A DNA stretch of 50,050 bases, taken from the NCBI GenBank assembly GCA_944323785.1, contig CALUTU010000017.1:1-50050 (forward strand), in the 5' to 3' direction. This stretch comes from an uncultured Bacteroidales bacterium (GTDB lineage: Bacteria; Bacteroidota; Bacteroidia; Bacteroidales; UBA932). Positions 1-50,050 of this stretch are shown here, piece by piece (within the stretch, counting starts at the first letter, position 1; each line of letters starts with the position of its first letter). The notes beneath the pieces were generated by a model. The model did no database searches. It was not told the DNA's origin and was given only the letters and a program-made list of their open reading frames with translations. The position numbers and the translations under genes were made by a program.

Positions 1-80
1 ACATCTATCCTGCTTTGTCCGTCTTCGGTCTGATAGAGTATAATGTTTCCTTGCGGTGTTCCGTCGGTCATGGTTTGCAT
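1..80 (-). CDS. RhuM-family-like protein, N-terminal fragment (runs off left edge)
   Basis: Only the first 26 codons are inside the window. They read MQTMTDGTPQ followed by a stretch containing ILYQTEDGQSRIDV, which resembles the opening of virulence-associated RhuM-like proteins of Bacteroidota (these typically begin with an I(V/I)LYQTxDG segment before a helix-turn-helix-like region). Two in-frame ATG codons are available, at 80 and 71. A TACATTTG -7 box lies on the same strand at 108-101. RhuM genes often occur near type I restriction loci and other accessory clusters, but nothing of the body of the protein can be checked here, so the assignment rests on a short motif. Confidence 0.5.
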   Translation of the reverse strand, partial: MQTMTDGTPQGNIILYQTEDGQSRID

Positions 81-100
81 GTTTTCGTTCAATTAAACAA

Positions 101-108
101 CAAATGTA
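101..108 (-). promoter_or_regulatory. TAnnTTTG -7 box of the RhuM-like gene
   Basis: The minus strand reads TACATTTG, matching the Bacteroidota -7 consensus TAnnTTTG, 20 nt before the ATG at 80. No convincing TTTG -33 box is present. Confidence 0.4.
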
Positions 109-178
109 GGAAAAATATGTTTACCTGTGTGAGACTACATCGGTCGGCTTTCACTTAAGACTTCAAGGCCGAGTTCGT

Positions 179-517
179 CTATGAGCAGGGCAGTTCGGGG
201 CATTTTGCGGTCAGGAATGCGACTGCCGGTGCTGTTACGGGTGTTTCTTCCGTTCCGTCTGTTTCAGGTGAAACGGGTATAGCATTTCCGGATTGACGGT
301 AGGATATAATCCAGTCTGCGGGGAGCAGTTTTCGCTGCTTGAGGATGGAGTGAACCCAGTTTACTTTGCCGGGTGCGTTGGGGTCTTTGATACGGTGTCC
401 GTTAGCCGGGTCGTGCTGGCCGGAAGAGACGTGACGAGACTGTCTGACACCATCTCCTTCGTCAGGAGACCTGTGCTGGGCACTGTCAGGTGACAGTGAG
501 TAAACTGGATGAAGAGC
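179..517 (-). pseudogene. Remnant of an unrecognised protein, no start codon
   Basis: A 112-codon open frame ends at a TAG (181-179) and opens directly after an in-frame TAG at 520-518. It has no ATG, GTG or TTG start, so it is best read as the 3' part of a broken gene. The translation looks protein-like in its middle (it contains HRIKDPNAPGKVNWVHSILK and LLPADWIISYRQS) and ends in a low-complexity Pro/Thr/Glu tail. I do not recognise the family. A second frame between 615 and about 520 could be an upstream piece separated by a frameshift, but this is weaker. Together with the RhuM-like fragment it marks the left end as an accessory, decaying region. The remaining sequence between 81 and 670 holds two inverted repeats (listed separately) and no other gene I can support. 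Confidence 0.35.
481..498. repeat. Perfect 8-bp inverted repeat
   Basis: The sequence CACTGTCA-GG-TGACAGTG has perfect 8-base arms around a two-base centre. It sits inside the remnant frame. It could be an operator-like half-site pair or chance. Confidence 0.35.
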
Positions 518-615
518 CTATAGGAAACAAAGAGAAATAGATAGCTTGAGTTCTTGGAAGATGTGTATGCCACATTATAGGTTTTGCCGTCAGCAGCAGT
601 TGTTGCAATACACAA

Positions 616-647
616 ACAGAGGCGGACCGACTGGCGGCCGCCCCTGT
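616..647. terminator. G+C-rich hairpin downstream of the cupin gene
   Basis: The arms ACAGAGGCGG and CCGCCCCTGT (9 of 10 pairs) enclose a 12-nt loop. The hairpin lies 23 nt past the cupin stop codon and is followed on the minus strand by TTTGTGTATT, a weak U-rich tail. It could end transcription of the cupin gene. The 3' side also contains a 10-bp palindrome centred on a NotI-like site. Confidence 0.4.
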
Positions 648-670
648 GTTTTCCGGTAAGGCAGGGATAC

Positions 671-1081
671 TTAGAGCAGGCTCTTGCATTCGCCTATCTC
701 GGCATCTTCAGCCGTGTACTTTTCAAGACTGCCGCTCTTGGCCTGTATGCAGATATAGGTCATCGGCTCGGCAGAGGTGCATTTGAGGTTGCGGAAGCAT
801 CCAGGGGAGACGCGCACCACTGACCCTTCGGCGATGTCGAAAACATCATCATTTACCTGAAATTTTCCGGCACCTGAGAGGATGATATAGTTCTCCTCGT
901 TGGCCTTGTGGCTGTGGAAGAACGGCACTGCGGCTCCGGACGGCAACGAGCCGAAGGAGATCTCGCAGGAGTCAGCTCCGGTTGCTTCCTTTACGAACTG
1001 CTTGCCTTCAAATGATTTCAATGTCCCTACGGATGCGTGTGCCCAGGTCTTGCCTGTGTTCAGAATTTTAATGTCGCTCAT
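671..1081 (-). CDS. Small cupin-domain protein
   Basis: A 136-residue single-domain cupin, presumably a cytosolic six-stranded beta barrel. Motif 1 is clear: P-F-F-H56-S-H58 followed by E62/E63 and G70 (G-x5-H-x-H-x3-4-E-x6-G pattern). In motif 2 the segment around residues 86-98 (GSVVRVSPGCFRN) keeps P93-G94 but has Arg97 where the fourth metal-binding His normally stands, so metal binding may be altered or lost. The substrate cannot be told from sequence; small cupins of this size serve as isomerases, dioxygenases or sugar/ligand-binding proteins. The gene is monocistronic, with its own TACATTTG box upstream and a hairpin downstream. Confidence 0.85.
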   Translation of the reverse strand: MSDIKILNTGKTWAHASVGTLKSFEGKQFVKEATGADSCEISFGSLPSGAAVPFFHSHKANEENYIILSGAGKFQVNDDVFDIAEGSVVRVSPGCFRNLKCTSAEPMTYICIQAKSGSLEKYTAEDAEIGECKSLL

Positions 1082-1107
1082 ATTGCAGATATTTATTTTT
1101 TACAACG

Positions 1108-1139
1108 CAAATGTAAGTCATTGCTTGATGATAATCAAG
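1108..1139 (-). promoter_or_regulatory. Promoter of the cupin gene
   Basis: The minus strand carries TACATTTG (1115-1108) with CTTG (1139-1136) exactly 20 nt upstream, close to the Bacteroidota TTTG-N19-21-TAnnTTTG consensus. The box ends 26 nt before the ATG at 1081. Confidence 0.6.
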
Positions 1140-1206
1140 AGGTTACAAGACGGTAAGTATCTTACGCCATGGTAACTTTTGCTGGAAATGAGGCGGTTGG
1201 AGATTG

Positions 1207-1243
1207 AAAAAAAATTGCCTGACTGTGGACTGTCAGACGGCCT
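1207..1243 (-). terminator. Rho-independent terminator of the flavodoxin-fold gene
   Basis: On the minus strand a hairpin with CTGAC/GTCAG core pairs and outer GC pairs (small bulge) is followed by eight T residues (complement of A 1207-1214). It overlaps the stop codon at 1233-1235. Confidence 0.6.
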
Positions 1244-1769
1244 TTCCCATCTGATATGCCGCTTCCACTTCCGCATGCCCCTTTATGTCACCGGGAGCAT
1301 TCACACCACCGGCGAATACGGACCCTGCCAACCGCGCGTTCTCAAAGCACTCGATCCATCCTCCGAGTCCGGTAACTGCGCGTTCCGGAGTTTGAGGGTC
1401 CTCTTCGGCCGCAGAGCTGAGAAAATAAATGTCCCTGAAATGATAATCCGTGGTATACAGCGGATTGGCACGGTCGAGAAGGGTCTTCAACTGACCGCTC
1501 ATCCCGTAATAGTAAATGGGGGTTGCAAAAGCGATGACATCCGCCGCATACATTTTATCCACGATGGCAGGCGCATCGTCAGCGATAACGCATTTCTGAG
1601 TTTTCTGGCAGGCCAGGCAGCCAGTGCAGAAATGCAGGTTCTTTCCTTTCAATGTGATGGATTCCACTTCATTGCCGGCCTCTGCCGCACCTTTGGCAAA
1701 GGCTTCGGCCAGTGCGTCAGAATTACTGTCGTGACGCAGGCTTGATGATATTACCAGTATCTTTTTCAT
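1233..1769 (-). CDS. NADPH-dependent FMN reductase / flavodoxin-fold protein
   Basis: A 178-residue cytosolic flavoprotein of the NAD(P)H-dependent FMN reductase (iron-sulfur flavoprotein-like) family. The FMN phosphate loop is the S8-S-S-L-R-H-D-S-N-S segment after beta strand 1. A cysteine cluster C48-TG-C51-LA-C54 with C60 resembles the compact cysteine motif of iron-sulfur flavoproteins, and residues 83-100 (TPIYYYGMSGQLKTLLDR) form the second FMN-contacting loop typical of the family. Full length. It has a TATTTTTG box only 4 nt before the ATG and its own terminator. A role in low-potential electron transfer or quinone/nitro reduction under anaerobiosis is an inference; the natural substrate is unknown. 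Confidence 0.9.
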   Translation of the reverse strand: MKKILVISSSLRHDSNSDALAEAFAKGAAEAGNEVESITLKGKNLHFCTGCLACQKTQKCVIADDAPAIVDKMYAADVIAFATPIYYYGMSGQLKTLLDRANPLYTTDYHFRDIYFLSSAAEEDPQTPERAVTGLGGWIECFENARLAGSVFAGGVNAPGDIKGHAEVEAAYQMGKAV

Positions 1770-1773
1770 ACTG

Positions 1774-1781
1774 CAAAAATA
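1774..1781 (-). promoter_or_regulatory. TATTTTTG box of the flavodoxin-fold gene
   Basis: A TAnnTTTG match on the minus strand ending 4 nt before the ATG at 1769. The spacing predicts a leaderless or nearly leaderless transcript. No -33 box is evident. Confidence 0.5.
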
Positions 1782-1855
1782 GCGCTTTATGACTGTGAAC
1801 GGATACCTGTTTTACTGAGGAAGGTGAAGGTTTTACGGATAATCACTTTATTTGT

Positions 1856-1863
1856 TATTTTTG
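1856..1863 (+). promoter_or_regulatory. TATTTTTG box of the NimA/PNPOx-like gene
   Basis: A TAnnTTTG match 23 nt upstream of the chosen ATG (1887), with TTTT at 1831-1834, 21 nt further upstream. It supports the 1887 start, because a start further upstream would overlap the promoter. Confidence 0.5.
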
Positions 1864-1886
1864 CAGCAGGAAATCAATTGAGTACA

Positions 1887-2408
1887 ATGAGAAAAGCCAG
1901 CAGGGAAATGCCCGCGGAATGGGCTCTGGAGGTCATGCGCAAGGCCCCGTACATTACAGTAAGTTTCACTCGGGAAGACGGTACTGCCTATGGTCTTCCG
2001 CTGTCGCTGGCTTCCGCCGGGGAGGACGGGCTGGTGTGGTATTTTCACTGCGCCCAGGAAGGGGAGAAGCTCGGGGCGATTGCAGCGCATCCTGAGGTCT
2101 GTCTCTCTGCGGTAAGCAAATGCTCTCCGACCGTAGGGCCCAAGGACGGCTCATTCACCCTCCAGTACCATTCGGCTGTCGCTTTCGGAAGGGCGGAAAC
2201 AGTAAAGGACGAAGCCGAAAAAATCCATGCTCTACGTCTCATCTGCGAACGTTTTCTGCCACGGCATATGGACGCATTCGACGAGTCGGTCCGCCGCAGC
2301 CTGCACCGCACTGCCGTAGTCCGTATTACCCTTACCGCACAGCCTACAGGCAAGCGCAAGCAGTACGACAGGGAAGGGGAGGAGATGAAGTACGGGCGGA
2401 TGGAATGA
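1887..2408 (+). CDS. NimA-like / pyridoxamine 5'-phosphate oxidase-family flavoprotein
   Basis: A 173-residue split-barrel FMN-binding protein. It begins MRKASREMPAEWALEVMRKA, then shows the family's G-L-P-L-S strand and the Y-F-H-C-A-x-E-G-E-K-L motif (about residues 52-62), the hallmark of NimA-related nitroimidazole-resistance/flavin-reductase-like proteins. A C-terminal charged tail (GKRKQYDREGEEMKYGRME) is probably disordered. An upstream in-frame ATG exists at 1824, but it would place the TATTTTTG promoter box inside the gene, so 1887 is preferred. It is convergent with the GNAT gene, with 17 bp between them. Reduction of nitro compounds is a family-level suggestion, not shown by the sequence. 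Confidence 0.82.
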   Translation: MRKASREMPAEWALEVMRKAPYITVSFTREDGTAYGLPLSLASAGEDGLVWYFHCAQEGEKLGAIAAHPEVCLSAVSKCSPTVGPKDGSFTLQYHSAVAFGRAETVKDEAEKIHALRLICERFLPRHMDAFDESVRRSLHRTAVVRITLTAQPTGKRKQYDREGEEMKYGRME

Positions 2409-2425
2409 CGCTTCACACAGGAAAG

Positions 2426-2962
2426 CTACAGCAGTTTCTCGTAGGCCATGCGCTCGCCGGCCTCATACCGGATGCGGCCGCAGTAGGTGAAGCCGAGGCG
2501 GGAGAAGACGCGCTGCATGTAGAAGTTGTCGTAGTTGGTGTCGACTTTGAAGCTGCGGATGCCGCGGGAGATGGCTAAGTCGCAGACTGCCTGCATGTAG
2601 CGGACGGCCATGCCCTGATGTTTCCATGAGTCTGCGACCGCCAGCCGGTGCAGTACCACGTAGGGATGTCCGCTCAGCCATTTGCCGTCCCGCAGACCGT
2701 CATACGCAGGTTCACCGTCGAAGACTACTGCCCCGTAGGCTATGATGTCCGGCTCCGGCTGTGTACTGCAGTTGTCCGGCACGAGCACATATCCCCAGCC
2801 GCGCCGCACGTCGTTCTCCAATATCGGCACGGTAGGGTAGTTCTCGTCCCACTGGTGCTTGCCCTCGCGGTACATCTGGGCCTTGGCCTGCAGGATGATT
2901 TCCCAGATGGCCGGAACCTCTTCTGCGGCAGCCTTTCTGAGTCTGTATTGACCTGTTTCCAT
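2426..2962 (-). CDS. GNAT-family N-acetyltransferase
   Basis: A 178-residue acetyl-CoA-dependent N-acetyltransferase. The acetyl-CoA pyrophosphate loop is visible at H115-Q-G-M-A119 after the beta-4 strand (VLHRLAVADSWK), and the C-terminal part carries a beta strand plus F-x-R-L-G-F segment (about 153-158), as in GNAT folds. The frame stays open upstream of the gene, but that extension is a shadow of the DUF486 gene and lacks any family similarity; the ATG at 2962 lies 5 bp after the DUF486 stop and fits the fold. It is the last gene of the minus-strand operon. The acceptor substrate is unknown. Confidence 0.88.
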   Translation of the reverse strand: METGQYRLRKAAAEEVPAIWEIILQAKAQMYREGKHQWDENYPTVPILENDVRRGWGYVLVPDNCSTQPEPDIIAYGAVVFDGEPAYDGLRDGKWLSGHPYVVLHRLAVADSWKHQGMAVRYMQAVCDLAISRGIRSFKVDTNYDNFYMQRVFSRLGFTYCGRIRYEAGERMAYEKLL

Positions 2963-2967
2963 GTCGG

Positions 2968-3336
2968 TTATTTCATGAATACGAAGTACACCGCGAGGAT
3001 AAGGCAGACGAAGGCGGCGATGTGGTTCCAGTGGAAGGTCTGGCCTCTGAATACCAATATGGTAAAGGCGGTGAATACGGTCAGGGAGACGACTTCCTGG
3101 ATTACCTTGAGTTGAACGAGGTTGAATGGACCGCCGTTGTCCACAAAGCCTATGCGGTTGGCGGGCACCTGGAAGGAGTATTCGAAGAGGGCGATGCCCC
3201 ATGAGAAAAGAACGACCGCAAAGAGCGGCCAGTTGTCAATAAGTTTCATCTCCTGCAGCTTTAGGTGTCCATACCATGCAATAGTCATGAAGATATTGGA
3301 CACCACCAGCAGCAGGACAGTATAAAGACCTGTCAT
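2968..3336 (-). CDS. DUF486 small membrane protein (DMT-like)
   Basis: A 122-residue inner-membrane protein with four predicted hydrophobic segments (about residues 3-20, 33-52, 82-99 and 104-121). The composition and the N-I-F-M-T-I-A-W-Y-G-H-L-K and F-E-Y-x-F-Q-V-P-A-N-R-I-G segments match the DUF486 family, a four-helix relative of the drug/metabolite transporter superfamily. Its function is not established. It sits between the nitroreductase (18 bp gap) and the GNAT gene (5 bp gap) in the same operon. Confidence 0.87.
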   Translation of the reverse strand: MTGLYTVLLLVVSNIFMTIAWYGHLKLQEMKLIDNWPLFAVVLFSWGIALFEYSFQVPANRIGFVDNGGPFNLVQLKVIQEVVSLTVFTAFTILVFRGQTFHWNHIAAFVCLILAVYFVFMK

Positions 3337-3354
3337 ATAATGTATATGGTAAAA

Positions 3355-3996
3355 CTAGTCGATGAACCTTACTTTGGAGGCATCGCGGTCCTTGGCCGCA
3401 GGACTCTCGGCAGGATAACCGAATCCGATGCAGTAGAGCAGCTCATAGCCCTCGGAGAAGCCCAGACGTTTCAGATAATCAGCAGCCTCGGGCGATTTCA
3501 TGAACCTTACAGGTCCGCCCAGGCAGCAGGAGCCGATGCCCATTGACCAGGCCGAGAGTATCATGTTCTCTCCGAGCAGGCCGCAGTCGATGGCCGACAT
3601 GTCGTATGACGGATCATGGGCGATGAACACCACTGTGGGCGCATTGCGGAACATGTTCTTGAAGGAAGGATCCTCGGCGGCACGGGGATTGGACTTGACG
3701 TAGAGTTCTGTAAGGCCGTTGATGAACTCGGGGGAGTCCACCACGCGGATTTCCCATGACTGGCGGTTCATGCCGTTCGGGGCGTTGATGCCGCACTCGA
3801 GTATCGTCTTCATGGTGTCGCGGCCCACGGCGGCGGGCTGATACTGACGCACGCTACGGCGGGTCATAATGGTCTCGATCACAATGTCGGATGCACTCTT
3901 GGCGGAAGTTGTGTCCTCACTCCCGGCACCGCTCCCGCAGGAACTCAGGACAGCCGCGCACATCAGGGCAGCGGCGGATATCTTAAAAAGTCTCAT
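3355..3996 (-). CDS. Nitroreductase-family lipoprotein
   Basis: A 213-residue FMN-dependent nitroreductase-fold protein preceded by a lipoprotein signal (hydrophobic h-region, then L-S-S-C20), so it is probably anchored outside the cytoplasmic membrane, which is unusual for a flavin oxidoreductase. The FMN-binding R46-R-S-V-R segment after the first helix, the G-x-N-A-P-N/N-R-Q-S-W-E region (about residues 70-82) and the C-terminal G-I-G-S-C-C-L-G-G and F-G-Y-P segments are all family features. It follows cysteate synthase by 33 bp and precedes DUF486 by 18 bp. The electron donor in the periplasm is unclear; a structural or non-catalytic role is possible. Confidence 0.88.
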   Translation of the reverse strand: MRLFKISAAALMCAAVLSSCGSGAGSEDTTSAKSASDIVIETIMTRRSVRQYQPAAVGRDTMKTILECGINAPNGMNRQSWEIRVVDSPEFINGLTELYVKSNPRAAEDPSFKNMFRNAPTVVFIAHDPSYDMSAIDCGLLGENMILSAWSMGIGSCCLGGPVRFMKSPEAADYLKRLGFSEGYELLYCIGFGYPAESPAAKDRDASKVRFID

Positions 3997-4029
3997 ATTT
4001 AATATTTTTAAACTTGAAATTCAGGACGG

Positions 4030-5322
4030 CTATGCGAACAGCCCTTCAATCTCCCGGATAATCTTCTCCCGGTCCTCCGAAGGAGAGATGACCAGCGAGG
4101 GCTTGAGCATGTGTACCTTGCAGTCTTTCTTGAAATGGAGCTCCCCACCGCCTGTGATATTGAGCATTATCACGTCATCGCGGCCTACTGCACCGGCATT
4201 GGAGGCCTGCACCAGACCGGCCAGGGCCGCACCTGAGGCGGAGTAGATATCCACACCTTCCAGTTCCTTGAACATGGCCGTGCAATGGCGGATTTCGGCA
4301 TTCGTCACGGCATACATCTCTCCTTGGGTATCTTTCATGCAGTCGTACACGCCTCCGGCAATGGAGTATGGCGGTTTGCGGTTGGACAGCACCTTCGCAT
4401 CTATCATAGCCGCTTTCTGACGCGCATCGTCGTCATCGAAAGGCAGCAGGTCTCTCTGTCCGGCCTTCCAGGCATCGTACATAGGCACGAAGGGGATGTT
4501 CTGCACCGTATGGAGCTTCATCCGGGCAGAACCGAAACGTCCGTCCTCAAGCAGTCTCAGATTGGCCTCATGGGCTGCTATGGCACCGGTTCCGCTTCCT
4601 ATCGCCTGGAAATATGCATCGGGAACCCGGCCTATCTCCACAGTGGCGGAAAGCACGGTCGTGCCCATGCCGTCGCGGCGGGCCACATTCTTGGCGCCTC
4701 CCTCGTCGATGAACATTCCGGAACTGCAGGCAATCTGCGAGAGGGCGATAGCATCGAAATAGTCACTGCCGGCCGGAGCGCATACGAGCTTCACGCAGTC
4801 CCGTATCGGTTTTTCGAACCATAGGGCATCGATGTTGTCATGAGGCACACAGAGCAGCAGGGGTATATTGTTGTCAGAACATACTTTGGCGAAAGCGCGG
4901 GCAGTGTTTCCGGCGGAGGCGACAGTCAGTATCTGCTTACAGTCTCTGGACAGGCGACCGCATACGGAATAGGCCTCTGTCTCCTTGAAAGAACAGGTCT
5001 TCATAAGAGCCCCGCGTTCCGGCCAGTATCCGGAGAAAGTTATGTAGAGATTACCCAGCCCCAGTTCTCTGGCCAGGCCTTCACTCCTATAAGTCACTGT
5101 TGTGGCTGAATCCTGAAGCAGCCGGTGCACAGGAAGCCAGTCAGCGAAACGGTAGAAGCCCCAGTCACTGCCCTTGACATCTATCTGTTTCTTCTGATAT
5201 ACCGTACGTACCAGCGACGGTTTTGGGGATTCCGGATCGGCCAGCATCCATCCGGCATCAGGAAACACCCTTCCTGTAGCCACATTCATCAGTGAGTACA
5301 CTGTTGGAGTAAAACTTTTCAT
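4030..5322 (-). CDS. Cysteate synthase (threonine synthase-like PLP enzyme)
   Basis: A 430-residue fold type II PLP enzyme. It would convert O-phospho-L-serine plus sulfite to L-cysteate. The PLP lysine is K113 in T-C-S-F-K-E-T-E-A; the phosphate/substrate loop is S136-A-G-N-T140; the glycine-rich cofactor loop is G242-S-G-T-G246. Segments around residues 57-65 (YRFADWLPV), 96-103 (FSGYWPER), 208-222 (GGAKNVARRDGMGTT) and 312-326 (LSNRKPPYSIAGGVY) match the cysteate-synthase subfamily of methanogens as I remember it, rather than ordinary threonine synthase, whose lysine motif is S-F-K-D-R. In Bacteroidota the likely use of cysteate is as headgroup precursor of capnine-type sulfonolipids. It lies 25 bp downstream of the Hdr-like genes. 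A generic threonine-synthase annotation is the alternative. Confidence 0.85.
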   Translation of the reverse strand: MKSFTPTVYSLMNVATGRVFPDAGWMLADPESPKPSLVRTVYQKKQIDVKGSDWGFYRFADWLPVHRLLQDSATTVTYRSEGLARELGLGNLYITFSGYWPERGALMKTCSFKETEAYSVCGRLSRDCKQILTVASAGNTARAFAKVCSDNNIPLLLCVPHDNIDALWFEKPIRDCVKLVCAPAGSDYFDAIALSQIACSSGMFIDEGGAKNVARRDGMGTTVLSATVEIGRVPDAYFQAIGSGTGAIAAHEANLRLLEDGRFGSARMKLHTVQNIPFVPMYDAWKAGQRDLLPFDDDDARQKAAMIDAKVLSNRKPPYSIAGGVYDCMKDTQGEMYAVTNAEIRHCTAMFKELEGVDIYSASGAALAGLVQASNAGAVGRDDVIMLNITGGGELHFKKDCKVHMLKPSLVISPSEDREKIIREIEGLFA

Positions 5323-5347
5323 AAGCGTAATTATAATTTATTTATAA

Positions 5348-7186
5348 TCAATTCATGTTTTGGACAATAACTTCCGCGAAGTCGCTCACTTTTTTAGGTG
5401 AATAGGGGGAGAATGTCTTCAGGCAAAGCGGACAGGCCGTGACTATCCGTTCAGGAGATGCGTACAACAGATTGTCCAGAGAGTGCATGGTTATGTCCTT
5501 GCGGTCCTCATAGGACAATGTCAGCGAGCCCAGCGAGCCTCCGCAGCAGATGCTCTCGTCGTGGTGTTTCTCCGCCTCCACCAGCTCTCCAACGGCACCG
5601 AGCACCCTCCGGGGCTCCTTGTACACCTTGCAGCCGCGTCCCAGCTCGCAGGGATCATGGTAAACGAGTTTCTCACCTGAATTCCTGAGTGTTATCCTGC
5701 CAAGCCGCACGAGCTCGTCGAAATATTCGGTATAATGCACGATCCGGATGCCTTTCAAGTCGTAATTCTCCCGGAACACCTTGTAGCAGATGGGACAGGA
5801 GAGAAGCAGTACTGTGGCTCCACTCTGCCGTATCAGTTCGGTATTGCTCCGGATCATCTCCCTGGCACGCTCGTCCCTTCCAGCCAATATCAGCGGCCGT
5901 CCGCAGCAGATGCCGCCGTCCCGGTCCATGAACTCCCAGTTCACGCCTGCCCGGTCAAGTACCGTTCCGACAGCTTTGGAGATAACGGGTGTCAGCTGGG
6001 TCATGCAGCCGGCATAATACAGGATTTTCTCCTGTCCCGCAGCTGGTTCTGCAGACGATGGGGATGTGGCGGCGCTTTCGGACAGACTGTATGTGGAGAA
6101 ATAGCCGTAATCTGCGGGAGCGGGGGCTGCTTTCAGACCCCGAAGGCTGCGCTTGATGTTGCAGGAGTCGACACCGACGGGGCATACCGCCACGCACTTG
6201 CCGCACATCAGGCATTTGTCCGCGCTCTCCTCGCAGCGGGCCCAGTTGCGGCGGCGCAGCAGACGGTTGAAATACACCGTGGCGTAGCGCAGGTTCTTCT
6301 TCTGCCCCATCATCGGACATGCGTCAATGCACATTCCGCAGTTGGAGCATGAGTATATCTGGGCGATGGAGTAGCCTTTGCGGGGATGGGAGACTTTGAT
6401 GCCGGCATTGCGCAGGACTATCAGGAAGGCCTCCGTAGGGATATGCATGTACCGGGTGAATGGCAGCAGTACAAAGAAGGTGCCGAGGAGGGTAGAGTAG
6501 GCCCACCAGGTCGGCAGGATGTGGTAGGTATTGGTCAGGAAGTTGCTGAAGAGCCAATACATAGGGCGGGTGAGGAAACTGCCTCCGGCAATACCGGCGG
6601 TAAAACTTTCAGCCAGCAGTCTCACCGGGAAAATAGCCCATAGGCAGTACATTGCAATCCTGTCCGGAAGCTGGTTGTTTGTAGTTCTTCTCATGCCGAA
6701 TATCCTGGAGCGGATACGCTTGAACATGGCCAGAAATACACCGCTGAGCACGATCAGTAGAAAGAAGTCCATCAGGAAGAAGAAGAATGAGCCTCCGATG
6801 GTATGGTCTGTTTCCATGACGAAAAAACGGAAGAATACCGGATAGTAGAAAGTGGACAGTCTGTCCGGTACAAACATCCATGTCTCAATATGTCCGAGGA
6901 CAATAAGCATGAACCATCCGAAGGCGATGCTGGAGTGCATGTAGCCCAACAGCGGCTTGCGCTTCCATATCCTGGTGTGCAGGAGGACGTCGCAGATGAT
7001 GTCCTTGAGGTTGATTATCCAGAGCTTGGGGTTGATCAGGGAGAGGAAGAACTTTTTGCGGTCCTGGGCGGGCAGCTGGGCTATGACCCGTATTATCCCG
7101 ATAGCCAGATAGATGAGTATGAAACTCATGCCTATCACGAAGGGGAGTACGAAATCGTTGTATCCTGATATGAACCTGTCTTTCAC
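5348..7186 (-). CDS. Membrane-bound Hdr-like iron-sulfur protein (HdrE/HdrD-type fusion)
   Basis: A 612-residue protein. Residues 1-260 carry about five to six membrane segments with His residues (H84, H99, H128, H222) that could ligate b-type haem, as in the NarI/HdrE/QmoC gamma-type subunits. Next come two [4Fe-4S] motifs, C280-x2-C283-x2-C286-x3-C290-P and C325-x2-C328-x2-C331-x3-C335-P, a Pro/Ala/Ser-rich linker (about 352-390), and two CCG-type cysteine domains (Y-Y-A-G-C...I-C-C-G near 392-435; H-D-P-C...I-C-C-G-G and A-C-P-L-C near 510-595). This is HdrE and HdrD in one chain and should link the menaquinone pool to the soluble Hdr-like subunits. It overlaps the upstream gene by 4 bp. 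DsrK/TmcB-like electron carriers are alternatives. Confidence 0.87.
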   Translation of the reverse strand: MKDRFISGYNDFVLPFVIGMSFILIYLAIGIIRVIAQLPAQDRKKFFLSLINPKLWIINLKDIICDVLLHTRIWKRKPLLGYMHSSIAFGWFMLIVLGHIETWMFVPDRLSTFYYPVFFRFFVMETDHTIGGSFFFFLMDFFLLIVLSGVFLAMFKRIRSRIFGMRRTTNNQLPDRIAMYCLWAIFPVRLLAESFTAGIAGGSFLTRPMYWLFSNFLTNTYHILPTWWAYSTLLGTFFVLLPFTRYMHIPTEAFLIVLRNAGIKVSHPRKGYSIAQIYSCSNCGMCIDACPMMGQKKNLRYATVYFNRLLRRRNWARCEESADKCLMCGKCVAVCPVGVDSCNIKRSLRGLKAAPAPADYGYFSTYSLSESAATSPSSAEPAAGQEKILYYAGCMTQLTPVISKAVGTVLDRAGVNWEFMDRDGGICCGRPLILAGRDERAREMIRSNTELIRQSGATVLLLSCPICYKVFRENYDLKGIRIVHYTEYFDELVRLGRITLRNSGEKLVYHDPCELGRGCKVYKEPRRVLGAVGELVEAEKHHDESICCGGSLGSLTLSYEDRKDITMHSLDNLLYASPERIVTACPLCLKTFSPYSPKKVSDFAEVIVQNMN

Positions 7187-7512
7187 TTCTTTTGGTAGAT
7201 TTTAGTTACACTTAGTATCAGATGTCTGGTGTTGATGCCGCGGGGGCAGACTATCAGGCATTTGCCGCAGAGCATACAGTGGGAGACCATCCTGAGGGCC
7301 TCGTCCTCGCGCCCGCGTCCGAGCAGCAGGATCACCTTCCTTAGATTCATGTCGCTGTGTCCGGCGGTCGGGCAGGAGGCCGCACATGAACCGCAGGCCA
7401 TGCACTTCAGCACGTCCGGCTCCTCGCGGGCAAGTTCCTCGAACATGGTCCTGTCGAACTTGTCCAGATTGATTGCCGAACTGGGTGATATGCCGTATCC
7501 AAAGTCTATCAT
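7183..7512 (-). CDS. HdrC-like 2[4Fe-4S] ferredoxin subunit (short)
   Basis: A 109-residue electron-transfer protein with two complete cluster motifs: C37-x2-C40-x2-C43-x3-C47-P and C79-x2-C82-x2-C85-x3-C89-P. Spacing and the helical segment between the clusters match HdrC rather than a bacterial 2[4Fe-4S] ferredoxin. It overlaps both neighbours by 4 bp (hdrA-like upstream, membrane HdrED-like downstream), which implies translational coupling and a stoichiometric complex. It may be the wire between the flavoprotein and the membrane subunit. Confidence 0.88.
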   Translation of the reverse strand: MIDFGYGISPSSAINLDKFDRTMFEELAREEPDVLKCMACGSCAASCPTAGHSDMNLRKVILLLGRGREDEALRMVSHCMLCGKCLIVCPRGINTRHLILSVTKIYQKK

Positions 7513-8534
7513 TGTTCCTGCAGGTATTCGTGAATATTTGTAGCGGCGGCCCGGGCCTCGGCCATGGTCTCAGGCAGTGTCTTGGGGCCGGTACATGCAC
7601 CGGCGTAGAATACTCCCGTGCAGTAGGACGCCTGTGCGGCTGTGAGTGAGTCCTTGGGCTTGAGGAAACCGTCCTCCATGGTGGAGAGCGCGAGGGTACG
7701 CGCTATCGGATCCACAGCCCTGTTGTGGGACATCCCGGCCATGAGGACCAGCAGGTCCAGGGTCACTCTGAGCGGCTTGCCGGAGAGCGTGTCCTCAGCC
7801 TTGACGAAGAGGTGGCCGTCCTTGTCCTCGGAGACTTCCGAGACACGGCCCCTGACGAAGATCACGCCGTATTTCTTCTGGGCTTCGAGATACATGTCCT
7901 CGTATCCGCGTCCGAACATACGGAGGTCCATATAGAAACAGTACACTACCGCATCCGGAAACTGCTGCTTGATCTCGCAGGCCTGCTTGACGGCCGTGGC
8001 GCAGCATACCTTGGAGCAGTAGCGGTTGCCTACCTTCTCGTCACGGGAGCCCACGCAGTGTACGAATCCTATGCGGCGCGGATTGCCTACAGCCGGGACG
8101 GGAATGCCGGAGAACCAGTCCTCCAGGTCGGCGTTTGTTATCACCTTGTCGTAGATGCCGTAGCCGTATTCCTCTTTCTTTGATGCATTGAAAAGGGTGA
8201 ATCCGGTAGTCAGAAGCAGTGCATCAGCCAGGACTGACAGACCGTTGGACAGGATAACATTGTAGCCCCGCTCCAGTTTATTGAGCTGAGTAACTTCAGT
8301 GGAGGTGAACCACTTGACTCTGCCCATAGAGGCTGTCATCTGTCCCAGGACATCATCCGCTGGAGTTCCGTATGGAAAGAGGCGGTCCCAGCGGCCCAGA
8401 TGTCCGCCCAGACGGTTCTCTCTCTCGATAAGGAAAACCGTATATCCGAGGGCATCCAGGGCTTTGGAAGCCTCTATTCCGGCCGGTCCTCCGCCGATTA
8501 TCACTACATTTCTCTGTTGATTGGTCAGTTCCAT
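7509..8534 (-). CDS. HdrA-like FAD/NAD(P)-binding flavoprotein (short form)
   Basis: A 341-residue flavoprotein. The FAD dinucleotide fold is at residues 10-38 (V-V-I-I-G14-G-G-P-A-G19, ending in the acidic I-E-R). A central V-G-S-R-D-E...Y-C-S-K-V-C-C-A-T-A segment is diagnostic of HdrA. A C-terminal Y-C-T-G-V-F-Y-A-G-A-C-T-G-P-K motif contacts FAD. It is about half the length of methanogen HdrA and lacks the extra ferredoxin domains, so any electron bifurcation would need the flanking HdrC-like proteins. It starts 20 bp after hdrB-like and overlaps the next gene by 4 bp. QmoA/B-like flavoproteins are the closest alternative description. Confidence 0.87.
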   Translation of the reverse strand: MELTNQQRNVVIIGGGPAGIEASKALDALGYTVFLIERENRLGGHLGRWDRLFPYGTPADDVLGQMTASMGRVKWFTSTEVTQLNKLERGYNVILSNGLSVLADALLLTTGFTLFNASKKEEYGYGIYDKVITNADLEDWFSGIPVPAVGNPRRIGFVHCVGSRDEKVGNRYCSKVCCATAVKQACEIKQQFPDAVVYCFYMDLRMFGRGYEDMYLEAQKKYGVIFVRGRVSEVSEDKDGHLFVKAEDTLSGKPLRVTLDLLVLMAGMSHNRAVDPIARTLALSTMEDGFLKPKDSLTAAQASYCTGVFYAGACTGPKTLPETMAEARAAATNIHEYLQEQ

Positions 8535-8554
8535 ATATTGTCGGTGTATGAGGC

Positions 8555-9628
8555 TTAGAATATTCTGATGTTCGCGGGGCTGGCCGGGATTCCGAGGTCC
8601 TTGCCGCCCACACCCTTGTATTTACGGGATTTGTCGTACTGCACTCCCATCTTGTCCAGCAGCGGCTCCACGGCTACCTGGTGCATCTGCAGGCCGAGGT
8701 CCCAGGGGTCATAGCCCATGACCAGCGCGGACACTTCTTCGGATGAGAGCACCGGTATGCCGTAGCCGGGAGTATCTCCGTATGTCTTGCCGGATGTCTC
8801 TGCGATGACATACTGCCAGCGGTCCAGGAAGTAGTTGCAGCCCGGGCAGTTGGTGATGATCAGGTCGGGGTGGAACGGTTCCATGGACTCGAACTTCTTG
8901 TAGGTATTGGTCAGGGAATAGCCTCTGTTGGCCTTGACCAGATACTGCCGGAAACCGAAGCCGCAGCAGTGTCTGCGTTCCGGATAGTCCACCACGCTGC
9001 CTCCCAGGGCCTCTACAAGCCCGGCCAGGACACGCGGGTATTCGGCACCGCCGACAGACTTGGAGGGGAAGATCTTGGAGTAGTGGCAGCCTATGTGCTC
9101 GACTACTTTCAGAGGCTCCCCGGTATGTACGTTTATCAGCGGATACCTGGCCTGCTCCGATATCAGGAAGCGGTAGTGGTACATCATGTCGCTGGAGTGC
9201 ATCAGGAAGTCCGGCTTGGTAAACTCCCGTTTACAGGCTTTCCAGAGCAGTTCGTGTATTTTGGCCTCAATCTCCGGATGCTCCTCCCATGTCTGGAGAA
9301 TCTCGGTATGCAGACCGAAGGAGGTGACGCAGGATACCACGAAATTCCTGTAGCCGGCCTGGTTCATCAGCGAGAACTGGCGGGCGATGATAGTCATCGA
9401 CGTCTCTTCAGGCGTGGTGTCGCTGTGGTATGCTATGCCTCCGCAGGTAGTGTGGAGTGGATCCTCGTAGAAATCCTTTCCGAAACGGTTGCGCACTATG
9501 TCCAGAAAGGCCTGCTCCGCACCCGGATTGAAGTTCTGGCGGATACAGCTGCGGGCGTAGAAATACCTGTCGTCAGGTATCTCCTTCTGGAACTCGGACC
9601 ATATTCTTTTCTTTCCTTCGTAATTCAT
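8555..9628 (-). CDS. HdrB-like CCG-domain iron-sulfur protein
   Basis: A 357-residue soluble protein with two cysteine-rich (CCG) halves. The second half is canonical: C181, C221-C222-G and C261-x2-C264. The first half has C28, C62-G-G and C100 and is degenerate at the usual C-C pair (T-C-G-G). In methanogen HdrB these motifs bind the paired noncubane [4Fe-4S] clusters that cleave the heterodisulfide; here the substrate disulfide or acceptor is unknown. It lies between HdrC (15 bp) and HdrA (20 bp), the HdrABC set. The loss of one cysteine in the first motif may mean only one active-site cluster. Confidence 0.85.
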   Translation of the reverse strand: MNYEGKKRIWSEFQKEIPDDRYFYARSCIRQNFNPGAEQAFLDIVRNRFGKDFYEDPLHTTCGGIAYHSDTTPEETSMTIIARQFSLMNQAGYRNFVVSCVTSFGLHTEILQTWEEHPEIEAKIHELLWKACKREFTKPDFLMHSSDMMYHYRFLISEQARYPLINVHTGEPLKVVEHIGCHYSKIFPSKSVGGAEYPRVLAGLVEALGGSVVDYPERRHCCGFGFRQYLVKANRGYSLTNTYKKFESMEPFHPDLIITNCPGCNYFLDRWQYVIAETSGKTYGDTPGYGIPVLSSEEVSALVMGYDPWDLGLQMHQVAVEPLLDKMGVQYDKSRKYKGVGGKDLGIPASPANIRIF

Positions 9629-9643
9629 GCAGTGCTAAAGGTT

Positions 9644-10339
9644 CTATTGGTTAAGGTGCTCACCGTGAGTCTCGTTGAACACTTCGTTGAAATACTCCTC
9701 CTCGCTCAGGCCCATCTCTTCGGCCTTCTTGCGCGAGAGAGCCTTGATCTTTTCTACCCTGGCCGAGCCGCCGGTCACGTCGAATATCTTCCGCAGGTCT
9801 TCGAGAGACTCAGGGGCGATCTTCCGCAGAGGGCCCGGACCGCTCTTTCCGTAATTTGCGCCCACGCGGTCGTACACGTCCTGCAGGTGGTCCTCAATCC
9901 ATTTGCCTACAGTCCCGTACTCAGGGTGAGCGGCGTATTTGAAGGTCTCGGGATGGACGCAGTAGCCGTAATTGAGGATATTGCCGCAGAGCACCTTGGC
10001 GAGGGCATACTGCTGCCGTCCCTTCTCCGACTCGACAAAATATCCGAGCTCTACGGAGAGGGTGCGCAGGGCAATGATTACCTGCCCCGGAGCATTGGTC
10101 CTCGGACAGCGTGTCACGCAGGACATGCACTCGCCGCAGTACCATATCGTGTCGCTCTTGAGCAGCTTGATGATCTCATCGTCGTCCTGGGTCTGGACTA
10201 TGTTGACGATGTTCTTGGGGTTGTAGCGGTAGAATTCGGCAGCCGGGCACACGGCGGTACAGGTCCCGCAGTTGATGCAGGCCTTCAGCCCTTCCTGAAG
10301 CCGGACATCGCTCATCAGCCGTTCGTATATCTTACCCAT
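9644..10339 (-). CDS. HdrC-like 2[4Fe-4S] subunit (long)
   Basis: A 231-residue protein with C21-x2-C24-x2-C27-x3-C31-P and C68-x2-C71-x2-C74-x3-C78-P motifs, as in HdrC, and a C-terminal extension of about 140 residues that is charged and helical, ending in an EEMGLSEEEYFNE-type segment. The extension is not part of minimal HdrC and may mediate subunit contacts. It starts 12 bp after carB and is followed by hdrB-like after 15 bp. Confidence 0.87.
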   Translation of the reverse strand: MGKIYERLMSDVRLQEGLKACINCGTCTAVCPAAEFYRYNPKNIVNIVQTQDDDEIIKLLKSDTIWYCGECMSCVTRCPRTNAPGQVIIALRTLSVELGYFVESEKGRQQYALAKVLCGNILNYGYCVHPETFKYAAHPEYGTVGKWIEDHLQDVYDRVGANYGKSGPGPLRKIAPESLEDLRKIFDVTGGSARVEKIKALSRKKAEEMGLSEEEYFNEVFNETHGEHLNQ

Positions 10340-10351
10340 GATGCGGAAAAT

Positions 10352-13300
10352 CTATCGGTATTCGTCCCAGGACTTGATCTGGATATTGTCAAGGGGCATG
10401 TTGCAGAATGCCGTGATGAAGGCCGATGCAAGCCTGGTGTTGGTTATAATCGGGATGTTGAAGTCCACGGCGGCGCGGCGGATGCGGTAACCGTTGTCCA
10501 GTTCTTCCTTGGTGAGATTCTTAGGGATATTGACCACCAGGTCTATCTTGCGCTCGTGAAGCATCTCCAGGGCCTGAGGCTCTCCGGTTTCCGACGGCCA
10601 GTATACCAGAGTGGCAGGGACTCCGTTGTCCACCAGGAACTTGTAGCTTCCGCCCGTGGCAAATATCGAGTAATTGTGCTTGGCCAGCAGCTTGCAGGCA
10701 CCCAGGAGCTCGACCTTCTGCTTGGCATCGCCAGAGGATACCAGGATATTCTTGCCTGGCACGGTATAGCCTACTGAGAGCATGGCCTTGAGCACTGCCT
10801 CGTTGGTGTCATCTCCGATGCAGCCCACCTCTCCGGTAGAGGCCATGTCTACTCCGAGGACAGGGTCGGCCTTCTGCAGACGGGAGAAGGAGAACTGCGA
10901 GGCTTTCACGCCCACGTAGTCCAGGTCGAAGGCACTCTTCTCGGGAGGAGTGACCTTTTCTCCGGTCATGACCTTGGTGGCAAGCTCGATAAGGTTGATC
11001 TTAAGCACTTTTGACACGAAGGGGAAACTCCTCGAAGCCCTGAGGTTGCATTCGATGACCTTGATGTCGTTCTCCTTGGCCAGGAACTGTATGTTGAACG
11101 GGCCGGAAATCTTCAGGGCCTCGGCGATCTTGCGGGCTATCTTCTTGATTCTGCGGGCTGTCTCCACGTACAGCTTCTGGGGAGGGAACTGTATCGTCGC
11201 ATCGCCCGAGTGCACTCCTGCAAACTCTATGTGCTCCGAGATGGCATAGGCGATGACGGTACCATGGTCGGCCACTGCATCGAACTCTATCTCCTTGGCA
11301 TGCTGTATGAATTCTGAGACCACAACAGGGTGTTTCTTCGATACTTCCGCGGCCAATTTAAGGAACTGCTCGAGCTCAGTGTCGTTGGAGCAGACGTTCA
11401 TGGCCGCACCGGAAAGCACGTATGAGGGACGCACCAGAACGGGGAATCCCACATCGCGGATGAAGCTGTGGATGTCGTTCATCGAGGTCAGCTCCCTCCA
11501 TCTGGGCTGGTCTATGCCGAGGCGGTCGAGCATGGCCGAGAAGCGGTTGCGGTCCTCGGCGTTGTCGATGCTGTCGGCGGTGGTGCCGAGGATGGGGACC
11601 TTGGCGGCATCCAGGCGGGTAGCCAGGTTGTTGGGAATCTGGCCTCCCATGGATATGATCACTCCGTGCGGCTCCTCCAGGTCGCAGATATCGAGCACCC
11701 TCTCGTAGGTCAGCTCGTCGAAGTAGAGGCGGTCGCACATATCGTAGTCAGTGGATACGGTCTCCGGATTGTAGTTGATCATGACTCCGCGCCAGCCGCT
11801 CTTGCGAATGGTCTGCAGGGCATTGACGCTGCACCAGTCGAACTCCACGGAGCTGCCGATGCGGTAGGCCCCTGAACCGAGTACGACAATCGACTTGCCG
11901 TCATGCTCATAGGCTATGTCAGATGCAGTACCGTTGTAGGTGAGATAGAGGTAGTTGGTCTGGGCCGGGAATTCGGCTGCGAGGGTGTCGATCTGCTTTA
12001 CGACAGGCAGTACCCCGAGCTTCTTGCGGTATTCGCGGACCTTGATTACCATCTCCTCGGAATCGATGCGGTCTTTCAGTATGTGGCGTCCGATCTGGAA
12101 ATCGGAGAAACCCTGGCATTTGGCCTTGCGCAGCAGAGCCTTGTCCAGCTCCTCGAGGGAGTTCAGGGCCTTGAGCTCCGCAGCCGTGTTGATGATGTTC
12201 ATCAGCTTGTCGATGAACCAGCGGTCTATCTTGGTGAGCTCGTGTATCTTCTCAGGGGTATAACCATGGATAAGGGCCTTGGAGATGACGAAGATGCGGT
12301 TGTCGGTAGGCTCCCGCAGGGCATTGTCGATGTTCTCTATCGGTATTTCCTTATTACCCGTGAAGCCGTGCGCTCCCTGGCCGATCATTCTCAGACCCTT
12401 CTGCAGGGCCTCCTCGAAGGTGCGTCCGATGGCCATGACCTCGCCGACGCTCTTCATGCTGCTGCCGATCTCGCGGGAGACTCCGTGGAACTTGGAGAGG
12501 TCCCAGCGGGGAATCTTGCAGACTACGTAGTCCAGGGCGGGCTCGAAGAATGCCGGAGTGGTCTTGGTGATGGAGTTCTTCAGTTCGAACAGGCCGTAGC
12601 CTAAGCCGAGCTTGGCGGCCACGAAGGCCAGGGGATAACCGGTCGCTTTCGATGCCAGTGCCGAGGAACGGCTCAGACGGGCGTTGACCTCGATGACGCG
12701 GTAGTCCTCGGAATTGGGGTCGAAGGCGAACTGCACGTTGCACTCGCCGACGATGCCCACGTGGCGGACGATTCTTATCGAAAGCTCGCGGAGCAGGTTG
12801 TACTCATGGTTGGTGAGGGTCTGCGAGGGAGCGACCACGATACTCTCGCCGGTATGGATGCCGAGCGGGTCGAAGTTCTCCATGTTGCAGACCGTGATGC
12901 AGTTGTCGAAACGGTCGCGCACCACCTCGTACTCTATCTCCTTCCAGCCCTTGAGGGATTTCTCGACCAGTACTTGAGGTGAGTAGGAGAAGGCTTTCTC
13001 TCCCAACTTGATAAGTTCTTCAGGATTGTCGCAGAATCCGCTGCCGAGACCGCCGAGAGCATAGGCGGCGCGGAGAATCACCGGATATCCGAGCTCGGAG
13101 GCTGCCGCGAGGGCGTCCTCGATATTGCTGACCGCATGGCTCTTTATGGACTTGACATTGATCTCGTCGAGCCTCTTGACGAAGAGCTCGCGGTCCTCGG
13201 TGTCCATGATTGCCTGGACGGGGGTGCCGAGCACCTTCAGATTGTATTTTTCCAGAATTCCCTCCCTGTACAGGGCCACTCCGCAGTTCAGTGCGGTCTG

Positions 13301-13573
13301 ACCTCCGAATGCGAGGAGAATGCCCTGGGGCTGCTCCTTCCTGATGACCGCCTCCACGAAGAAGGGTGTCACGGGGAGGAAATATATCTTGTCGGCTATA
13401 CCTTCCGATGTCTGGACGGTAGCGATATTGGGATTGATCAGGATAGTCTCTATGCCTTCCTCGCGCATGGCCTTGAGGGCCTGGGAGCCGGAGTAGTCGA
13501 ACTCGCCGGCCTCGCCGATTTTGAGGGCTCCCGAACCCAGGAGCAGGACTTTCTTTATAGTGGTGTCGATCAT
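10352..13573 (-). CDS. carB: Carbamoyl-phosphate synthase large subunit
   Basis: A 1073-residue enzyme of full family length. It makes carbamoyl phosphate from bicarbonate, ATP and ammonia for pyrimidine and arginine synthesis. It contains two homologous ATP-grasp halves (about 1-550 and 551-935), the first opening with K-V-L-L-L-G-S-G-A-L-K-I-G-E-A-G-E-F-D-Y and the second with I-V-V-L-G-S-G-A-Y-R-I-G-S-S-V-E-F-D, then a C-terminal MGS-like allosteric domain (about 935-1073, containing I-F-A-T-G-G-S). It is 3 bp downstream of carA and leads without a terminator into the Hdr-like genes. Confidence 0.98.
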   Translation of the reverse strand: MIDTTIKKVLLLGSGALKIGEAGEFDYSGSQALKAMREEGIETILINPNIATVQTSEGIADKIYFLPVTPFFVEAVIRKEQPQGILLAFGGQTALNCGVALYREGILEKYNLKVLGTPVQAIMDTEDRELFVKRLDEINVKSIKSHAVSNIEDALAAASELGYPVILRAAYALGGLGSGFCDNPEELIKLGEKAFSYSPQVLVEKSLKGWKEIEYEVVRDRFDNCITVCNMENFDPLGIHTGESIVVAPSQTLTNHEYNLLRELSIRIVRHVGIVGECNVQFAFDPNSEDYRVIEVNARLSRSSALASKATGYPLAFVAAKLGLGYGLFELKNSITKTTPAFFEPALDYVVCKIPRWDLSKFHGVSREIGSSMKSVGEVMAIGRTFEEALQKGLRMIGQGAHGFTGNKEIPIENIDNALREPTDNRIFVISKALIHGYTPEKIHELTKIDRWFIDKLMNIINTAAELKALNSLEELDKALLRKAKCQGFSDFQIGRHILKDRIDSEEMVIKVREYRKKLGVLPVVKQIDTLAAEFPAQTNYLYLTYNGTASDIAYEHDGKSIVVLGSGAYRIGSSVEFDWCSVNALQTIRKSGWRGVMINYNPETVSTDYDMCDRLYFDELTYERVLDICDLEEPHGVIISMGGQIPNNLATRLDAAKVPILGTTADSIDNAEDRNRFSAMLDRLGIDQPRWRELTSMNDIHSFIRDVGFPVLVRPSYVLSGAAMNVCSNDTELEQFLKLAAEVSKKHPVVVSEFIQHAKEIEFDAVADHGTVIAYAISEHIEFAGVHSGDATIQFPPQKLYVETARRIKKIARKIAEALKISGPFNIQFLAKENDIKVIECNLRASRSFPFVSKVLKINLIELATKVMTGEKVTPPEKSAFDLDYVGVKASQFSFSRLQKADPVLGVDMASTGEVGCIGDDTNEAVLKAMLSVGYTVPGKNILVSSGDAKQKVELLGACKLLAKHNYSIFATGGSYKFLVDNGVPATLVYWPSETGEPQALEMLHERKIDLVVNIPKNLTKEELDNGYRIRRAAVDFNIPIITNTRLASAFITAFCNMPLDNIQIKSWDEYR

Positions 13574-13576
13574 GGT

Positions 13577-14647
13577 CTACAGCATTTTAATGAATTTGTC
13601 AAAGAGGAATTCGGTATCGGTAGGACCGCTGGAGGCCTCGGGGTGGAACTGTACCGAGAAGAAACGGCCGCTCTTGTGCCGCAGGCCCTCGTTGGTGCCG
13701 TCGTTCATATTGACGAAGAGTGGCTCCCAGTCAGTGCCGAGGGTGTCTCCGTCCACAGCGTAACCGTGGTTCTGGGAGGTGACGTAGCAACGTTCGGTGC
13801 CTACGAGGCGGACGGGCTGGTTGTGGCTGCGGTGACCGTATTTGAGCTTGAAGGTCGAAGCACCTCCGGCCTTGGCCAGCAGCTGGTTGCCCATGCAGAT
13901 ACCGAATATCGGCTTCTCAGCCGCCATGGCTTTCTGAATGTTGCGGACGGCCTCGCCGCAGTACTCCGGGTTGCCGGGACCGTTGGAGATGAACAGACCG
14001 TCGTACTCCATGGTGTTGAAATCGTAGTCCCAGGGCACGCGGATGACCTCGATGTCACCGGAGCGGAGGAGGCAGCGGAGGATGTTGTTCTTGACTCCGC
14101 AGTCGAGCAGCACTACTTTCTTGCCGGAGGGGTTGCCGTAGCGGATCACCTCCTTGCAGCTGACGATGGCCACCTGGTTCTCGGAACCCGGATCGTAGAG
14201 CGTCTTAGGTACCTCGAAGCCCTCGGGCACGATGCAGCCGGGCATGGAGCCCTGCTCGCGGAGAATCTTGGTGATCTCCCTGGTGTCCACTCCGAAGATG
14301 CCGGGGATGCGGTACTCCTTGAGCCACTCATCCAGGCTCTTGACCGCGCTCCAGTGGCTGTACTTGAAGGAGTAGTCGGAGATGATCAGGCCCCGGACGT
14401 GGATGCGCTCGGACTCGAAGTTGACGGAAATACCGTCGGCCGTCTTCTCTTCAGGAACTCCGTAGTTGCCTACAAGAGGGTAGGTTACACATAATATCTG
14501 ACCCGAGTAGGAAGGGTCGGTGAGGGATTCGGGATAGCCGACCATGGCGGTGTTGAAGACCACCTCTCCGTCGGCACGGCCCTCATAGCCGAAGGAAAAT
14601 CCTTTGACCGCAAAGTCTTTTCCGAGATGTAATAGTGCTTCTTTCAT
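13577..14647 (-). CDS. carA: Carbamoyl-phosphate synthase small subunit
   Basis: A 356-residue glutaminase subunit. The N-terminal half is the CarA-specific domain (A-M-V-G-Y-P-E-S-L-T-D-P-S-Y); the C-terminal half is a class I glutamine amidotransferase with oxyanion loop N222-G-P-G-N, nucleophile C251 in G-I-C-M-G-N-Q and the H335/E337 pair in F-H-P-E. It supplies ammonia to CarB. It is the first gene of the long minus-strand operon and has a TAATTTTG box 11 nt upstream. Confidence 0.98.
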   Translation of the reverse strand: MKEALLHLGKDFAVKGFSFGYEGRADGEVVFNTAMVGYPESLTDPSYSGQILCVTYPLVGNYGVPEEKTADGISVNFESERIHVRGLIISDYSFKYSHWSAVKSLDEWLKEYRIPGIFGVDTREITKILREQGSMPGCIVPEGFEVPKTLYDPGSENQVAIVSCKEVIRYGNPSGKKVVLLDCGVKNNILRCLLRSGDIEVIRVPWDYDFNTMEYDGLFISNGPGNPEYCGEAVRNIQKAMAAEKPIFGICMGNQLLAKAGGASTFKLKYGHRSHNQPVRLVGTERCYVTSQNHGYAVDGDTLGTDWEPLFVNMNDGTNEGLRHKSGRFFSVQFHPEASSGPTDTEFLFDKFIKML

Positions 14648-14658
14648 ATCTAAGAATG

Positions 14659-14666
14659 CAAAATTA
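14659..14666 (-). promoter_or_regulatory. TAATTTTG box of the carA-led operon
   Basis: A TAnnTTTG match on the minus strand ending 11 nt before the carA ATG. No clear -33 box is present. It would drive an 11-gene operon reaching 2426. Confidence 0.45.
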
Positions 14667-14688
14667 GAAAAAAATGCGATTTCTGCCT

Positions 14689-14696
14689 TATATTTG
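14689..14696 (+). promoter_or_regulatory. TATATTTG box of the NfeD gene
   Basis: A TAnnTTTG match 29 nt upstream of the ATG at 14726. It lies back to back with the carA box in a 78-bp divergent region. Confidence 0.5.
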
Positions 14697-14725
14697 TGGA
14701 GTCAAAAGCAATAAAACTCACCAAG

Positions 14726-16078
14726 ATGAAAACAATATCAGCCAGCATTGCGGTCATCGCATGTATTATCCTCTCTTTTTCAGTCTTTTCGGCAGAGGCG
14801 GCGGAAAAGGACACGGTATTCGTCATCGAGATACGGCAGGACATTGACAAGTCTTCCATGCGGAAGCTGGGCCTGGGGCTCAGGGAGGCGGAAAGGGCAG
14901 GAGCTGACTATATAATCCTGCATCTGGACACTTACGGAGGGGCTGTGGACGCGGCGGACAGTATGCGGACGGCCATTCTACATGCACCGGTGCCGGTAAT
15001 CGCATTTATCGACATGCAGGCCGCCTCCGCCGGAGCCCTGATATCCATAGCATGCGATTCCATATACATGCGGAACGGCTCATCGATAGGAGCCGCAACT
15101 GTGGTCAATCAGAACGGGGAGGTGATGCCGGACAAATACCAGTCCTTCATGCGCGGGATGATGCGCTCCACCGCCGAGGCTCACGGCCGCCGCTCCGACG
15201 GCAGCTGGTTCAGGGACCCGGCCATAGCGGAGAAAATGGTGGATACTGCCGGAGTACTGAGCTTTACTCCGGACGAGGCGATAGAGGCTGGCTACTGCGA
15301 GGGCAAGGCCGAATCCATAGATGAGGTAATATCAATTATGGAGCTGGATGACTGCGAGATAGTGCATCAGCAGTTGTCGTGGATAGAGAGGTTCATTCTC
15401 ATGATGCTGTCTCCTGTGCTGCAGGGAATTTTCCTGATGATGATCGTCGGGGGCATATACTTCGAGGTGCAGTCGCCCGGTCTGGGTCTGCCGTCCGTAA
15501 TAGCGCTCCTGGGGGCCGTACTGTATTTTTCCCCGCTGTATATCTCCGGTCTGGCTCTCAACTGGGAGATAATACTCTTCGTTCTGGGTCTCATACTGCT
15601 TGCCGTGGAGATATTCGTCACACCCGGTTTTGGAGTGGCGGGGGTCCTAGGCGCCATACTGTCCCTGACCGCTCTCATTTTTGCCATGATTGACAATGAC
15701 ACCCTGTATTTTGAGGGGAAACTGAATCTGAGAGCGTTTCTGGAGCCGTGCGCCATAGTGCTGGTATCTACTGTCACCGCTCTGATACTGTCAATCTGGG
15801 GCGCAGCCAGGCTGTATCCCAGAAAGTCGTTCGCATATATCGCCCAGAAGACCGAGCTCAAAGGAGACGAAGGCTGGGTAGGAGTGGATACCGAGTCCAT
15901 AGCCGGTCTGAAAGGAAAAGAAGTGACGGCTGCTACGGAGATGTGTCCGTCAGGTAAGGTGGAACTGGACGGACGTCAGTATGAGGCGGTTATGGAATAC
16001 GGCTCTGCCAATGCCGGAGACCGCCTGAGGGTCATTCGGTCAGAGGGCGGACGTCTGTACTGCGTCCATCTTTCCTGA
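14726..16078 (+). CDS. NfeD-type membrane-bound ClpP-class serine protease
   Basis: A 450-residue long-form NfeD protein. A signal peptide or anchor (residues 1-25) is followed by a ClpP-like protease domain with nucleophile S101 (A-A-S-A-G-A) and candidate general base K137 (M-P-D-K-Y), then a membrane region of four to five hydrophobic segments (about 220-345) and a C-terminal NfeD OB-fold (about 385-450). Such proteins work with SPFH/stomatin partners in membrane protein quality control; no stomatin gene is adjacent here. The ATG at 14726 is chosen over an upstream GTG because it gives a clean signal sequence and leaves the promoter box outside the gene. Its 3' end overlaps the convergent ispG by 47 bp. 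Confidence 0.92.
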   Translation: MKTISASIAVIACIILSFSVFSAEAAEKDTVFVIEIRQDIDKSSMRKLGLGLREAERAGADYIILHLDTYGGAVDAADSMRTAILHAPVPVIAFIDMQAASAGALISIACDSIYMRNGSSIGAATVVNQNGEVMPDKYQSFMRGMMRSTAEAHGRRSDGSWFRDPAIAEKMVDTAGVLSFTPDEAIEAGYCEGKAESIDEVISIMELDDCEIVHQQLSWIERFILMMLSPVLQGIFLMMIVGGIYFEVQSPGLGLPSVIALLGAVLYFSPLYISGLALNWEIILFVLGLILLAVEIFVTPGFGVAGVLGAILSLTALIFAMIDNDTLYFEGKLNLRAFLEPCAIVLVSTVTALILSIWGAARLYPRKSFAYIAQKTELKGDEGWVGVDTESIAGLKGKEVTAATEMCPSGKVELDGRQYEAVMEYGSANAGDRLRVIRSEGGRLYCVHLS

Positions 16079-17378
16079 TGATGTCCAGCAGCACGTCTAT
16101 GGCCTTTTCCTGAGGCACTGAGCGCACTACGGCCTCCTTGCCCCGATAAATGGATACCTTGCCTCGTCCCTCGCCGATATAGCCGTAATCGGCGTCGGCC
16201 ATCTCGCCCGGGCCGTTGACGATGCAGCCCATGACCGCGATGGTCAGGCCGCGGAGATGCGATGTCCGGCGTTTTACCTCATTGAATACCGGCTCAATGT
16301 CGTACAACGTCCTTCCGCAACTGGGGCAGGCGATGTACTCACACTGGGTCATGCGACGGCGTGTCGCCTGCATTATGTCCGACTTAAACTGTCCTATTTC
16401 AGCGTTGTCGGCCTCTTTATCTCCATAGATGCAACGGATATTGAAATCGTCTATTTCCTTATTGACCAGCATCGGCCCGAGTATGCACGAAGCCTTGACG
16501 ATAAACTCTTCGTGGGAGGCGCAGCGGAGCTCGAAAGAAGGAACTCCGTCTACTGTTCCGGTCTGATAATCCGAGGGCTTCCGAGCCATGTTGAAGAACT
16601 CTGCTATGAGCCTTGCAGGCAGAATCTCGTTTACCGGAGGCTCGGTGAGGGAAACCCTGACCGTGTCTCCTATGCCGCGGGAGAGCAGGGTCGCCAGACC
16701 GGCCGCCGACTTGATGCGGCCCATGTCCCCGTTGCCGGCCTCGGTGACTCCGAGATGCAGGGGGAAGATGACGCCGCGCTCCTCCATCCACTGCTGAAGG
16801 AGGATATAGGCCCGGGTCATGACCGGAACGTTGCTGGCCTTGAGCGAGAGCACCACATTGTAGAAATCCTCGTCGATGCACATCTGCACCCACTCTGACA
16901 TGGCTTCCTGCATTCCTTTAGGTGTATTGCCGTAAATCTCTGTGATACGCTGACCTAACGAACCGTGATTGATGCCTATGCGGACGGCAGTCCCGTGCCT
17001 TCGGCATTCTTCCAGAAATTTGCGGAACTGGCTGCGGGCCACCTCGTGGTCCTTGGCGAAATTGCCGGGATTGATGCGGACCTTGTCGGCCACTGCGGCT
17101 GCGGCGATGGCCACCTCCGATGAGAAATGCACGTCGGCCACCAGCGGTACGTCGATACCTTCCTTCATCAGCCTGTCTTTTATGACTGCTAGGGATTCCA
17201 CCTCACGCTTGCCCTGGGTGGTCAGTCTTACCAGCCGGGCTCCGGCCAGGTACATTTCCCTGCACTGGGCCACTGCCGACTCTATGTCATTGGTGTCGCA
17301 GTTGCACATGCTCTGAACGACAGTCGGCTCATTATGCCCGATGAGCACATTCCTCACATTTGCAATAATATAGCGCAT
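16032..17378 (-). CDS. ispG: 4-hydroxy-3-methylbut-2-en-1-yl diphosphate synthase, short-insert form
   Basis: A 448-residue [4Fe-4S] enzyme of the MEP isoprenoid pathway, converting MEcPP to HMBPP. The N-terminal TIM barrel contains A-D-V-H-F, R-I-N-P-G-N and H-L-G-V-T-E-A-G-N; the cluster ligands are C351 and C354 (A-C-P-S-C-G-R) and C385 (G-C-I-V-N-G-P-G). Enzymes of Bacteroidota, Chlamydiae and plants usually exceed 600 residues because of a large insertion between barrel and cluster domain; E. coli IspG has about 370. Here only about 75-85 extra residues (around 265-350) lie at that point, so the insert is much reduced. It is the last gene of the ligA-led operon, 1 bp after the barrel-protein gene. 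Confidence 0.96.
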   Translation of the reverse strand: MRYIIANVRNVLIGHNEPTVVQSMCNCDTNDIESAVAQCREMYLAGARLVRLTTQGKREVESLAVIKDRLMKEGIDVPLVADVHFSSEVAIAAAAVADKVRINPGNFAKDHEVARSQFRKFLEECRRHGTAVRIGINHGSLGQRITEIYGNTPKGMQEAMSEWVQMCIDEDFYNVVLSLKASNVPVMTRAYILLQQWMEERGVIFPLHLGVTEAGNGDMGRIKSAAGLATLLSRGIGDTVRVSLTEPPVNEILPARLIAEFFNMARKPSDYQTGTVDGVPSFELRCASHEEFIVKASCILGPMLVNKEIDDFNIRCIYGDKEADNAEIGQFKSDIMQATRRRMTQCEYIACPSCGRTLYDIEPVFNEVKRRTSHLRGLTIAVMGCIVNGPGEMADADYGYIGEGRGKVSIYRGKEAVVRSVPQEKAIDVLLDIIRKDGRSTDVRPLTE

Positions 17379-17379
17379 G

Positions 17380-18102
17380 CTACTTTATCTTAAAGTGAAC
17401 TCCGAAATTGATACTGGCCTGCCAAGGGTAACTGTATATCCATGACGTACTGCTCATTTTCTCGGGATGATACAGCATGGAAAGAGAGTAGTGGAAGGCT
17501 CCTTCCAGATGGAACTCTATCCTCTTGCCCAGGATGTAAGCCAGTCCCGCCCCGCCGACTATACCGTAGTCGAAACGGATGTCAAAACAGTCGAAGCCGT
17601 TGTCCTTAGTGGTGGCGAAACGGTAGCCGACAAAGGGCCCGAGGCTGAGCAGGATTCTGAAGTGTTCACCGAGATCTATGTGAAATGCGGATAGAAACGG
17701 CAGTTCCACAAATGTGACTGTCTGTTCGAAATGCTCAAACTGATATTCATCGTTGACAAATCCGTATTTACTGTATCTGAGTCCCGTCTGGAGGCCGAAG
17801 AAGTCGTATGCACCCCACAGGGGATGATAGTAGGTATAAAGCACCGCGATGTTTAAAGGGGAGTTGATGGACTTTATACCCATATCAGGAGTCATGGATA
17901 CTCCGGTAAATGAAAAATCATACCTGACACCGATCAGGTGTTCCGGGTATTTGACCGGGAGTACCTTTACAGTTGTATCCCATTGTATGCCGGGTTGTAT
18001 CTTCTGAACACTGTCCTTCTTGTCAGTCAGATTCTGTCCTGATGCAGACAAAGGAATGATAGACAAGATGATTAGAGCTATTATTGAACGTAAGGATCTC
18101 AT
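17380..18102 (-). CDS. Outer-membrane beta-barrel protein (PorT-like)
   Basis: A 240-residue protein with a Sec signal peptide (about residues 1-22, ending A-S-G-Q), followed by alternating amphipathic strands rich in Tyr, Phe and Gly and a C-terminal strand ending in a hydrophobic/basic residue pattern (N-F-G-V-H-F-K-I-K). The G-x-R-Y-D-F-S-F-T-G and F-R-I-L-L-S-L-G-P-F-V-G-Y-R-F segments fit the small PorT/OMP beta-barrel family of Bacteroidota. Function unknown. The ATG overlaps the stop of the upstream Ig-like lipoprotein by 4 bp, which suggests the two cell-envelope proteins are made together. Confidence 0.82.
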   Translation of the reverse strand: MRSLRSIIALIILSIIPLSASGQNLTDKKDSVQKIQPGIQWDTTVKVLPVKYPEHLIGVRYDFSFTGVSMTPDMGIKSINSPLNIAVLYTYYHPLWGAYDFFGLQTGLRYSKYGFVNDEYQFEHFEQTVTFVELPFLSAFHIDLGEHFRILLSLGPFVGYRFATTKDNGFDCFDIRFDYGIVGGAGLAYILGKRIEFHLEGAFHYSLSMLYHPEKMSSTSWIYSYPWQASINFGVHFKIK

Positions 18103-19916
18103 TTGAACATCTCTCCGATATCTATGGTTTGTATCAATTCTGTCCGCTCAGGGATATCCATTATGTATGCATCGCTTCCCATGGACTCGCTTACTTTAAG
18201 CATGAGGACTTTCTCCGGTTGTTTTTTATCCAGGAGTGAACCTGTATCTACTTGACCGTTGCCGTTCTTATCCTCTGTGATACGAATTGAATATTTTCCG
18301 GCTTTGAGGTAAGGAAATTCGAGAACGGAAGCTGTGTCTATCTGGTAGCTTCGGAACACCTTCGTCCTTTTCTCGTCCACCAGCTCCACTAGATATTTCT
18401 CATTTACGTTGGATGCTTCAATGGTAAGAGAACTAAGATTCTCATCCTGAGGCAGTGTTATTTTCTGGACCAGGCTGTCGCAGTAGATGCCGTCTATGTC
18501 CATGAACAGGCTGTCCGGGATGCGGAGAGTGTATTCGAAACCTGGAACCAGTTTTTCCTCCAGCCTGAGAATATATTTCTTGATATTGGCCGTATCCTGT
18601 TCTACTGTGAACATGGCAGGTGAGATCTGTTCCCTGGTGTTCTTCGCCATAATGGTTATGGAGTCGAACGGAGTTACTATCATCGGGGATTCAAATGTGA
18701 TGATAATACCGTTCTGATCTATGGTTTCAGGAGTCGCATCCACAGTGTAGGCAGCAAGAGTATCCACTTCCTCCACCATTTCTCCCCAGCGGTTTTCCAC
18801 CATTTTGGCTTTTGGTCTTATCATTCTGATAGTATCTGTAACAGGAACGAGAATATTCAGCGAGTCATCTGTCTTCATATATGACAGTCTCATCTGCAAC
18901 GTATCGTTCACACCGCCTTGGTCATTTATCCAGATAACGATACTGTCCCGATAGAAATTATATTCTTTAATAAGTTTTTCATCAGGAATACCGTCGATGA
19001 TAAGTGAGTCTATCTGCGGATATGGTGCGGAGAACTTAAGGTACATCTGCCTTCTGGATACCCTTTCCTTTGCCCGGAGAATCTGTCTTTGCGAGACTTC
19101 CTTGAACATTGACAGGGAAAGCTGGGCCGGTCTTGACAGACAGGCTGCCGTATCAGTCATATTGAATGATAAAAGTTCCGGCAGACTGTCCCTCATCACA
19201 TGTGATGGCAGAACCAATGTATCCAGAAATGCCACTCTTTCCTGATCCGGATCATAGAGACAGTTATTGTTCAGATCCTCGATTGCGAATACTCTGTACA
19301 CTGTATCTGCTGGAAGATTTCGTACCGTGAAATAACCCCAGAGGTCGCTTTTCGCAGCTGCTTTGGGCAGTACTTTGAATATGGCGGAGTCCGAAGGATC
19401 AGTATGGAAAAGTACGGTAATGTTCGGCATGGGGAGCATGGTAGATGCTTCAACTATATTGCCGGATACGAATAGCGAGTCAATATGGTCTCCGGTGGAA
19501 AAGCTGTGCGTATAGGGCGGAAACGGATTGCCCTCGTTGTTGTCCTTTATGGCCTCTCCCAGGGAAAGGGAGTAAGTCTTGTTGGAGTCAAGCGGCTCTT
19601 CGAATGAAACCACTACACGTTTGCCTTTAATCTTGGCTGTAGGAGGTTTGGTCTGCGGAGGAGACAGAAAGATGTAAGAGTTGGGATTGTTCAGTGCCAC
19701 ATACTCGTTGAATTCAAAAGATACAGAGCTGTGCCGCTTGTCTCTCGGATGATTCAGCGCATTGTTGGCCGGTACCACCTCTACGATTACCGGAGGTATG
19801 GTGTCTTTCGGACCGCCTTCCGGAGGAGTGGATGTATTCGCACAGGATTTAGAGAAAATTACGGATGCGAATATTCCTAGAACTATTGTGGTATTCAGCA
19901 GGTTCTTATGTTTCAT
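18099..19916 (-). CDS. Ig-like domain lipoprotein
   Basis: A 605-residue surface or periplasmic protein. The N-terminus is hydrophobic and ends F-S-K-S-C25, a slightly unusual lipobox. The segment C-A-N-T-S-T-P-P-E-G-G-P-K-D-T-I-P-P is the standard opening of the SbsA-type Ig-like lipoproteins of Bacteroidota, followed by an Ig-like domain (about 42-130: V-S-F-E-F-N-E-Y-V...Y-S-L-S-L-G), a carboxypeptidase-regulatory-like region (about 150-240) and at least one further Ig-like domain (about 400-490). No catalytic motif is visible. It starts 2 bp after relA and overlaps the barrel gene by 4 bp. Confidence 0.88.
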   Translation of the reverse strand: MKHKNLLNTTIVLGIFASVIFSKSCANTSTPPEGGPKDTIPPVIVEVVPANNALNHPRDKRHSSVSFEFNEYVALNNPNSYIFLSPPQTKPPTAKIKGKRVVVSFEEPLDSNKTYSLSLGEAIKDNNEGNPFPPYTHSFSTGDHIDSLFVSGNIVEASTMLPMPNITVLFHTDPSDSAIFKVLPKAAAKSDLWGYFTVRNLPADTVYRVFAIEDLNNNCLYDPDQERVAFLDTLVLPSHVMRDSLPELLSFNMTDTAACLSRPAQLSLSMFKEVSQRQILRAKERVSRRQMYLKFSAPYPQIDSLIIDGIPDEKLIKEYNFYRDSIVIWINDQGGVNDTLQMRLSYMKTDDSLNILVPVTDTIRMIRPKAKMVENRWGEMVEEVDTLAAYTVDATPETIDQNGIIITFESPMIVTPFDSITIMAKNTREQISPAMFTVEQDTANIKKYILRLEEKLVPGFEYTLRIPDSLFMDIDGIYCDSLVQKITLPQDENLSSLTIEASNVNEKYLVELVDEKRTKVFRSYQIDTASVLEFPYLKAGKYSIRITEDKNGNGQVDTGSLLDKKQPEKVLMLKVSESMGSDAYIMDIPERTELIQTIDIGEMFK

Positions 19917-19918
19917 CT

Positions 19919-22249
19919 CTAGTATTTGTCTTCTTTGATATCAATTCTGTTGACACTCTCGACACCCTTGATCTTCCTGACATGAGCCATCAGGTTGTCC
20001 AGGTCGGCCGTACTGCGGACGTAGCAGTCTATATAACCCTCGAAGATGCTGTCATGAGTGGCGATATAGACTTTCCGGATGTTGATGTTCAGCACAAGTG
20101 TCGTGACTTTTGTAAGCTCGTTGAGTATGCCGAGCCGGTCAGTACCGAACATCTTGATACGGGCAAGGAAGGATGCAACGGTGTTCTTGCTCCATTTGGC
20201 GTTTACTATCCTGTCTCCGTGAATGGAGGCCAGATTGACGGCTTCCGGACAGGTCTTCTTATGTACGACAACCTCTCCGCTGTCATTGATGAAACCCACT
20301 ATAGTGTCACCGGGAATAGGGTAGCAGCAGTCAGCTATGCGGTATGTGACAGGTGAGCCGGGGTTCTTTCCTTCGCCCTTGCCTTCCTCGGCCAGAATCA
20401 GATCCCTGTTCTTGTCCAGCTGATTCTTGATGATGCGGTCCCTTATCTCGGCGTTGGTCATCTCGTCGCTCTCTCCGTCCTCATCGTCCCCGCTGTCCTC
20501 GGAACTGCTCTTCTTGTTGCTTCCGAACAGTTTCAGGGTCCAGTATATGACGTTCTTGTTCTCGGTATTCTTGCGCAGGACCTTGTCCAGATCTTTCAGC
20601 GAGATGACTCCTGTGGATATCTTGTTGTACAGCTCCTCCTTCGTGCTCACGGAATATTCGCGCAGGAGTTTCTTGAGCACGTTGCTCTGCAGCTTGACTC
20701 CGTAGCCGGCCAGCTCTTTCTCAAGCATCTGGCGGCCGCTTTTGATGCTGTCATCCACGTCATCCTTAAGAGCTTCGTAAACATAGTTCCTGGCTCTGGA
20801 TGTCCTGAGGAATTCAAGCCATTCCGGCTGGGGCTTCTGGGATTCGGCGGTGATGATCTCCACCTGATCTCCATTGCGAAGCACCTTGGACAGAGGCGAG
20901 AGCTTGAAGTTGATCTTGGCCGCAATGGCCCTGTTGCCTATCTGGGAATGGATGCTGTATGCGAAATCCAGGGCGGTGGAGCCTTTAGGCAGGGATTTCG
21001 ACTCTCCTTTCGGAGTAAAGACGTATATCTCCTGGTCCAGCAGGGTGTCGTGGAACTTGTCCAGGAATTTCAAGGCGTTGGAATCCGGATTCTCCAGCAC
21101 TTCCCGGACCATGTCCAGCCAGCGGTCCATCTCTTTTTCAGAGTTGGTCTCCTCGCCTTTCTGCTTGTAGCTCCAGTGTGCGGCGATACCCTTCTCGGCT
21201 ATCTCGTTCATCCTCTCGCTGCGGATCTGGACCTCCACCCATCCGCCGCCGTTGCTCATGACCGTACAGTGCAGGGCCTCGTAGCCGTTGCTCTTGGGTC
21301 TGGTCACCCAGTCGCGGATGCGGTCTGTCTTGGAAGTGTAGATGCCGGATACGAGCGAATAGATGTACCAGCACTGGGTGCGCTCGTCCTCATCGGGCTT
21401 TGGAGTGAATATGATGCGGATACCGTAGATATCGTATATGTCCTCGAACTCCACGTGCTTTTCCTGCATCTTGTGCCAGACAGAGTAGGGGGTCTTGGTC
21501 CTCTTGGTGATGTCGAATGTATAGCCGGCATTCTGCAGGGCATCAGCCACGGGCTGGATGAACTTGTCCATGGCCTCCCCCTTTTCCTTTATCACTCCGT
21601 CTATCCTGGCTACGATGTCGTTGTACATCTTGGGATTTCTGGTCTTGAGCCAGATGTTCTCCATCTCGGACTTTATGTTGTACAGACCCAGCCGGTGAGC
21701 CAGGGGCACGAAGAGGTACATGGTCTCGCTGAGTATCTTGTCCTTCTTGTAGTCCGGCATGGAGCCGATGGTGCGGATATTGTGCAGACGGTCGGCCAGC
21801 TTGATCAGCACTACACGTACGTCATCGTTTAGAGTCAGGATGATCCGCTTGAAATTCTCGGCTTGAAGATTGCCGCCGCCGTCGGTGTCCATGGCGGCCT
21901 TGATCTTTGTCAGGCCGTCTACCAGCGAGGCTATCTTCTCTCCGAAAAGACGCTTGATGTCGTCCACGGTGTATTCCGTGTCCTCCACCACGTCGTGCAG
22001 AAGGGCAGCTACGATAGACTTGTATCCGAGCCCGATCTCGTTGACAACGATTTTGGCCACGGATATCGGATGGATGATATACGGTTCTCCAGACCTTCTC
22101 CGGACACCTTTGTGGGCTTCATTTGCGAAGTCAAAGGCCTTCAGAACACCGTCATATTCCTCCTGCGAGGAGCACCGCTTGAGCGCGGCCAGCCGAAGCT
22201 CCTCGAATTCTTTATTTATCAGATCGTAATCGCTTTGTGTGAAATCCAT
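19919..22249 (-). CDS. Bifunctional (p)ppGpp synthetase/hydrolase (RelA/SpoT family)
   Basis: A 776-residue long RSH protein that makes and degrades the stringent-response alarmone. The N-terminal HD hydrolase domain is intact (I-H60-P-I-S and L-L-H85-D86-V-V-E-D-T), and the synthetase domain includes S-N-G-Y-E-A-L-H (about 321-328) and G-I-R-I-I-F. TGS (about 400-465), an acidic Glu/Asp/Ser-rich insertion (about 585-610), and a C-terminal ACT domain (about 695-770) follow. Both catalytic halves look functional. It has its own TATTTTTG box 4 nt before the ATG, although the gene lies within the operon 21 bp after hydG. Confidence 0.96.
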   Translation of the reverse strand: MDFTQSDYDLINKEFEELRLAALKRCSSQEEYDGVLKAFDFANEAHKGVRRRSGEPYIIHPISVAKIVVNEIGLGYKSIVAALLHDVVEDTEYTVDDIKRLFGEKIASLVDGLTKIKAAMDTDGGGNLQAENFKRIILTLNDDVRVVLIKLADRLHNIRTIGSMPDYKKDKILSETMYLFVPLAHRLGLYNIKSEMENIWLKTRNPKMYNDIVARIDGVIKEKGEAMDKFIQPVADALQNAGYTFDITKRTKTPYSVWHKMQEKHVEFEDIYDIYGIRIIFTPKPDEDERTQCWYIYSLVSGIYTSKTDRIRDWVTRPKSNGYEALHCTVMSNGGGWVEVQIRSERMNEIAEKGIAAHWSYKQKGEETNSEKEMDRWLDMVREVLENPDSNALKFLDKFHDTLLDQEIYVFTPKGESKSLPKGSTALDFAYSIHSQIGNRAIAAKINFKLSPLSKVLRNGDQVEIITAESQKPQPEWLEFLRTSRARNYVYEALKDDVDDSIKSGRQMLEKELAGYGVKLQSNVLKKLLREYSVSTKEELYNKISTGVISLKDLDKVLRKNTENKNVIYWTLKLFGSNKKSSSEDSGDDEDGESDEMTNAEIRDRIIKNQLDKNRDLILAEEGKGEGKNPGSPVTYRIADCCYPIPGDTIVGFINDSGEVVVHKKTCPEAVNLASIHGDRIVNAKWSKNTVASFLARIKMFGTDRLGILNELTKVTTLVLNINIRKVYIATHDSIFEGYIDCYVRSTADLDNLMAHVRKIKGVESVNRIDIKEDKY

Positions 22250-22253
22250 TCTG

Positions 22254-22261
22254 CAAAAATA
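22254..22261 (-). promoter_or_regulatory. Internal TATTTTTG box before relA/spoT
   Basis: A TAnnTTTG match on the minus strand ending 4 nt before the ATG at 22249, within the 21-bp gap after hydG. It could give the stringent-response gene independent, near-leaderless transcription. Confidence 0.45.
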
Positions 22262-22270
22262 ATCAAAAAA

Positions 22271-23710
22271 CTAATAGAGAATGTCCCGGATACCCTGTTC
22301 GCGGATTTTTTTCAGTCTCTCTTTCAGACTTTCTTTCTCGTCCCCGTCGGGCATTTTCGCCAGTTCCCGCTCTGTCAGCTTATATCCTTCCTCTTTCGTG
22401 AGATCTGACGAATAGTCCTCAAGATATTCGGCCAGTGTAAGCAAGGCATTCCTGGTGCAGAATCTCTTGATGAAGCCCGGGATTGCGAACTCCATGAAAT
22501 GCTCTCCTGTACGGCCTACGCGGTAGCAGGCGGTGCAGAAGCTGGGGATATAATCGCGGGTAAGCAGCCAGCGGATGACCTCGTCCAGGTTGCGGGTATC
22601 ACCGATCTGGAACTGTTCCTCGTCCAGGGCCTGCTCATCTCCCTTGCGTTCCTTATTGTAGCCTCCGATCTCCAGCTTGGTGCCGGCATCGATCTGCGAA
22701 ACCCCGAACTCCATCACCTCATCGCGGATGGCACGGGACTCTCTGGCGGTCATTATAAGGCCGGTATAAGGTACTGCAAGCCTGAGAATCGCCACCAGTT
22801 TCTTAAAGTCCTGGTCGGAGACCCTGTAAGGCAGGTCCAGCTCCATGCCGTTGGCCGGCTGTATCCTCGGGAAACTGATGGTGTGAGGACCGACTCCGTA
22901 AGTAGTCTGGAGGTGGATTGCATGGGATACCAGTCCGAGTACCTCGAACCGCCAGTCATAGAGTCCGAACAGGGCACCGATGCCCATGTCGTCTATGCCG
23001 CCCTCGAAGGCGCGGTCCATGGCGTTGAGTCTCCACAGGTAATTGCTCTTCTGGGTATTGCCGGGATGATATTTGGCGTATGTTTCTTTGTGATATGTCT
23101 CCTGGAATACCTGGAACGTGCCTATGCCGGCCTCCTTGACCGTCCTGTAGCCCTCGATGTCCAGAGGAGCGGCGTTGATGTTGACCCTGCGGATCTCGCC
23201 TTTGCCGGATTTGGTGGCGTAGGTCATCCTGACTGTGTGCGCGATGAACTCGGGAGTGTACTTGGGATGCTCACCGTAGACGAGGATCAGCCTCTTGTGC
23301 CCCTCGTCCTCCAGGGAACGCACTTCGTTGACCAGCTCCTGGTCGCTGAGACTGTGACGGACTGTGCTGCGCAGCGAGCGGCGGAAACCGCAGTACTGAC
23401 AGTCATTGATGCAGTAGTTGCCGATATAAAGGGGAGCGAAGAGCACTATACGGTTGCCGTACACCGAGCGTTTGAGCTCCCGGGCTGTCTCGAATATCTC
23501 GTGCAGGCCCTCGGGGGACTGGACAGCGATGAGCGCAGCCGTCTCCTCGACCGTCAGCGGTTGTTTGGAAAGGGATTTCTTTAAAATAGCCCTGTAGACC
23601 ACCGGGTCCTCCCTGGTGTTGTTGATCAGGGAATGCAGTTTGGCGTCGTCAATAAAATCCACGAAGCCTTTTGTTAATTCCATATTCATTTTACTCAATA
23701 TTTTAAACAT
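22271..23710 (-). CDS. hydG: [FeFe]-hydrogenase H-cluster maturase HydG
   Basis: A radical SAM tyrosine lyase that releases CO and cyanide for the diiron site of [FeFe]-hydrogenase. The SAM-cluster motif C-I-N-D-C-Q-Y-C (C-x3-C-x2-C) is present near residue 100. The C-terminal C-x2-C-x22-C motif (F-C-T-A-C-Y-R-V-G-R-T-G-E-H-F...R-F-C) that binds the second, dangler-iron cluster is complete and separates HydG from ThiH. The ATG at 23710 is chosen; a TTG at 23716, overlapping the upstream stop by 4 bp, would add two residues and is a real alternative. HydE, HydF and a hydrogenase are not in this window. Confidence 0.95.
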   Translation of the reverse strand: MFKILSKMNMELTKGFVDFIDDAKLHSLINNTREDPVVYRAILKKSLSKQPLTVEETAALIAVQSPEGLHEIFETARELKRSVYGNRIVLFAPLYIGNYCINDCQYCGFRRSLRSTVRHSLSDQELVNEVRSLEDEGHKRLILVYGEHPKYTPEFIAHTVRMTYATKSGKGEIRRVNINAAPLDIEGYRTVKEAGIGTFQVFQETYHKETYAKYHPGNTQKSNYLWRLNAMDRAFEGGIDDMGIGALFGLYDWRFEVLGLVSHAIHLQTTYGVGPHTISFPRIQPANGMELDLPYRVSDQDFKKLVAILRLAVPYTGLIMTARESRAIRDEVMEFGVSQIDAGTKLEIGGYNKERKGDEQALDEEQFQIGDTRNLDEVIRWLLTRDYIPSFCTACYRVGRTGEHFMEFAIPGFIKRFCTRNALLTLAEYLEDYSSDLTKEEGYKLTERELAKMPDGDEKESLKERLKKIREQGIRDILY

Positions 23711-23712
23711 TC

Positions 23713-24639
23713 TCAATTCAAGTCTTCCAGCGGATAATTGTCCACGTTCTGAAAGACGTAGGAAAGTTCAGAGCCCAGCAGGATGATGAACCATCCGATG
23801 TTGAGCCATACCATAAAAAGCGGGATGGCAGCGAACACTCCGTAGACGGCATTCATCCTCGACACGAACATCTGGGTCTCCATATAGAGATACTGCACGG
23901 CCGTAAATGCCAGTGAGGATATAAGCGCGGCCGAAAGCGCCGGCAGCAGCCTCACCCGGGCGTTGGGTATCAGTATGTACATTGCAGTCAGGACAACCGT
24001 CATGAACGCAAAGAACGAGAGCCACACCAGAAAAGTGCTGATGGAGCTCAGAAAAGGTATCTCAAGTCCGATGGCCTCGATGCCGTCGGAAATGGAGAGG
24101 GTCACCGAAAGGAAGACCATGATGACGAACGGGGAAGCGGTCATGGTGACGATGTATGCCAGCACCCTCTTCCACAGTATGCGGTTGCGCTCCACCTTCC
24201 AGATCCGGTTGAAAGACCATTCAACCCTGGACATCAGCCATATCACCATCCATAGGAAGATCAGAAACGAGAGGATTCCGTAGATGCCCTGCTGGGAGGC
24301 AGCTATGATGTTGTCCGCGAAGGTAAGTATATGGTTTACTATCGTATCGCGTCCGAAATTGTCGTATATCAGCTCCCTAAGGTGGTCTCCCAGTCCTGCG
24401 TAGTTGGATATGGCGAACGCTACGGCCAGGAAGGGCACGAAGGCCATGGTCGTGAAGAAGCTCAGAGCCACGGCCTGCTGTCCTACGTTCTGGTGACTGA
24501 AATTCTTGGCGGTCAGTATGATGACCCTGATATACCTGACGACCTTGGCCTTTGCCCGGCCAAGGTCGGAGGTGTTGATGTTCCAGATGCCGTCGCGGAA
24601 GAACTCCTTGAACCGTCTTATGTTATCCGCGCATCGCAT
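23713..24639 (-). CDS. YihY/BrkB-family inner-membrane protein
   Basis: A 308-residue polytopic protein with about six membrane segments. The motifs Q-A-V-A-L-S-F-F-T-T-M-A-F-V-P-F near residue 58 and the G-V-F-A-A-I-P-L-F-M-V-W-L-N-I-G-W segment near 270 are conserved in the YihY (formerly RNase BN) family. Its transport function is unresolved. Its 5' end overlaps the fprA gene by 17 bp and its 3' end overlaps the TTG alternative of hydG by 4 bp. Confidence 0.93.
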   Translation of the reverse strand: MRCADNIRRFKEFFRDGIWNINTSDLGRAKAKVVRYIRVIILTAKNFSHQNVGQQAVALSFFTTMAFVPFLAVAFAISNYAGLGDHLRELIYDNFGRDTIVNHILTFADNIIAASQQGIYGILSFLIFLWMVIWLMSRVEWSFNRIWKVERNRILWKRVLAYIVTMTASPFVIMVFLSVTLSISDGIEAIGLEIPFLSSISTFLVWLSFFAFMTVVLTAMYILIPNARVRLLPALSAALISSLAFTAVQYLYMETQMFVSRMNAVYGVFAAIPLFMVWLNIGWFIILLGSELSYVFQNVDNYPLEDLN

Positions 24640-25807
24640 CCACCAGTTTCTTGGCGAAGTCGCCTATCTTGTCGAAATCGGACTCATAGGGCCGTCCGAG
24701 GAATTCCACGGGATCTCCGGTAACGGGCATTTTGGCCTTCTCCGCAAACTCTCTGAGGGCCTTTGCTCCGGCTCCGTTCCAGCTTGAGCCTCCGAAGATA
24801 CCCAGAATCTTGTTCTGAGGAGCCGATACGCTTATCTCATGGGTAAGCAGGGCCATCATGGGGTGCATACCGGTGTTGTAGGCGCAGCTTCCGAGTACGA
24901 GGCCCCTGTATTTCCAGATGGCTGTCAGCAGATAGGAGACATGGGTCTTGGACACGTCGTATACGCGGATATCCCTGACACCGAGGACCGATATCTGACG
25001 GGCTATCTCATCGGCGAACTTCTCGGTGTTGCCGTACATCGAGGCGTATGCGATTACGAAGCCGTCCTCAGCCTCGTACTTGCTCCACTTGTCGTAAAGC
25101 GAGAGCACCTTGCCCGGGTCCTTGCGCCAGATGAGTCCGTGAGACGGGCAGATAATCTTCACCGGCACACCCTCCAGCTTTTTGAAAGCCTTCTGCACCA
25201 TGCCGCTCCACTTGCCCACGATGTTGGAGTAGTAACGCAGCATGTCCTCCTCATAGAAGTCAAAGTTGGCCGTGTCGTCGAAGATGCCTCCGTCCAGGGT
25301 TCCGAAAGAGCCGAATGCATCGCACGAGAAGAGTATCTGATCTACAGTGTCGTATGTCACCATCGTCTCGGGCCAGTGTACCCAGGGAACCATGACGAAT
25401 GTCAGCTTGTGATAACCGAGGTCGAGGACGTCCCCTTCCTTAATCTCATGGATATTGTCCTGAGGAAGAGGGTAGTAGCTCTCCATTATCTTATAGGTCT
25501 TGCAGTTGGCCACAACCTTGACCCTGGGATATCGGCGCAGGATCTCACCTATCATGCTGGAGTGATCGGGCTCCATGTGGTTGACGATCATATATTCCAG
25601 ATCCCGTCCGCCCAGCGCGCTGTCAATATGCGCCAGATAGTCGGGGTCAGAACCGTACTCAATCGTGTCTATCAGGGCCGGATGCTCGTCGGCTATGATA
25701 TATGAATTGTAGGCCACTCCATTGGGCAGAGGCCAGTTGTTCTCGAAAAGATGCTTCTTGCGGTCATTGGTTCCGATATAGAACACTTTGTTGCTGATTT
25801 GAATCAT
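24623..25807 (-). CDS. Flavodiiron protein (FprA family)
   Basis: A 394-residue A-type flavoprotein reducing O2 to water (and/or NO to N2O) in anaerobes. The N-terminal metallo-beta-lactamase-like domain has the diiron ligands H77-x-E79-x-D81-H82, H144 (P-W-V-H-W-P), D163 and H223. The C-terminal flavodoxin domain starts near 250, with the FMN loop S-M-Y-G-N-T (256-261) and a W-N-G-A-G segment near 363. It has no rubredoxin fusion. It follows ligA by 15 bp and overlaps the next gene by 17 bp. Its position in one operon with hydG fits protection of oxygen-sensitive enzymes, which is inference. Confidence 0.95.
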   Translation of the reverse strand: MIQISNKVFYIGTNDRKKHLFENNWPLPNGVAYNSYIIADEHPALIDTIEYGSDPDYLAHIDSALGGRDLEYMIVNHMEPDHSSMIGEILRRYPRVKVVANCKTYKIMESYYPLPQDNIHEIKEGDVLDLGYHKLTFVMVPWVHWPETMVTYDTVDQILFSCDAFGSFGTLDGGIFDDTANFDFYEEDMLRYYSNIVGKWSGMVQKAFKKLEGVPVKIICPSHGLIWRKDPGKVLSLYDKWSKYEAEDGFVIAYASMYGNTEKFADEIARQISVLGVRDIRVYDVSKTHVSYLLTAIWKYRGLVLGSCAYNTGMHPMMALLTHEISVSAPQNKILGIFGGSSWNGAGAKALREFAEKAKMPVTGDPVEFLGRPYESDFDKIGDFAKKLVDAMRG

Positions 25808-25822
25808 AATTGCTTCTAAGGT

Positions 25823-27871
<2,049 letters not shown>

Positions 27872-27882
27872 TCAAAAATTAC

Positions 27883-27890
27883 TAAATTTG
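27883..27890 (+). promoter_or_regulatory. TAAATTTG box of the pfp-led operon
   Basis: A TAnnTTTG match 22 nt before the ATG at 27913; the -33 region is only A+T-rich. Confidence 0.45.
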
Positions 27891-27912
27891 TAATGAATAA
27901 ACACAATGACTT

Positions 27913-29160
27913 ATGAAGCCGTCAATTGTAATCCTGGCGGGAGGAGGACCGGCTCCCGGCATCAATACAGTTATAGGAACTATAGCTAAGACCTTCATAT
28001 CGAAAGGATACAGGGTCATCGGTCTGCATGAGGGGTATAAGGGCCTTTTCAACGGAAAACCGTCCTATATCGACATAGATTTCTTCCTGGCTGACGACAT
28101 ATTCAACCGGGGCGGATCGCATCTGATGATGAGCCGTTACAAACCTTCGGATGAGGATTTCGAGAAGAGGTTTGACCTGAATTTTTTCAGGGACAATAAT
28201 GTAAAACTGCTGGTCACCATAGGCGGAGACGACACTGCATCCACTGCCAACAGAGTGACCAAATACCTGGGGTCGCACAGTATCTCCATTCAGAACATCC
28301 ATGTCCCCAAGACTATAGACAATGACCTTCCGTTGCCGAACAACCAGCCTACTTTCGGTTACCAGTCCGCAAAGTCAGAAGGCACGAGGGTCGCGACTAT
28401 TGTCTACGAGGATGCCCGTACCAGCGGTACGTGGTTTTTGGTTTCAGCTATGGGGCGAAGCGCCGGTCATCTGGCGATAGGTATAGGCGCTTCCTGCCAT
28501 TATCCCATGATAGTGATTCCGGAGATGTTCAACAAGACCGAATTGACGATAGACAAGATAGTGCGTCTTGCTGTGTCTTCCATCATAAAGAGAAAGCTGA
28601 TGGGCATATCTTACGGGGGCGTGATAGTGTCAGAGGGAGTGTTCTATCAACTCAGCAATGAAGAGCTGGTGTCGACCGGAGTACAGTTTTCATATGACGA
28701 GCACGGCCATCCTGAACTTGGAAAGATATCCAAGGCCCAGCTGTTCAGCACAGTACTGGATGCCAAACTGGAAGCTCTGGGGCTGAAGGTCAAGACACGC
28801 CCCATCGAGATAGGCTATGATGTCCGGTGTCACACACCTGTGTCGTTCGATATCACTTACTGCTCGCAGATGGCATTCGGGGTATGGAAGCTCTTCAAGG
28901 CCGGAGAGACAGGATGTATGGTGTACATCAACTCTCTGGGTATCGTCACTCCCCTGTATCTGAAAGACCTGCAGGATCCGGAGACAGGAAAGATACCTCC
29001 CCGTCCGGTGGACATATCCAGGGAAAAAGTGCAGAATGTACTCAGGTATATGCTTCATTATCTGACACCTGACGACTATGAGGCCGCCAAAAAGTACGTC
29101 ACTTACCCTTCTGACTACGATTTTTACAAGATTCTTAACTGGGAAAGACCTGAGGACTGA
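27913..29160 (+). CDS. pfp: Phosphofructokinase, PPi-dependent type
   Basis: A 415-residue group II/long phosphofructokinase that interconverts fructose 6-phosphate and fructose 1,6-bisphosphate. The phosphoryl-donor motif is G104-G-D-D107-T; Asp in place of Gly at the second position, together with Lys133 in P-K-T-I-D-N-D (ATP enzymes have P-G-T-I-D), is the established signature of pyrophosphate-using enzymes. The sugar-phosphate segment M-G-R-S-A-G is also present. Its stop overlaps the ATG of the GH13 gene by one base (TGATG). The donor assignment is inferred from the two residues. Confidence 0.93.
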   Translation: MKPSIVILAGGGPAPGINTVIGTIAKTFISKGYRVIGLHEGYKGLFNGKPSYIDIDFFLADDIFNRGGSHLMMSRYKPSDEDFEKRFDLNFFRDNNVKLLVTIGGDDTASTANRVTKYLGSHSISIQNIHVPKTIDNDLPLPNNQPTFGYQSAKSEGTRVATIVYEDARTSGTWFLVSAMGRSAGHLAIGIGASCHYPMIVIPEMFNKTELTIDKIVRLAVSSIIKRKLMGISYGGVIVSEGVFYQLSNEELVSTGVQFSYDEHGHPELGKISKAQLFSTVLDAKLEALGLKVKTRPIEIGYDVRCHTPVSFDITYCSQMAFGVWKLFKAGETGCMVYINSLGIVTPLYLKDLQDPETGKIPPRPVDISREKVQNVLRYMLHYLTPDDYEAAKKYVTYPSDYDFYKILNWERPED

Positions 29161-30554
29161 TGAAAGGCAAACTCATAATATATCAGATGCTGCCGAGAGT
29201 GTTCGGCAATATGTGCCAGGCCAATATCCCTGGAGGAACTCAGGAACAGAACGGTACCGGTAAGTTCAAGGACATCACCGCTCCCGTGTTGGACGGGATC
29301 AGGAAGCTCAATGTGACCCATATATGGTACACGGGTGTCATACGTCATGCCGTCCAGGGTGATTACGGAGTAAAAGGAGGCGCCGGTTCTCCGTTTGCAA
29401 TAACGGATTACTACGATGTCAATCCGTATCTGGCTTCCCGGGAAGCCGGCCGTATGAAGGAGTTCGAGGCTCTGGTCGCCAGGACCAAGGCCGCAGGCAT
29501 GGAGGTGATACTGGACTTTGTGCCCAATCATGTGTCTCCTTCATATAAAGGGACGATACGGCCTTTTGACGACTGCAATTTCTATCCTGGCCGGATCCAC
29601 GACGGGGACTGGAGCGATACTGTCAAGCTTAATTACAACGACAGGGACACATGGGAGAAGATGCGTGACATCCTGCTCTTCTGGGCGGCAAAGGGAGTAG
29701 GGGGATTCCGCTGCGATATGGTGGAGCTTGTGCCCGTAGATTTCTGGCACTGGTGCATTCCAGAGGTCAAGAAGTCATATCCGGAGCTCATCTTTATAGG
29801 TGAGGCCTATCAGCCTGACAATTACCGCAGTTACTTTGATTACGGATGTTTTGACTACCTCTATGACAAGAGCGGGTTCTATGATACTCTTAAGAAAATT
29901 GTAAGGGGAGAGGCTCCAGCATCCAGTCTGACTGCGCAATGGCAGCACCTGGGTCCTTATCAGGACCGCATGCTCAACTTTCTGGAGAATCACGACGAGG
30001 ACCGTATATCGTCACCGCATTTCGCCGGCAGTCCGTTCGGAGGGCTGGCCGCCCTGTTCGTGTCTCTGTTCTTCAACAGGGCCCCGTTCATGCTGTATTT
30101 CGGACAGGAGTTCGGTGAAGGTCCTGACAAAACCTCCATTTTTGATTTCTGTTCGCTGCCAAAAGTACGTGACTGGCTCCGCGGAGTCAAGGCCGGAGAT
30201 CCGATGAAGTATCTTGGCTACGAGGAGCAGGCTCTGTATGTGGTCTACCGCGAGTTCATGAAGAAAACAGCAGAACCGGCAATCTATAAAGGAGATACAT
30301 TTGATCTGGAGTACGCGAATCCGGCTTCCGGATATTTCAATCCTGACAGACACTTTGTCTTTATGAGAAAATCAGGCGGCAGACTTTACCTGTGCGCGGC
30401 CAATTTCTCAAATGAAAGAGTGCAGATAAAAGTCCATATCCCTAAACATGCTTTTGAATATTTTGGAATTCAGGAAACGGATGTATTAAACTCAAGTACA
30501 CCTGTGGACGTAAGAATAGCCTCAGACGCAGGCACATTGTTAAGATTGTTGTAA
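29160..30554 (+). CDS. GH13 alpha-amylase-family glycoside hydrolase
   Basis: A 464-residue (beta/alpha)8 protein with no signal peptide, so cytosolic. The four GH13 regions are seen: D119-F-V-P-N-H (region I), G-F-R-C-D186 (nucleophile), E215 in F-I-G-E-A (acid/base) and N277-H-D279 (transition-state Asp). A short C-terminal beta domain follows. It starts inside the stop of pfp and ends 1 bp before the kinase-like gene, consistent with intracellular breakdown of an alpha-glucan or oligosaccharide. Specificity cannot be read from sequence. Confidence 0.93.
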   Translation: MKGKLIIYQMLPRVFGNMCQANIPGGTQEQNGTGKFKDITAPVLDGIRKLNVTHIWYTGVIRHAVQGDYGVKGGAGSPFAITDYYDVNPYLASREAGRMKEFEALVARTKAAGMEVILDFVPNHVSPSYKGTIRPFDDCNFYPGRIHDGDWSDTVKLNYNDRDTWEKMRDILLFWAAKGVGGFRCDMVELVPVDFWHWCIPEVKKSYPELIFIGEAYQPDNYRSYFDYGCFDYLYDKSGFYDTLKKIVRGEAPASSLTAQWQHLGPYQDRMLNFLENHDEDRISSPHFAGSPFGGLAALFVSLFFNRAPFMLYFGQEFGEGPDKTSIFDFCSLPKVRDWLRGVKAGDPMKYLGYEEQALYVVYREFMKKTAEPAIYKGDTFDLEYANPASGYFNPDRHFVFMRKSGGRLYLCAANFSNERVQIKVHIPKHAFEYFGIQETDVLNSSTPVDVRIASDAGTLLRLL

Positions 30555-30555
30555 T

Positions 30556-31638
30556 ATGCATCAGAATAACAGGTTAATAGATATCGCCGGGCAGTTCAGG
30601 ATGGATGGTGTCCCTTCTGAGGTCAAGGCCCTTGGAGACGGTTTTATCAACGATACTTATACTGTCTTGATAGCGGGCAGTCCGATAAGGTATATACTGC
30701 AGCGCAAGAATACTGCTATATTTAAAGATGTTCCGGGTATGATGAGCAACATCAAGGCCGTGACCGAGCATTTGAAAAAGAAAATAGCAGATGCGGGAGG
30801 AGATTCTATGCGGGAAGCCCTGACCGTAGTGCCGGCAAAGGACGGCAGGCTCTACTATGAATGTGACGGAGAATATTGGTGCGCAACGGTATTTATCGAT
30901 GACTCTGTTAGTTACGATAAAGCTGACTCTGAGTATCTGGCTGAGTGCGGAGGACGAGGCATAGGCAGGTTTCAGGCAATGCTGGCTGATTTTGAAGGTG
31001 AGTTAGTGGATACGCTGCCTGGATTCCACAATATCAGATACCGTTTCGTGCAGTGGGACAAGACTTTGGCGGAAGATCCGGCAGGCCGTGCAGCCGAAGT
31101 GCGGGATCTGATCTCAGAGATAGAGGCTCGTCGTTCCGAGATGCTTGATTTTTTCAAACTTGTAGAAGGCGGTCAGATACCGCTGAGAGTTACTCACAAC
31201 GATACCAAGATAGCCAATATGCTTTTTGACCGTGACGGAAACGTCCTGTGCGTGCTGGATTTGGATACAGTTCTCAGAGCACCGTGCCTATATGATTTCG
31301 GTGACTCCATACGCTCGTATACCAATACCGGTGCCGAGGACGATCCGGAGCCGGACAGAGTTTCCATGAGCCGCAAGATGTACGATGCTTTTCTTCGCGG
31401 ATATCTGTCCGAGGCCGAGGATTTCCTGACGGACATAGAGCGCGAATATTTGCCGTTCTCGGCCCGTTACATCACATACGAGCAGGTCCTGAGGTTCCTG
31501 ATGGACTACATTGACGGTGACAGATATTATAAGGTGAAATATCCGGAACACAACCTTGTCAGGACGCGTGCCCAGCTGCGTCTCCTCCAGTCCATCGAGC
31601 ACGAGTTGTTTTCACACAATTCCTATTATGTTAAATAG
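30556..31638 (+). CDS. APH-fold sugar kinase-like protein (N-acetylhexosamine kinase-like)
   Basis: A 360-residue aminoglycoside-phosphotransferase-fold protein. The catalytic loop is H214-N-D216-T-K-I-A-N221 and the metal-binding motif V-L-D235-L-D237-T-V. This H-N-D-T-K...D-L-D-T arrangement resembles bifidobacterial N-acetylhexosamine 1-kinase (NahK) more than antibiotic kinases. Its place between a GH13 hydrolase and rarA, in one operon with phosphofructokinase, supports a role in phosphorylating a sugar released from glycans; this is inference. It is followed by rarA after 3 bp. Confidence 0.87.
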   Translation: MHQNNRLIDIAGQFRMDGVPSEVKALGDGFINDTYTVLIAGSPIRYILQRKNTAIFKDVPGMMSNIKAVTEHLKKKIADAGGDSMREALTVVPAKDGRLYYECDGEYWCATVFIDDSVSYDKADSEYLAECGGRGIGRFQAMLADFEGELVDTLPGFHNIRYRFVQWDKTLAEDPAGRAAEVRDLISEIEARRSEMLDFFKLVEGGQIPLRVTHNDTKIANMLFDRDGNVLCVLDLDTVLRAPCLYDFGDSIRSYTNTGAEDDPEPDRVSMSRKMYDAFLRGYLSEAEDFLTDIEREYLPFSARYITYEQVLRFLMDYIDGDRYYKVKYPEHNLVRTRAQLRLLQSIEHELFSHNSYYVK

Positions 31639-31641
31639 GAT

Positions 31642-32937
31642 ATGACAGACCTCTTTTCCATGCCTTCCATGCCGCTGCCTGAGCGGATGCGCCCCAACTC
31701 TCTTGCGGAGTTCGTCGGCCAGGAACATCTGGTCGGTGCCGGCGCGGTGCTCCGGAAAATGATTGAGTCCGGCAATATCTCCTCGTTTATTCTCTGGGGC
31801 CCTCCGGGTGTCGGCAAGACCACGCTCGCGCACATCGTCTCCAAGGAACTCAAGCGGGACTTCTACACGCTCTCAGCCATCAGTTCCGGAGTCAAGGAAC
31901 TGCGCGACGTATTTGCCCGCGCCAAGGACAACTCCATATTCGCCAAAGGCTCGCCGATACTTTTTATCGACGAGATTCACCGTTTTTCCAAATCACAGCA
32001 GGACGCGCTGCTCGGAGCCGTGGAGACCGGCACCGTGACCCTCATCGGCGCCACTACAGAGAACCCGTCCTTCGAGGTAATCACCCCTTTGCTCTCCCGG
32101 TGTCAGGTATTTGTCATGAAGCCGTTGGAAGTCAAGGATCTGGAGACCCTGCTGGAACGCGCGCTTACCAAGGATCCGTATCTTAGGACTCGCAGTATTG
32201 ATGTAAGGCAGAAGGACGCGCTGTTCAGATTTTCCGGAGGGGATGCTCGTAAATTGCTGAATATACTGGAGATAGTTGTAAACTCGTTCCCGCCTGAGGA
32301 GCAGGTGGTGATAGACGATGCTGTAGTGGCCGACCGGCTTCAGGAGAACATCTCGATATACGATAAGAACGGCGAGATGCACTATGACATCATCTCCGCC
32401 TTTATCAAGAGTATGCGGGGCTCTGACCCCAACGGAGCCGTCTACTGGATGGCCCGTATGCTGGCCGGAGGTGAGGACCCCCTGTTCATTGCCCGCAGGA
32501 TGCTCATTCTGGCTTCGGAGGATATCGGACTGGCCAACCCCAACGCGCTGCTGCTGGCTCAGGCCACATTTGACGCAGTCCACAAGATAGGTATGCCCGA
32601 GGCCCGCATAATCCTCTCTGAATGTGCCATCTACCTTGCCACCTGTGTCAAGAGCAACTCGGCCTACATGGCCATTGACGCAGCTATGGCCCTCGCGGAA
32701 AAGGGTGACAACTCCCCCGTCCCGCTCCATCTGCGCAATGCCCCTACCAGGCTCATGAAAGATCTCGGATATTCGAAGGACTACAAGTATGCCCACGACT
32801 TCGAGGGTAATTTCACTGATCAGGAATTCCTTCCGGACGGACTTTCCGGAACTGTATTTTACGAGCCTGGCAATAATCCGAGGGAAAATGAGATACGCAC
32901 CCGAATGGAGCGTCTCTGGCCAAAATACAAGAAATAA
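31642..32937 (+). CDS. rarA: Replication-associated recombination AAA+ ATPase RarA (MgsA)
   Basis: A 431-residue clamp-loader-like ATPase acting at stalled replication forks. Walker A is G53-P-P-G-V-G-K-T60, Walker B F-I-D-E-I-H near 107, and the sensor 1 segment L-I-G-A-T-T-E-N-P-S follows. The C-terminal tetramerisation region carries S-A-F-I-K-S-M-R-G-S-D-P-N-A-like residues and A-S-E-D-I-G-L-A-N-P. Full length. It ends 11 bp from the convergent tamL stop. Confidence 0.97.
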   Translation: MTDLFSMPSMPLPERMRPNSLAEFVGQEHLVGAGAVLRKMIESGNISSFILWGPPGVGKTTLAHIVSKELKRDFYTLSAISSGVKELRDVFARAKDNSIFAKGSPILFIDEIHRFSKSQQDALLGAVETGTVTLIGATTENPSFEVITPLLSRCQVFVMKPLEVKDLETLLERALTKDPYLRTRSIDVRQKDALFRFSGGDARKLLNILEIVVNSFPPEEQVVIDDAVVADRLQENISIYDKNGEMHYDIISAFIKSMRGSDPNGAVYWMARMLAGGEDPLFIARRMLILASEDIGLANPNALLLAQATFDAVHKIGMPEARIILSECAIYLATCVKSNSAYMAIDAAMALAEKGDNSPVPLHLRNAPTRLMKDLGYSKDYKYAHDFEGNFTDQEFLPDGLSGTVFYEPGNNPRENEIRTRMERLWPKYKK

Positions 32938-32948
32938 GCCCCTGAATC

Positions 32949-35297
32949 CTAGAACGGGTAGCCGATTCCGAACTGGAAGGCATATCCTCCGCGCCTGAGC
33001 CAGTTGCGGGCATTCTGCCACTGCTGTGAAGCCGGGTCGTACAGTTTGATTCCCAAGTCAAAACGCACGACTACGAAATTGAGGTCCAGCCTGATGCCGG
33101 CACCCCAGCTAAGAGCGGATGTCGTAAGCATATTCCTGAAAGAGAAATACGAGGACTGCTCCGCGCTCTCGTCTTCCGTGCTGCCCTCCATGGACTGATG
33201 GTTGCGGCCGGTACGGTCAATATTCCAGACATTGCCCCAGTCTACGAACAAGGCTCCACGGAAGATAGAGAACAGAGGAAAACGGTACTCGACGTTGGCC
33301 TCAAGCCTCATATCGCCGGTTTGGTTGGGAATGGAGAATGTCTGGTCCATTTGGGACGAGCCAGGACCTACGCTTCTTGCAGTCCAGCCGCGCAGGCTGT
33401 TTGAACCTCCTGCCCAGAACAGACGCTCGAAAGGCATCTTGGTCGAGTTGCCGTAAGCGTAACCGGCACCTCCAAGAGCCCTTACAGCCAGGGCCTGCTT
33501 ATTGTTCTTGCCGAATTTCCATGTATAGGACAGCGACAGCTCCGCCCTTACGAACTGCGAGTAAGGCGAATTCCAGATAGTATGGAAACCGGAACTGTCT
33601 ACCGGCATGAAATTGTTAAAGGCGGAAAGCAGATTTCCTGCCAGGTCGAATTGAAAGTCTGCCTTGAAAAATGACTTCTGGGGATTGAGGCTCGGATCAC
33701 TGCTGTACTGCATATCGAATCCGAGACCGAACTCAAAATGATTCTTGTAGGCCTCGCGCACGAACGGATTGGTAAGCGATTCCATAAAAGACTCGCTGTA
33801 AACAGGCAGGTTGACTATATTGAACTGGACTGGAACCACTTTGAAATAATATTTGTTGGACTGGCTGCTCCAGTTCCAGCCGAAACTGGCTCCGATCATA
33901 TTGCGTGTATACTCCGGCCGACGTTGGAAATTGTACGTGATATCCAAGTCGGTACGTGGAATGATGTTCTTGAACATCCTGTCGGGCAGAAGTACGAACG
34001 TCGGGAAACTGAGACCGGCACTGGCACCGAATTCGGTCGCCCGTGTCGAGTTGTCCACAGAAAACTGGAAATTGCCGGAAACAGATAGCGAGAGCCACTC
34101 CCCTCCTTTGAATATATTGCGGTTATAATATGACAAAGTAGGAGAAATACCTATCAGACCGGTCGAATTGGTCGAAGCCTCAAGGTTGATCCTGTAGCCG
34201 TGGGCCTTTGAAGGTATCAGCCTTATCATACAGTCCACCACGTTGGTGTCTGTCTTATTGAGTTCGACACTTACGTTGTTGTAAATACGCATGTTTGCGA
34301 ACCGTTGGTAGGTGTTGTTGACGATAAACTCACTGTAGACATCTCCCGGTTCTATGCGGTTCATCTTGTACAGGATGGACGGACGCACCTTCCGTTTGGA
34401 ATCATACAGTATCGTAAGATTCTCATATTTGAGGGTATCCAGTATCTGAGGAATCTTCTTGGCGACAGAAACCCTGTACCTGATGTTGTCGGATACCGGA
34501 CGTATAGATACGTCACCGAAGTAGAATTTCCTGTGCCGTCGGGCATCCTGAGGAGTTTCATTGCGGGTGTAATTGCGTACAAACACCTTCAGCAGGGCGG
34601 AATCCTTTATCGATAATGTATCCGCTGCAAAAAAATAGTAGTTTTTAGAGAACTCATAGTAACCCCTGTCCTTGATATAGGCAGCTGAACGCTCGGTCTC
34701 CCTGTCCAACAGGTCCTCTGACAACGGAGCTCCTCGTTTTATCAGGGAGTTTGCCGTATCACTGTACACCACTTCTGCAAGAGCAGGGTCATCTACCTGA
34801 TACTGTATGTCCTTAATTGGATACTGCTTGCCGAGGGTAACCATATAGTCTACGACAGTCTGTCTGTCCTTTATCTCTGCCCTGGCCTCGACCGTGGAGT
34901 TGTAGTAGCCGATATTTTTCAGATGCGTGGTGATATTATCCCGGCTGTCCTCCATCAACGCCGGATCAAACACCACTGGCGCCTGCCCTAAGCGGGTGAC
35001 AAATCTGTCCCACCCCTTGCCTTTTCCATTAGTCCAGTTGTAGACGTATATAAACGGATTCCACCCTCCCCTTCTGGTTTTTATAATATAGGTATTGGCC
35101 TGCTGGCGGATATAGTTGTCCAGCTGGGAGTCCTGATATTCCGGATGCTCCTTCTTGTTGACCACAGTTATGACGTTGCTTTTCAAGCGGGTCTGGTCTC
35201 CGGTCAGGACCTTCGTAGTACTGCATGAGCCCAATAGAAGCATCATCGACATGAAAGTCAATATCAGATAGATATATGCCGGGCTCTTTTGACGCAT
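32949..35297 (-). CDS. tamL: TamL-type BamA/TamA-family outer-membrane lipoprotein
   Basis: A 782-residue Omp85-superfamily protein with a lipoprotein signal (L-L-L-G-S-C25) instead of a plain signal peptide, the hallmark of the Bacteroidota TamL paralogue. About 350 residues of POTRA-like repeats precede a 16-stranded barrel (about 375-782). The barrel includes the G-G-S-N-S-L-R-G-W segment near 645, which corresponds to the conserved lid-lock loop of Omp85 proteins, and the chain ends in an aromatic residue (F-G-I-G-Y-P-F). Partner TamB is not in this window. A TAAATTTG box lies 13 nt upstream of the ATG. Confidence 0.93.
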   Translation of the reverse strand: MRQKSPAYIYLILTFMSMMLLLGSCSTTKVLTGDQTRLKSNVITVVNKKEHPEYQDSQLDNYIRQQANTYIIKTRRGGWNPFIYVYNWTNGKGKGWDRFVTRLGQAPVVFDPALMEDSRDNITTHLKNIGYYNSTVEARAEIKDRQTVVDYMVTLGKQYPIKDIQYQVDDPALAEVVYSDTANSLIKRGAPLSEDLLDRETERSAAYIKDRGYYEFSKNYYFFAADTLSIKDSALLKVFVRNYTRNETPQDARRHRKFYFGDVSIRPVSDNIRYRVSVAKKIPQILDTLKYENLTILYDSKRKVRPSILYKMNRIEPGDVYSEFIVNNTYQRFANMRIYNNVSVELNKTDTNVVDCMIRLIPSKAHGYRINLEASTNSTGLIGISPTLSYYNRNIFKGGEWLSLSVSGNFQFSVDNSTRATEFGASAGLSFPTFVLLPDRMFKNIIPRTDLDITYNFQRRPEYTRNMIGASFGWNWSSQSNKYYFKVVPVQFNIVNLPVYSESFMESLTNPFVREAYKNHFEFGLGFDMQYSSDPSLNPQKSFFKADFQFDLAGNLLSAFNNFMPVDSSGFHTIWNSPYSQFVRAELSLSYTWKFGKNNKQALAVRALGGAGYAYGNSTKMPFERLFWAGGSNSLRGWTARSVGPGSSQMDQTFSIPNQTGDMRLEANVEYRFPLFSIFRGALFVDWGNVWNIDRTGRNHQSMEGSTEDESAEQSSYFSFRNMLTTSALSWGAGIRLDLNFVVVRFDLGIKLYDPASQQWQNARNWLRRGGYAFQFGIGYPF

Positions 35298-35310
35298 TTA
35301 CATTTTTCTG

Positions 35311-35318
35311 CAAATTTA
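35311..35318 (-). promoter_or_regulatory. TAAATTTG box of tamL
   Basis: A TAnnTTTG match on the minus strand ending 13 nt before the ATG at 35297, with TTTT (complement of 35339-35342) 20 nt upstream. Confidence 0.5.
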
Positions 35319-35351
35319 TAATTTTTAATGCTTTTATAAAAAATAGTTGGA

Positions 35352-35359
35352 TATATTTG
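35352..35359 (+). promoter_or_regulatory. TATATTTG box of the arginine decarboxylase-like gene
   Basis: A TAnnTTTG match that would start the mRNA near 35365, giving a leader of about 65 nt that contains a perfect hairpin. Confidence 0.5.
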
Positions 35360-35370
35360 CAGTGTGAAAA

Positions 35371-35387
35371 ATCCGGGTGAGCCGGAT
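35371..35387 (+). promoter_or_regulatory. Hairpin in the leader of the arginine decarboxylase-like gene
   Basis: ATCCGG and CCGGAT form a perfect 6-bp stem around GTGAG, placed at the predicted 5' end of the mRNA and followed by a purine-rich stretch. It has no U-tract, so it is not a terminator; it may stabilise the 5' end or be regulatory. Confidence 0.35.
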
Positions 35388-35429
35388 GGCATGAAAAGAG
35401 GTAAAAGTAACTAAGTTGCATTAAGCGTC

Positions 35430-36827
35430 ATGAAGAACAAGTACATCGATTTGGTTGAGCAGTCCTTCGAGTTTCCGCAGGACGAATTCCGTGTAGAGGA
35501 CGGAGCTCTGTATTTCCACGATATTCCGATGATGGATGTCATCGAACAGTACGGCACGCCGCTGAAGATATCGTATCTGCCCAAAATATCCTCGCAGATA
35601 CAGCGGGCCAAGAGGATGTTCAATGTGGCCATGGCCAAGGTGGACTATCAGGGCGACTACCATTACTGCTACTGTACCAAGAGTTCGCACTTCTCCTTCG
35701 TACTGGAAGAGGCCCTGAAGAACGACATCCACATAGAGACATCATCGGCCTTCGACTTCAACCTGATAGAGTCCCTCTACGACAGCAAGACAGTAGACAA
35801 GGATCTCTATATCATCTGTAACGGCTACAAGAAAGACACATACATCGCCAATATCGCCCAGTTCATCAACAACGGCTGGCACAACACCATACCCATCCTC
35901 GACAACATGCCCGAGCTGGACCAGCTTGACGCCGTGATCAACGAGCCTACCCGCATCGGTATCCGTATCGCGGCCGAGGAGGAGCCCAAGTTCGAGTTCT
36001 ACACCTCTCGTCTGGGTATCCGCTACAAGGACATCATGCCCTTCTATCAGGAAAAGCTCAGCCATAACAAGAAGTTCAGTCTCAAGATGCTGCACTTCTT
36101 CATCAACACCGGCATCAAGGACAACGCCTACTACTGGAACGAGCTGGGCAAATGTGTCAACGTATACTGCAACCTCAAGGCTGTCTGCCCTACCCTCGAT
36201 TCCCTGAACATAGGCGGCGGCCTGCCGATCAAGAACTCCCTGGGCATGGACTACGACTACGAGTACATGATTGAGGAGGTGGTGGCCCAGATCAAGAGCA
36301 TCTGCAACTCCCGAGGAGTCGAGGAGCCCAACATTTTCACCGAGTTCGGTTCCTATACCGTAGGTGAGAGCGGAGCCACCATATTCTCCATACTCGGAGT
36401 CAAGCAGCAGAACGACCGCGAGAAATGGTACATGGTCGACAGTTCCTTCATGACCACCCTCCCCGACATCTGGGGCATCAAGCAGAAATTCATCCTCCTG
36501 CCGATAAACAAGTGGGACCAGCCCTACGAGAGAGTCTTCCTCGGAGGCCTCACCTGCGACAGTCAGGACTACTACAACGCCGAGGAGCACGCCAACGCCA
36601 TCTTCCTTCCCAAGGTCTCCCCTGACGACCCGGAGCCCCTGTACATCGGCTTCTTCCACACCGGAGCCTACCAGGAGTCAATAGCCGGCTACGGCGGCAT
36701 CCAGCACTGCCTCCAGCCTGCTCCCAAGCATATCATCATCGACAAGACACCGGACGGGGACTATACCACCAAGCTCTTCAGCAAGGAGCAGACCTACAAG
36801 TCGATGCTCAAGATCCTGGGATATTGA
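35430..36827 (+). CDS. speA: Fold type III PLP decarboxylase, arginine decarboxylase-like
   Basis: A 465-residue alanine-racemase-fold decarboxylase. The PLP lysine is K84 in Y-C-Y-C-T-K-S-S-H; a G-G-G phosphate-binding loop (L-N-I-G-G-G-L-P) lies near 265; E-F-G-S-Y-T-V and the Y-Q-E-S-I-A-G-Y segment near the C-terminus complete the active site. This shorter version (biosynthetic SpeA of E. coli has about 650 residues) is the one annotated as arginine decarboxylase in Bacteroidota; it would open polyamine synthesis via agmatine. Substrate is inferred from that family, and diaminopimelate- or carboxynorspermidine-type decarboxylases are alternatives. 18 bp separate it from the methyltransferase gene. 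Confidence 0.85.
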   Translation: MKNKYIDLVEQSFEFPQDEFRVEDGALYFHDIPMMDVIEQYGTPLKISYLPKISSQIQRAKRMFNVAMAKVDYQGDYHYCYCTKSSHFSFVLEEALKNDIHIETSSAFDFNLIESLYDSKTVDKDLYIICNGYKKDTYIANIAQFINNGWHNTIPILDNMPELDQLDAVINEPTRIGIRIAAEEEPKFEFYTSRLGIRYKDIMPFYQEKLSHNKKFSLKMLHFFINTGIKDNAYYWNELGKCVNVYCNLKAVCPTLDSLNIGGGLPIKNSLGMDYDYEYMIEEVVAQIKSICNSRGVEEPNIFTEFGSYTVGESGATIFSILGVKQQNDREKWYMVDSSFMTTLPDIWGIKQKFILLPINKWDQPYERVFLGGLTCDSQDYYNAEEHANAIFLPKVSPDDPEPLYIGFFHTGAYQESIAGYGGIQHCLQPAPKHIIIDKTPDGDYTTKLFSKEQTYKSMLKILGY

Positions 36828-36845
36828 CGGAAGTTCTGCGGGACA

Positions 36846-37598
36846 ATGCTGACCGACCGTATACCCTCCAAGGCCGACATCCGGCTCATCCGCTCCCTCG
36901 GACAGAAGAAGTTCCGGCAGGAGCACGGGCTTTTCGTCGTCGAAGGAGAGAAAATGGTCGGGGAGGCCCTGACTCAGAAGCGTTTTTCCGTTGAAGCGGT
37001 ATACCGTACCTCCGATATCGGGGAGGAGACAATGGGCAGGATGAGCCATCTCTCCTCCCCCTCCCCTGCCCTTGCCGTCCTGCGTATCCCTACAGACGGA
37101 ATTCCGGACCGCGCCTCCGCATTGCCCTCAGGCCTGTGTCTCGGGCTGGACTCTGTCCGCGACCCGGGAAATGTCGGGACCATCCTGCGTCTGGCCGACT
37201 GGTTCGGGATAGAGACAGTCTACCTGTCGCCGGACTGCGCGGATCTGTACAATCCCAAGACCATACAGGCCACGATGGGTTCCGTCTTCCGACAGAAAAC
37301 CGCTACTTGCGACCTGGTGCATCTTGCCCGGAACTGCCGTACAGCAGGCATACCGGTCTATTCCACAGCCCTTGAAGGAGGAGAAGACATCCGCACAGTG
37401 CCATTGAAGACAGACCGGGCACTTGTCATAATGGGCAGCGAGCGTGACGGAGTGTCTCCCGCCCTGCTTGACGAATCCGTCCGCAGGATCTATATACCGT
37501 CTGCGGCCGAGGGCACTTCCGACAGGGCAGAGTCCCTCAATGTGGCCATAGCGACTGCCATAACCTGCTACGAGATACGTCTCAGGCGGCCCATGTGA
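36846..37598 (+). CDS. TrmH/SpoU-family RNA 2'-O-methyltransferase
   Basis: A 250-residue SPOUT-fold enzyme that methylates a ribose in rRNA or tRNA using S-adenosylmethionine. An N-terminal substrate-binding domain (R-Q-E-H-G-L-F-V-V-E-G near residue 24) precedes the trefoil-knot domain: motif 1 D-S-V-R-D-P-G-N-V-G-T-I-L-R near 101, motif 2 I-M-G-S-E-R-D-G-V-S near 197, motif 3 S-L-N-V-A-I-A-T-A near 230. Target nucleotide unknown. It is followed by the RlmD-like gene, which has its own promoter. Confidence 0.93.
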   Translation: MLTDRIPSKADIRLIRSLGQKKFRQEHGLFVVEGEKMVGEALTQKRFSVEAVYRTSDIGEETMGRMSHLSSPSPALAVLRIPTDGIPDRASALPSGLCLGLDSVRDPGNVGTILRLADWFGIETVYLSPDCADLYNPKTIQATMGSVFRQKTATCDLVHLARNCRTAGIPVYSTALEGGEDIRTVPLKTDRALVIMGSERDGVSPALLDESVRRIYIPSAAEGTSDRAESLNVAIATAITCYEIRLRRPM

Positions 37599-37679
37599 GG
37601 ATTCTGCATTTTTCAGTATCCTGCTTATGCGTATTTGTGACTTCATCCTTAAAACTGCAATGCAATTCGAACAAGTTCA

Positions 37680-37711
37680 TTTGCGTTGCTCTCGACTTCT
37701 TTTTATTTTTG
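37680..37711 (+). promoter_or_regulatory. Near-perfect Bacteroidota promoter of the rlmD-like gene
   Basis: TTTG at 37680-37683, exactly 20 nt, then TATTTTTG at 37704-37711. This matches TTTG-N19-21-TAnnTTTG fully. The box ends 5 nt before the ATG at 37717, which fixes that start and predicts a leaderless mRNA; an upstream ATG at 37627 would place the promoter inside the gene. Confidence 0.75.
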
Positions 37712-37716
37712 CGCCC

Positions 37717-39270
37717 ATGAGTAGAAAGAAAGAAAAGGAAATAGTCCGCGGCGTGACGGTGGAGTCCGTCGGTGCCGAGGGAAAGGCGGTGGCCCGTATT
37801 GACGGGAAAGTGGTATTCATGTCCAATGCCGTGCCGGGGGATGTCGTGGCCGTGCGGATCGACAAGCGTCGGGAGAAGTACTTCGAGGGTACGCTGGTCG
37901 AAATCGAGCAGCCCTCGCCGGACCGGGTGGAGCCATTCTGCGAACATTACAAGGACTGCGGGGGCTGCGCCTGGCAGGAACTCCCCTACCACCTGCAGCT
38001 CAAGTACAAGCAGCAGCAGGTCGTGGACCAGTTCTCCCGCATCGGGCATCTGCCCATGGAGCAGGTGGAGGTGCAGCCCATCCTTCCCTCGGAGCGCACC
38101 ACGGAATACCGCAACAAGCTGGAATTCACCTTCTCCGACCGGAGGTGGCTGCTCAGCGGCGAGGACCCCTCGACGGTGTTCGATCCCCCTGTCCCTCTCG
38201 ACCCCTCGGAGTTCGAGGGAGGAGTATTCCCTCGGCACCTGCGCGGAGGGTACTCGTCCGTCAACGGCAATCCCGCCGGATTCGCCCTCGGATTCCACAT
38301 TTCCAAGGCATTTGACAAAATACTGGATATCAGGCACTGCTGGCTGCAGCCGGAGCCTTCCAACGAGATACGCAACTTCATCCGGCAGTACGCCATCGTG
38401 CACGGGCTGCCCTTCTTCAACATACGGGAGCAGACCGGATTCCTGCGCAATATAATCATCCGCACCAACCTGCGCGGGGAGGTCATGCTGACCGTCATGT
38501 TCGGGGCCCGTCCGCCGAAGCTCGGCAAACTGCGCTGCGGGTTCCGCCCGGAGGACTGCGACGCCGAGGCGGAGAAGCTCTTCGACGTGCTGATGGAGCG
38601 TTTTCCCCAGATCAAGTCGCTGAACTATCTGTACAACGGGAGGATGAACGACGCCATCAACGACCAGGAGATTCTGAATGCGCGGGGCGAGGACGCCATC
38701 TACGAGGAGATGGAGGGGCTGCGGTTCAAGATCGGGCCGAAATCCTTCTACCAGACCAATCCGCTGCAGGCCTACAGGCTCTACTCGACGGTGCGCGAAT
38801 TTGCGGATTTCCAGGGCGGGGAGCACGTCTACGACCTCTACACCGGGACCGGGACGATAGCCCTGTTCGTGGCCCGGAGCGTGGCTTCCGTGGTGGGCGT
38901 GGAATACGTGCCCGAGGCCATCGCCGACGCGAAGGTCAATGCGCGGATCAACGGGATAGACAATTGCCGGTTCTACGCCGGGGACATGAAGGACATCCTC
39001 ACTCCGGAGTTCGTGGCCGCCCAGGGAGCCTCGCCGGACGTGGTGATACTCGACCCGCCCAGGGCCGGGGTACACCCTTCGGTCATCGAGGTGCTGCTCG
39101 GAACCGGGGCGCGGAAGATCGTGTACGTAAGCTGCAATCCGGCTACACAGGCCCGCGACCTCGCCATGCTCACCTCCGGTGGAGCGTACCGGCTGGTCAG
39201 GATCAGACCGGTGGACATGTTCCCGCACACCACTCATGTGGAGAATGTCGCTCTTTTAGAGAAAATATAG
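37717..39270 (+). CDS. rlmD: 23S rRNA (uracil-C5)-methyltransferase, RlmD/RumA-like
   Basis: A 517-residue enzyme. A TRAM RNA-binding domain (about 8-66) is followed by the [4Fe-4S] ligands C75-x5-C81-x2-C84 with a later Cys in R-H-C-W, then a Rossmann methyltransferase domain with SAM motif D-L-Y-T-G-T-G-T near residue 375 and catalytic Cys in V-S-C-N-P-A-T near 480. It forms 5-methyluridine in 23S rRNA; whether the target is U1939, U747 or a pair cannot be told. It ends 1 bp before mnmE. The upstream ATG at 37627 is rejected because of the promoter at 37680-37711. Confidence 0.92.
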   Translation: MSRKKEKEIVRGVTVESVGAEGKAVARIDGKVVFMSNAVPGDVVAVRIDKRREKYFEGTLVEIEQPSPDRVEPFCEHYKDCGGCAWQELPYHLQLKYKQQQVVDQFSRIGHLPMEQVEVQPILPSERTTEYRNKLEFTFSDRRWLLSGEDPSTVFDPPVPLDPSEFEGGVFPRHLRGGYSSVNGNPAGFALGFHISKAFDKILDIRHCWLQPEPSNEIRNFIRQYAIVHGLPFFNIREQTGFLRNIIIRTNLRGEVMLTVMFGARPPKLGKLRCGFRPEDCDAEAEKLFDVLMERFPQIKSLNYLYNGRMNDAINDQEILNARGEDAIYEEMEGLRFKIGPKSFYQTNPLQAYRLYSTVREFADFQGGEHVYDLYTGTGTIALFVARSVASVVGVEYVPEAIADAKVNARINGIDNCRFYAGDMKDILTPEFVAAQGASPDVVILDPPRAGVHPSVIEVLLGTGARKIVYVSCNPATQARDLAMLTSGGAYRLVRIRPVDMFPHTTHVENVALLEKI

Positions 39271-39271
39271 G

Positions 39272-40762
39272 ATGGACAGCGGAAAAATATACGAGCAGAC
39301 GACAATCTGCGCCAGGGCGACAGCTCCGGGACAGGGGGCGGTCGCGATAGTGCGCGTCAGCGGACCAGAGGCGGTGGAGGTGCTGGACAAGGTATTCCGG
39401 CCTTTCAAGGACGGAGGGCCGCGGGCTGCGGAGTTCCGGCCCAGGGAGATGCACTACGGGCGGATTGTTTTCCCTGAAAGCCCCGGTCATTCCACCGATA
39501 ATGCCGAGACCGTCATCGATGAGGTGATGGCAGTGACCTTCCGTGCCCCCCACTCCTACACCGGAGAGGATTCCGCCGAGATATATTGTCATGGCTCCCA
39601 ATACATTGTGTCCGAGATTCTGAGGGCGCTCCTCGCCGCCGGAGCGGTAATGGCCGCCGCCGGAGAATTTACCAAACGGGCCTTTCTCAACGGACGGATG
39701 GACCTCGCCCAGGCCGAGGCGGTCGCGGACCTGATCGCCTCCGAGAACAGAGCGGCCCACGACATTGCCCTGAAACAGATGCGCGGCGGCTATTCCTCCG
39801 AGCTGCAGGAGATGCGCTCGCAGATGGTGGACATCGTGTCGCTGATGGAGCTGGAGCTGGACTTCAGCGAGGAGGACGTGGAGTTCGCCGACCGGAGCCA
39901 GGTGCTCGCCCTCCTCGACCGGGTATCGGAGCACATCTCGCGCCTCGTGGACTCATTTGCCCTCGGAAATGCCATCAAGAACGGCATCCCCACCGCCATC
40001 GTCGGAGCCGTCAACACCGGCAAGAGCACCCTCCTGAACGCCCTCTTAGGCGAGGAGCGGGCCATCGTCTCCGACATCGCCGGCACCACCCGCGACACCA
40101 TCGAGGACACCGTCAACATCGCCGGCACCACCTTCCGCTTCATCGATACCGCCGGCATCCGCGACACCGCCGAGACCATCGAGGCCATCGGCATCAACCG
40201 CACCTACAGCACCATCGAGCGCGCCTCCGTCATCCTCCTCATGCTCGACGCCACCAGACCCGGGACATTCGGGGAATCCTTCGGGGCCATCGCCTCGCGG
40301 CTTAACCATGTCCCCTCCACTCATAGCGGAATCAACGAGCGGACACTGCTGATACTGCTCAACAAGGCGGACCTGCTCAGCGAGCCGGAAATCCCCGCAA
40401 TGCTGACCTCAGCCGAGAGCCTCGCCCGCCGGAATGGCCTCTCCCCCACCCGCACCCTCGCCATCAGCGCCCGCAACCGCCTCGGCCTGCCCGAAATCAC
40501 CGCAGCCCTCGCCGCCACCGCCGCAGCCCACACAACCGACACCTCCGCCACCCTCGTCACCAACCTCCGCCACTACCAGGCCCTCCAGAAAGCCCTGGAA
40601 GCCCTCACCCGCGCCCGCGAAGCCCTCCTCGCCGGAGTCTCCACAGAATTCGTAACACAGGACATACGCGAGGCCCTGCACCATATCGGGGAGATTTGCG
40701 GGGAGGTTACTTCGGAGGAGGTGCTGGGGACTGTGTTCTCGCGGTTTTGCATAGGTAAGTAA
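39272..40762 (+). CDS. mnmE: tRNA modification GTPase MnmE (TrmE)
   Basis: A 496-residue GTPase that, with MnmG, installs the cmnm5 group on wobble uridine of tRNAs. The N-terminal tetrahydrofolate-binding domain (about 1-120) is followed by a helical domain interrupted by the G domain: P-loop G245-A-V-N-T-G-K-S, G-T-T-R-D-T, D-T-A-G-I-R and N-K-A-D. The C-terminal C-I-G-K (493-496) is the essential catalytic motif. The Val in the P-loop (usually Pro) is a small variation. From about 39900 to 40650 the codons become strongly C-ending, unlike neighbouring genes. A terminator lies downstream. Confidence 0.97.
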   Translation: MDSGKIYEQTTICARATAPGQGAVAIVRVSGPEAVEVLDKVFRPFKDGGPRAAEFRPREMHYGRIVFPESPGHSTDNAETVIDEVMAVTFRAPHSYTGEDSAEIYCHGSQYIVSEILRALLAAGAVMAAAGEFTKRAFLNGRMDLAQAEAVADLIASENRAAHDIALKQMRGGYSSELQEMRSQMVDIVSLMELELDFSEEDVEFADRSQVLALLDRVSEHISRLVDSFALGNAIKNGIPTAIVGAVNTGKSTLLNALLGEERAIVSDIAGTTRDTIEDTVNIAGTTFRFIDTAGIRDTAETIEAIGINRTYSTIERASVILLMLDATRPGTFGESFGAIASRLNHVPSTHSGINERTLLILLNKADLLSEPEIPAMLTSAESLARRNGLSPTRTLAISARNRLGLPEITAALAATAAAHTTDTSATLVTNLRHYQALQKALEALTRAREALLAGVSTEFVTQDIREALHHIGEICGEVTSEEVLGTVFSRFCIGK

Positions 40763-40807
40763 ATATCTAATTGCTAAATAGTTAAATTGATTGTAATCGA
40801 TTAATAT

Positions 40808-40832
40808 GGCGCTCTTTACAGGCGCCTTTTTT
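40808..40832 (+). terminator. Rho-independent terminator after mnmE
   Basis: GGCGC (40808-40812) and GCGCC (40822-40826) pair around a 9-nt loop and are followed by six T residues. It ends the speA-like/mnmE transcription unit; the A+T-rich accessory block begins right after it. A 10-bp palindrome TAATCGATTA precedes it. Confidence 0.75.
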
Positions 40833-40973
40833 GTTGCTCAAGAATCGTTGACAAAGGGGGATAGTAAAGAGCGGATAAAAGGGCGGATAGTCGAACTTAA
40901 AATTACGATATTTCTATTGGAATACTCAGAATAGTTTTATGGTCGGCTTTTTTTCTTTTTATAGCATTATTTA

Positions 40974-40981
40974 TATTTTTG
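40974..40981 (+). promoter_or_regulatory. TATTTTTG box of the PLD-helicase gene
   Basis: A TAnnTTTG match with a T-run at 40948-40954 about 20 nt upstream. The box ends 9 nt before the ATG at 40991. Confidence 0.5.
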
Positions 40982-40990
40982 TAAAAAATT

Positions 40991-43900
40991 ATGCTTAAAA
41001 AAGGAATATATGAACATATTATAAATCAAGAGACTGAGAAGCAGATAAATGATTCGGAGGAGGCTGGATTGGTGTGCCTGAAGCAGCCGGTTGATGATGC
41101 CGAATCTCCTCAGATTTTAGCCAATTATCTGGCAAAAGCTATATGCCAGAAGTTGGAAGACACTGAGGCACAGCAAGACCGTGTGAATCTCATCAATAGA
41201 ATTATGATTGACGCAGGGCTGATGGATGATAAACAAATTACTGCCCCTTCGGATCTGCTCGCAGAAGTGATGAGTCAGGAACAGGCCCTTATGCAGGCCG
41301 AAAGTAATTCAAAAACTGTTCGTCCTATTTCCGGATTCCGGGTCAGCAATCTTTTCACGGGTGGAAGCAGTACGATATCTCTAGGGGAGGAAATTCGCCG
41401 AGAGATTGCGAGCGCAGATGAATTGTGCTTTATCGTATCCTTCCTTAAAGTTTCTGGTGTTCGTATATTATTGGATGAATTAAATAAATTCTGCCGTCGG
41501 GAAGGTACACGTTTCCGCATCATAACCACCACATATTGCGGCGCTACTCAGGCCAAGGCAATTGAACAGTTGGCTGCACTTCCCAATACGGAGATACGTA
41601 TCTCCTACAACACTGATATTGAGCGCCTGCACGCCAAGTCATATATCTTTATCAGAAATTCTGGAATGCATACTGCATATATAGGCTCATCCAATCTGTC
41701 AAAGTCTGCACAGACTGAGGGCCTGGAGTGGAACATGCGTGTGACGAGTTTTGAGAATCCGCACATTATCAAAACGGCATTGGCCACATTTGAGATGTAT
41801 TGGAACAGTCCGAATTTTGAGGACTTCCGCATAGGCGGCATTGAGAAATTCAACAAAGAGATCCATCGCAATATTTTCCATTCAGAAGGTACTGAGTATG
41901 TCTATCAGCATTATACCCTGCTTCCGCACCAGAAACAGATTCTTGACAAACTGCGGGTCGAGAGAGAAGATAGAGGCAACTATAAGAACCTCATTGTAGC
42001 GGCAACTGGTACTGGTAAAACCGTAATATCTGCATTCGATTATCAGGCGTTCGTCAGGACTCATTCAAGAGCCCGGATTCTGTTCACGGCTCATCGCGAA
42101 GAGATTTTAAGGCAATCATTAAACACATACCGAAGCGTATTGCAGGATGCCAATTTCGGTACATTATGGGTTGGCGGCAGCAGCCCGCAGGATTCGACTG
42201 AGTATGAGCATCTTTTTGTCTCTATTTCGATGTTTAACTCTCGTTTTGAGGAGTTTTTCGCTCAATTGGAATCGGACTATTACGACTATATTGTTATCGA
42301 TGAGGCCCATCATAGTCAAGCTGACAGTTATCGGAAATTGTTCGGACACTTCGCGCCTCAGATTCTAATTGGTCTTACAGCGACGCCGGAACGCATGGAC
42401 GGACGCGACTTGCGCCCCGATTTCGGAGGACGTATCAGTGCTGAAATACGTCTGCCACAAGCTTTGCAAGCCGGACTGCTCACACCATTTCAGTACTTGT
42501 GCATATCCGATGACACGGATTTGAGCGATGACAGTTTGTGGAGCGGCCAGAAGTACAATATTGAGCGTTTGGCTGATAAACTTTGCGCCAAAAGTCGTGC
42601 AAAGCTGATCGTTGATGCCCTGCATAAATACTTAGCGGACGAGTACACATGCCGGGCATTGTGTTTCTGCGTAAATAAGCGCCATGCAGAGTTTATGGCT
42701 GAGCAACTTAAATTATATGGTCTTAACGCAGAGAGCCTTACCTCAGACACTCCGGCTGAAGAGAGAAAGCGGCTGGCAAATTCGCTGCGCGAAGGCACTC
42801 TGCACTATCTATGTGTAGTCGATATTTTTAATGAGGGTGTTGACATTCCGGAGGTTGATACCGTTCTTTTCCTGCGCCCTACTGAGAGTCTGACGATTTT
42901 CCTGCAACAGTTAGGCCGTGGTTTGCGTCTGTCTGTCGGTAAAACAGAGCTTACTGTGCTTGACTTTGTTGCTCAGGCAAACCGGAAGTACGACTTTGCA
43001 AGCCGTTTTAGAGCGCTTACTCTCCATCCTGAAAAGAATATACAGAAACAGATAAAAGAGGGCTTTACACTTTTGCCGCTGGGTTGCAGTATCGTGATGG
43101 AGAAAAAAGCACGGCAATATATTCTTGACAACATTACGAGCGCAATATACAACAAAACACGTATTGTCAGGGAGATAAACACATATACCTCTATTCCTAC
43201 AATATCTCAGTTCCTTGAAAACAACAACCAGGATATCAGAGTCCTATATCAAGGTACAAATTGCTGGTCATCGCTTAAACGCGCCGCTGGACGCATACAG
43301 TATGAAGACGATGCGGTTACAAAGCGTTTGGAAAAAGGAATGTCGAATTTACTTCATCATAATACCGTATCGTTCCTGCGGTTTGTGGAACGGTTCATCA
43401 AGGGTGAAGATAGTATAAGCTCCGAGCCAAATTACAACCAGTATGCACTGATTCTTTACTATGATTTATTCCAGGATCGCATCGGCAAGGCCGGCTTTAA
43501 ATCTATTGATGAGGCATTGGCATTGATTCATGAGCAACAATACTCTTGCTTCAAACAAGAGATAGGGGAAATCATATCATATTTATTGGCCAATCTGAAT
43601 ATTAAGACGACGCCTGTTGGGGACGATATAATTCCAGGATTGGAGTTATACGGTTGCTATACCCGCGAGGAAATCTTTACATTGGCAGGAAGGCAAACTG
43701 CCGACCGGAAAATGCAGGGTACCGCATCCGGTGTTTTTAACTTGCCTGAACACAATGCTACCATACTGTTCGTTACACTTAACAAATCAGAAAAAGACTT
43801 TTCGCCATCGACACAGTATAATGACTACCTGATCAATGAAGAATATTTCCATTGGCAATCGCAGAACACCGACTCCCACACGAATAACGGAGGCCGCCGC

Positions 43901-44095
43901 TATACAGAACAGTCTCGGACTAAGAACAAGATAATCCTCTTTGTCCGCGAAGAGAAAAAGGATGGTTTCGGCAACACATCACCATTCCACTGTTTCGGCC
44001 TGGTCGATTACGTCTCCTCACATGATGATTACCCGATGAATGTGACTTGGAGATTGCGGAAGCCGGCTATGTCGCAGTATCTTAAAGCTATTTAA
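40991..44095 (+). CDS. PLD-nuclease / SF2 helicase / DUF3427 protein
   Basis: A 1034-residue protein with three modules. An N-terminal helical part is followed by a phospholipase-D-like domain (about 115-290) with H214-A-K216 and S233-S-N235, a single HKD-type half-site. A superfamily 2 helicase core follows: Walker A A-T-G-T-G-K-T (338-344), D437-E-A-H, and motif VI Q-Q-L-G-R-G-L-R. The C-terminal third (about 690-1034) matches DUF3427, ending in a typical F-G-L-V-D-Y-V-S...P-M-N-V-T-W-R-L segment. The family resembles restriction-type helicase-nucleases, so DNA degradation during phage defence is plausible but not shown. The gene is convergent with the DUF262 gene (91-bp gap). No partner methylase is near. 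Confidence 0.88.
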   Translation: MLKKGIYEHIINQETEKQINDSEEAGLVCLKQPVDDAESPQILANYLAKAICQKLEDTEAQQDRVNLINRIMIDAGLMDDKQITAPSDLLAEVMSQEQALMQAESNSKTVRPISGFRVSNLFTGGSSTISLGEEIRREIASADELCFIVSFLKVSGVRILLDELNKFCRREGTRFRIITTTYCGATQAKAIEQLAALPNTEIRISYNTDIERLHAKSYIFIRNSGMHTAYIGSSNLSKSAQTEGLEWNMRVTSFENPHIIKTALATFEMYWNSPNFEDFRIGGIEKFNKEIHRNIFHSEGTEYVYQHYTLLPHQKQILDKLRVEREDRGNYKNLIVAATGTGKTVISAFDYQAFVRTHSRARILFTAHREEILRQSLNTYRSVLQDANFGTLWVGGSSPQDSTEYEHLFVSISMFNSRFEEFFAQLESDYYDYIVIDEAHHSQADSYRKLFGHFAPQILIGLTATPERMDGRDLRPDFGGRISAEIRLPQALQAGLLTPFQYLCISDDTDLSDDSLWSGQKYNIERLADKLCAKSRAKLIVDALHKYLADEYTCRALCFCVNKRHAEFMAEQLKLYGLNAESLTSDTPAEERKRLANSLREGTLHYLCVVDIFNEGVDIPEVDTVLFLRPTESLTIFLQQLGRGLRLSVGKTELTVLDFVAQANRKYDFASRFRALTLHPEKNIQKQIKEGFTLLPLGCSIVMEKKARQYILDNITSAIYNKTRIVREINTYTSIPTISQFLENNNQDIRVLYQGTNCWSSLKRAAGRIQYEDDAVTKRLEKGMSNLLHHNTVSFLRFVERFIKGEDSISSEPNYNQYALILYYDLFQDRIGKAGFKSIDEALALIHEQQYSCFKQEIGEIISYLLANLNIKTTPVGDDIIPGLELYGCYTREEIFTLAGRQTADRKMQGTASGVFNLPEHNATILFVTLNKSEKDFSPSTQYNDYLINEEYFHWQSQNTDSHTNNGGRRYTEQSRTKNKIILFVREEKKDGFGNTSPFHCFGLVDYVSSHDDYPMNVTWRLRKPAMSQYLKAI

Positions 44096-44186
44096 CGATA
44101 ATGGCTAACACCGGACACACTTTTTGAAACACTACCTTTTGTTGTAAATGATTTGAGTTTCATAATATCATTTAATTATAAACTGA

Positions 44187-46007
44187 TTATAACAATTTTA
44201 CTCCAAACTCGCGCATCGTTTCTTCGCTATCTCTTCCCGATATTGATTTACCTGTCGCTTGTTCAATCCTATCAAGTAATTGTTTTGCACGATCAATGAA
44301 ATAAGCACCAAAATTATCTGTGGATAAATAAGCATAATTTACCTTGTGAGATTCTATTGCTTCTTGAATCTTTGCTTGGGCTAACCCTTTGTTTGCCATA
44401 GTTCCAATATAGACACTTGGTGCATGTCCACCTATCGAACGATTGGATGATGCATATATAGGCGTTTTATTGATAACTGAGTTCCATTTTATGCGAGAGA
44501 GGTTATTTTTCTCACAATAGGCCTGTGGAAATATATGATGAATATCGGCCTCCTCATCAATATACGATGCTATATCCATACGATTACCTGTCATAAAATC
44601 AAGAGGAGAATCTTGTAAAATTAGTGCCATTATACCTTTATACGCTGCACTATTTCTTGTCTGCATAGTTAATAAACGAGTCGGCTGAATGTTTGATCTA
44701 TATACTGTCTCTGGCATATCACCACCATCCATCCAACGGAAAACACCCACTATATCTGTAGCAAAACGCGCTTCATTGGCACCTCCATATAATTCTCCCA
44801 TTACTCCACACCAATACCAACGTGATAATAGACTTTGGTTTTTTCCAAGATGAAGCAATCTCTTATTTTCATTGTCATATGCAGAAATAGCTGCCAAAGG
44901 TATCAGTTGTGAGGAATATGGCAAATCTCTAGAACGAAATATGCCTTGATGCACCAAGAAATCAGCAGCATCGCAGAAACCTTTAACCAAAGCATCATGA
45001 TGTTTCAAATAATCCTGAAGTTCTAGTTTGAGGATATCTCTTTTCTTGCAGGTTACAGCCACTCGCTCATCATCGCCAGAAGCAACTCTTTTATAATATG
45101 AAACCAAAAGAGTCATCGCGGCTAATAAATTGGCACCAGTAATTTCTTTAAGTAGTTCACCGTTTACTTTTTGAGAAAATAAACTACGTATTGACTCCCA
45201 ATCTTTTCTTAATTCATGTCCGTCAGCTGCAAAAGTGGCAGTAACCAACTCGAAAACGGTCAAAGGAACTCCACCTGTATTTACGTTCTCAAAAATCTGA
45301 CAAACGGCTTCTTTGGGAGTTTCTTTATCCAGTTGAATTACAGGCATATTATAATCTAATATAGGACGAAGGATTTTCTGGGAGAAGTCACGAAACAAAT
45401 TTCTATAGTCTTTATCACCATGATAATAGTCTTCCATATCATAATGCCAATCCTCTGTATCATTATGGGAAAAAGTAATATTAAGAGGGAACATCAAATT
45501 CTCAAATTCTTTTTCTCTGGTAGATAAGTCTAGTGTTACAGTACGTCCTATATCTGTAGTTAGTTGTTTTTTCTCATATACAGAAATAATGGCATCTAAT
45601 CTATCAGCGGTAGGATCAAGACATTTTCGTATATCTAGATAGTAATAACGTTTGATTGTCGTATCACGGTTTGTCTCTAATCTAGTATTAGTCGCTTTTT
45701 TACTTTTTAAAACTTGATATAAAGTGGTCAACCTCTGTTGTCCATCAAGCACAAGCCATTCAGGAGTAACCTGAGATATCGGGTCTACTCCATCAAACAT
45801 ACGATATTTAAAACGTATATGATCACCTCCATTCGCTAGGAACATTGCTGCACCCATCGGGAAACCTGAGGTGATGCTCTCTATGAGTTTACAGATTTTC
45901 GTATCGTCCCAAACCCAGCTACGCTGAAAATCTGGTAATTGAGCCTTGCCTTCTTCGACCATTTTTAAAAGGTCATCGAGTTTTTTATCGTGTGACTCTA
46001 CTGCCAT
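44187..46007 (-). CDS. DUF262 + HNH (DUF1524-like) protein, GmrSD-like
   Basis: A 606-residue protein. The DUF262 (ParB/Srx-like NTPase) domain has Q-L-P-D-F-Q-R-S-W-V-W (23-33), the G-F-P-M-G segment (48-52) and D88-G-Q-Q-R-L-T-T. A C-terminal HNH-type nuclease segment contains I-H490-H491-I-F-P followed by N-K-T-P-I. This is the GmrS and GmrD arrangement of type IV restriction of modified phage DNA, fused in one chain; single-chain relatives occur widely in bacterial defence loci. It follows HsdR-S24 by 32 bp on the same strand, so the two are probably co-transcribed. Modified-DNA restriction is inferred from family, not visible. Confidence 0.88.
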   Translation of the reverse strand: MAVESHDKKLDDLLKMVEEGKAQLPDFQRSWVWDDTKICKLIESITSGFPMGAAMFLANGGDHIRFKYRMFDGVDPISQVTPEWLVLDGQQRLTTLYQVLKSKKATNTRLETNRDTTIKRYYYLDIRKCLDPTADRLDAIISVYEKKQLTTDIGRTVTLDLSTREKEFENLMFPLNITFSHNDTEDWHYDMEDYYHGDKDYRNLFRDFSQKILRPILDYNMPVIQLDKETPKEAVCQIFENVNTGGVPLTVFELVTATFAADGHELRKDWESIRSLFSQKVNGELLKEITGANLLAAMTLLVSYYKRVASGDDERVAVTCKKRDILKLELQDYLKHHDALVKGFCDAADFLVHQGIFRSRDLPYSSQLIPLAAISAYDNENKRLLHLGKNQSLLSRWYWCGVMGELYGGANEARFATDIVGVFRWMDGGDMPETVYRSNIQPTRLLTMQTRNSAAYKGIMALILQDSPLDFMTGNRMDIASYIDEEADIHHIFPQAYCEKNNLSRIKWNSVINKTPIYASSNRSIGGHAPSVYIGTMANKGLAQAKIQEAIESHKVNYAYLSTDNFGAYFIDRAKQLLDRIEQATGKSISGRDSEETMREFGVKLL

Positions 46008-46039
46008 AGTTATATTATTATTTACACTGATTTTAAATT

Positions 46040-49000
46040 TTACTTTCTTATCACCATCTTTAACACCCCTAAAACCTTAAATGATTCTTCTGGGTCAAGG
46101 ATAACTGTTTTATATTCTTTATTTAGAGGAATTAATTCAATGAGTGAGTGCTCCCAACCATCTTCCGTAGCACGTTTCTCACTATGATATTTTTTGATGG
46201 TACAAGCTATATTGTCGCTATCATAGTCCTTTATATTATAACCTTCCACCAGTACGATTTCACCTTCGCGACTACCACCTGTATAGCGTGCAAAAACACA
46301 GTAATCTCCATTATTTATTTTTGGTTGCATACTATCACCCATTGCACGAACCACAAACATTGATTCATCTAAATGTGACATTTCCGCAGATACATCTATC
46401 CATTGTGCTTCTTCGTACGGCACCCCAATTTCAGATAAATCGTGACAAGCGGCTTTAATGCTCGGATAGAATGGCAAATGTGTTACGAAACGTTGTGTAT
46501 CAGATACCTCATCAATGATTCGCGATGAAATAGTAAGATTAGAATTTTCGTCTTCATTCTCAGTCGAATCCTTTGTTTCATGATATACGTCATTCTCATT
46601 AAAGTTCTCCACTTGTTCCATTACCTGACGAAATACTTCCGGACTATATTGTGGCGGATAACCATTCTTTACCAAACATACTTTAATGTCAAACTTCAAT
46701 TGGTTACGAACATTCTGATTGTTCAACCAATCGGCAACACTCGATTTCAGATCAATTATCTCTTTAATCTTACGCGCTAAATCTCTGCACTTCTCATTAA
46801 TCCTAATCCCATCTATCTCTTTCTCTTCACCATATACAAAATTAAATTGATCGCGTAGCAGGATTAAAATATCATAAAATGCCTTTTCTTCAAAAGTAAG
46901 ATTCAGTTTTCGGAAGCTTTCCCTATCTTTCTGCATTTCTTGAAGAATCTGTAAAGCTTGTTCAGTTGCACTCTTTATGATTTCTTCTGATGTTGCATCT
47001 TGAGCTTCACCAGCTTCCTCTGCACTTAAATGTTTTCTACGTTCATGATATTGTTTAATGGTTTCTTCCAGCATTTCCATAAACCGTTTGGCAGCTGCTC
47101 CATTAGTCCGACCATACTCTGTTATCTGCTTCTTGAGCATTTTAACCAGCAATTCCAATTTGGAAGCAGGCATCTTTACATCAGATAGCTTTTCAAAGTA
47201 TTCCGGACTAAATATATCCTCCTCTTCTCCTATTTCCAAAACGCTTTCGACCTTGGTATATTTTAATGCCTCTTCCACCATCTTAGCCACCTTTCGATTC
47301 ATGGTTTCTGCATCAGGCACATCCGTTCCACTCATTTTACGCACAAAACCAGCTATCGCCATAAAGCATTGCGCTAAAGCAGATTCTTCTTCACTCAAAT
47401 ATCCTGATGGCTGGCATATGTCGTATGCTATACGCATCCGCTTAACCACCTTCAAGAAGTATGTTTTAAAAGATACTTTCTTTACTTTCTTACCATCATC
47501 AGAGGCTAAGTTTAACTGATCGTTTGACTTGAAAACATACTCTGCTACTTTGGCTAATAGTGTATATCTCAGTGCCGGATCTGTATCTGGATTAAGGAAT
47601 GGCGTTAAATCCTCTTTCTTGAATAAATCTTTCAGTATTGATAACTGCTCCCTGAATATCAATGTTGCCTGTTCTACATCGTCATCAGTCGGTGCAAATG
47701 TATTACCACCACCGCCATATATTTTCATAGCTTCACGCATATTGTCGCGTATGCCGATATAGTCAATGACAAGGCCGAATTCCTTTTGTGGATATTTTCT
47801 GTTTACACGGCTGATAGTTTGGATAAGCGTGTGTTTTTGTAATGGTTTATCATTATATAGATAGGTTAAAGACTCTACGTCAAAACCTGTAATCCACATA
47901 TCCACAACAATCACAATGCGGAAATTACTCTTCTCTTGTTTAAATGCAGCGTCTAAGTCTTCAGAACGTTTGTCATTCGTTACTCCTCCTAAATATTCAT
48001 ACATATCTTTAGGGTCGTTCTTACCCACACTGGCGACCATTGCCATAGTAGGCATTTCAGGCAGTTCTTTTAGCTCTTCTTCCGTACACACAACACCTTC
48101 GGGCGATTTCCTTAATTCAAACCATTCCGGGTATTTCTCTTGGAAAACAGTAAGTAGTTTGTATGCAATTTCACGTTTAGAGCATACCACCATTGCTTTT
48201 TGCACTCGGTCTGGATCACCATTACATGCATTTATGTAATGGTCGTGTATATCCACAGCTAAACGTTCCAATCTTTGTGGTTCACCAAGAATCACTTGTA
48301 ATGAACTCATAGCTATCTTACTGGCTTCTATATCTTCTTTAGTGGAACCATCTTCAGCACAGCGTTTATAATATTCCTCTACTAACTGGATTTTTTCTTT
48401 ATCTAAAAGAACTTTTGTAATCCGAGGGTGGTATTTGATTGGCACAGTTATCTCATCAGCAACCGCTTGATCCATGGTATATCTGTCAATCTCATCACCA
48501 AACGTTTGATAGGTTTCTGCAATGGGAGTACCGGTAAATCCTACAAATGTAGCATGTGGTAAAGCTTCACGAAGCACCTTTGCGTATGGTTTGGATAACA
48601 CAGCTCTCATTTGTTCATCATTACTTGCTGCTAACTCTATTTCATCTTCATTCGGCTTACTGAATTTGATACGTTTAGCACTTTCCAACTGAGTACGATG
48701 TGCTTCATCGCTAAAGCAGATGATGTTAGAGCGTTTGTTAATGAGTCCCACCGGGTCATCTTCACGGTCACAAAATTTCTGTATCGTACAAATATAAAAT
48801 CCCCCGCTTTCTCGTGCAGCCAGTTCTTCACGCAGTTTTTTGCGTGTAGGTACCACAGACACCTCACCTAATCCGAGGAACTCTTTACTCTTGGTAAATA
48901 ACTTGCTACCCTGTTTCTGCAAGTCATCTCGATCTACTATCATCAAGATGGTTGGCGAACCAATTTCCGATGCACATCGCATAGAAAGTTGACGTGCAAG

Positions 49001-49963
49001 AAAAGCCATTGTGTAGGTCTTCCCACATCCGGTAGCTCCAAAATATGTACCTCCTTTTCCACTTTTCTCCTTCACAGATTTCACGATACTTTCACGAAGC
49101 AGCCGTGTGGCAAAGAATTGAGGATAACGGCATACTATTTCTTTCTCCTTATCATCATATTCCTTGTCCTGAAAATAAATGTAGTCTCGGAATATTTCAA
49201 GGAATCTTTCTGGAGAATAGACTCCTTTCACCATGGTCAGCATCTCATCAAATGGGGATGTAGATACTTGATCATCGTTGTTCACTCTACGCCAAGCATA
49301 AAAATGTTCGTATGGAGTACGCACTGTTCCAAGACGTGTTTTTACACCATCACTTATACATGCTAATGGACAATAATGAAGCAAGTGTGGGATATCACGC
49401 CAGTAGCGAATATTTATCTGTTCCCAAGCATCAAATATGGTCGCTTTATCGTCTGCTGGATTTTTCAGTTCCATCACACAGAGCGGCATTCCATTTACAT
49501 ATAAAATAATATCTGGACGTCTATTCTTTGTGCGACCATTATTTACATACTCAACTGAAAATTGATTGACTACTCGGAATATGTTTTTAGCTGATTGGTC
49601 TTCCTTAGGTTTATCAAAATCAATAATAGGTATGTTTCGTGTTGTACCGTTTTTAGATGTAAAGTTTACACCTTCAACCATCCATCCATAAACTTTATGG
49701 AGGGTTGCAAAGTCTGTTTCTGCACCAACAAGTCGTACATTATCAACAATCTGTTGAATCTCATCCGCTTCAAGTCCCGTGTTGCTATTTGTCAAAAAGT
49801 CTATTAAGTCCTTCTCAATCAGAACTTCCTTTTTATTGGCTCGTACAATTTCATCACCTGATATATATGTCCAGCCCTCTTGTTCCAAGAATGAAATAAA
49901 TGCATTCTCAAAATCAGATTCGCAAAAGCGACCGTTATAATTTATTAGTTTACTTTTTGACAT
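46040..49963 (-). CDS. hsdR: Type I restriction HsdR fused to a LexA-like S24 peptidase domain
   Basis: A 1307-residue protein. The N-terminal nuclease has R-P-D151...E165-L-K167 (PD-(D/E)xK). The motor core has Walker A G309-A-T-G-C-G-K-T, D419-E-A-H and the I-S-R-V-N-R-K-Y-P motif VI region. A helical region (about 830-1120) is typical of HsdR. Residues 1155-1307 add an S24/LexA-like domain: F-V-V-R-A-M-G-D-S1211-M-Q-P (nucleophile), G-E-I-V-L-V-E-G, I-K1257-K (candidate general base) and I-E-L-I-P-L-N. The Ala-Gly bond of self-cleaving repressors corresponds to A-A-C-H near 1171-1174, so the glycine is absent. Ordinary HsdR ends before this domain. No HsdM or HsdS is in the window; upstream DNA past 49963 runs off the edge. 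Confidence 0.88.
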   Translation of the reverse strand: MSKSKLINYNGRFCESDFENAFISFLEQEGWTYISGDEIVRANKKEVLIEKDLIDFLTNSNTGLEADEIQQIVDNVRLVGAETDFATLHKVYGWMVEGVNFTSKNGTTRNIPIIDFDKPKEDQSAKNIFRVVNQFSVEYVNNGRTKNRRPDIILYVNGMPLCVMELKNPADDKATIFDAWEQINIRYWRDIPHLLHYCPLACISDGVKTRLGTVRTPYEHFYAWRRVNNDDQVSTSPFDEMLTMVKGVYSPERFLEIFRDYIYFQDKEYDDKEKEIVCRYPQFFATRLLRESIVKSVKEKSGKGGTYFGATGCGKTYTMAFLARQLSMRCASEIGSPTILMIVDRDDLQKQGSKLFTKSKEFLGLGEVSVVPTRKKLREELAARESGGFYICTIQKFCDREDDPVGLINKRSNIICFSDEAHRTQLESAKRIKFSKPNEDEIELAASNDEQMRAVLSKPYAKVLREALPHATFVGFTGTPIAETYQTFGDEIDRYTMDQAVADEITVPIKYHPRITKVLLDKEKIQLVEEYYKRCAEDGSTKEDIEASKIAMSSLQVILGEPQRLERLAVDIHDHYINACNGDPDRVQKAMVVCSKREIAYKLLTVFQEKYPEWFELRKSPEGVVCTEEELKELPEMPTMAMVASVGKNDPKDMYEYLGGVTNDKRSEDLDAAFKQEKSNFRIVIVVDMWITGFDVESLTYLYNDKPLQKHTLIQTISRVNRKYPQKEFGLVIDYIGIRDNMREAMKIYGGGGNTFAPTDDDVEQATLIFREQLSILKDLFKKEDLTPFLNPDTDPALRYTLLAKVAEYVFKSNDQLNLASDDGKKVKKVSFKTYFLKVVKRMRIAYDICQPSGYLSEEESALAQCFMAIAGFVRKMSGTDVPDAETMNRKVAKMVEEALKYTKVESVLEIGEEEDIFSPEYFEKLSDVKMPASKLELLVKMLKKQITEYGRTNGAAAKRFMEMLEETIKQYHERRKHLSAEEAGEAQDATSEEIIKSATEQALQILQEMQKDRESFRKLNLTFEEKAFYDILILLRDQFNFVYGEEKEIDGIRINEKCRDLARKIKEIIDLKSSVADWLNNQNVRNQLKFDIKVCLVKNGYPPQYSPEVFRQVMEQVENFNENDVYHETKDSTENEDENSNLTISSRIIDEVSDTQRFVTHLPFYPSIKAACHDLSEIGVPYEEAQWIDVSAEMSHLDESMFVVRAMGDSMQPKINNGDYCVFARYTGGSREGEIVLVEGYNIKDYDSDNIACTIKKYHSEKRATEDGWEHSLIELIPLNKEYKTVILDPEESFKVLGVLKMVIRK

Positions 49964-49965
49964 AG

Positions 49966-49973
49966 CAAATTTA
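49966..49973 (-). promoter_or_regulatory. TAAATTTG box before the HsdR-S24 gene
   Basis: A TAnnTTTG match on the minus strand ending 2 nt before the ATG at 49963. It predicts a leaderless transcript. The 77 bp beyond it to the window edge contain no gene I can see. Confidence 0.4.
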
Positions 49974-50050
49974 TTAGGTTAGTAATCTTATCTTAACTTA
50001 ACTGAGAGAACTGTACACTATATACTTGTATCTCCATTTTTTATTCTTTC

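What the first reader, a model, noticed from the sequence alone, without database searches (positions are those of the whole stretch)
46040..49963. HsdR with a C-terminal LexA/S24 peptidase domain
About 150 residues after the normal HsdR end match the self-cleaving S24 peptidase fold with a G-D-S-M serine and a downstream I-K-K lysine. Such a domain could let DNA damage, RecA filament formation or another trigger switch restriction on or off by proteolysis. It may be a recurrent but little-studied architecture in Bacteroidota.
Basis: partly seen in the sequence, partly recalled or inferred. Interest (0 to 1): 0.82.

Follow-up and report, generated by a model that had tools for sequence, protein, structure and literature searches.

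The report
Restriction enzyme with LexA-like regulatory tail
A DNA-cutting bacterial defence enzyme carries at its end a copy of the switch domain that bacteria use to sense DNA damage; the same switch is grafted onto several unrelated defence enzymes, which suggests a built-in safety brake, although in this enzyme the usual self-cutting point is altered.

Summary
ORF 46040-49963 (-) is a full type I HsdR (nuclease and motor motifs intact) followed by a linker and a LexA/UmuD-type S24 domain (PF00717 E=4e-10; Ser1211, Lys1257; predicted fold matches LexA, UmuD, CI). The domain belongs to a distinct S24 subfamily found as a C-terminal tail on unrelated defence helicases: Schlafen-group-3, DUF3427/PLD, type III Res-like, and a second HsdR family (21-24% identical). 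The two HsdR fusions look separate (AU p=0.0046). Ser and Lys are invariant in 49 of 49 tails examined; the scissile Gly is kept in 45 of 49. Both known members of this HsdR lineage have His there (KAAC-HD), and residues 1121-1209 hold no Ala-Gly or Cys-Gly. Canonical LexA-style self-cleavage of this protein is therefore doubtful, yet the segment is 18/19 identical between two sequences with near-saturated silent sites, so it is under selection. Best reading: a cis-acting, RecA-responsive brake on restriction helicases (built-in restriction alleviation), here with a non-canonical or lost scissile bond. No description was found in the library searched. Trigger and direction are untested.

The parts
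46040..49963 (-). hsdR-S24 gene, 1307 aa type I restriction endonuclease subunit with C-terminal S24 tail
49307..49921 (-). HSDR_N nuclease domain, residues 15-219 (PD-ExK segment RPDIILYVNGMPLCVMELKNP at 149-169)
48350..49093 (-). SF2 motor, SWI2_SNF2 residues 291-538 (GATGCGKT 309-316, DEAHR 419-423, GFTGTP 475-480)
47759..47971 (-). T1R_D3-like motor part, residues 665-735 (QTISRVNR at 715-722 lies in it)
46595..47683 (-). T1RH-like_C helical C-terminal region of ordinary HsdR, residues 761-1123; 47 of 81 HsdR compared end within 20 residues of 1124
46484..46594 (-). linker, residues 1124-1160; the stretch 1121-1160 is 47% identical to L004
46043..46483 (-). S24 (LexA/UmuD-like) domain, residues 1161-1307
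46418..46474 (-). cleavage-site segment, residues 1164-1182 PFYPSIKAACHDLSEIGVP; 18 of 19 residues as in L004
46442..46447 (-). Cys1173-His1174, the place of the S24 scissile bond; His where 45 of 49 tails have Gly
46331..46333 (-). catalytic Ser1211
   Evidence: 49 of 49 tails
46193..46195 (-). catalytic Lys1257
   Evidence: 49 of 49 tails
44187..46007 (-). same-strand neighbour, begins 32 bases after hsdR: DUF262/GmrSD_N protein with a C-terminal HNH match below cut-off, probably the same operon
40991..44095 (+). convergent PLD + helicase + DUF3427 protein (PADLOC mREase_IV); this one has no S24 tail although DUF3427 relatives elsewhere do

Best explanation
The protein is the motor-nuclease subunit of a type I restriction system with a LexA/UmuD-type S24 domain added at its C-terminus. 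The S24 tail is an exchangeable regulatory module used on several unrelated defence helicases. Proposed mechanism: when the effector, or another insult, creates single-stranded host DNA, a RecA filament binds the tail and triggers the S24 centre. In most tails this would cut the conserved Ala/Cys-Gly bond, remove the tail and leave an effector ending in -VAA, -AAA or -AAC, like the ClpXP degron exposed when LexA is cut, so that the effector is destroyed: restriction alleviation built in cis. In the window's lineage Gly is replaced by His, so I expect a variant: slow or non-canonical cleavage (Ala1172-Cys1173 or Cys1173-His1174), or RecA/partner binding that restrains the motor without cutting. 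Shown: domain identity, dyad, recurrence, separate fusions, purifying selection, loss of the scissile Gly, presence of recA and clpX. Inferred: RecA as trigger, off rather than on, ClpXP as executor.
For: S24 tails of one subfamily lie on SLFN-g3, DUF3427, Res-like and two HsdR families; of the 49 tails in the set, 46 sit on these helicases or nucleases, 2 (L147, L148) on parts that match no Pfam family and 1 (L124) is truncated. Dyad 49 of 49, scissile Gly 45 of 49, P1 Ala or Cys 49 of 49, P2 Ala 47 of 49; 4 further complete tails also have AACG or VAAG. Fusion to two HsdR lineages that are not one clade in the tail tree (AU p=0.0046). Selection: pS 0.74 in the core and 0.77 in the tail, while pN is 0.107 in the tail and 0.023 in the site segment. 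recA and clpX present. Close HsdR relatives without the tail (L005, L006 at 84%; L169 at 80%) show that the tail is an add-on. Literature passages: LexA-like autocleavage exposes an embedded ClpXP C-degron (PMC7101444; PMC5742171; that it ends in -VAA in LexA is recalled); type I systems are suppressed after DNA damage, through ClpXP for types IA/IB, while type IC EcoR124I shows alleviation without ClpXP (PMC3874165). The nearest solved HsdR by sequence is EcoR124 HsdR.
Against: No A-G or C-G in residues 1121-1209, so the best known step, autocleavage, may not occur here. The residues before the bond are also part of the ordinary S24 recognition motif, so their conservation does not prove a degron. 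EcoKI alleviation by plasmids in E. coli does not need LexA cleavage or the SOS response (PMC11109961). Direction is undetermined: an HsdR cut free of its tail resembles ordinary active HsdR. No feature specific for RecA contact was tested. Only two sequences of this HsdR-S24 lineage are known here.
Confidence: 0.4

Rival explanations
1. Non-catalytic tail: the S24 domain serves as a dimerisation or docking domain (for example with HsdM, RecA or another S24 protein) and no longer cuts anything in this lineage.
For: Scissile Gly lost in both members; no A-G/C-G in residues 1121-1209. The own genome (87% complete) shows no other S24 match at E<=0.01. That S24 domains of LexA/UmuD form dimers is recalled.
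Against: Ser and Lys are kept in both, and the site segment is almost unchanged over near-saturated silent divergence, which is not expected of a dead centre; 45 of 49 tails keep the full cleavage set.
Confidence: 0.27
2. On-switch (part of the first reader's proposal): damage- or infection-triggered self-cleavage removes an inhibitory S24 tail and releases an HsdR that looks like the ordinary active enzyme.
For: After removal of the tail the protein would match tail-less relatives L005 and L006. UmuD is activated by such a cut (PMC8565304 passage).
Against: A type I enzyme switched on while host DNA is damaged would attack unmodified repair products; known type I control goes the other way (PMC3874165 passages). 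The scissile Gly is missing here.
Confidence: 0.13
3. Phage-sensing tail: the domain is borrowed from phage repressors and responds to phage anti-repressors or RecA inhibitors, so that the effector is armed or released during infection.
For: The predicted fold also matches many phage CI-type repressors; the tails sit on helicases with matches to defence-system profiles.
Against: The tail subfamily is far from CI or UmuD by sequence (complete tails at 84 bits or more, the UmuD/CI-like proteins at 31 or less with its profile); no phage partner is known; only 2 phage records match the window tail, distantly, and none matches the L150 tail.
Confidence: 0.08
4. RecA-independent instability device, as for IrvR: constitutive slow S24 cleavage and degradation keep HsdR low, so restriction falls whenever synthesis stops.
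For: IrvR precedent (PMC7101444 passages); the window's altered site could give slow constitutive cutting.
Against: No data on turnover; IrvR keeps the Ala-Gly bond.
Confidence: 0.1

Closest known systems
Type I restriction subunit HsdR (EcoR124-like; TIGR00348, PADLOC PDLC03040)
   Same: HSDR_N nuclease, SF2 motor and T1RH-like C-terminal region all present; hsdM and hsdS upstream in L004
   Different: About 183 extra residues after residue 1124, ending in an S24 domain; RhuM gene between hsdS and hsdR in L004
UmuD / LexA / CI S24 regulators (PF00717)
   Same: Ser-Lys dyad, fold, cleavage-site segment before the Ser
   Different: Attached to the C-terminus of a restriction motor of about 1120 residues instead of a DNA-binding domain or a short arm; scissile Gly replaced by His in the window and L004
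Restriction alleviation of EcoKI by ClpXP (PMC4231737, PMC3874165, PMC11109961; passages seen)
   Same: Supposed outcome: HsdR is shut off to protect the host's own DNA
   Different: There a host protease acts on translocating HsdR and no degron was found; here a candidate switch is part of HsdR itself
S24 tails on other defence helicases (SLFN-g3, DUF3427/PLD, Res-like; found here)
   Same: Same S24 subfamily, same C-terminal placement, same dyad
   Different: 45 of 49 tails keep the scissile Gly; the effector parts are unrelated

Membership tests
S24 peptidase (LexA/UmuD/CI) | PF00717 profile match over curated cut-off | tested here: met
   39.7 bits against 23.3
S24 peptidase (LexA/UmuD/CI) | Ser-Lys catalytic dyad | tested here: met
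   S1211, K1257; 49 of 49 tails
S24 peptidase (LexA/UmuD/CI) | LexA-like fold | tested here: met
   AF2 pLDDT 83.3, pTM 0.80; the best 30 PDB matches are LexA, UmuD and CI. The alignment held 24 UmuD-like rows, so not independent; with 4 rows pLDDT was 38.9
S24 peptidase (LexA/UmuD/CI) | scissile Ala-Gly or Cys-Gly bond | tested here: not met
   Cys-His in the window and L004; no AG/CG in window residues 1121-1209. Gly kept in 45 of 49 tails
S24 peptidase (LexA/UmuD/CI) | RecA-stimulated autocleavage | not testable with these tools
   recA present
LexA / Bacteroidetes SOS repressor / UmuD | N-terminal HTH (LexA types) and whole-protein profile match (lexA, UmuD) | tested here: not met
   N-terminal part is HsdR; NCBIfam lexA 21.6 bits against 110.95 and UmuD PRK10276 27.3 against 110
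Type I restriction HsdR | PD-ExK nuclease and SF2 motor motifs | tested here: met
Type I restriction HsdR | hsdM and hsdS in the same locus | tested here: inconclusive
   contig ends 87 bases upstream of hsdR; no N6_Mtase hit in the 87%-complete genome. Met in the relative L004
S24-tailed defence helicases | C-terminal tail of the distinct S24 subfamily on a helicase or nuclease | tested here: met
   170.0 bits with the subfamily profile; the window is one of its 27 source rows
ClpXP restriction alleviation | HsdR degraded by ClpXP after damage | not testable with these tools
   clpX present

The most novel reading that the evidence does not exclude
Restriction helicases of many kinds share a plug-in S24 tail that makes their own by-product, the RecA filament, turn them off: restriction alleviation coded in cis. 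The window's HsdR lineage has changed the scissile bond to Cys-His (or Ala-Cys) under selection, giving an S24 centre with a new cleavage specificity or a non-cleaving RecA-sensing form.
Probability: 0.3. Interest if true: 0.85.

Novelty: new variant of a known kind. Interest (0 to 1): 0.62.

Why it matters
How cells keep restriction motors from destroying their own damaged chromosomes is an old question; the degron in EcoKI HsdR was sought and not found (PMC4231737), and type IC alleviation works without ClpXP (PMC3874165). A LexA-type switch fused to HsdR and to several unrelated defence helicases would be a direct, testable answer in these systems and would join DNA-damage sensing to immunity within one polypeptide. 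The missing scissile Gly with a kept dyad also tests how strict the S24 cleavage rule is.

Tried and rejected
Assembly artefact: rejected, since L004 in a second MAG has the same fusion. Decaying domain: not favoured, given purifying selection over near-saturated silent sites. One clade of both HsdR tails: rejected by AU test; the groups were set by effector before the tree was drawn, but the test was chosen after seeing it. Common feature of HsdR: rejected, 1 of 80 closest loci (one of the 80, L072, runs off its contig before the tail). Tail copies lying nearby for shuffling: none found by tblastn with 7 tails in the 80 loci and the window; the loci reach at most 10 kb either side. Structure with 4 sequences: useless, pLDDT 38.9. 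Viral scans for the tail or S24 relatives gave 1, 2, 0 and 0 loci. Plasmids: one record, Halomonas; phages: two records with the window tail, none with the L150 tail. The search around Gemmiger found nothing (0 of 299), which without a positive control shows little. PDB phmmer of the tail alone gave only weak UmuD/LexA hits (best E=0.0044). Papers on S24-restriction fusions: none found in the searches (open-licence PMC only; listings seen).
Full report
What is there. ORF 46040-49963 (-) encodes 1307 residues. Residues 13-1124 match a type I HsdR profile over nearly its whole length (PADLOC REase_I 2.6e-238; TIGR00348 2.1e-128 over 16-750; HSDR_N, SWI2_SNF2, T1R_D3-like and T1RH-like_C in Pfam). 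Nuclease and motor motifs are intact (motif names recalled). The nearest solved HsdR by sequence is EcoR124 HsdR (62 bits). Residues 1187-1300 match PF00717 at E=4.3e-10. Ser1211 and Lys1257 form the dyad.

Fold. With only four rows AlphaFold2 failed (pLDDT 38.9). With 28 rows (window, L004, L150, L149 and 24 UmuD-like domains chosen from the 80 viral loci; one further row dropped for a stop) it gave pLDDT 83.3 and pTM 0.80; the stretch around the cleavage site is among its less sure parts (blocks of 74 and 63). Foldseek's best 30 PDB matches are all LexA, UmuD or lambda CI (best E 8e-6), and most named viral matches at the top are CI or LexA-like repressors. The UmuD rows make this less than independent; the profile comparison of the tail family alone with UmuD proteins alone (probability 96.1, E 2.8e-9) does not have that fault.

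Who else has it. Of the 80 closest HsdR loci kept from 511 relatives, only L004 has an S24 tail (hmmsearch over all ORFs of 60 residues or more); L005 and L006, 84% identical, end at about 1126. The S24 domain itself is a frequent C-terminal tail elsewhere: 23 of 198 relatives' genomes at E<=0.001, UmuD-like hits included; 18 of 395 Bacteroidota (E<=1e-8); 20 of 348 of the window's family; 9 of 344 of its order; 4 of 398 in the phylum of G821, reached through an alphaproteobacterial locus; 0 of 299 in the phylum of G822, reached through a Gemmiger locus (the last four at E<=1e-12). The first four counts include the window's own genome, and these samples overlap. Effectors: Schlafen-group-3 helicases in two kinds, DUF3427/PLD helicases, type III Res-like proteins, a second HsdR family (L156, L157, L150), and two proteins without a known N-terminal family (L147, L148). 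With the tail profile (27 of these tails are its source rows) complete tails score 84 bits or more, while the UmuD and CI-like proteins found score 31 or less; a partial tail found later, L279, scores 51.

Separate fusions. The two HsdR families are 21-24% identical over the aligned part. In the S24 tree (48 tails and 4 UmuD; truncated L124 left out) their tails lie in different well-supported groups, and one common clade is rejected (p-AU 0.0046; the test was chosen after the tree was seen). Each family also has close members without a tail (L005, L006; L169 at 80% identity).

The catalytic set. The set holds 49 tails, one per protein, near-copies such as L112/L113 included, taken from the window and the loci. 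The Ser and the Lys are invariant, the residue before the bond is Ala or Cys in all, and the residue after it is Gly in 45, His in the window and L004, Ser in L158, Thr in L149. The four complete extra tails also have Gly; a fifth, L279, lacks that part. [quoted passage not shown] PMC7101444 (passages) calls Ala and Gly strictly conserved. In the window no A-G or C-G occurs in residues 1121-1209. The register is not quite sure: the profile comparison puts His1174 on the UmuD Gly, as does the alignment of the tails with the tail-family Gly, while one mixed alignment puts Cys1173 there, so Ala1172-Cys1173 is also possible. That a change of this Gly (G85D) blocks LexA cleavage is recalled; only lists an entry titled LexA G85D mutant.

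Selection. Between the window and L004 silent sites are near saturation (pS 0.739 in the core, 0.767 in the tail). pN is 0.072 in residues 1-1120 and 0.107 in the tail; residues 1121-1160 are only 47% identical; the segment 1164-1182 is 18/19 identical although 10 of its 19 codons differ silently. The altered site is being kept, not lost; this rests on two sequences.

Context. Downstream on the same strand, 32 bases away, is a DUF262/GmrSD_N protein; convergent to it is a DUF3427/PLD helicase without S24 tail. The contig ends 87 bases upstream of hsdR, so hsdM and hsdS are not seen, and no N6_Mtase was found in the genome. In L004 the order is hsdM, hsdS, RhuM, hsdR-S24. The genome has recA and clpX and no other S24 match at E<=0.01; it is 87% complete, so an SOS repressor could be missing.

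How it may work. LexA-like proteins expose a ClpXP degron next to the cleavage site when cut (PMC5742171 passages; PMC7101444 passages). Type I systems are suppressed after DNA damage; types IA/IB through ClpXP, EcoR124I (IC) without it (PMC3874165 passages); the HsdR degron of EcoKI was sought and not found (PMC4231737 passages). A tail that answers to RecA filaments, on proteins whose off-target action makes single-stranded host DNA, would be a negative feedback. This is inference. Against it: EcoKI alleviation by plasmids needs neither SOS nor LexA cleavage (PMC11109961 passages), the direction is open, and the window's own bond is not canonical. I give 0.4 to a RecA-responsive brake, 0.27 to a non-cutting docking role, 0.13 to an on-switch, 0.1 to RecA-independent turnover and 0.08 to phage sensing.

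Aside. The end of this HsdR clade looks like a place of tail exchange: of 81 sequences (80 loci and the window), 6 have tails of 183-185 residues beyond residue 1124, 4 of 94-110, 24 of 22-46, and 47 under 20, truncated L072 counted there. Genes with HsdR cores 92-99% identical in DNA per 300-base block (L038, L048) carry unrelated tails, with identity falling to about 0.5 from the core's end onward. The other two kinds of long tail (L027 and L031 tested) match no Pfam family at E<=5 and no PDB chain better than E=0.66.

Known or new. The searches listed no paper describing S24 fused to HsdR or to these helicases; term searches inside two recent defence surveys found no mention of LexA or S24 (PMC12839542, PMC10853773). 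The library holds open-licence papers only, so this is not proof. Parts are known; the combination and the altered bond appear new: a new variant of a known kind.

Noticed in passing
L027:13337-13882, L048, L031:13337-13882, L038: Nearly identical HsdR cores in Prevotellaceae and Paludibacteraceae carry two unrelated tails of about 182 aa (X and Y) with a sharp drop in identity at the core end: the HsdR C-terminus seems to be swapped by recombination. Both tails are unannotated.
   Followed up: partly
L049, L052, L053, L059: Shorter HsdR tails of 94-110 aa of another kind, also without a clear family.
   Followed up: partly
window 40991-44095 (+): PLD-helicase-DUF3427 protein next to hsdR lacks the S24 tail that DUF3427 relatives L158, L161 and L112 carry.
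   Followed up: partly
L004:8969-9979: RhuM-family gene between hsdS and hsdR; in L005 (7972-9972) a 666-aa protein with a weak MCU-like match sits just before hsdR.
   Followed up: no
L163:3919-5340 (same as L147) and L148: Two further S24-bearing proteins in one genome (G736) with unknown N-terminal domains; L147 continues past the S24 domain into a cysteine-rich end.
   Followed up: no
L149:2271-5453 and L158:716-4162: Two other tails that also lack the scissile Gly (AVAT and AAAS), so loss of the Gly may have happened more than once.
   Followed up: partly
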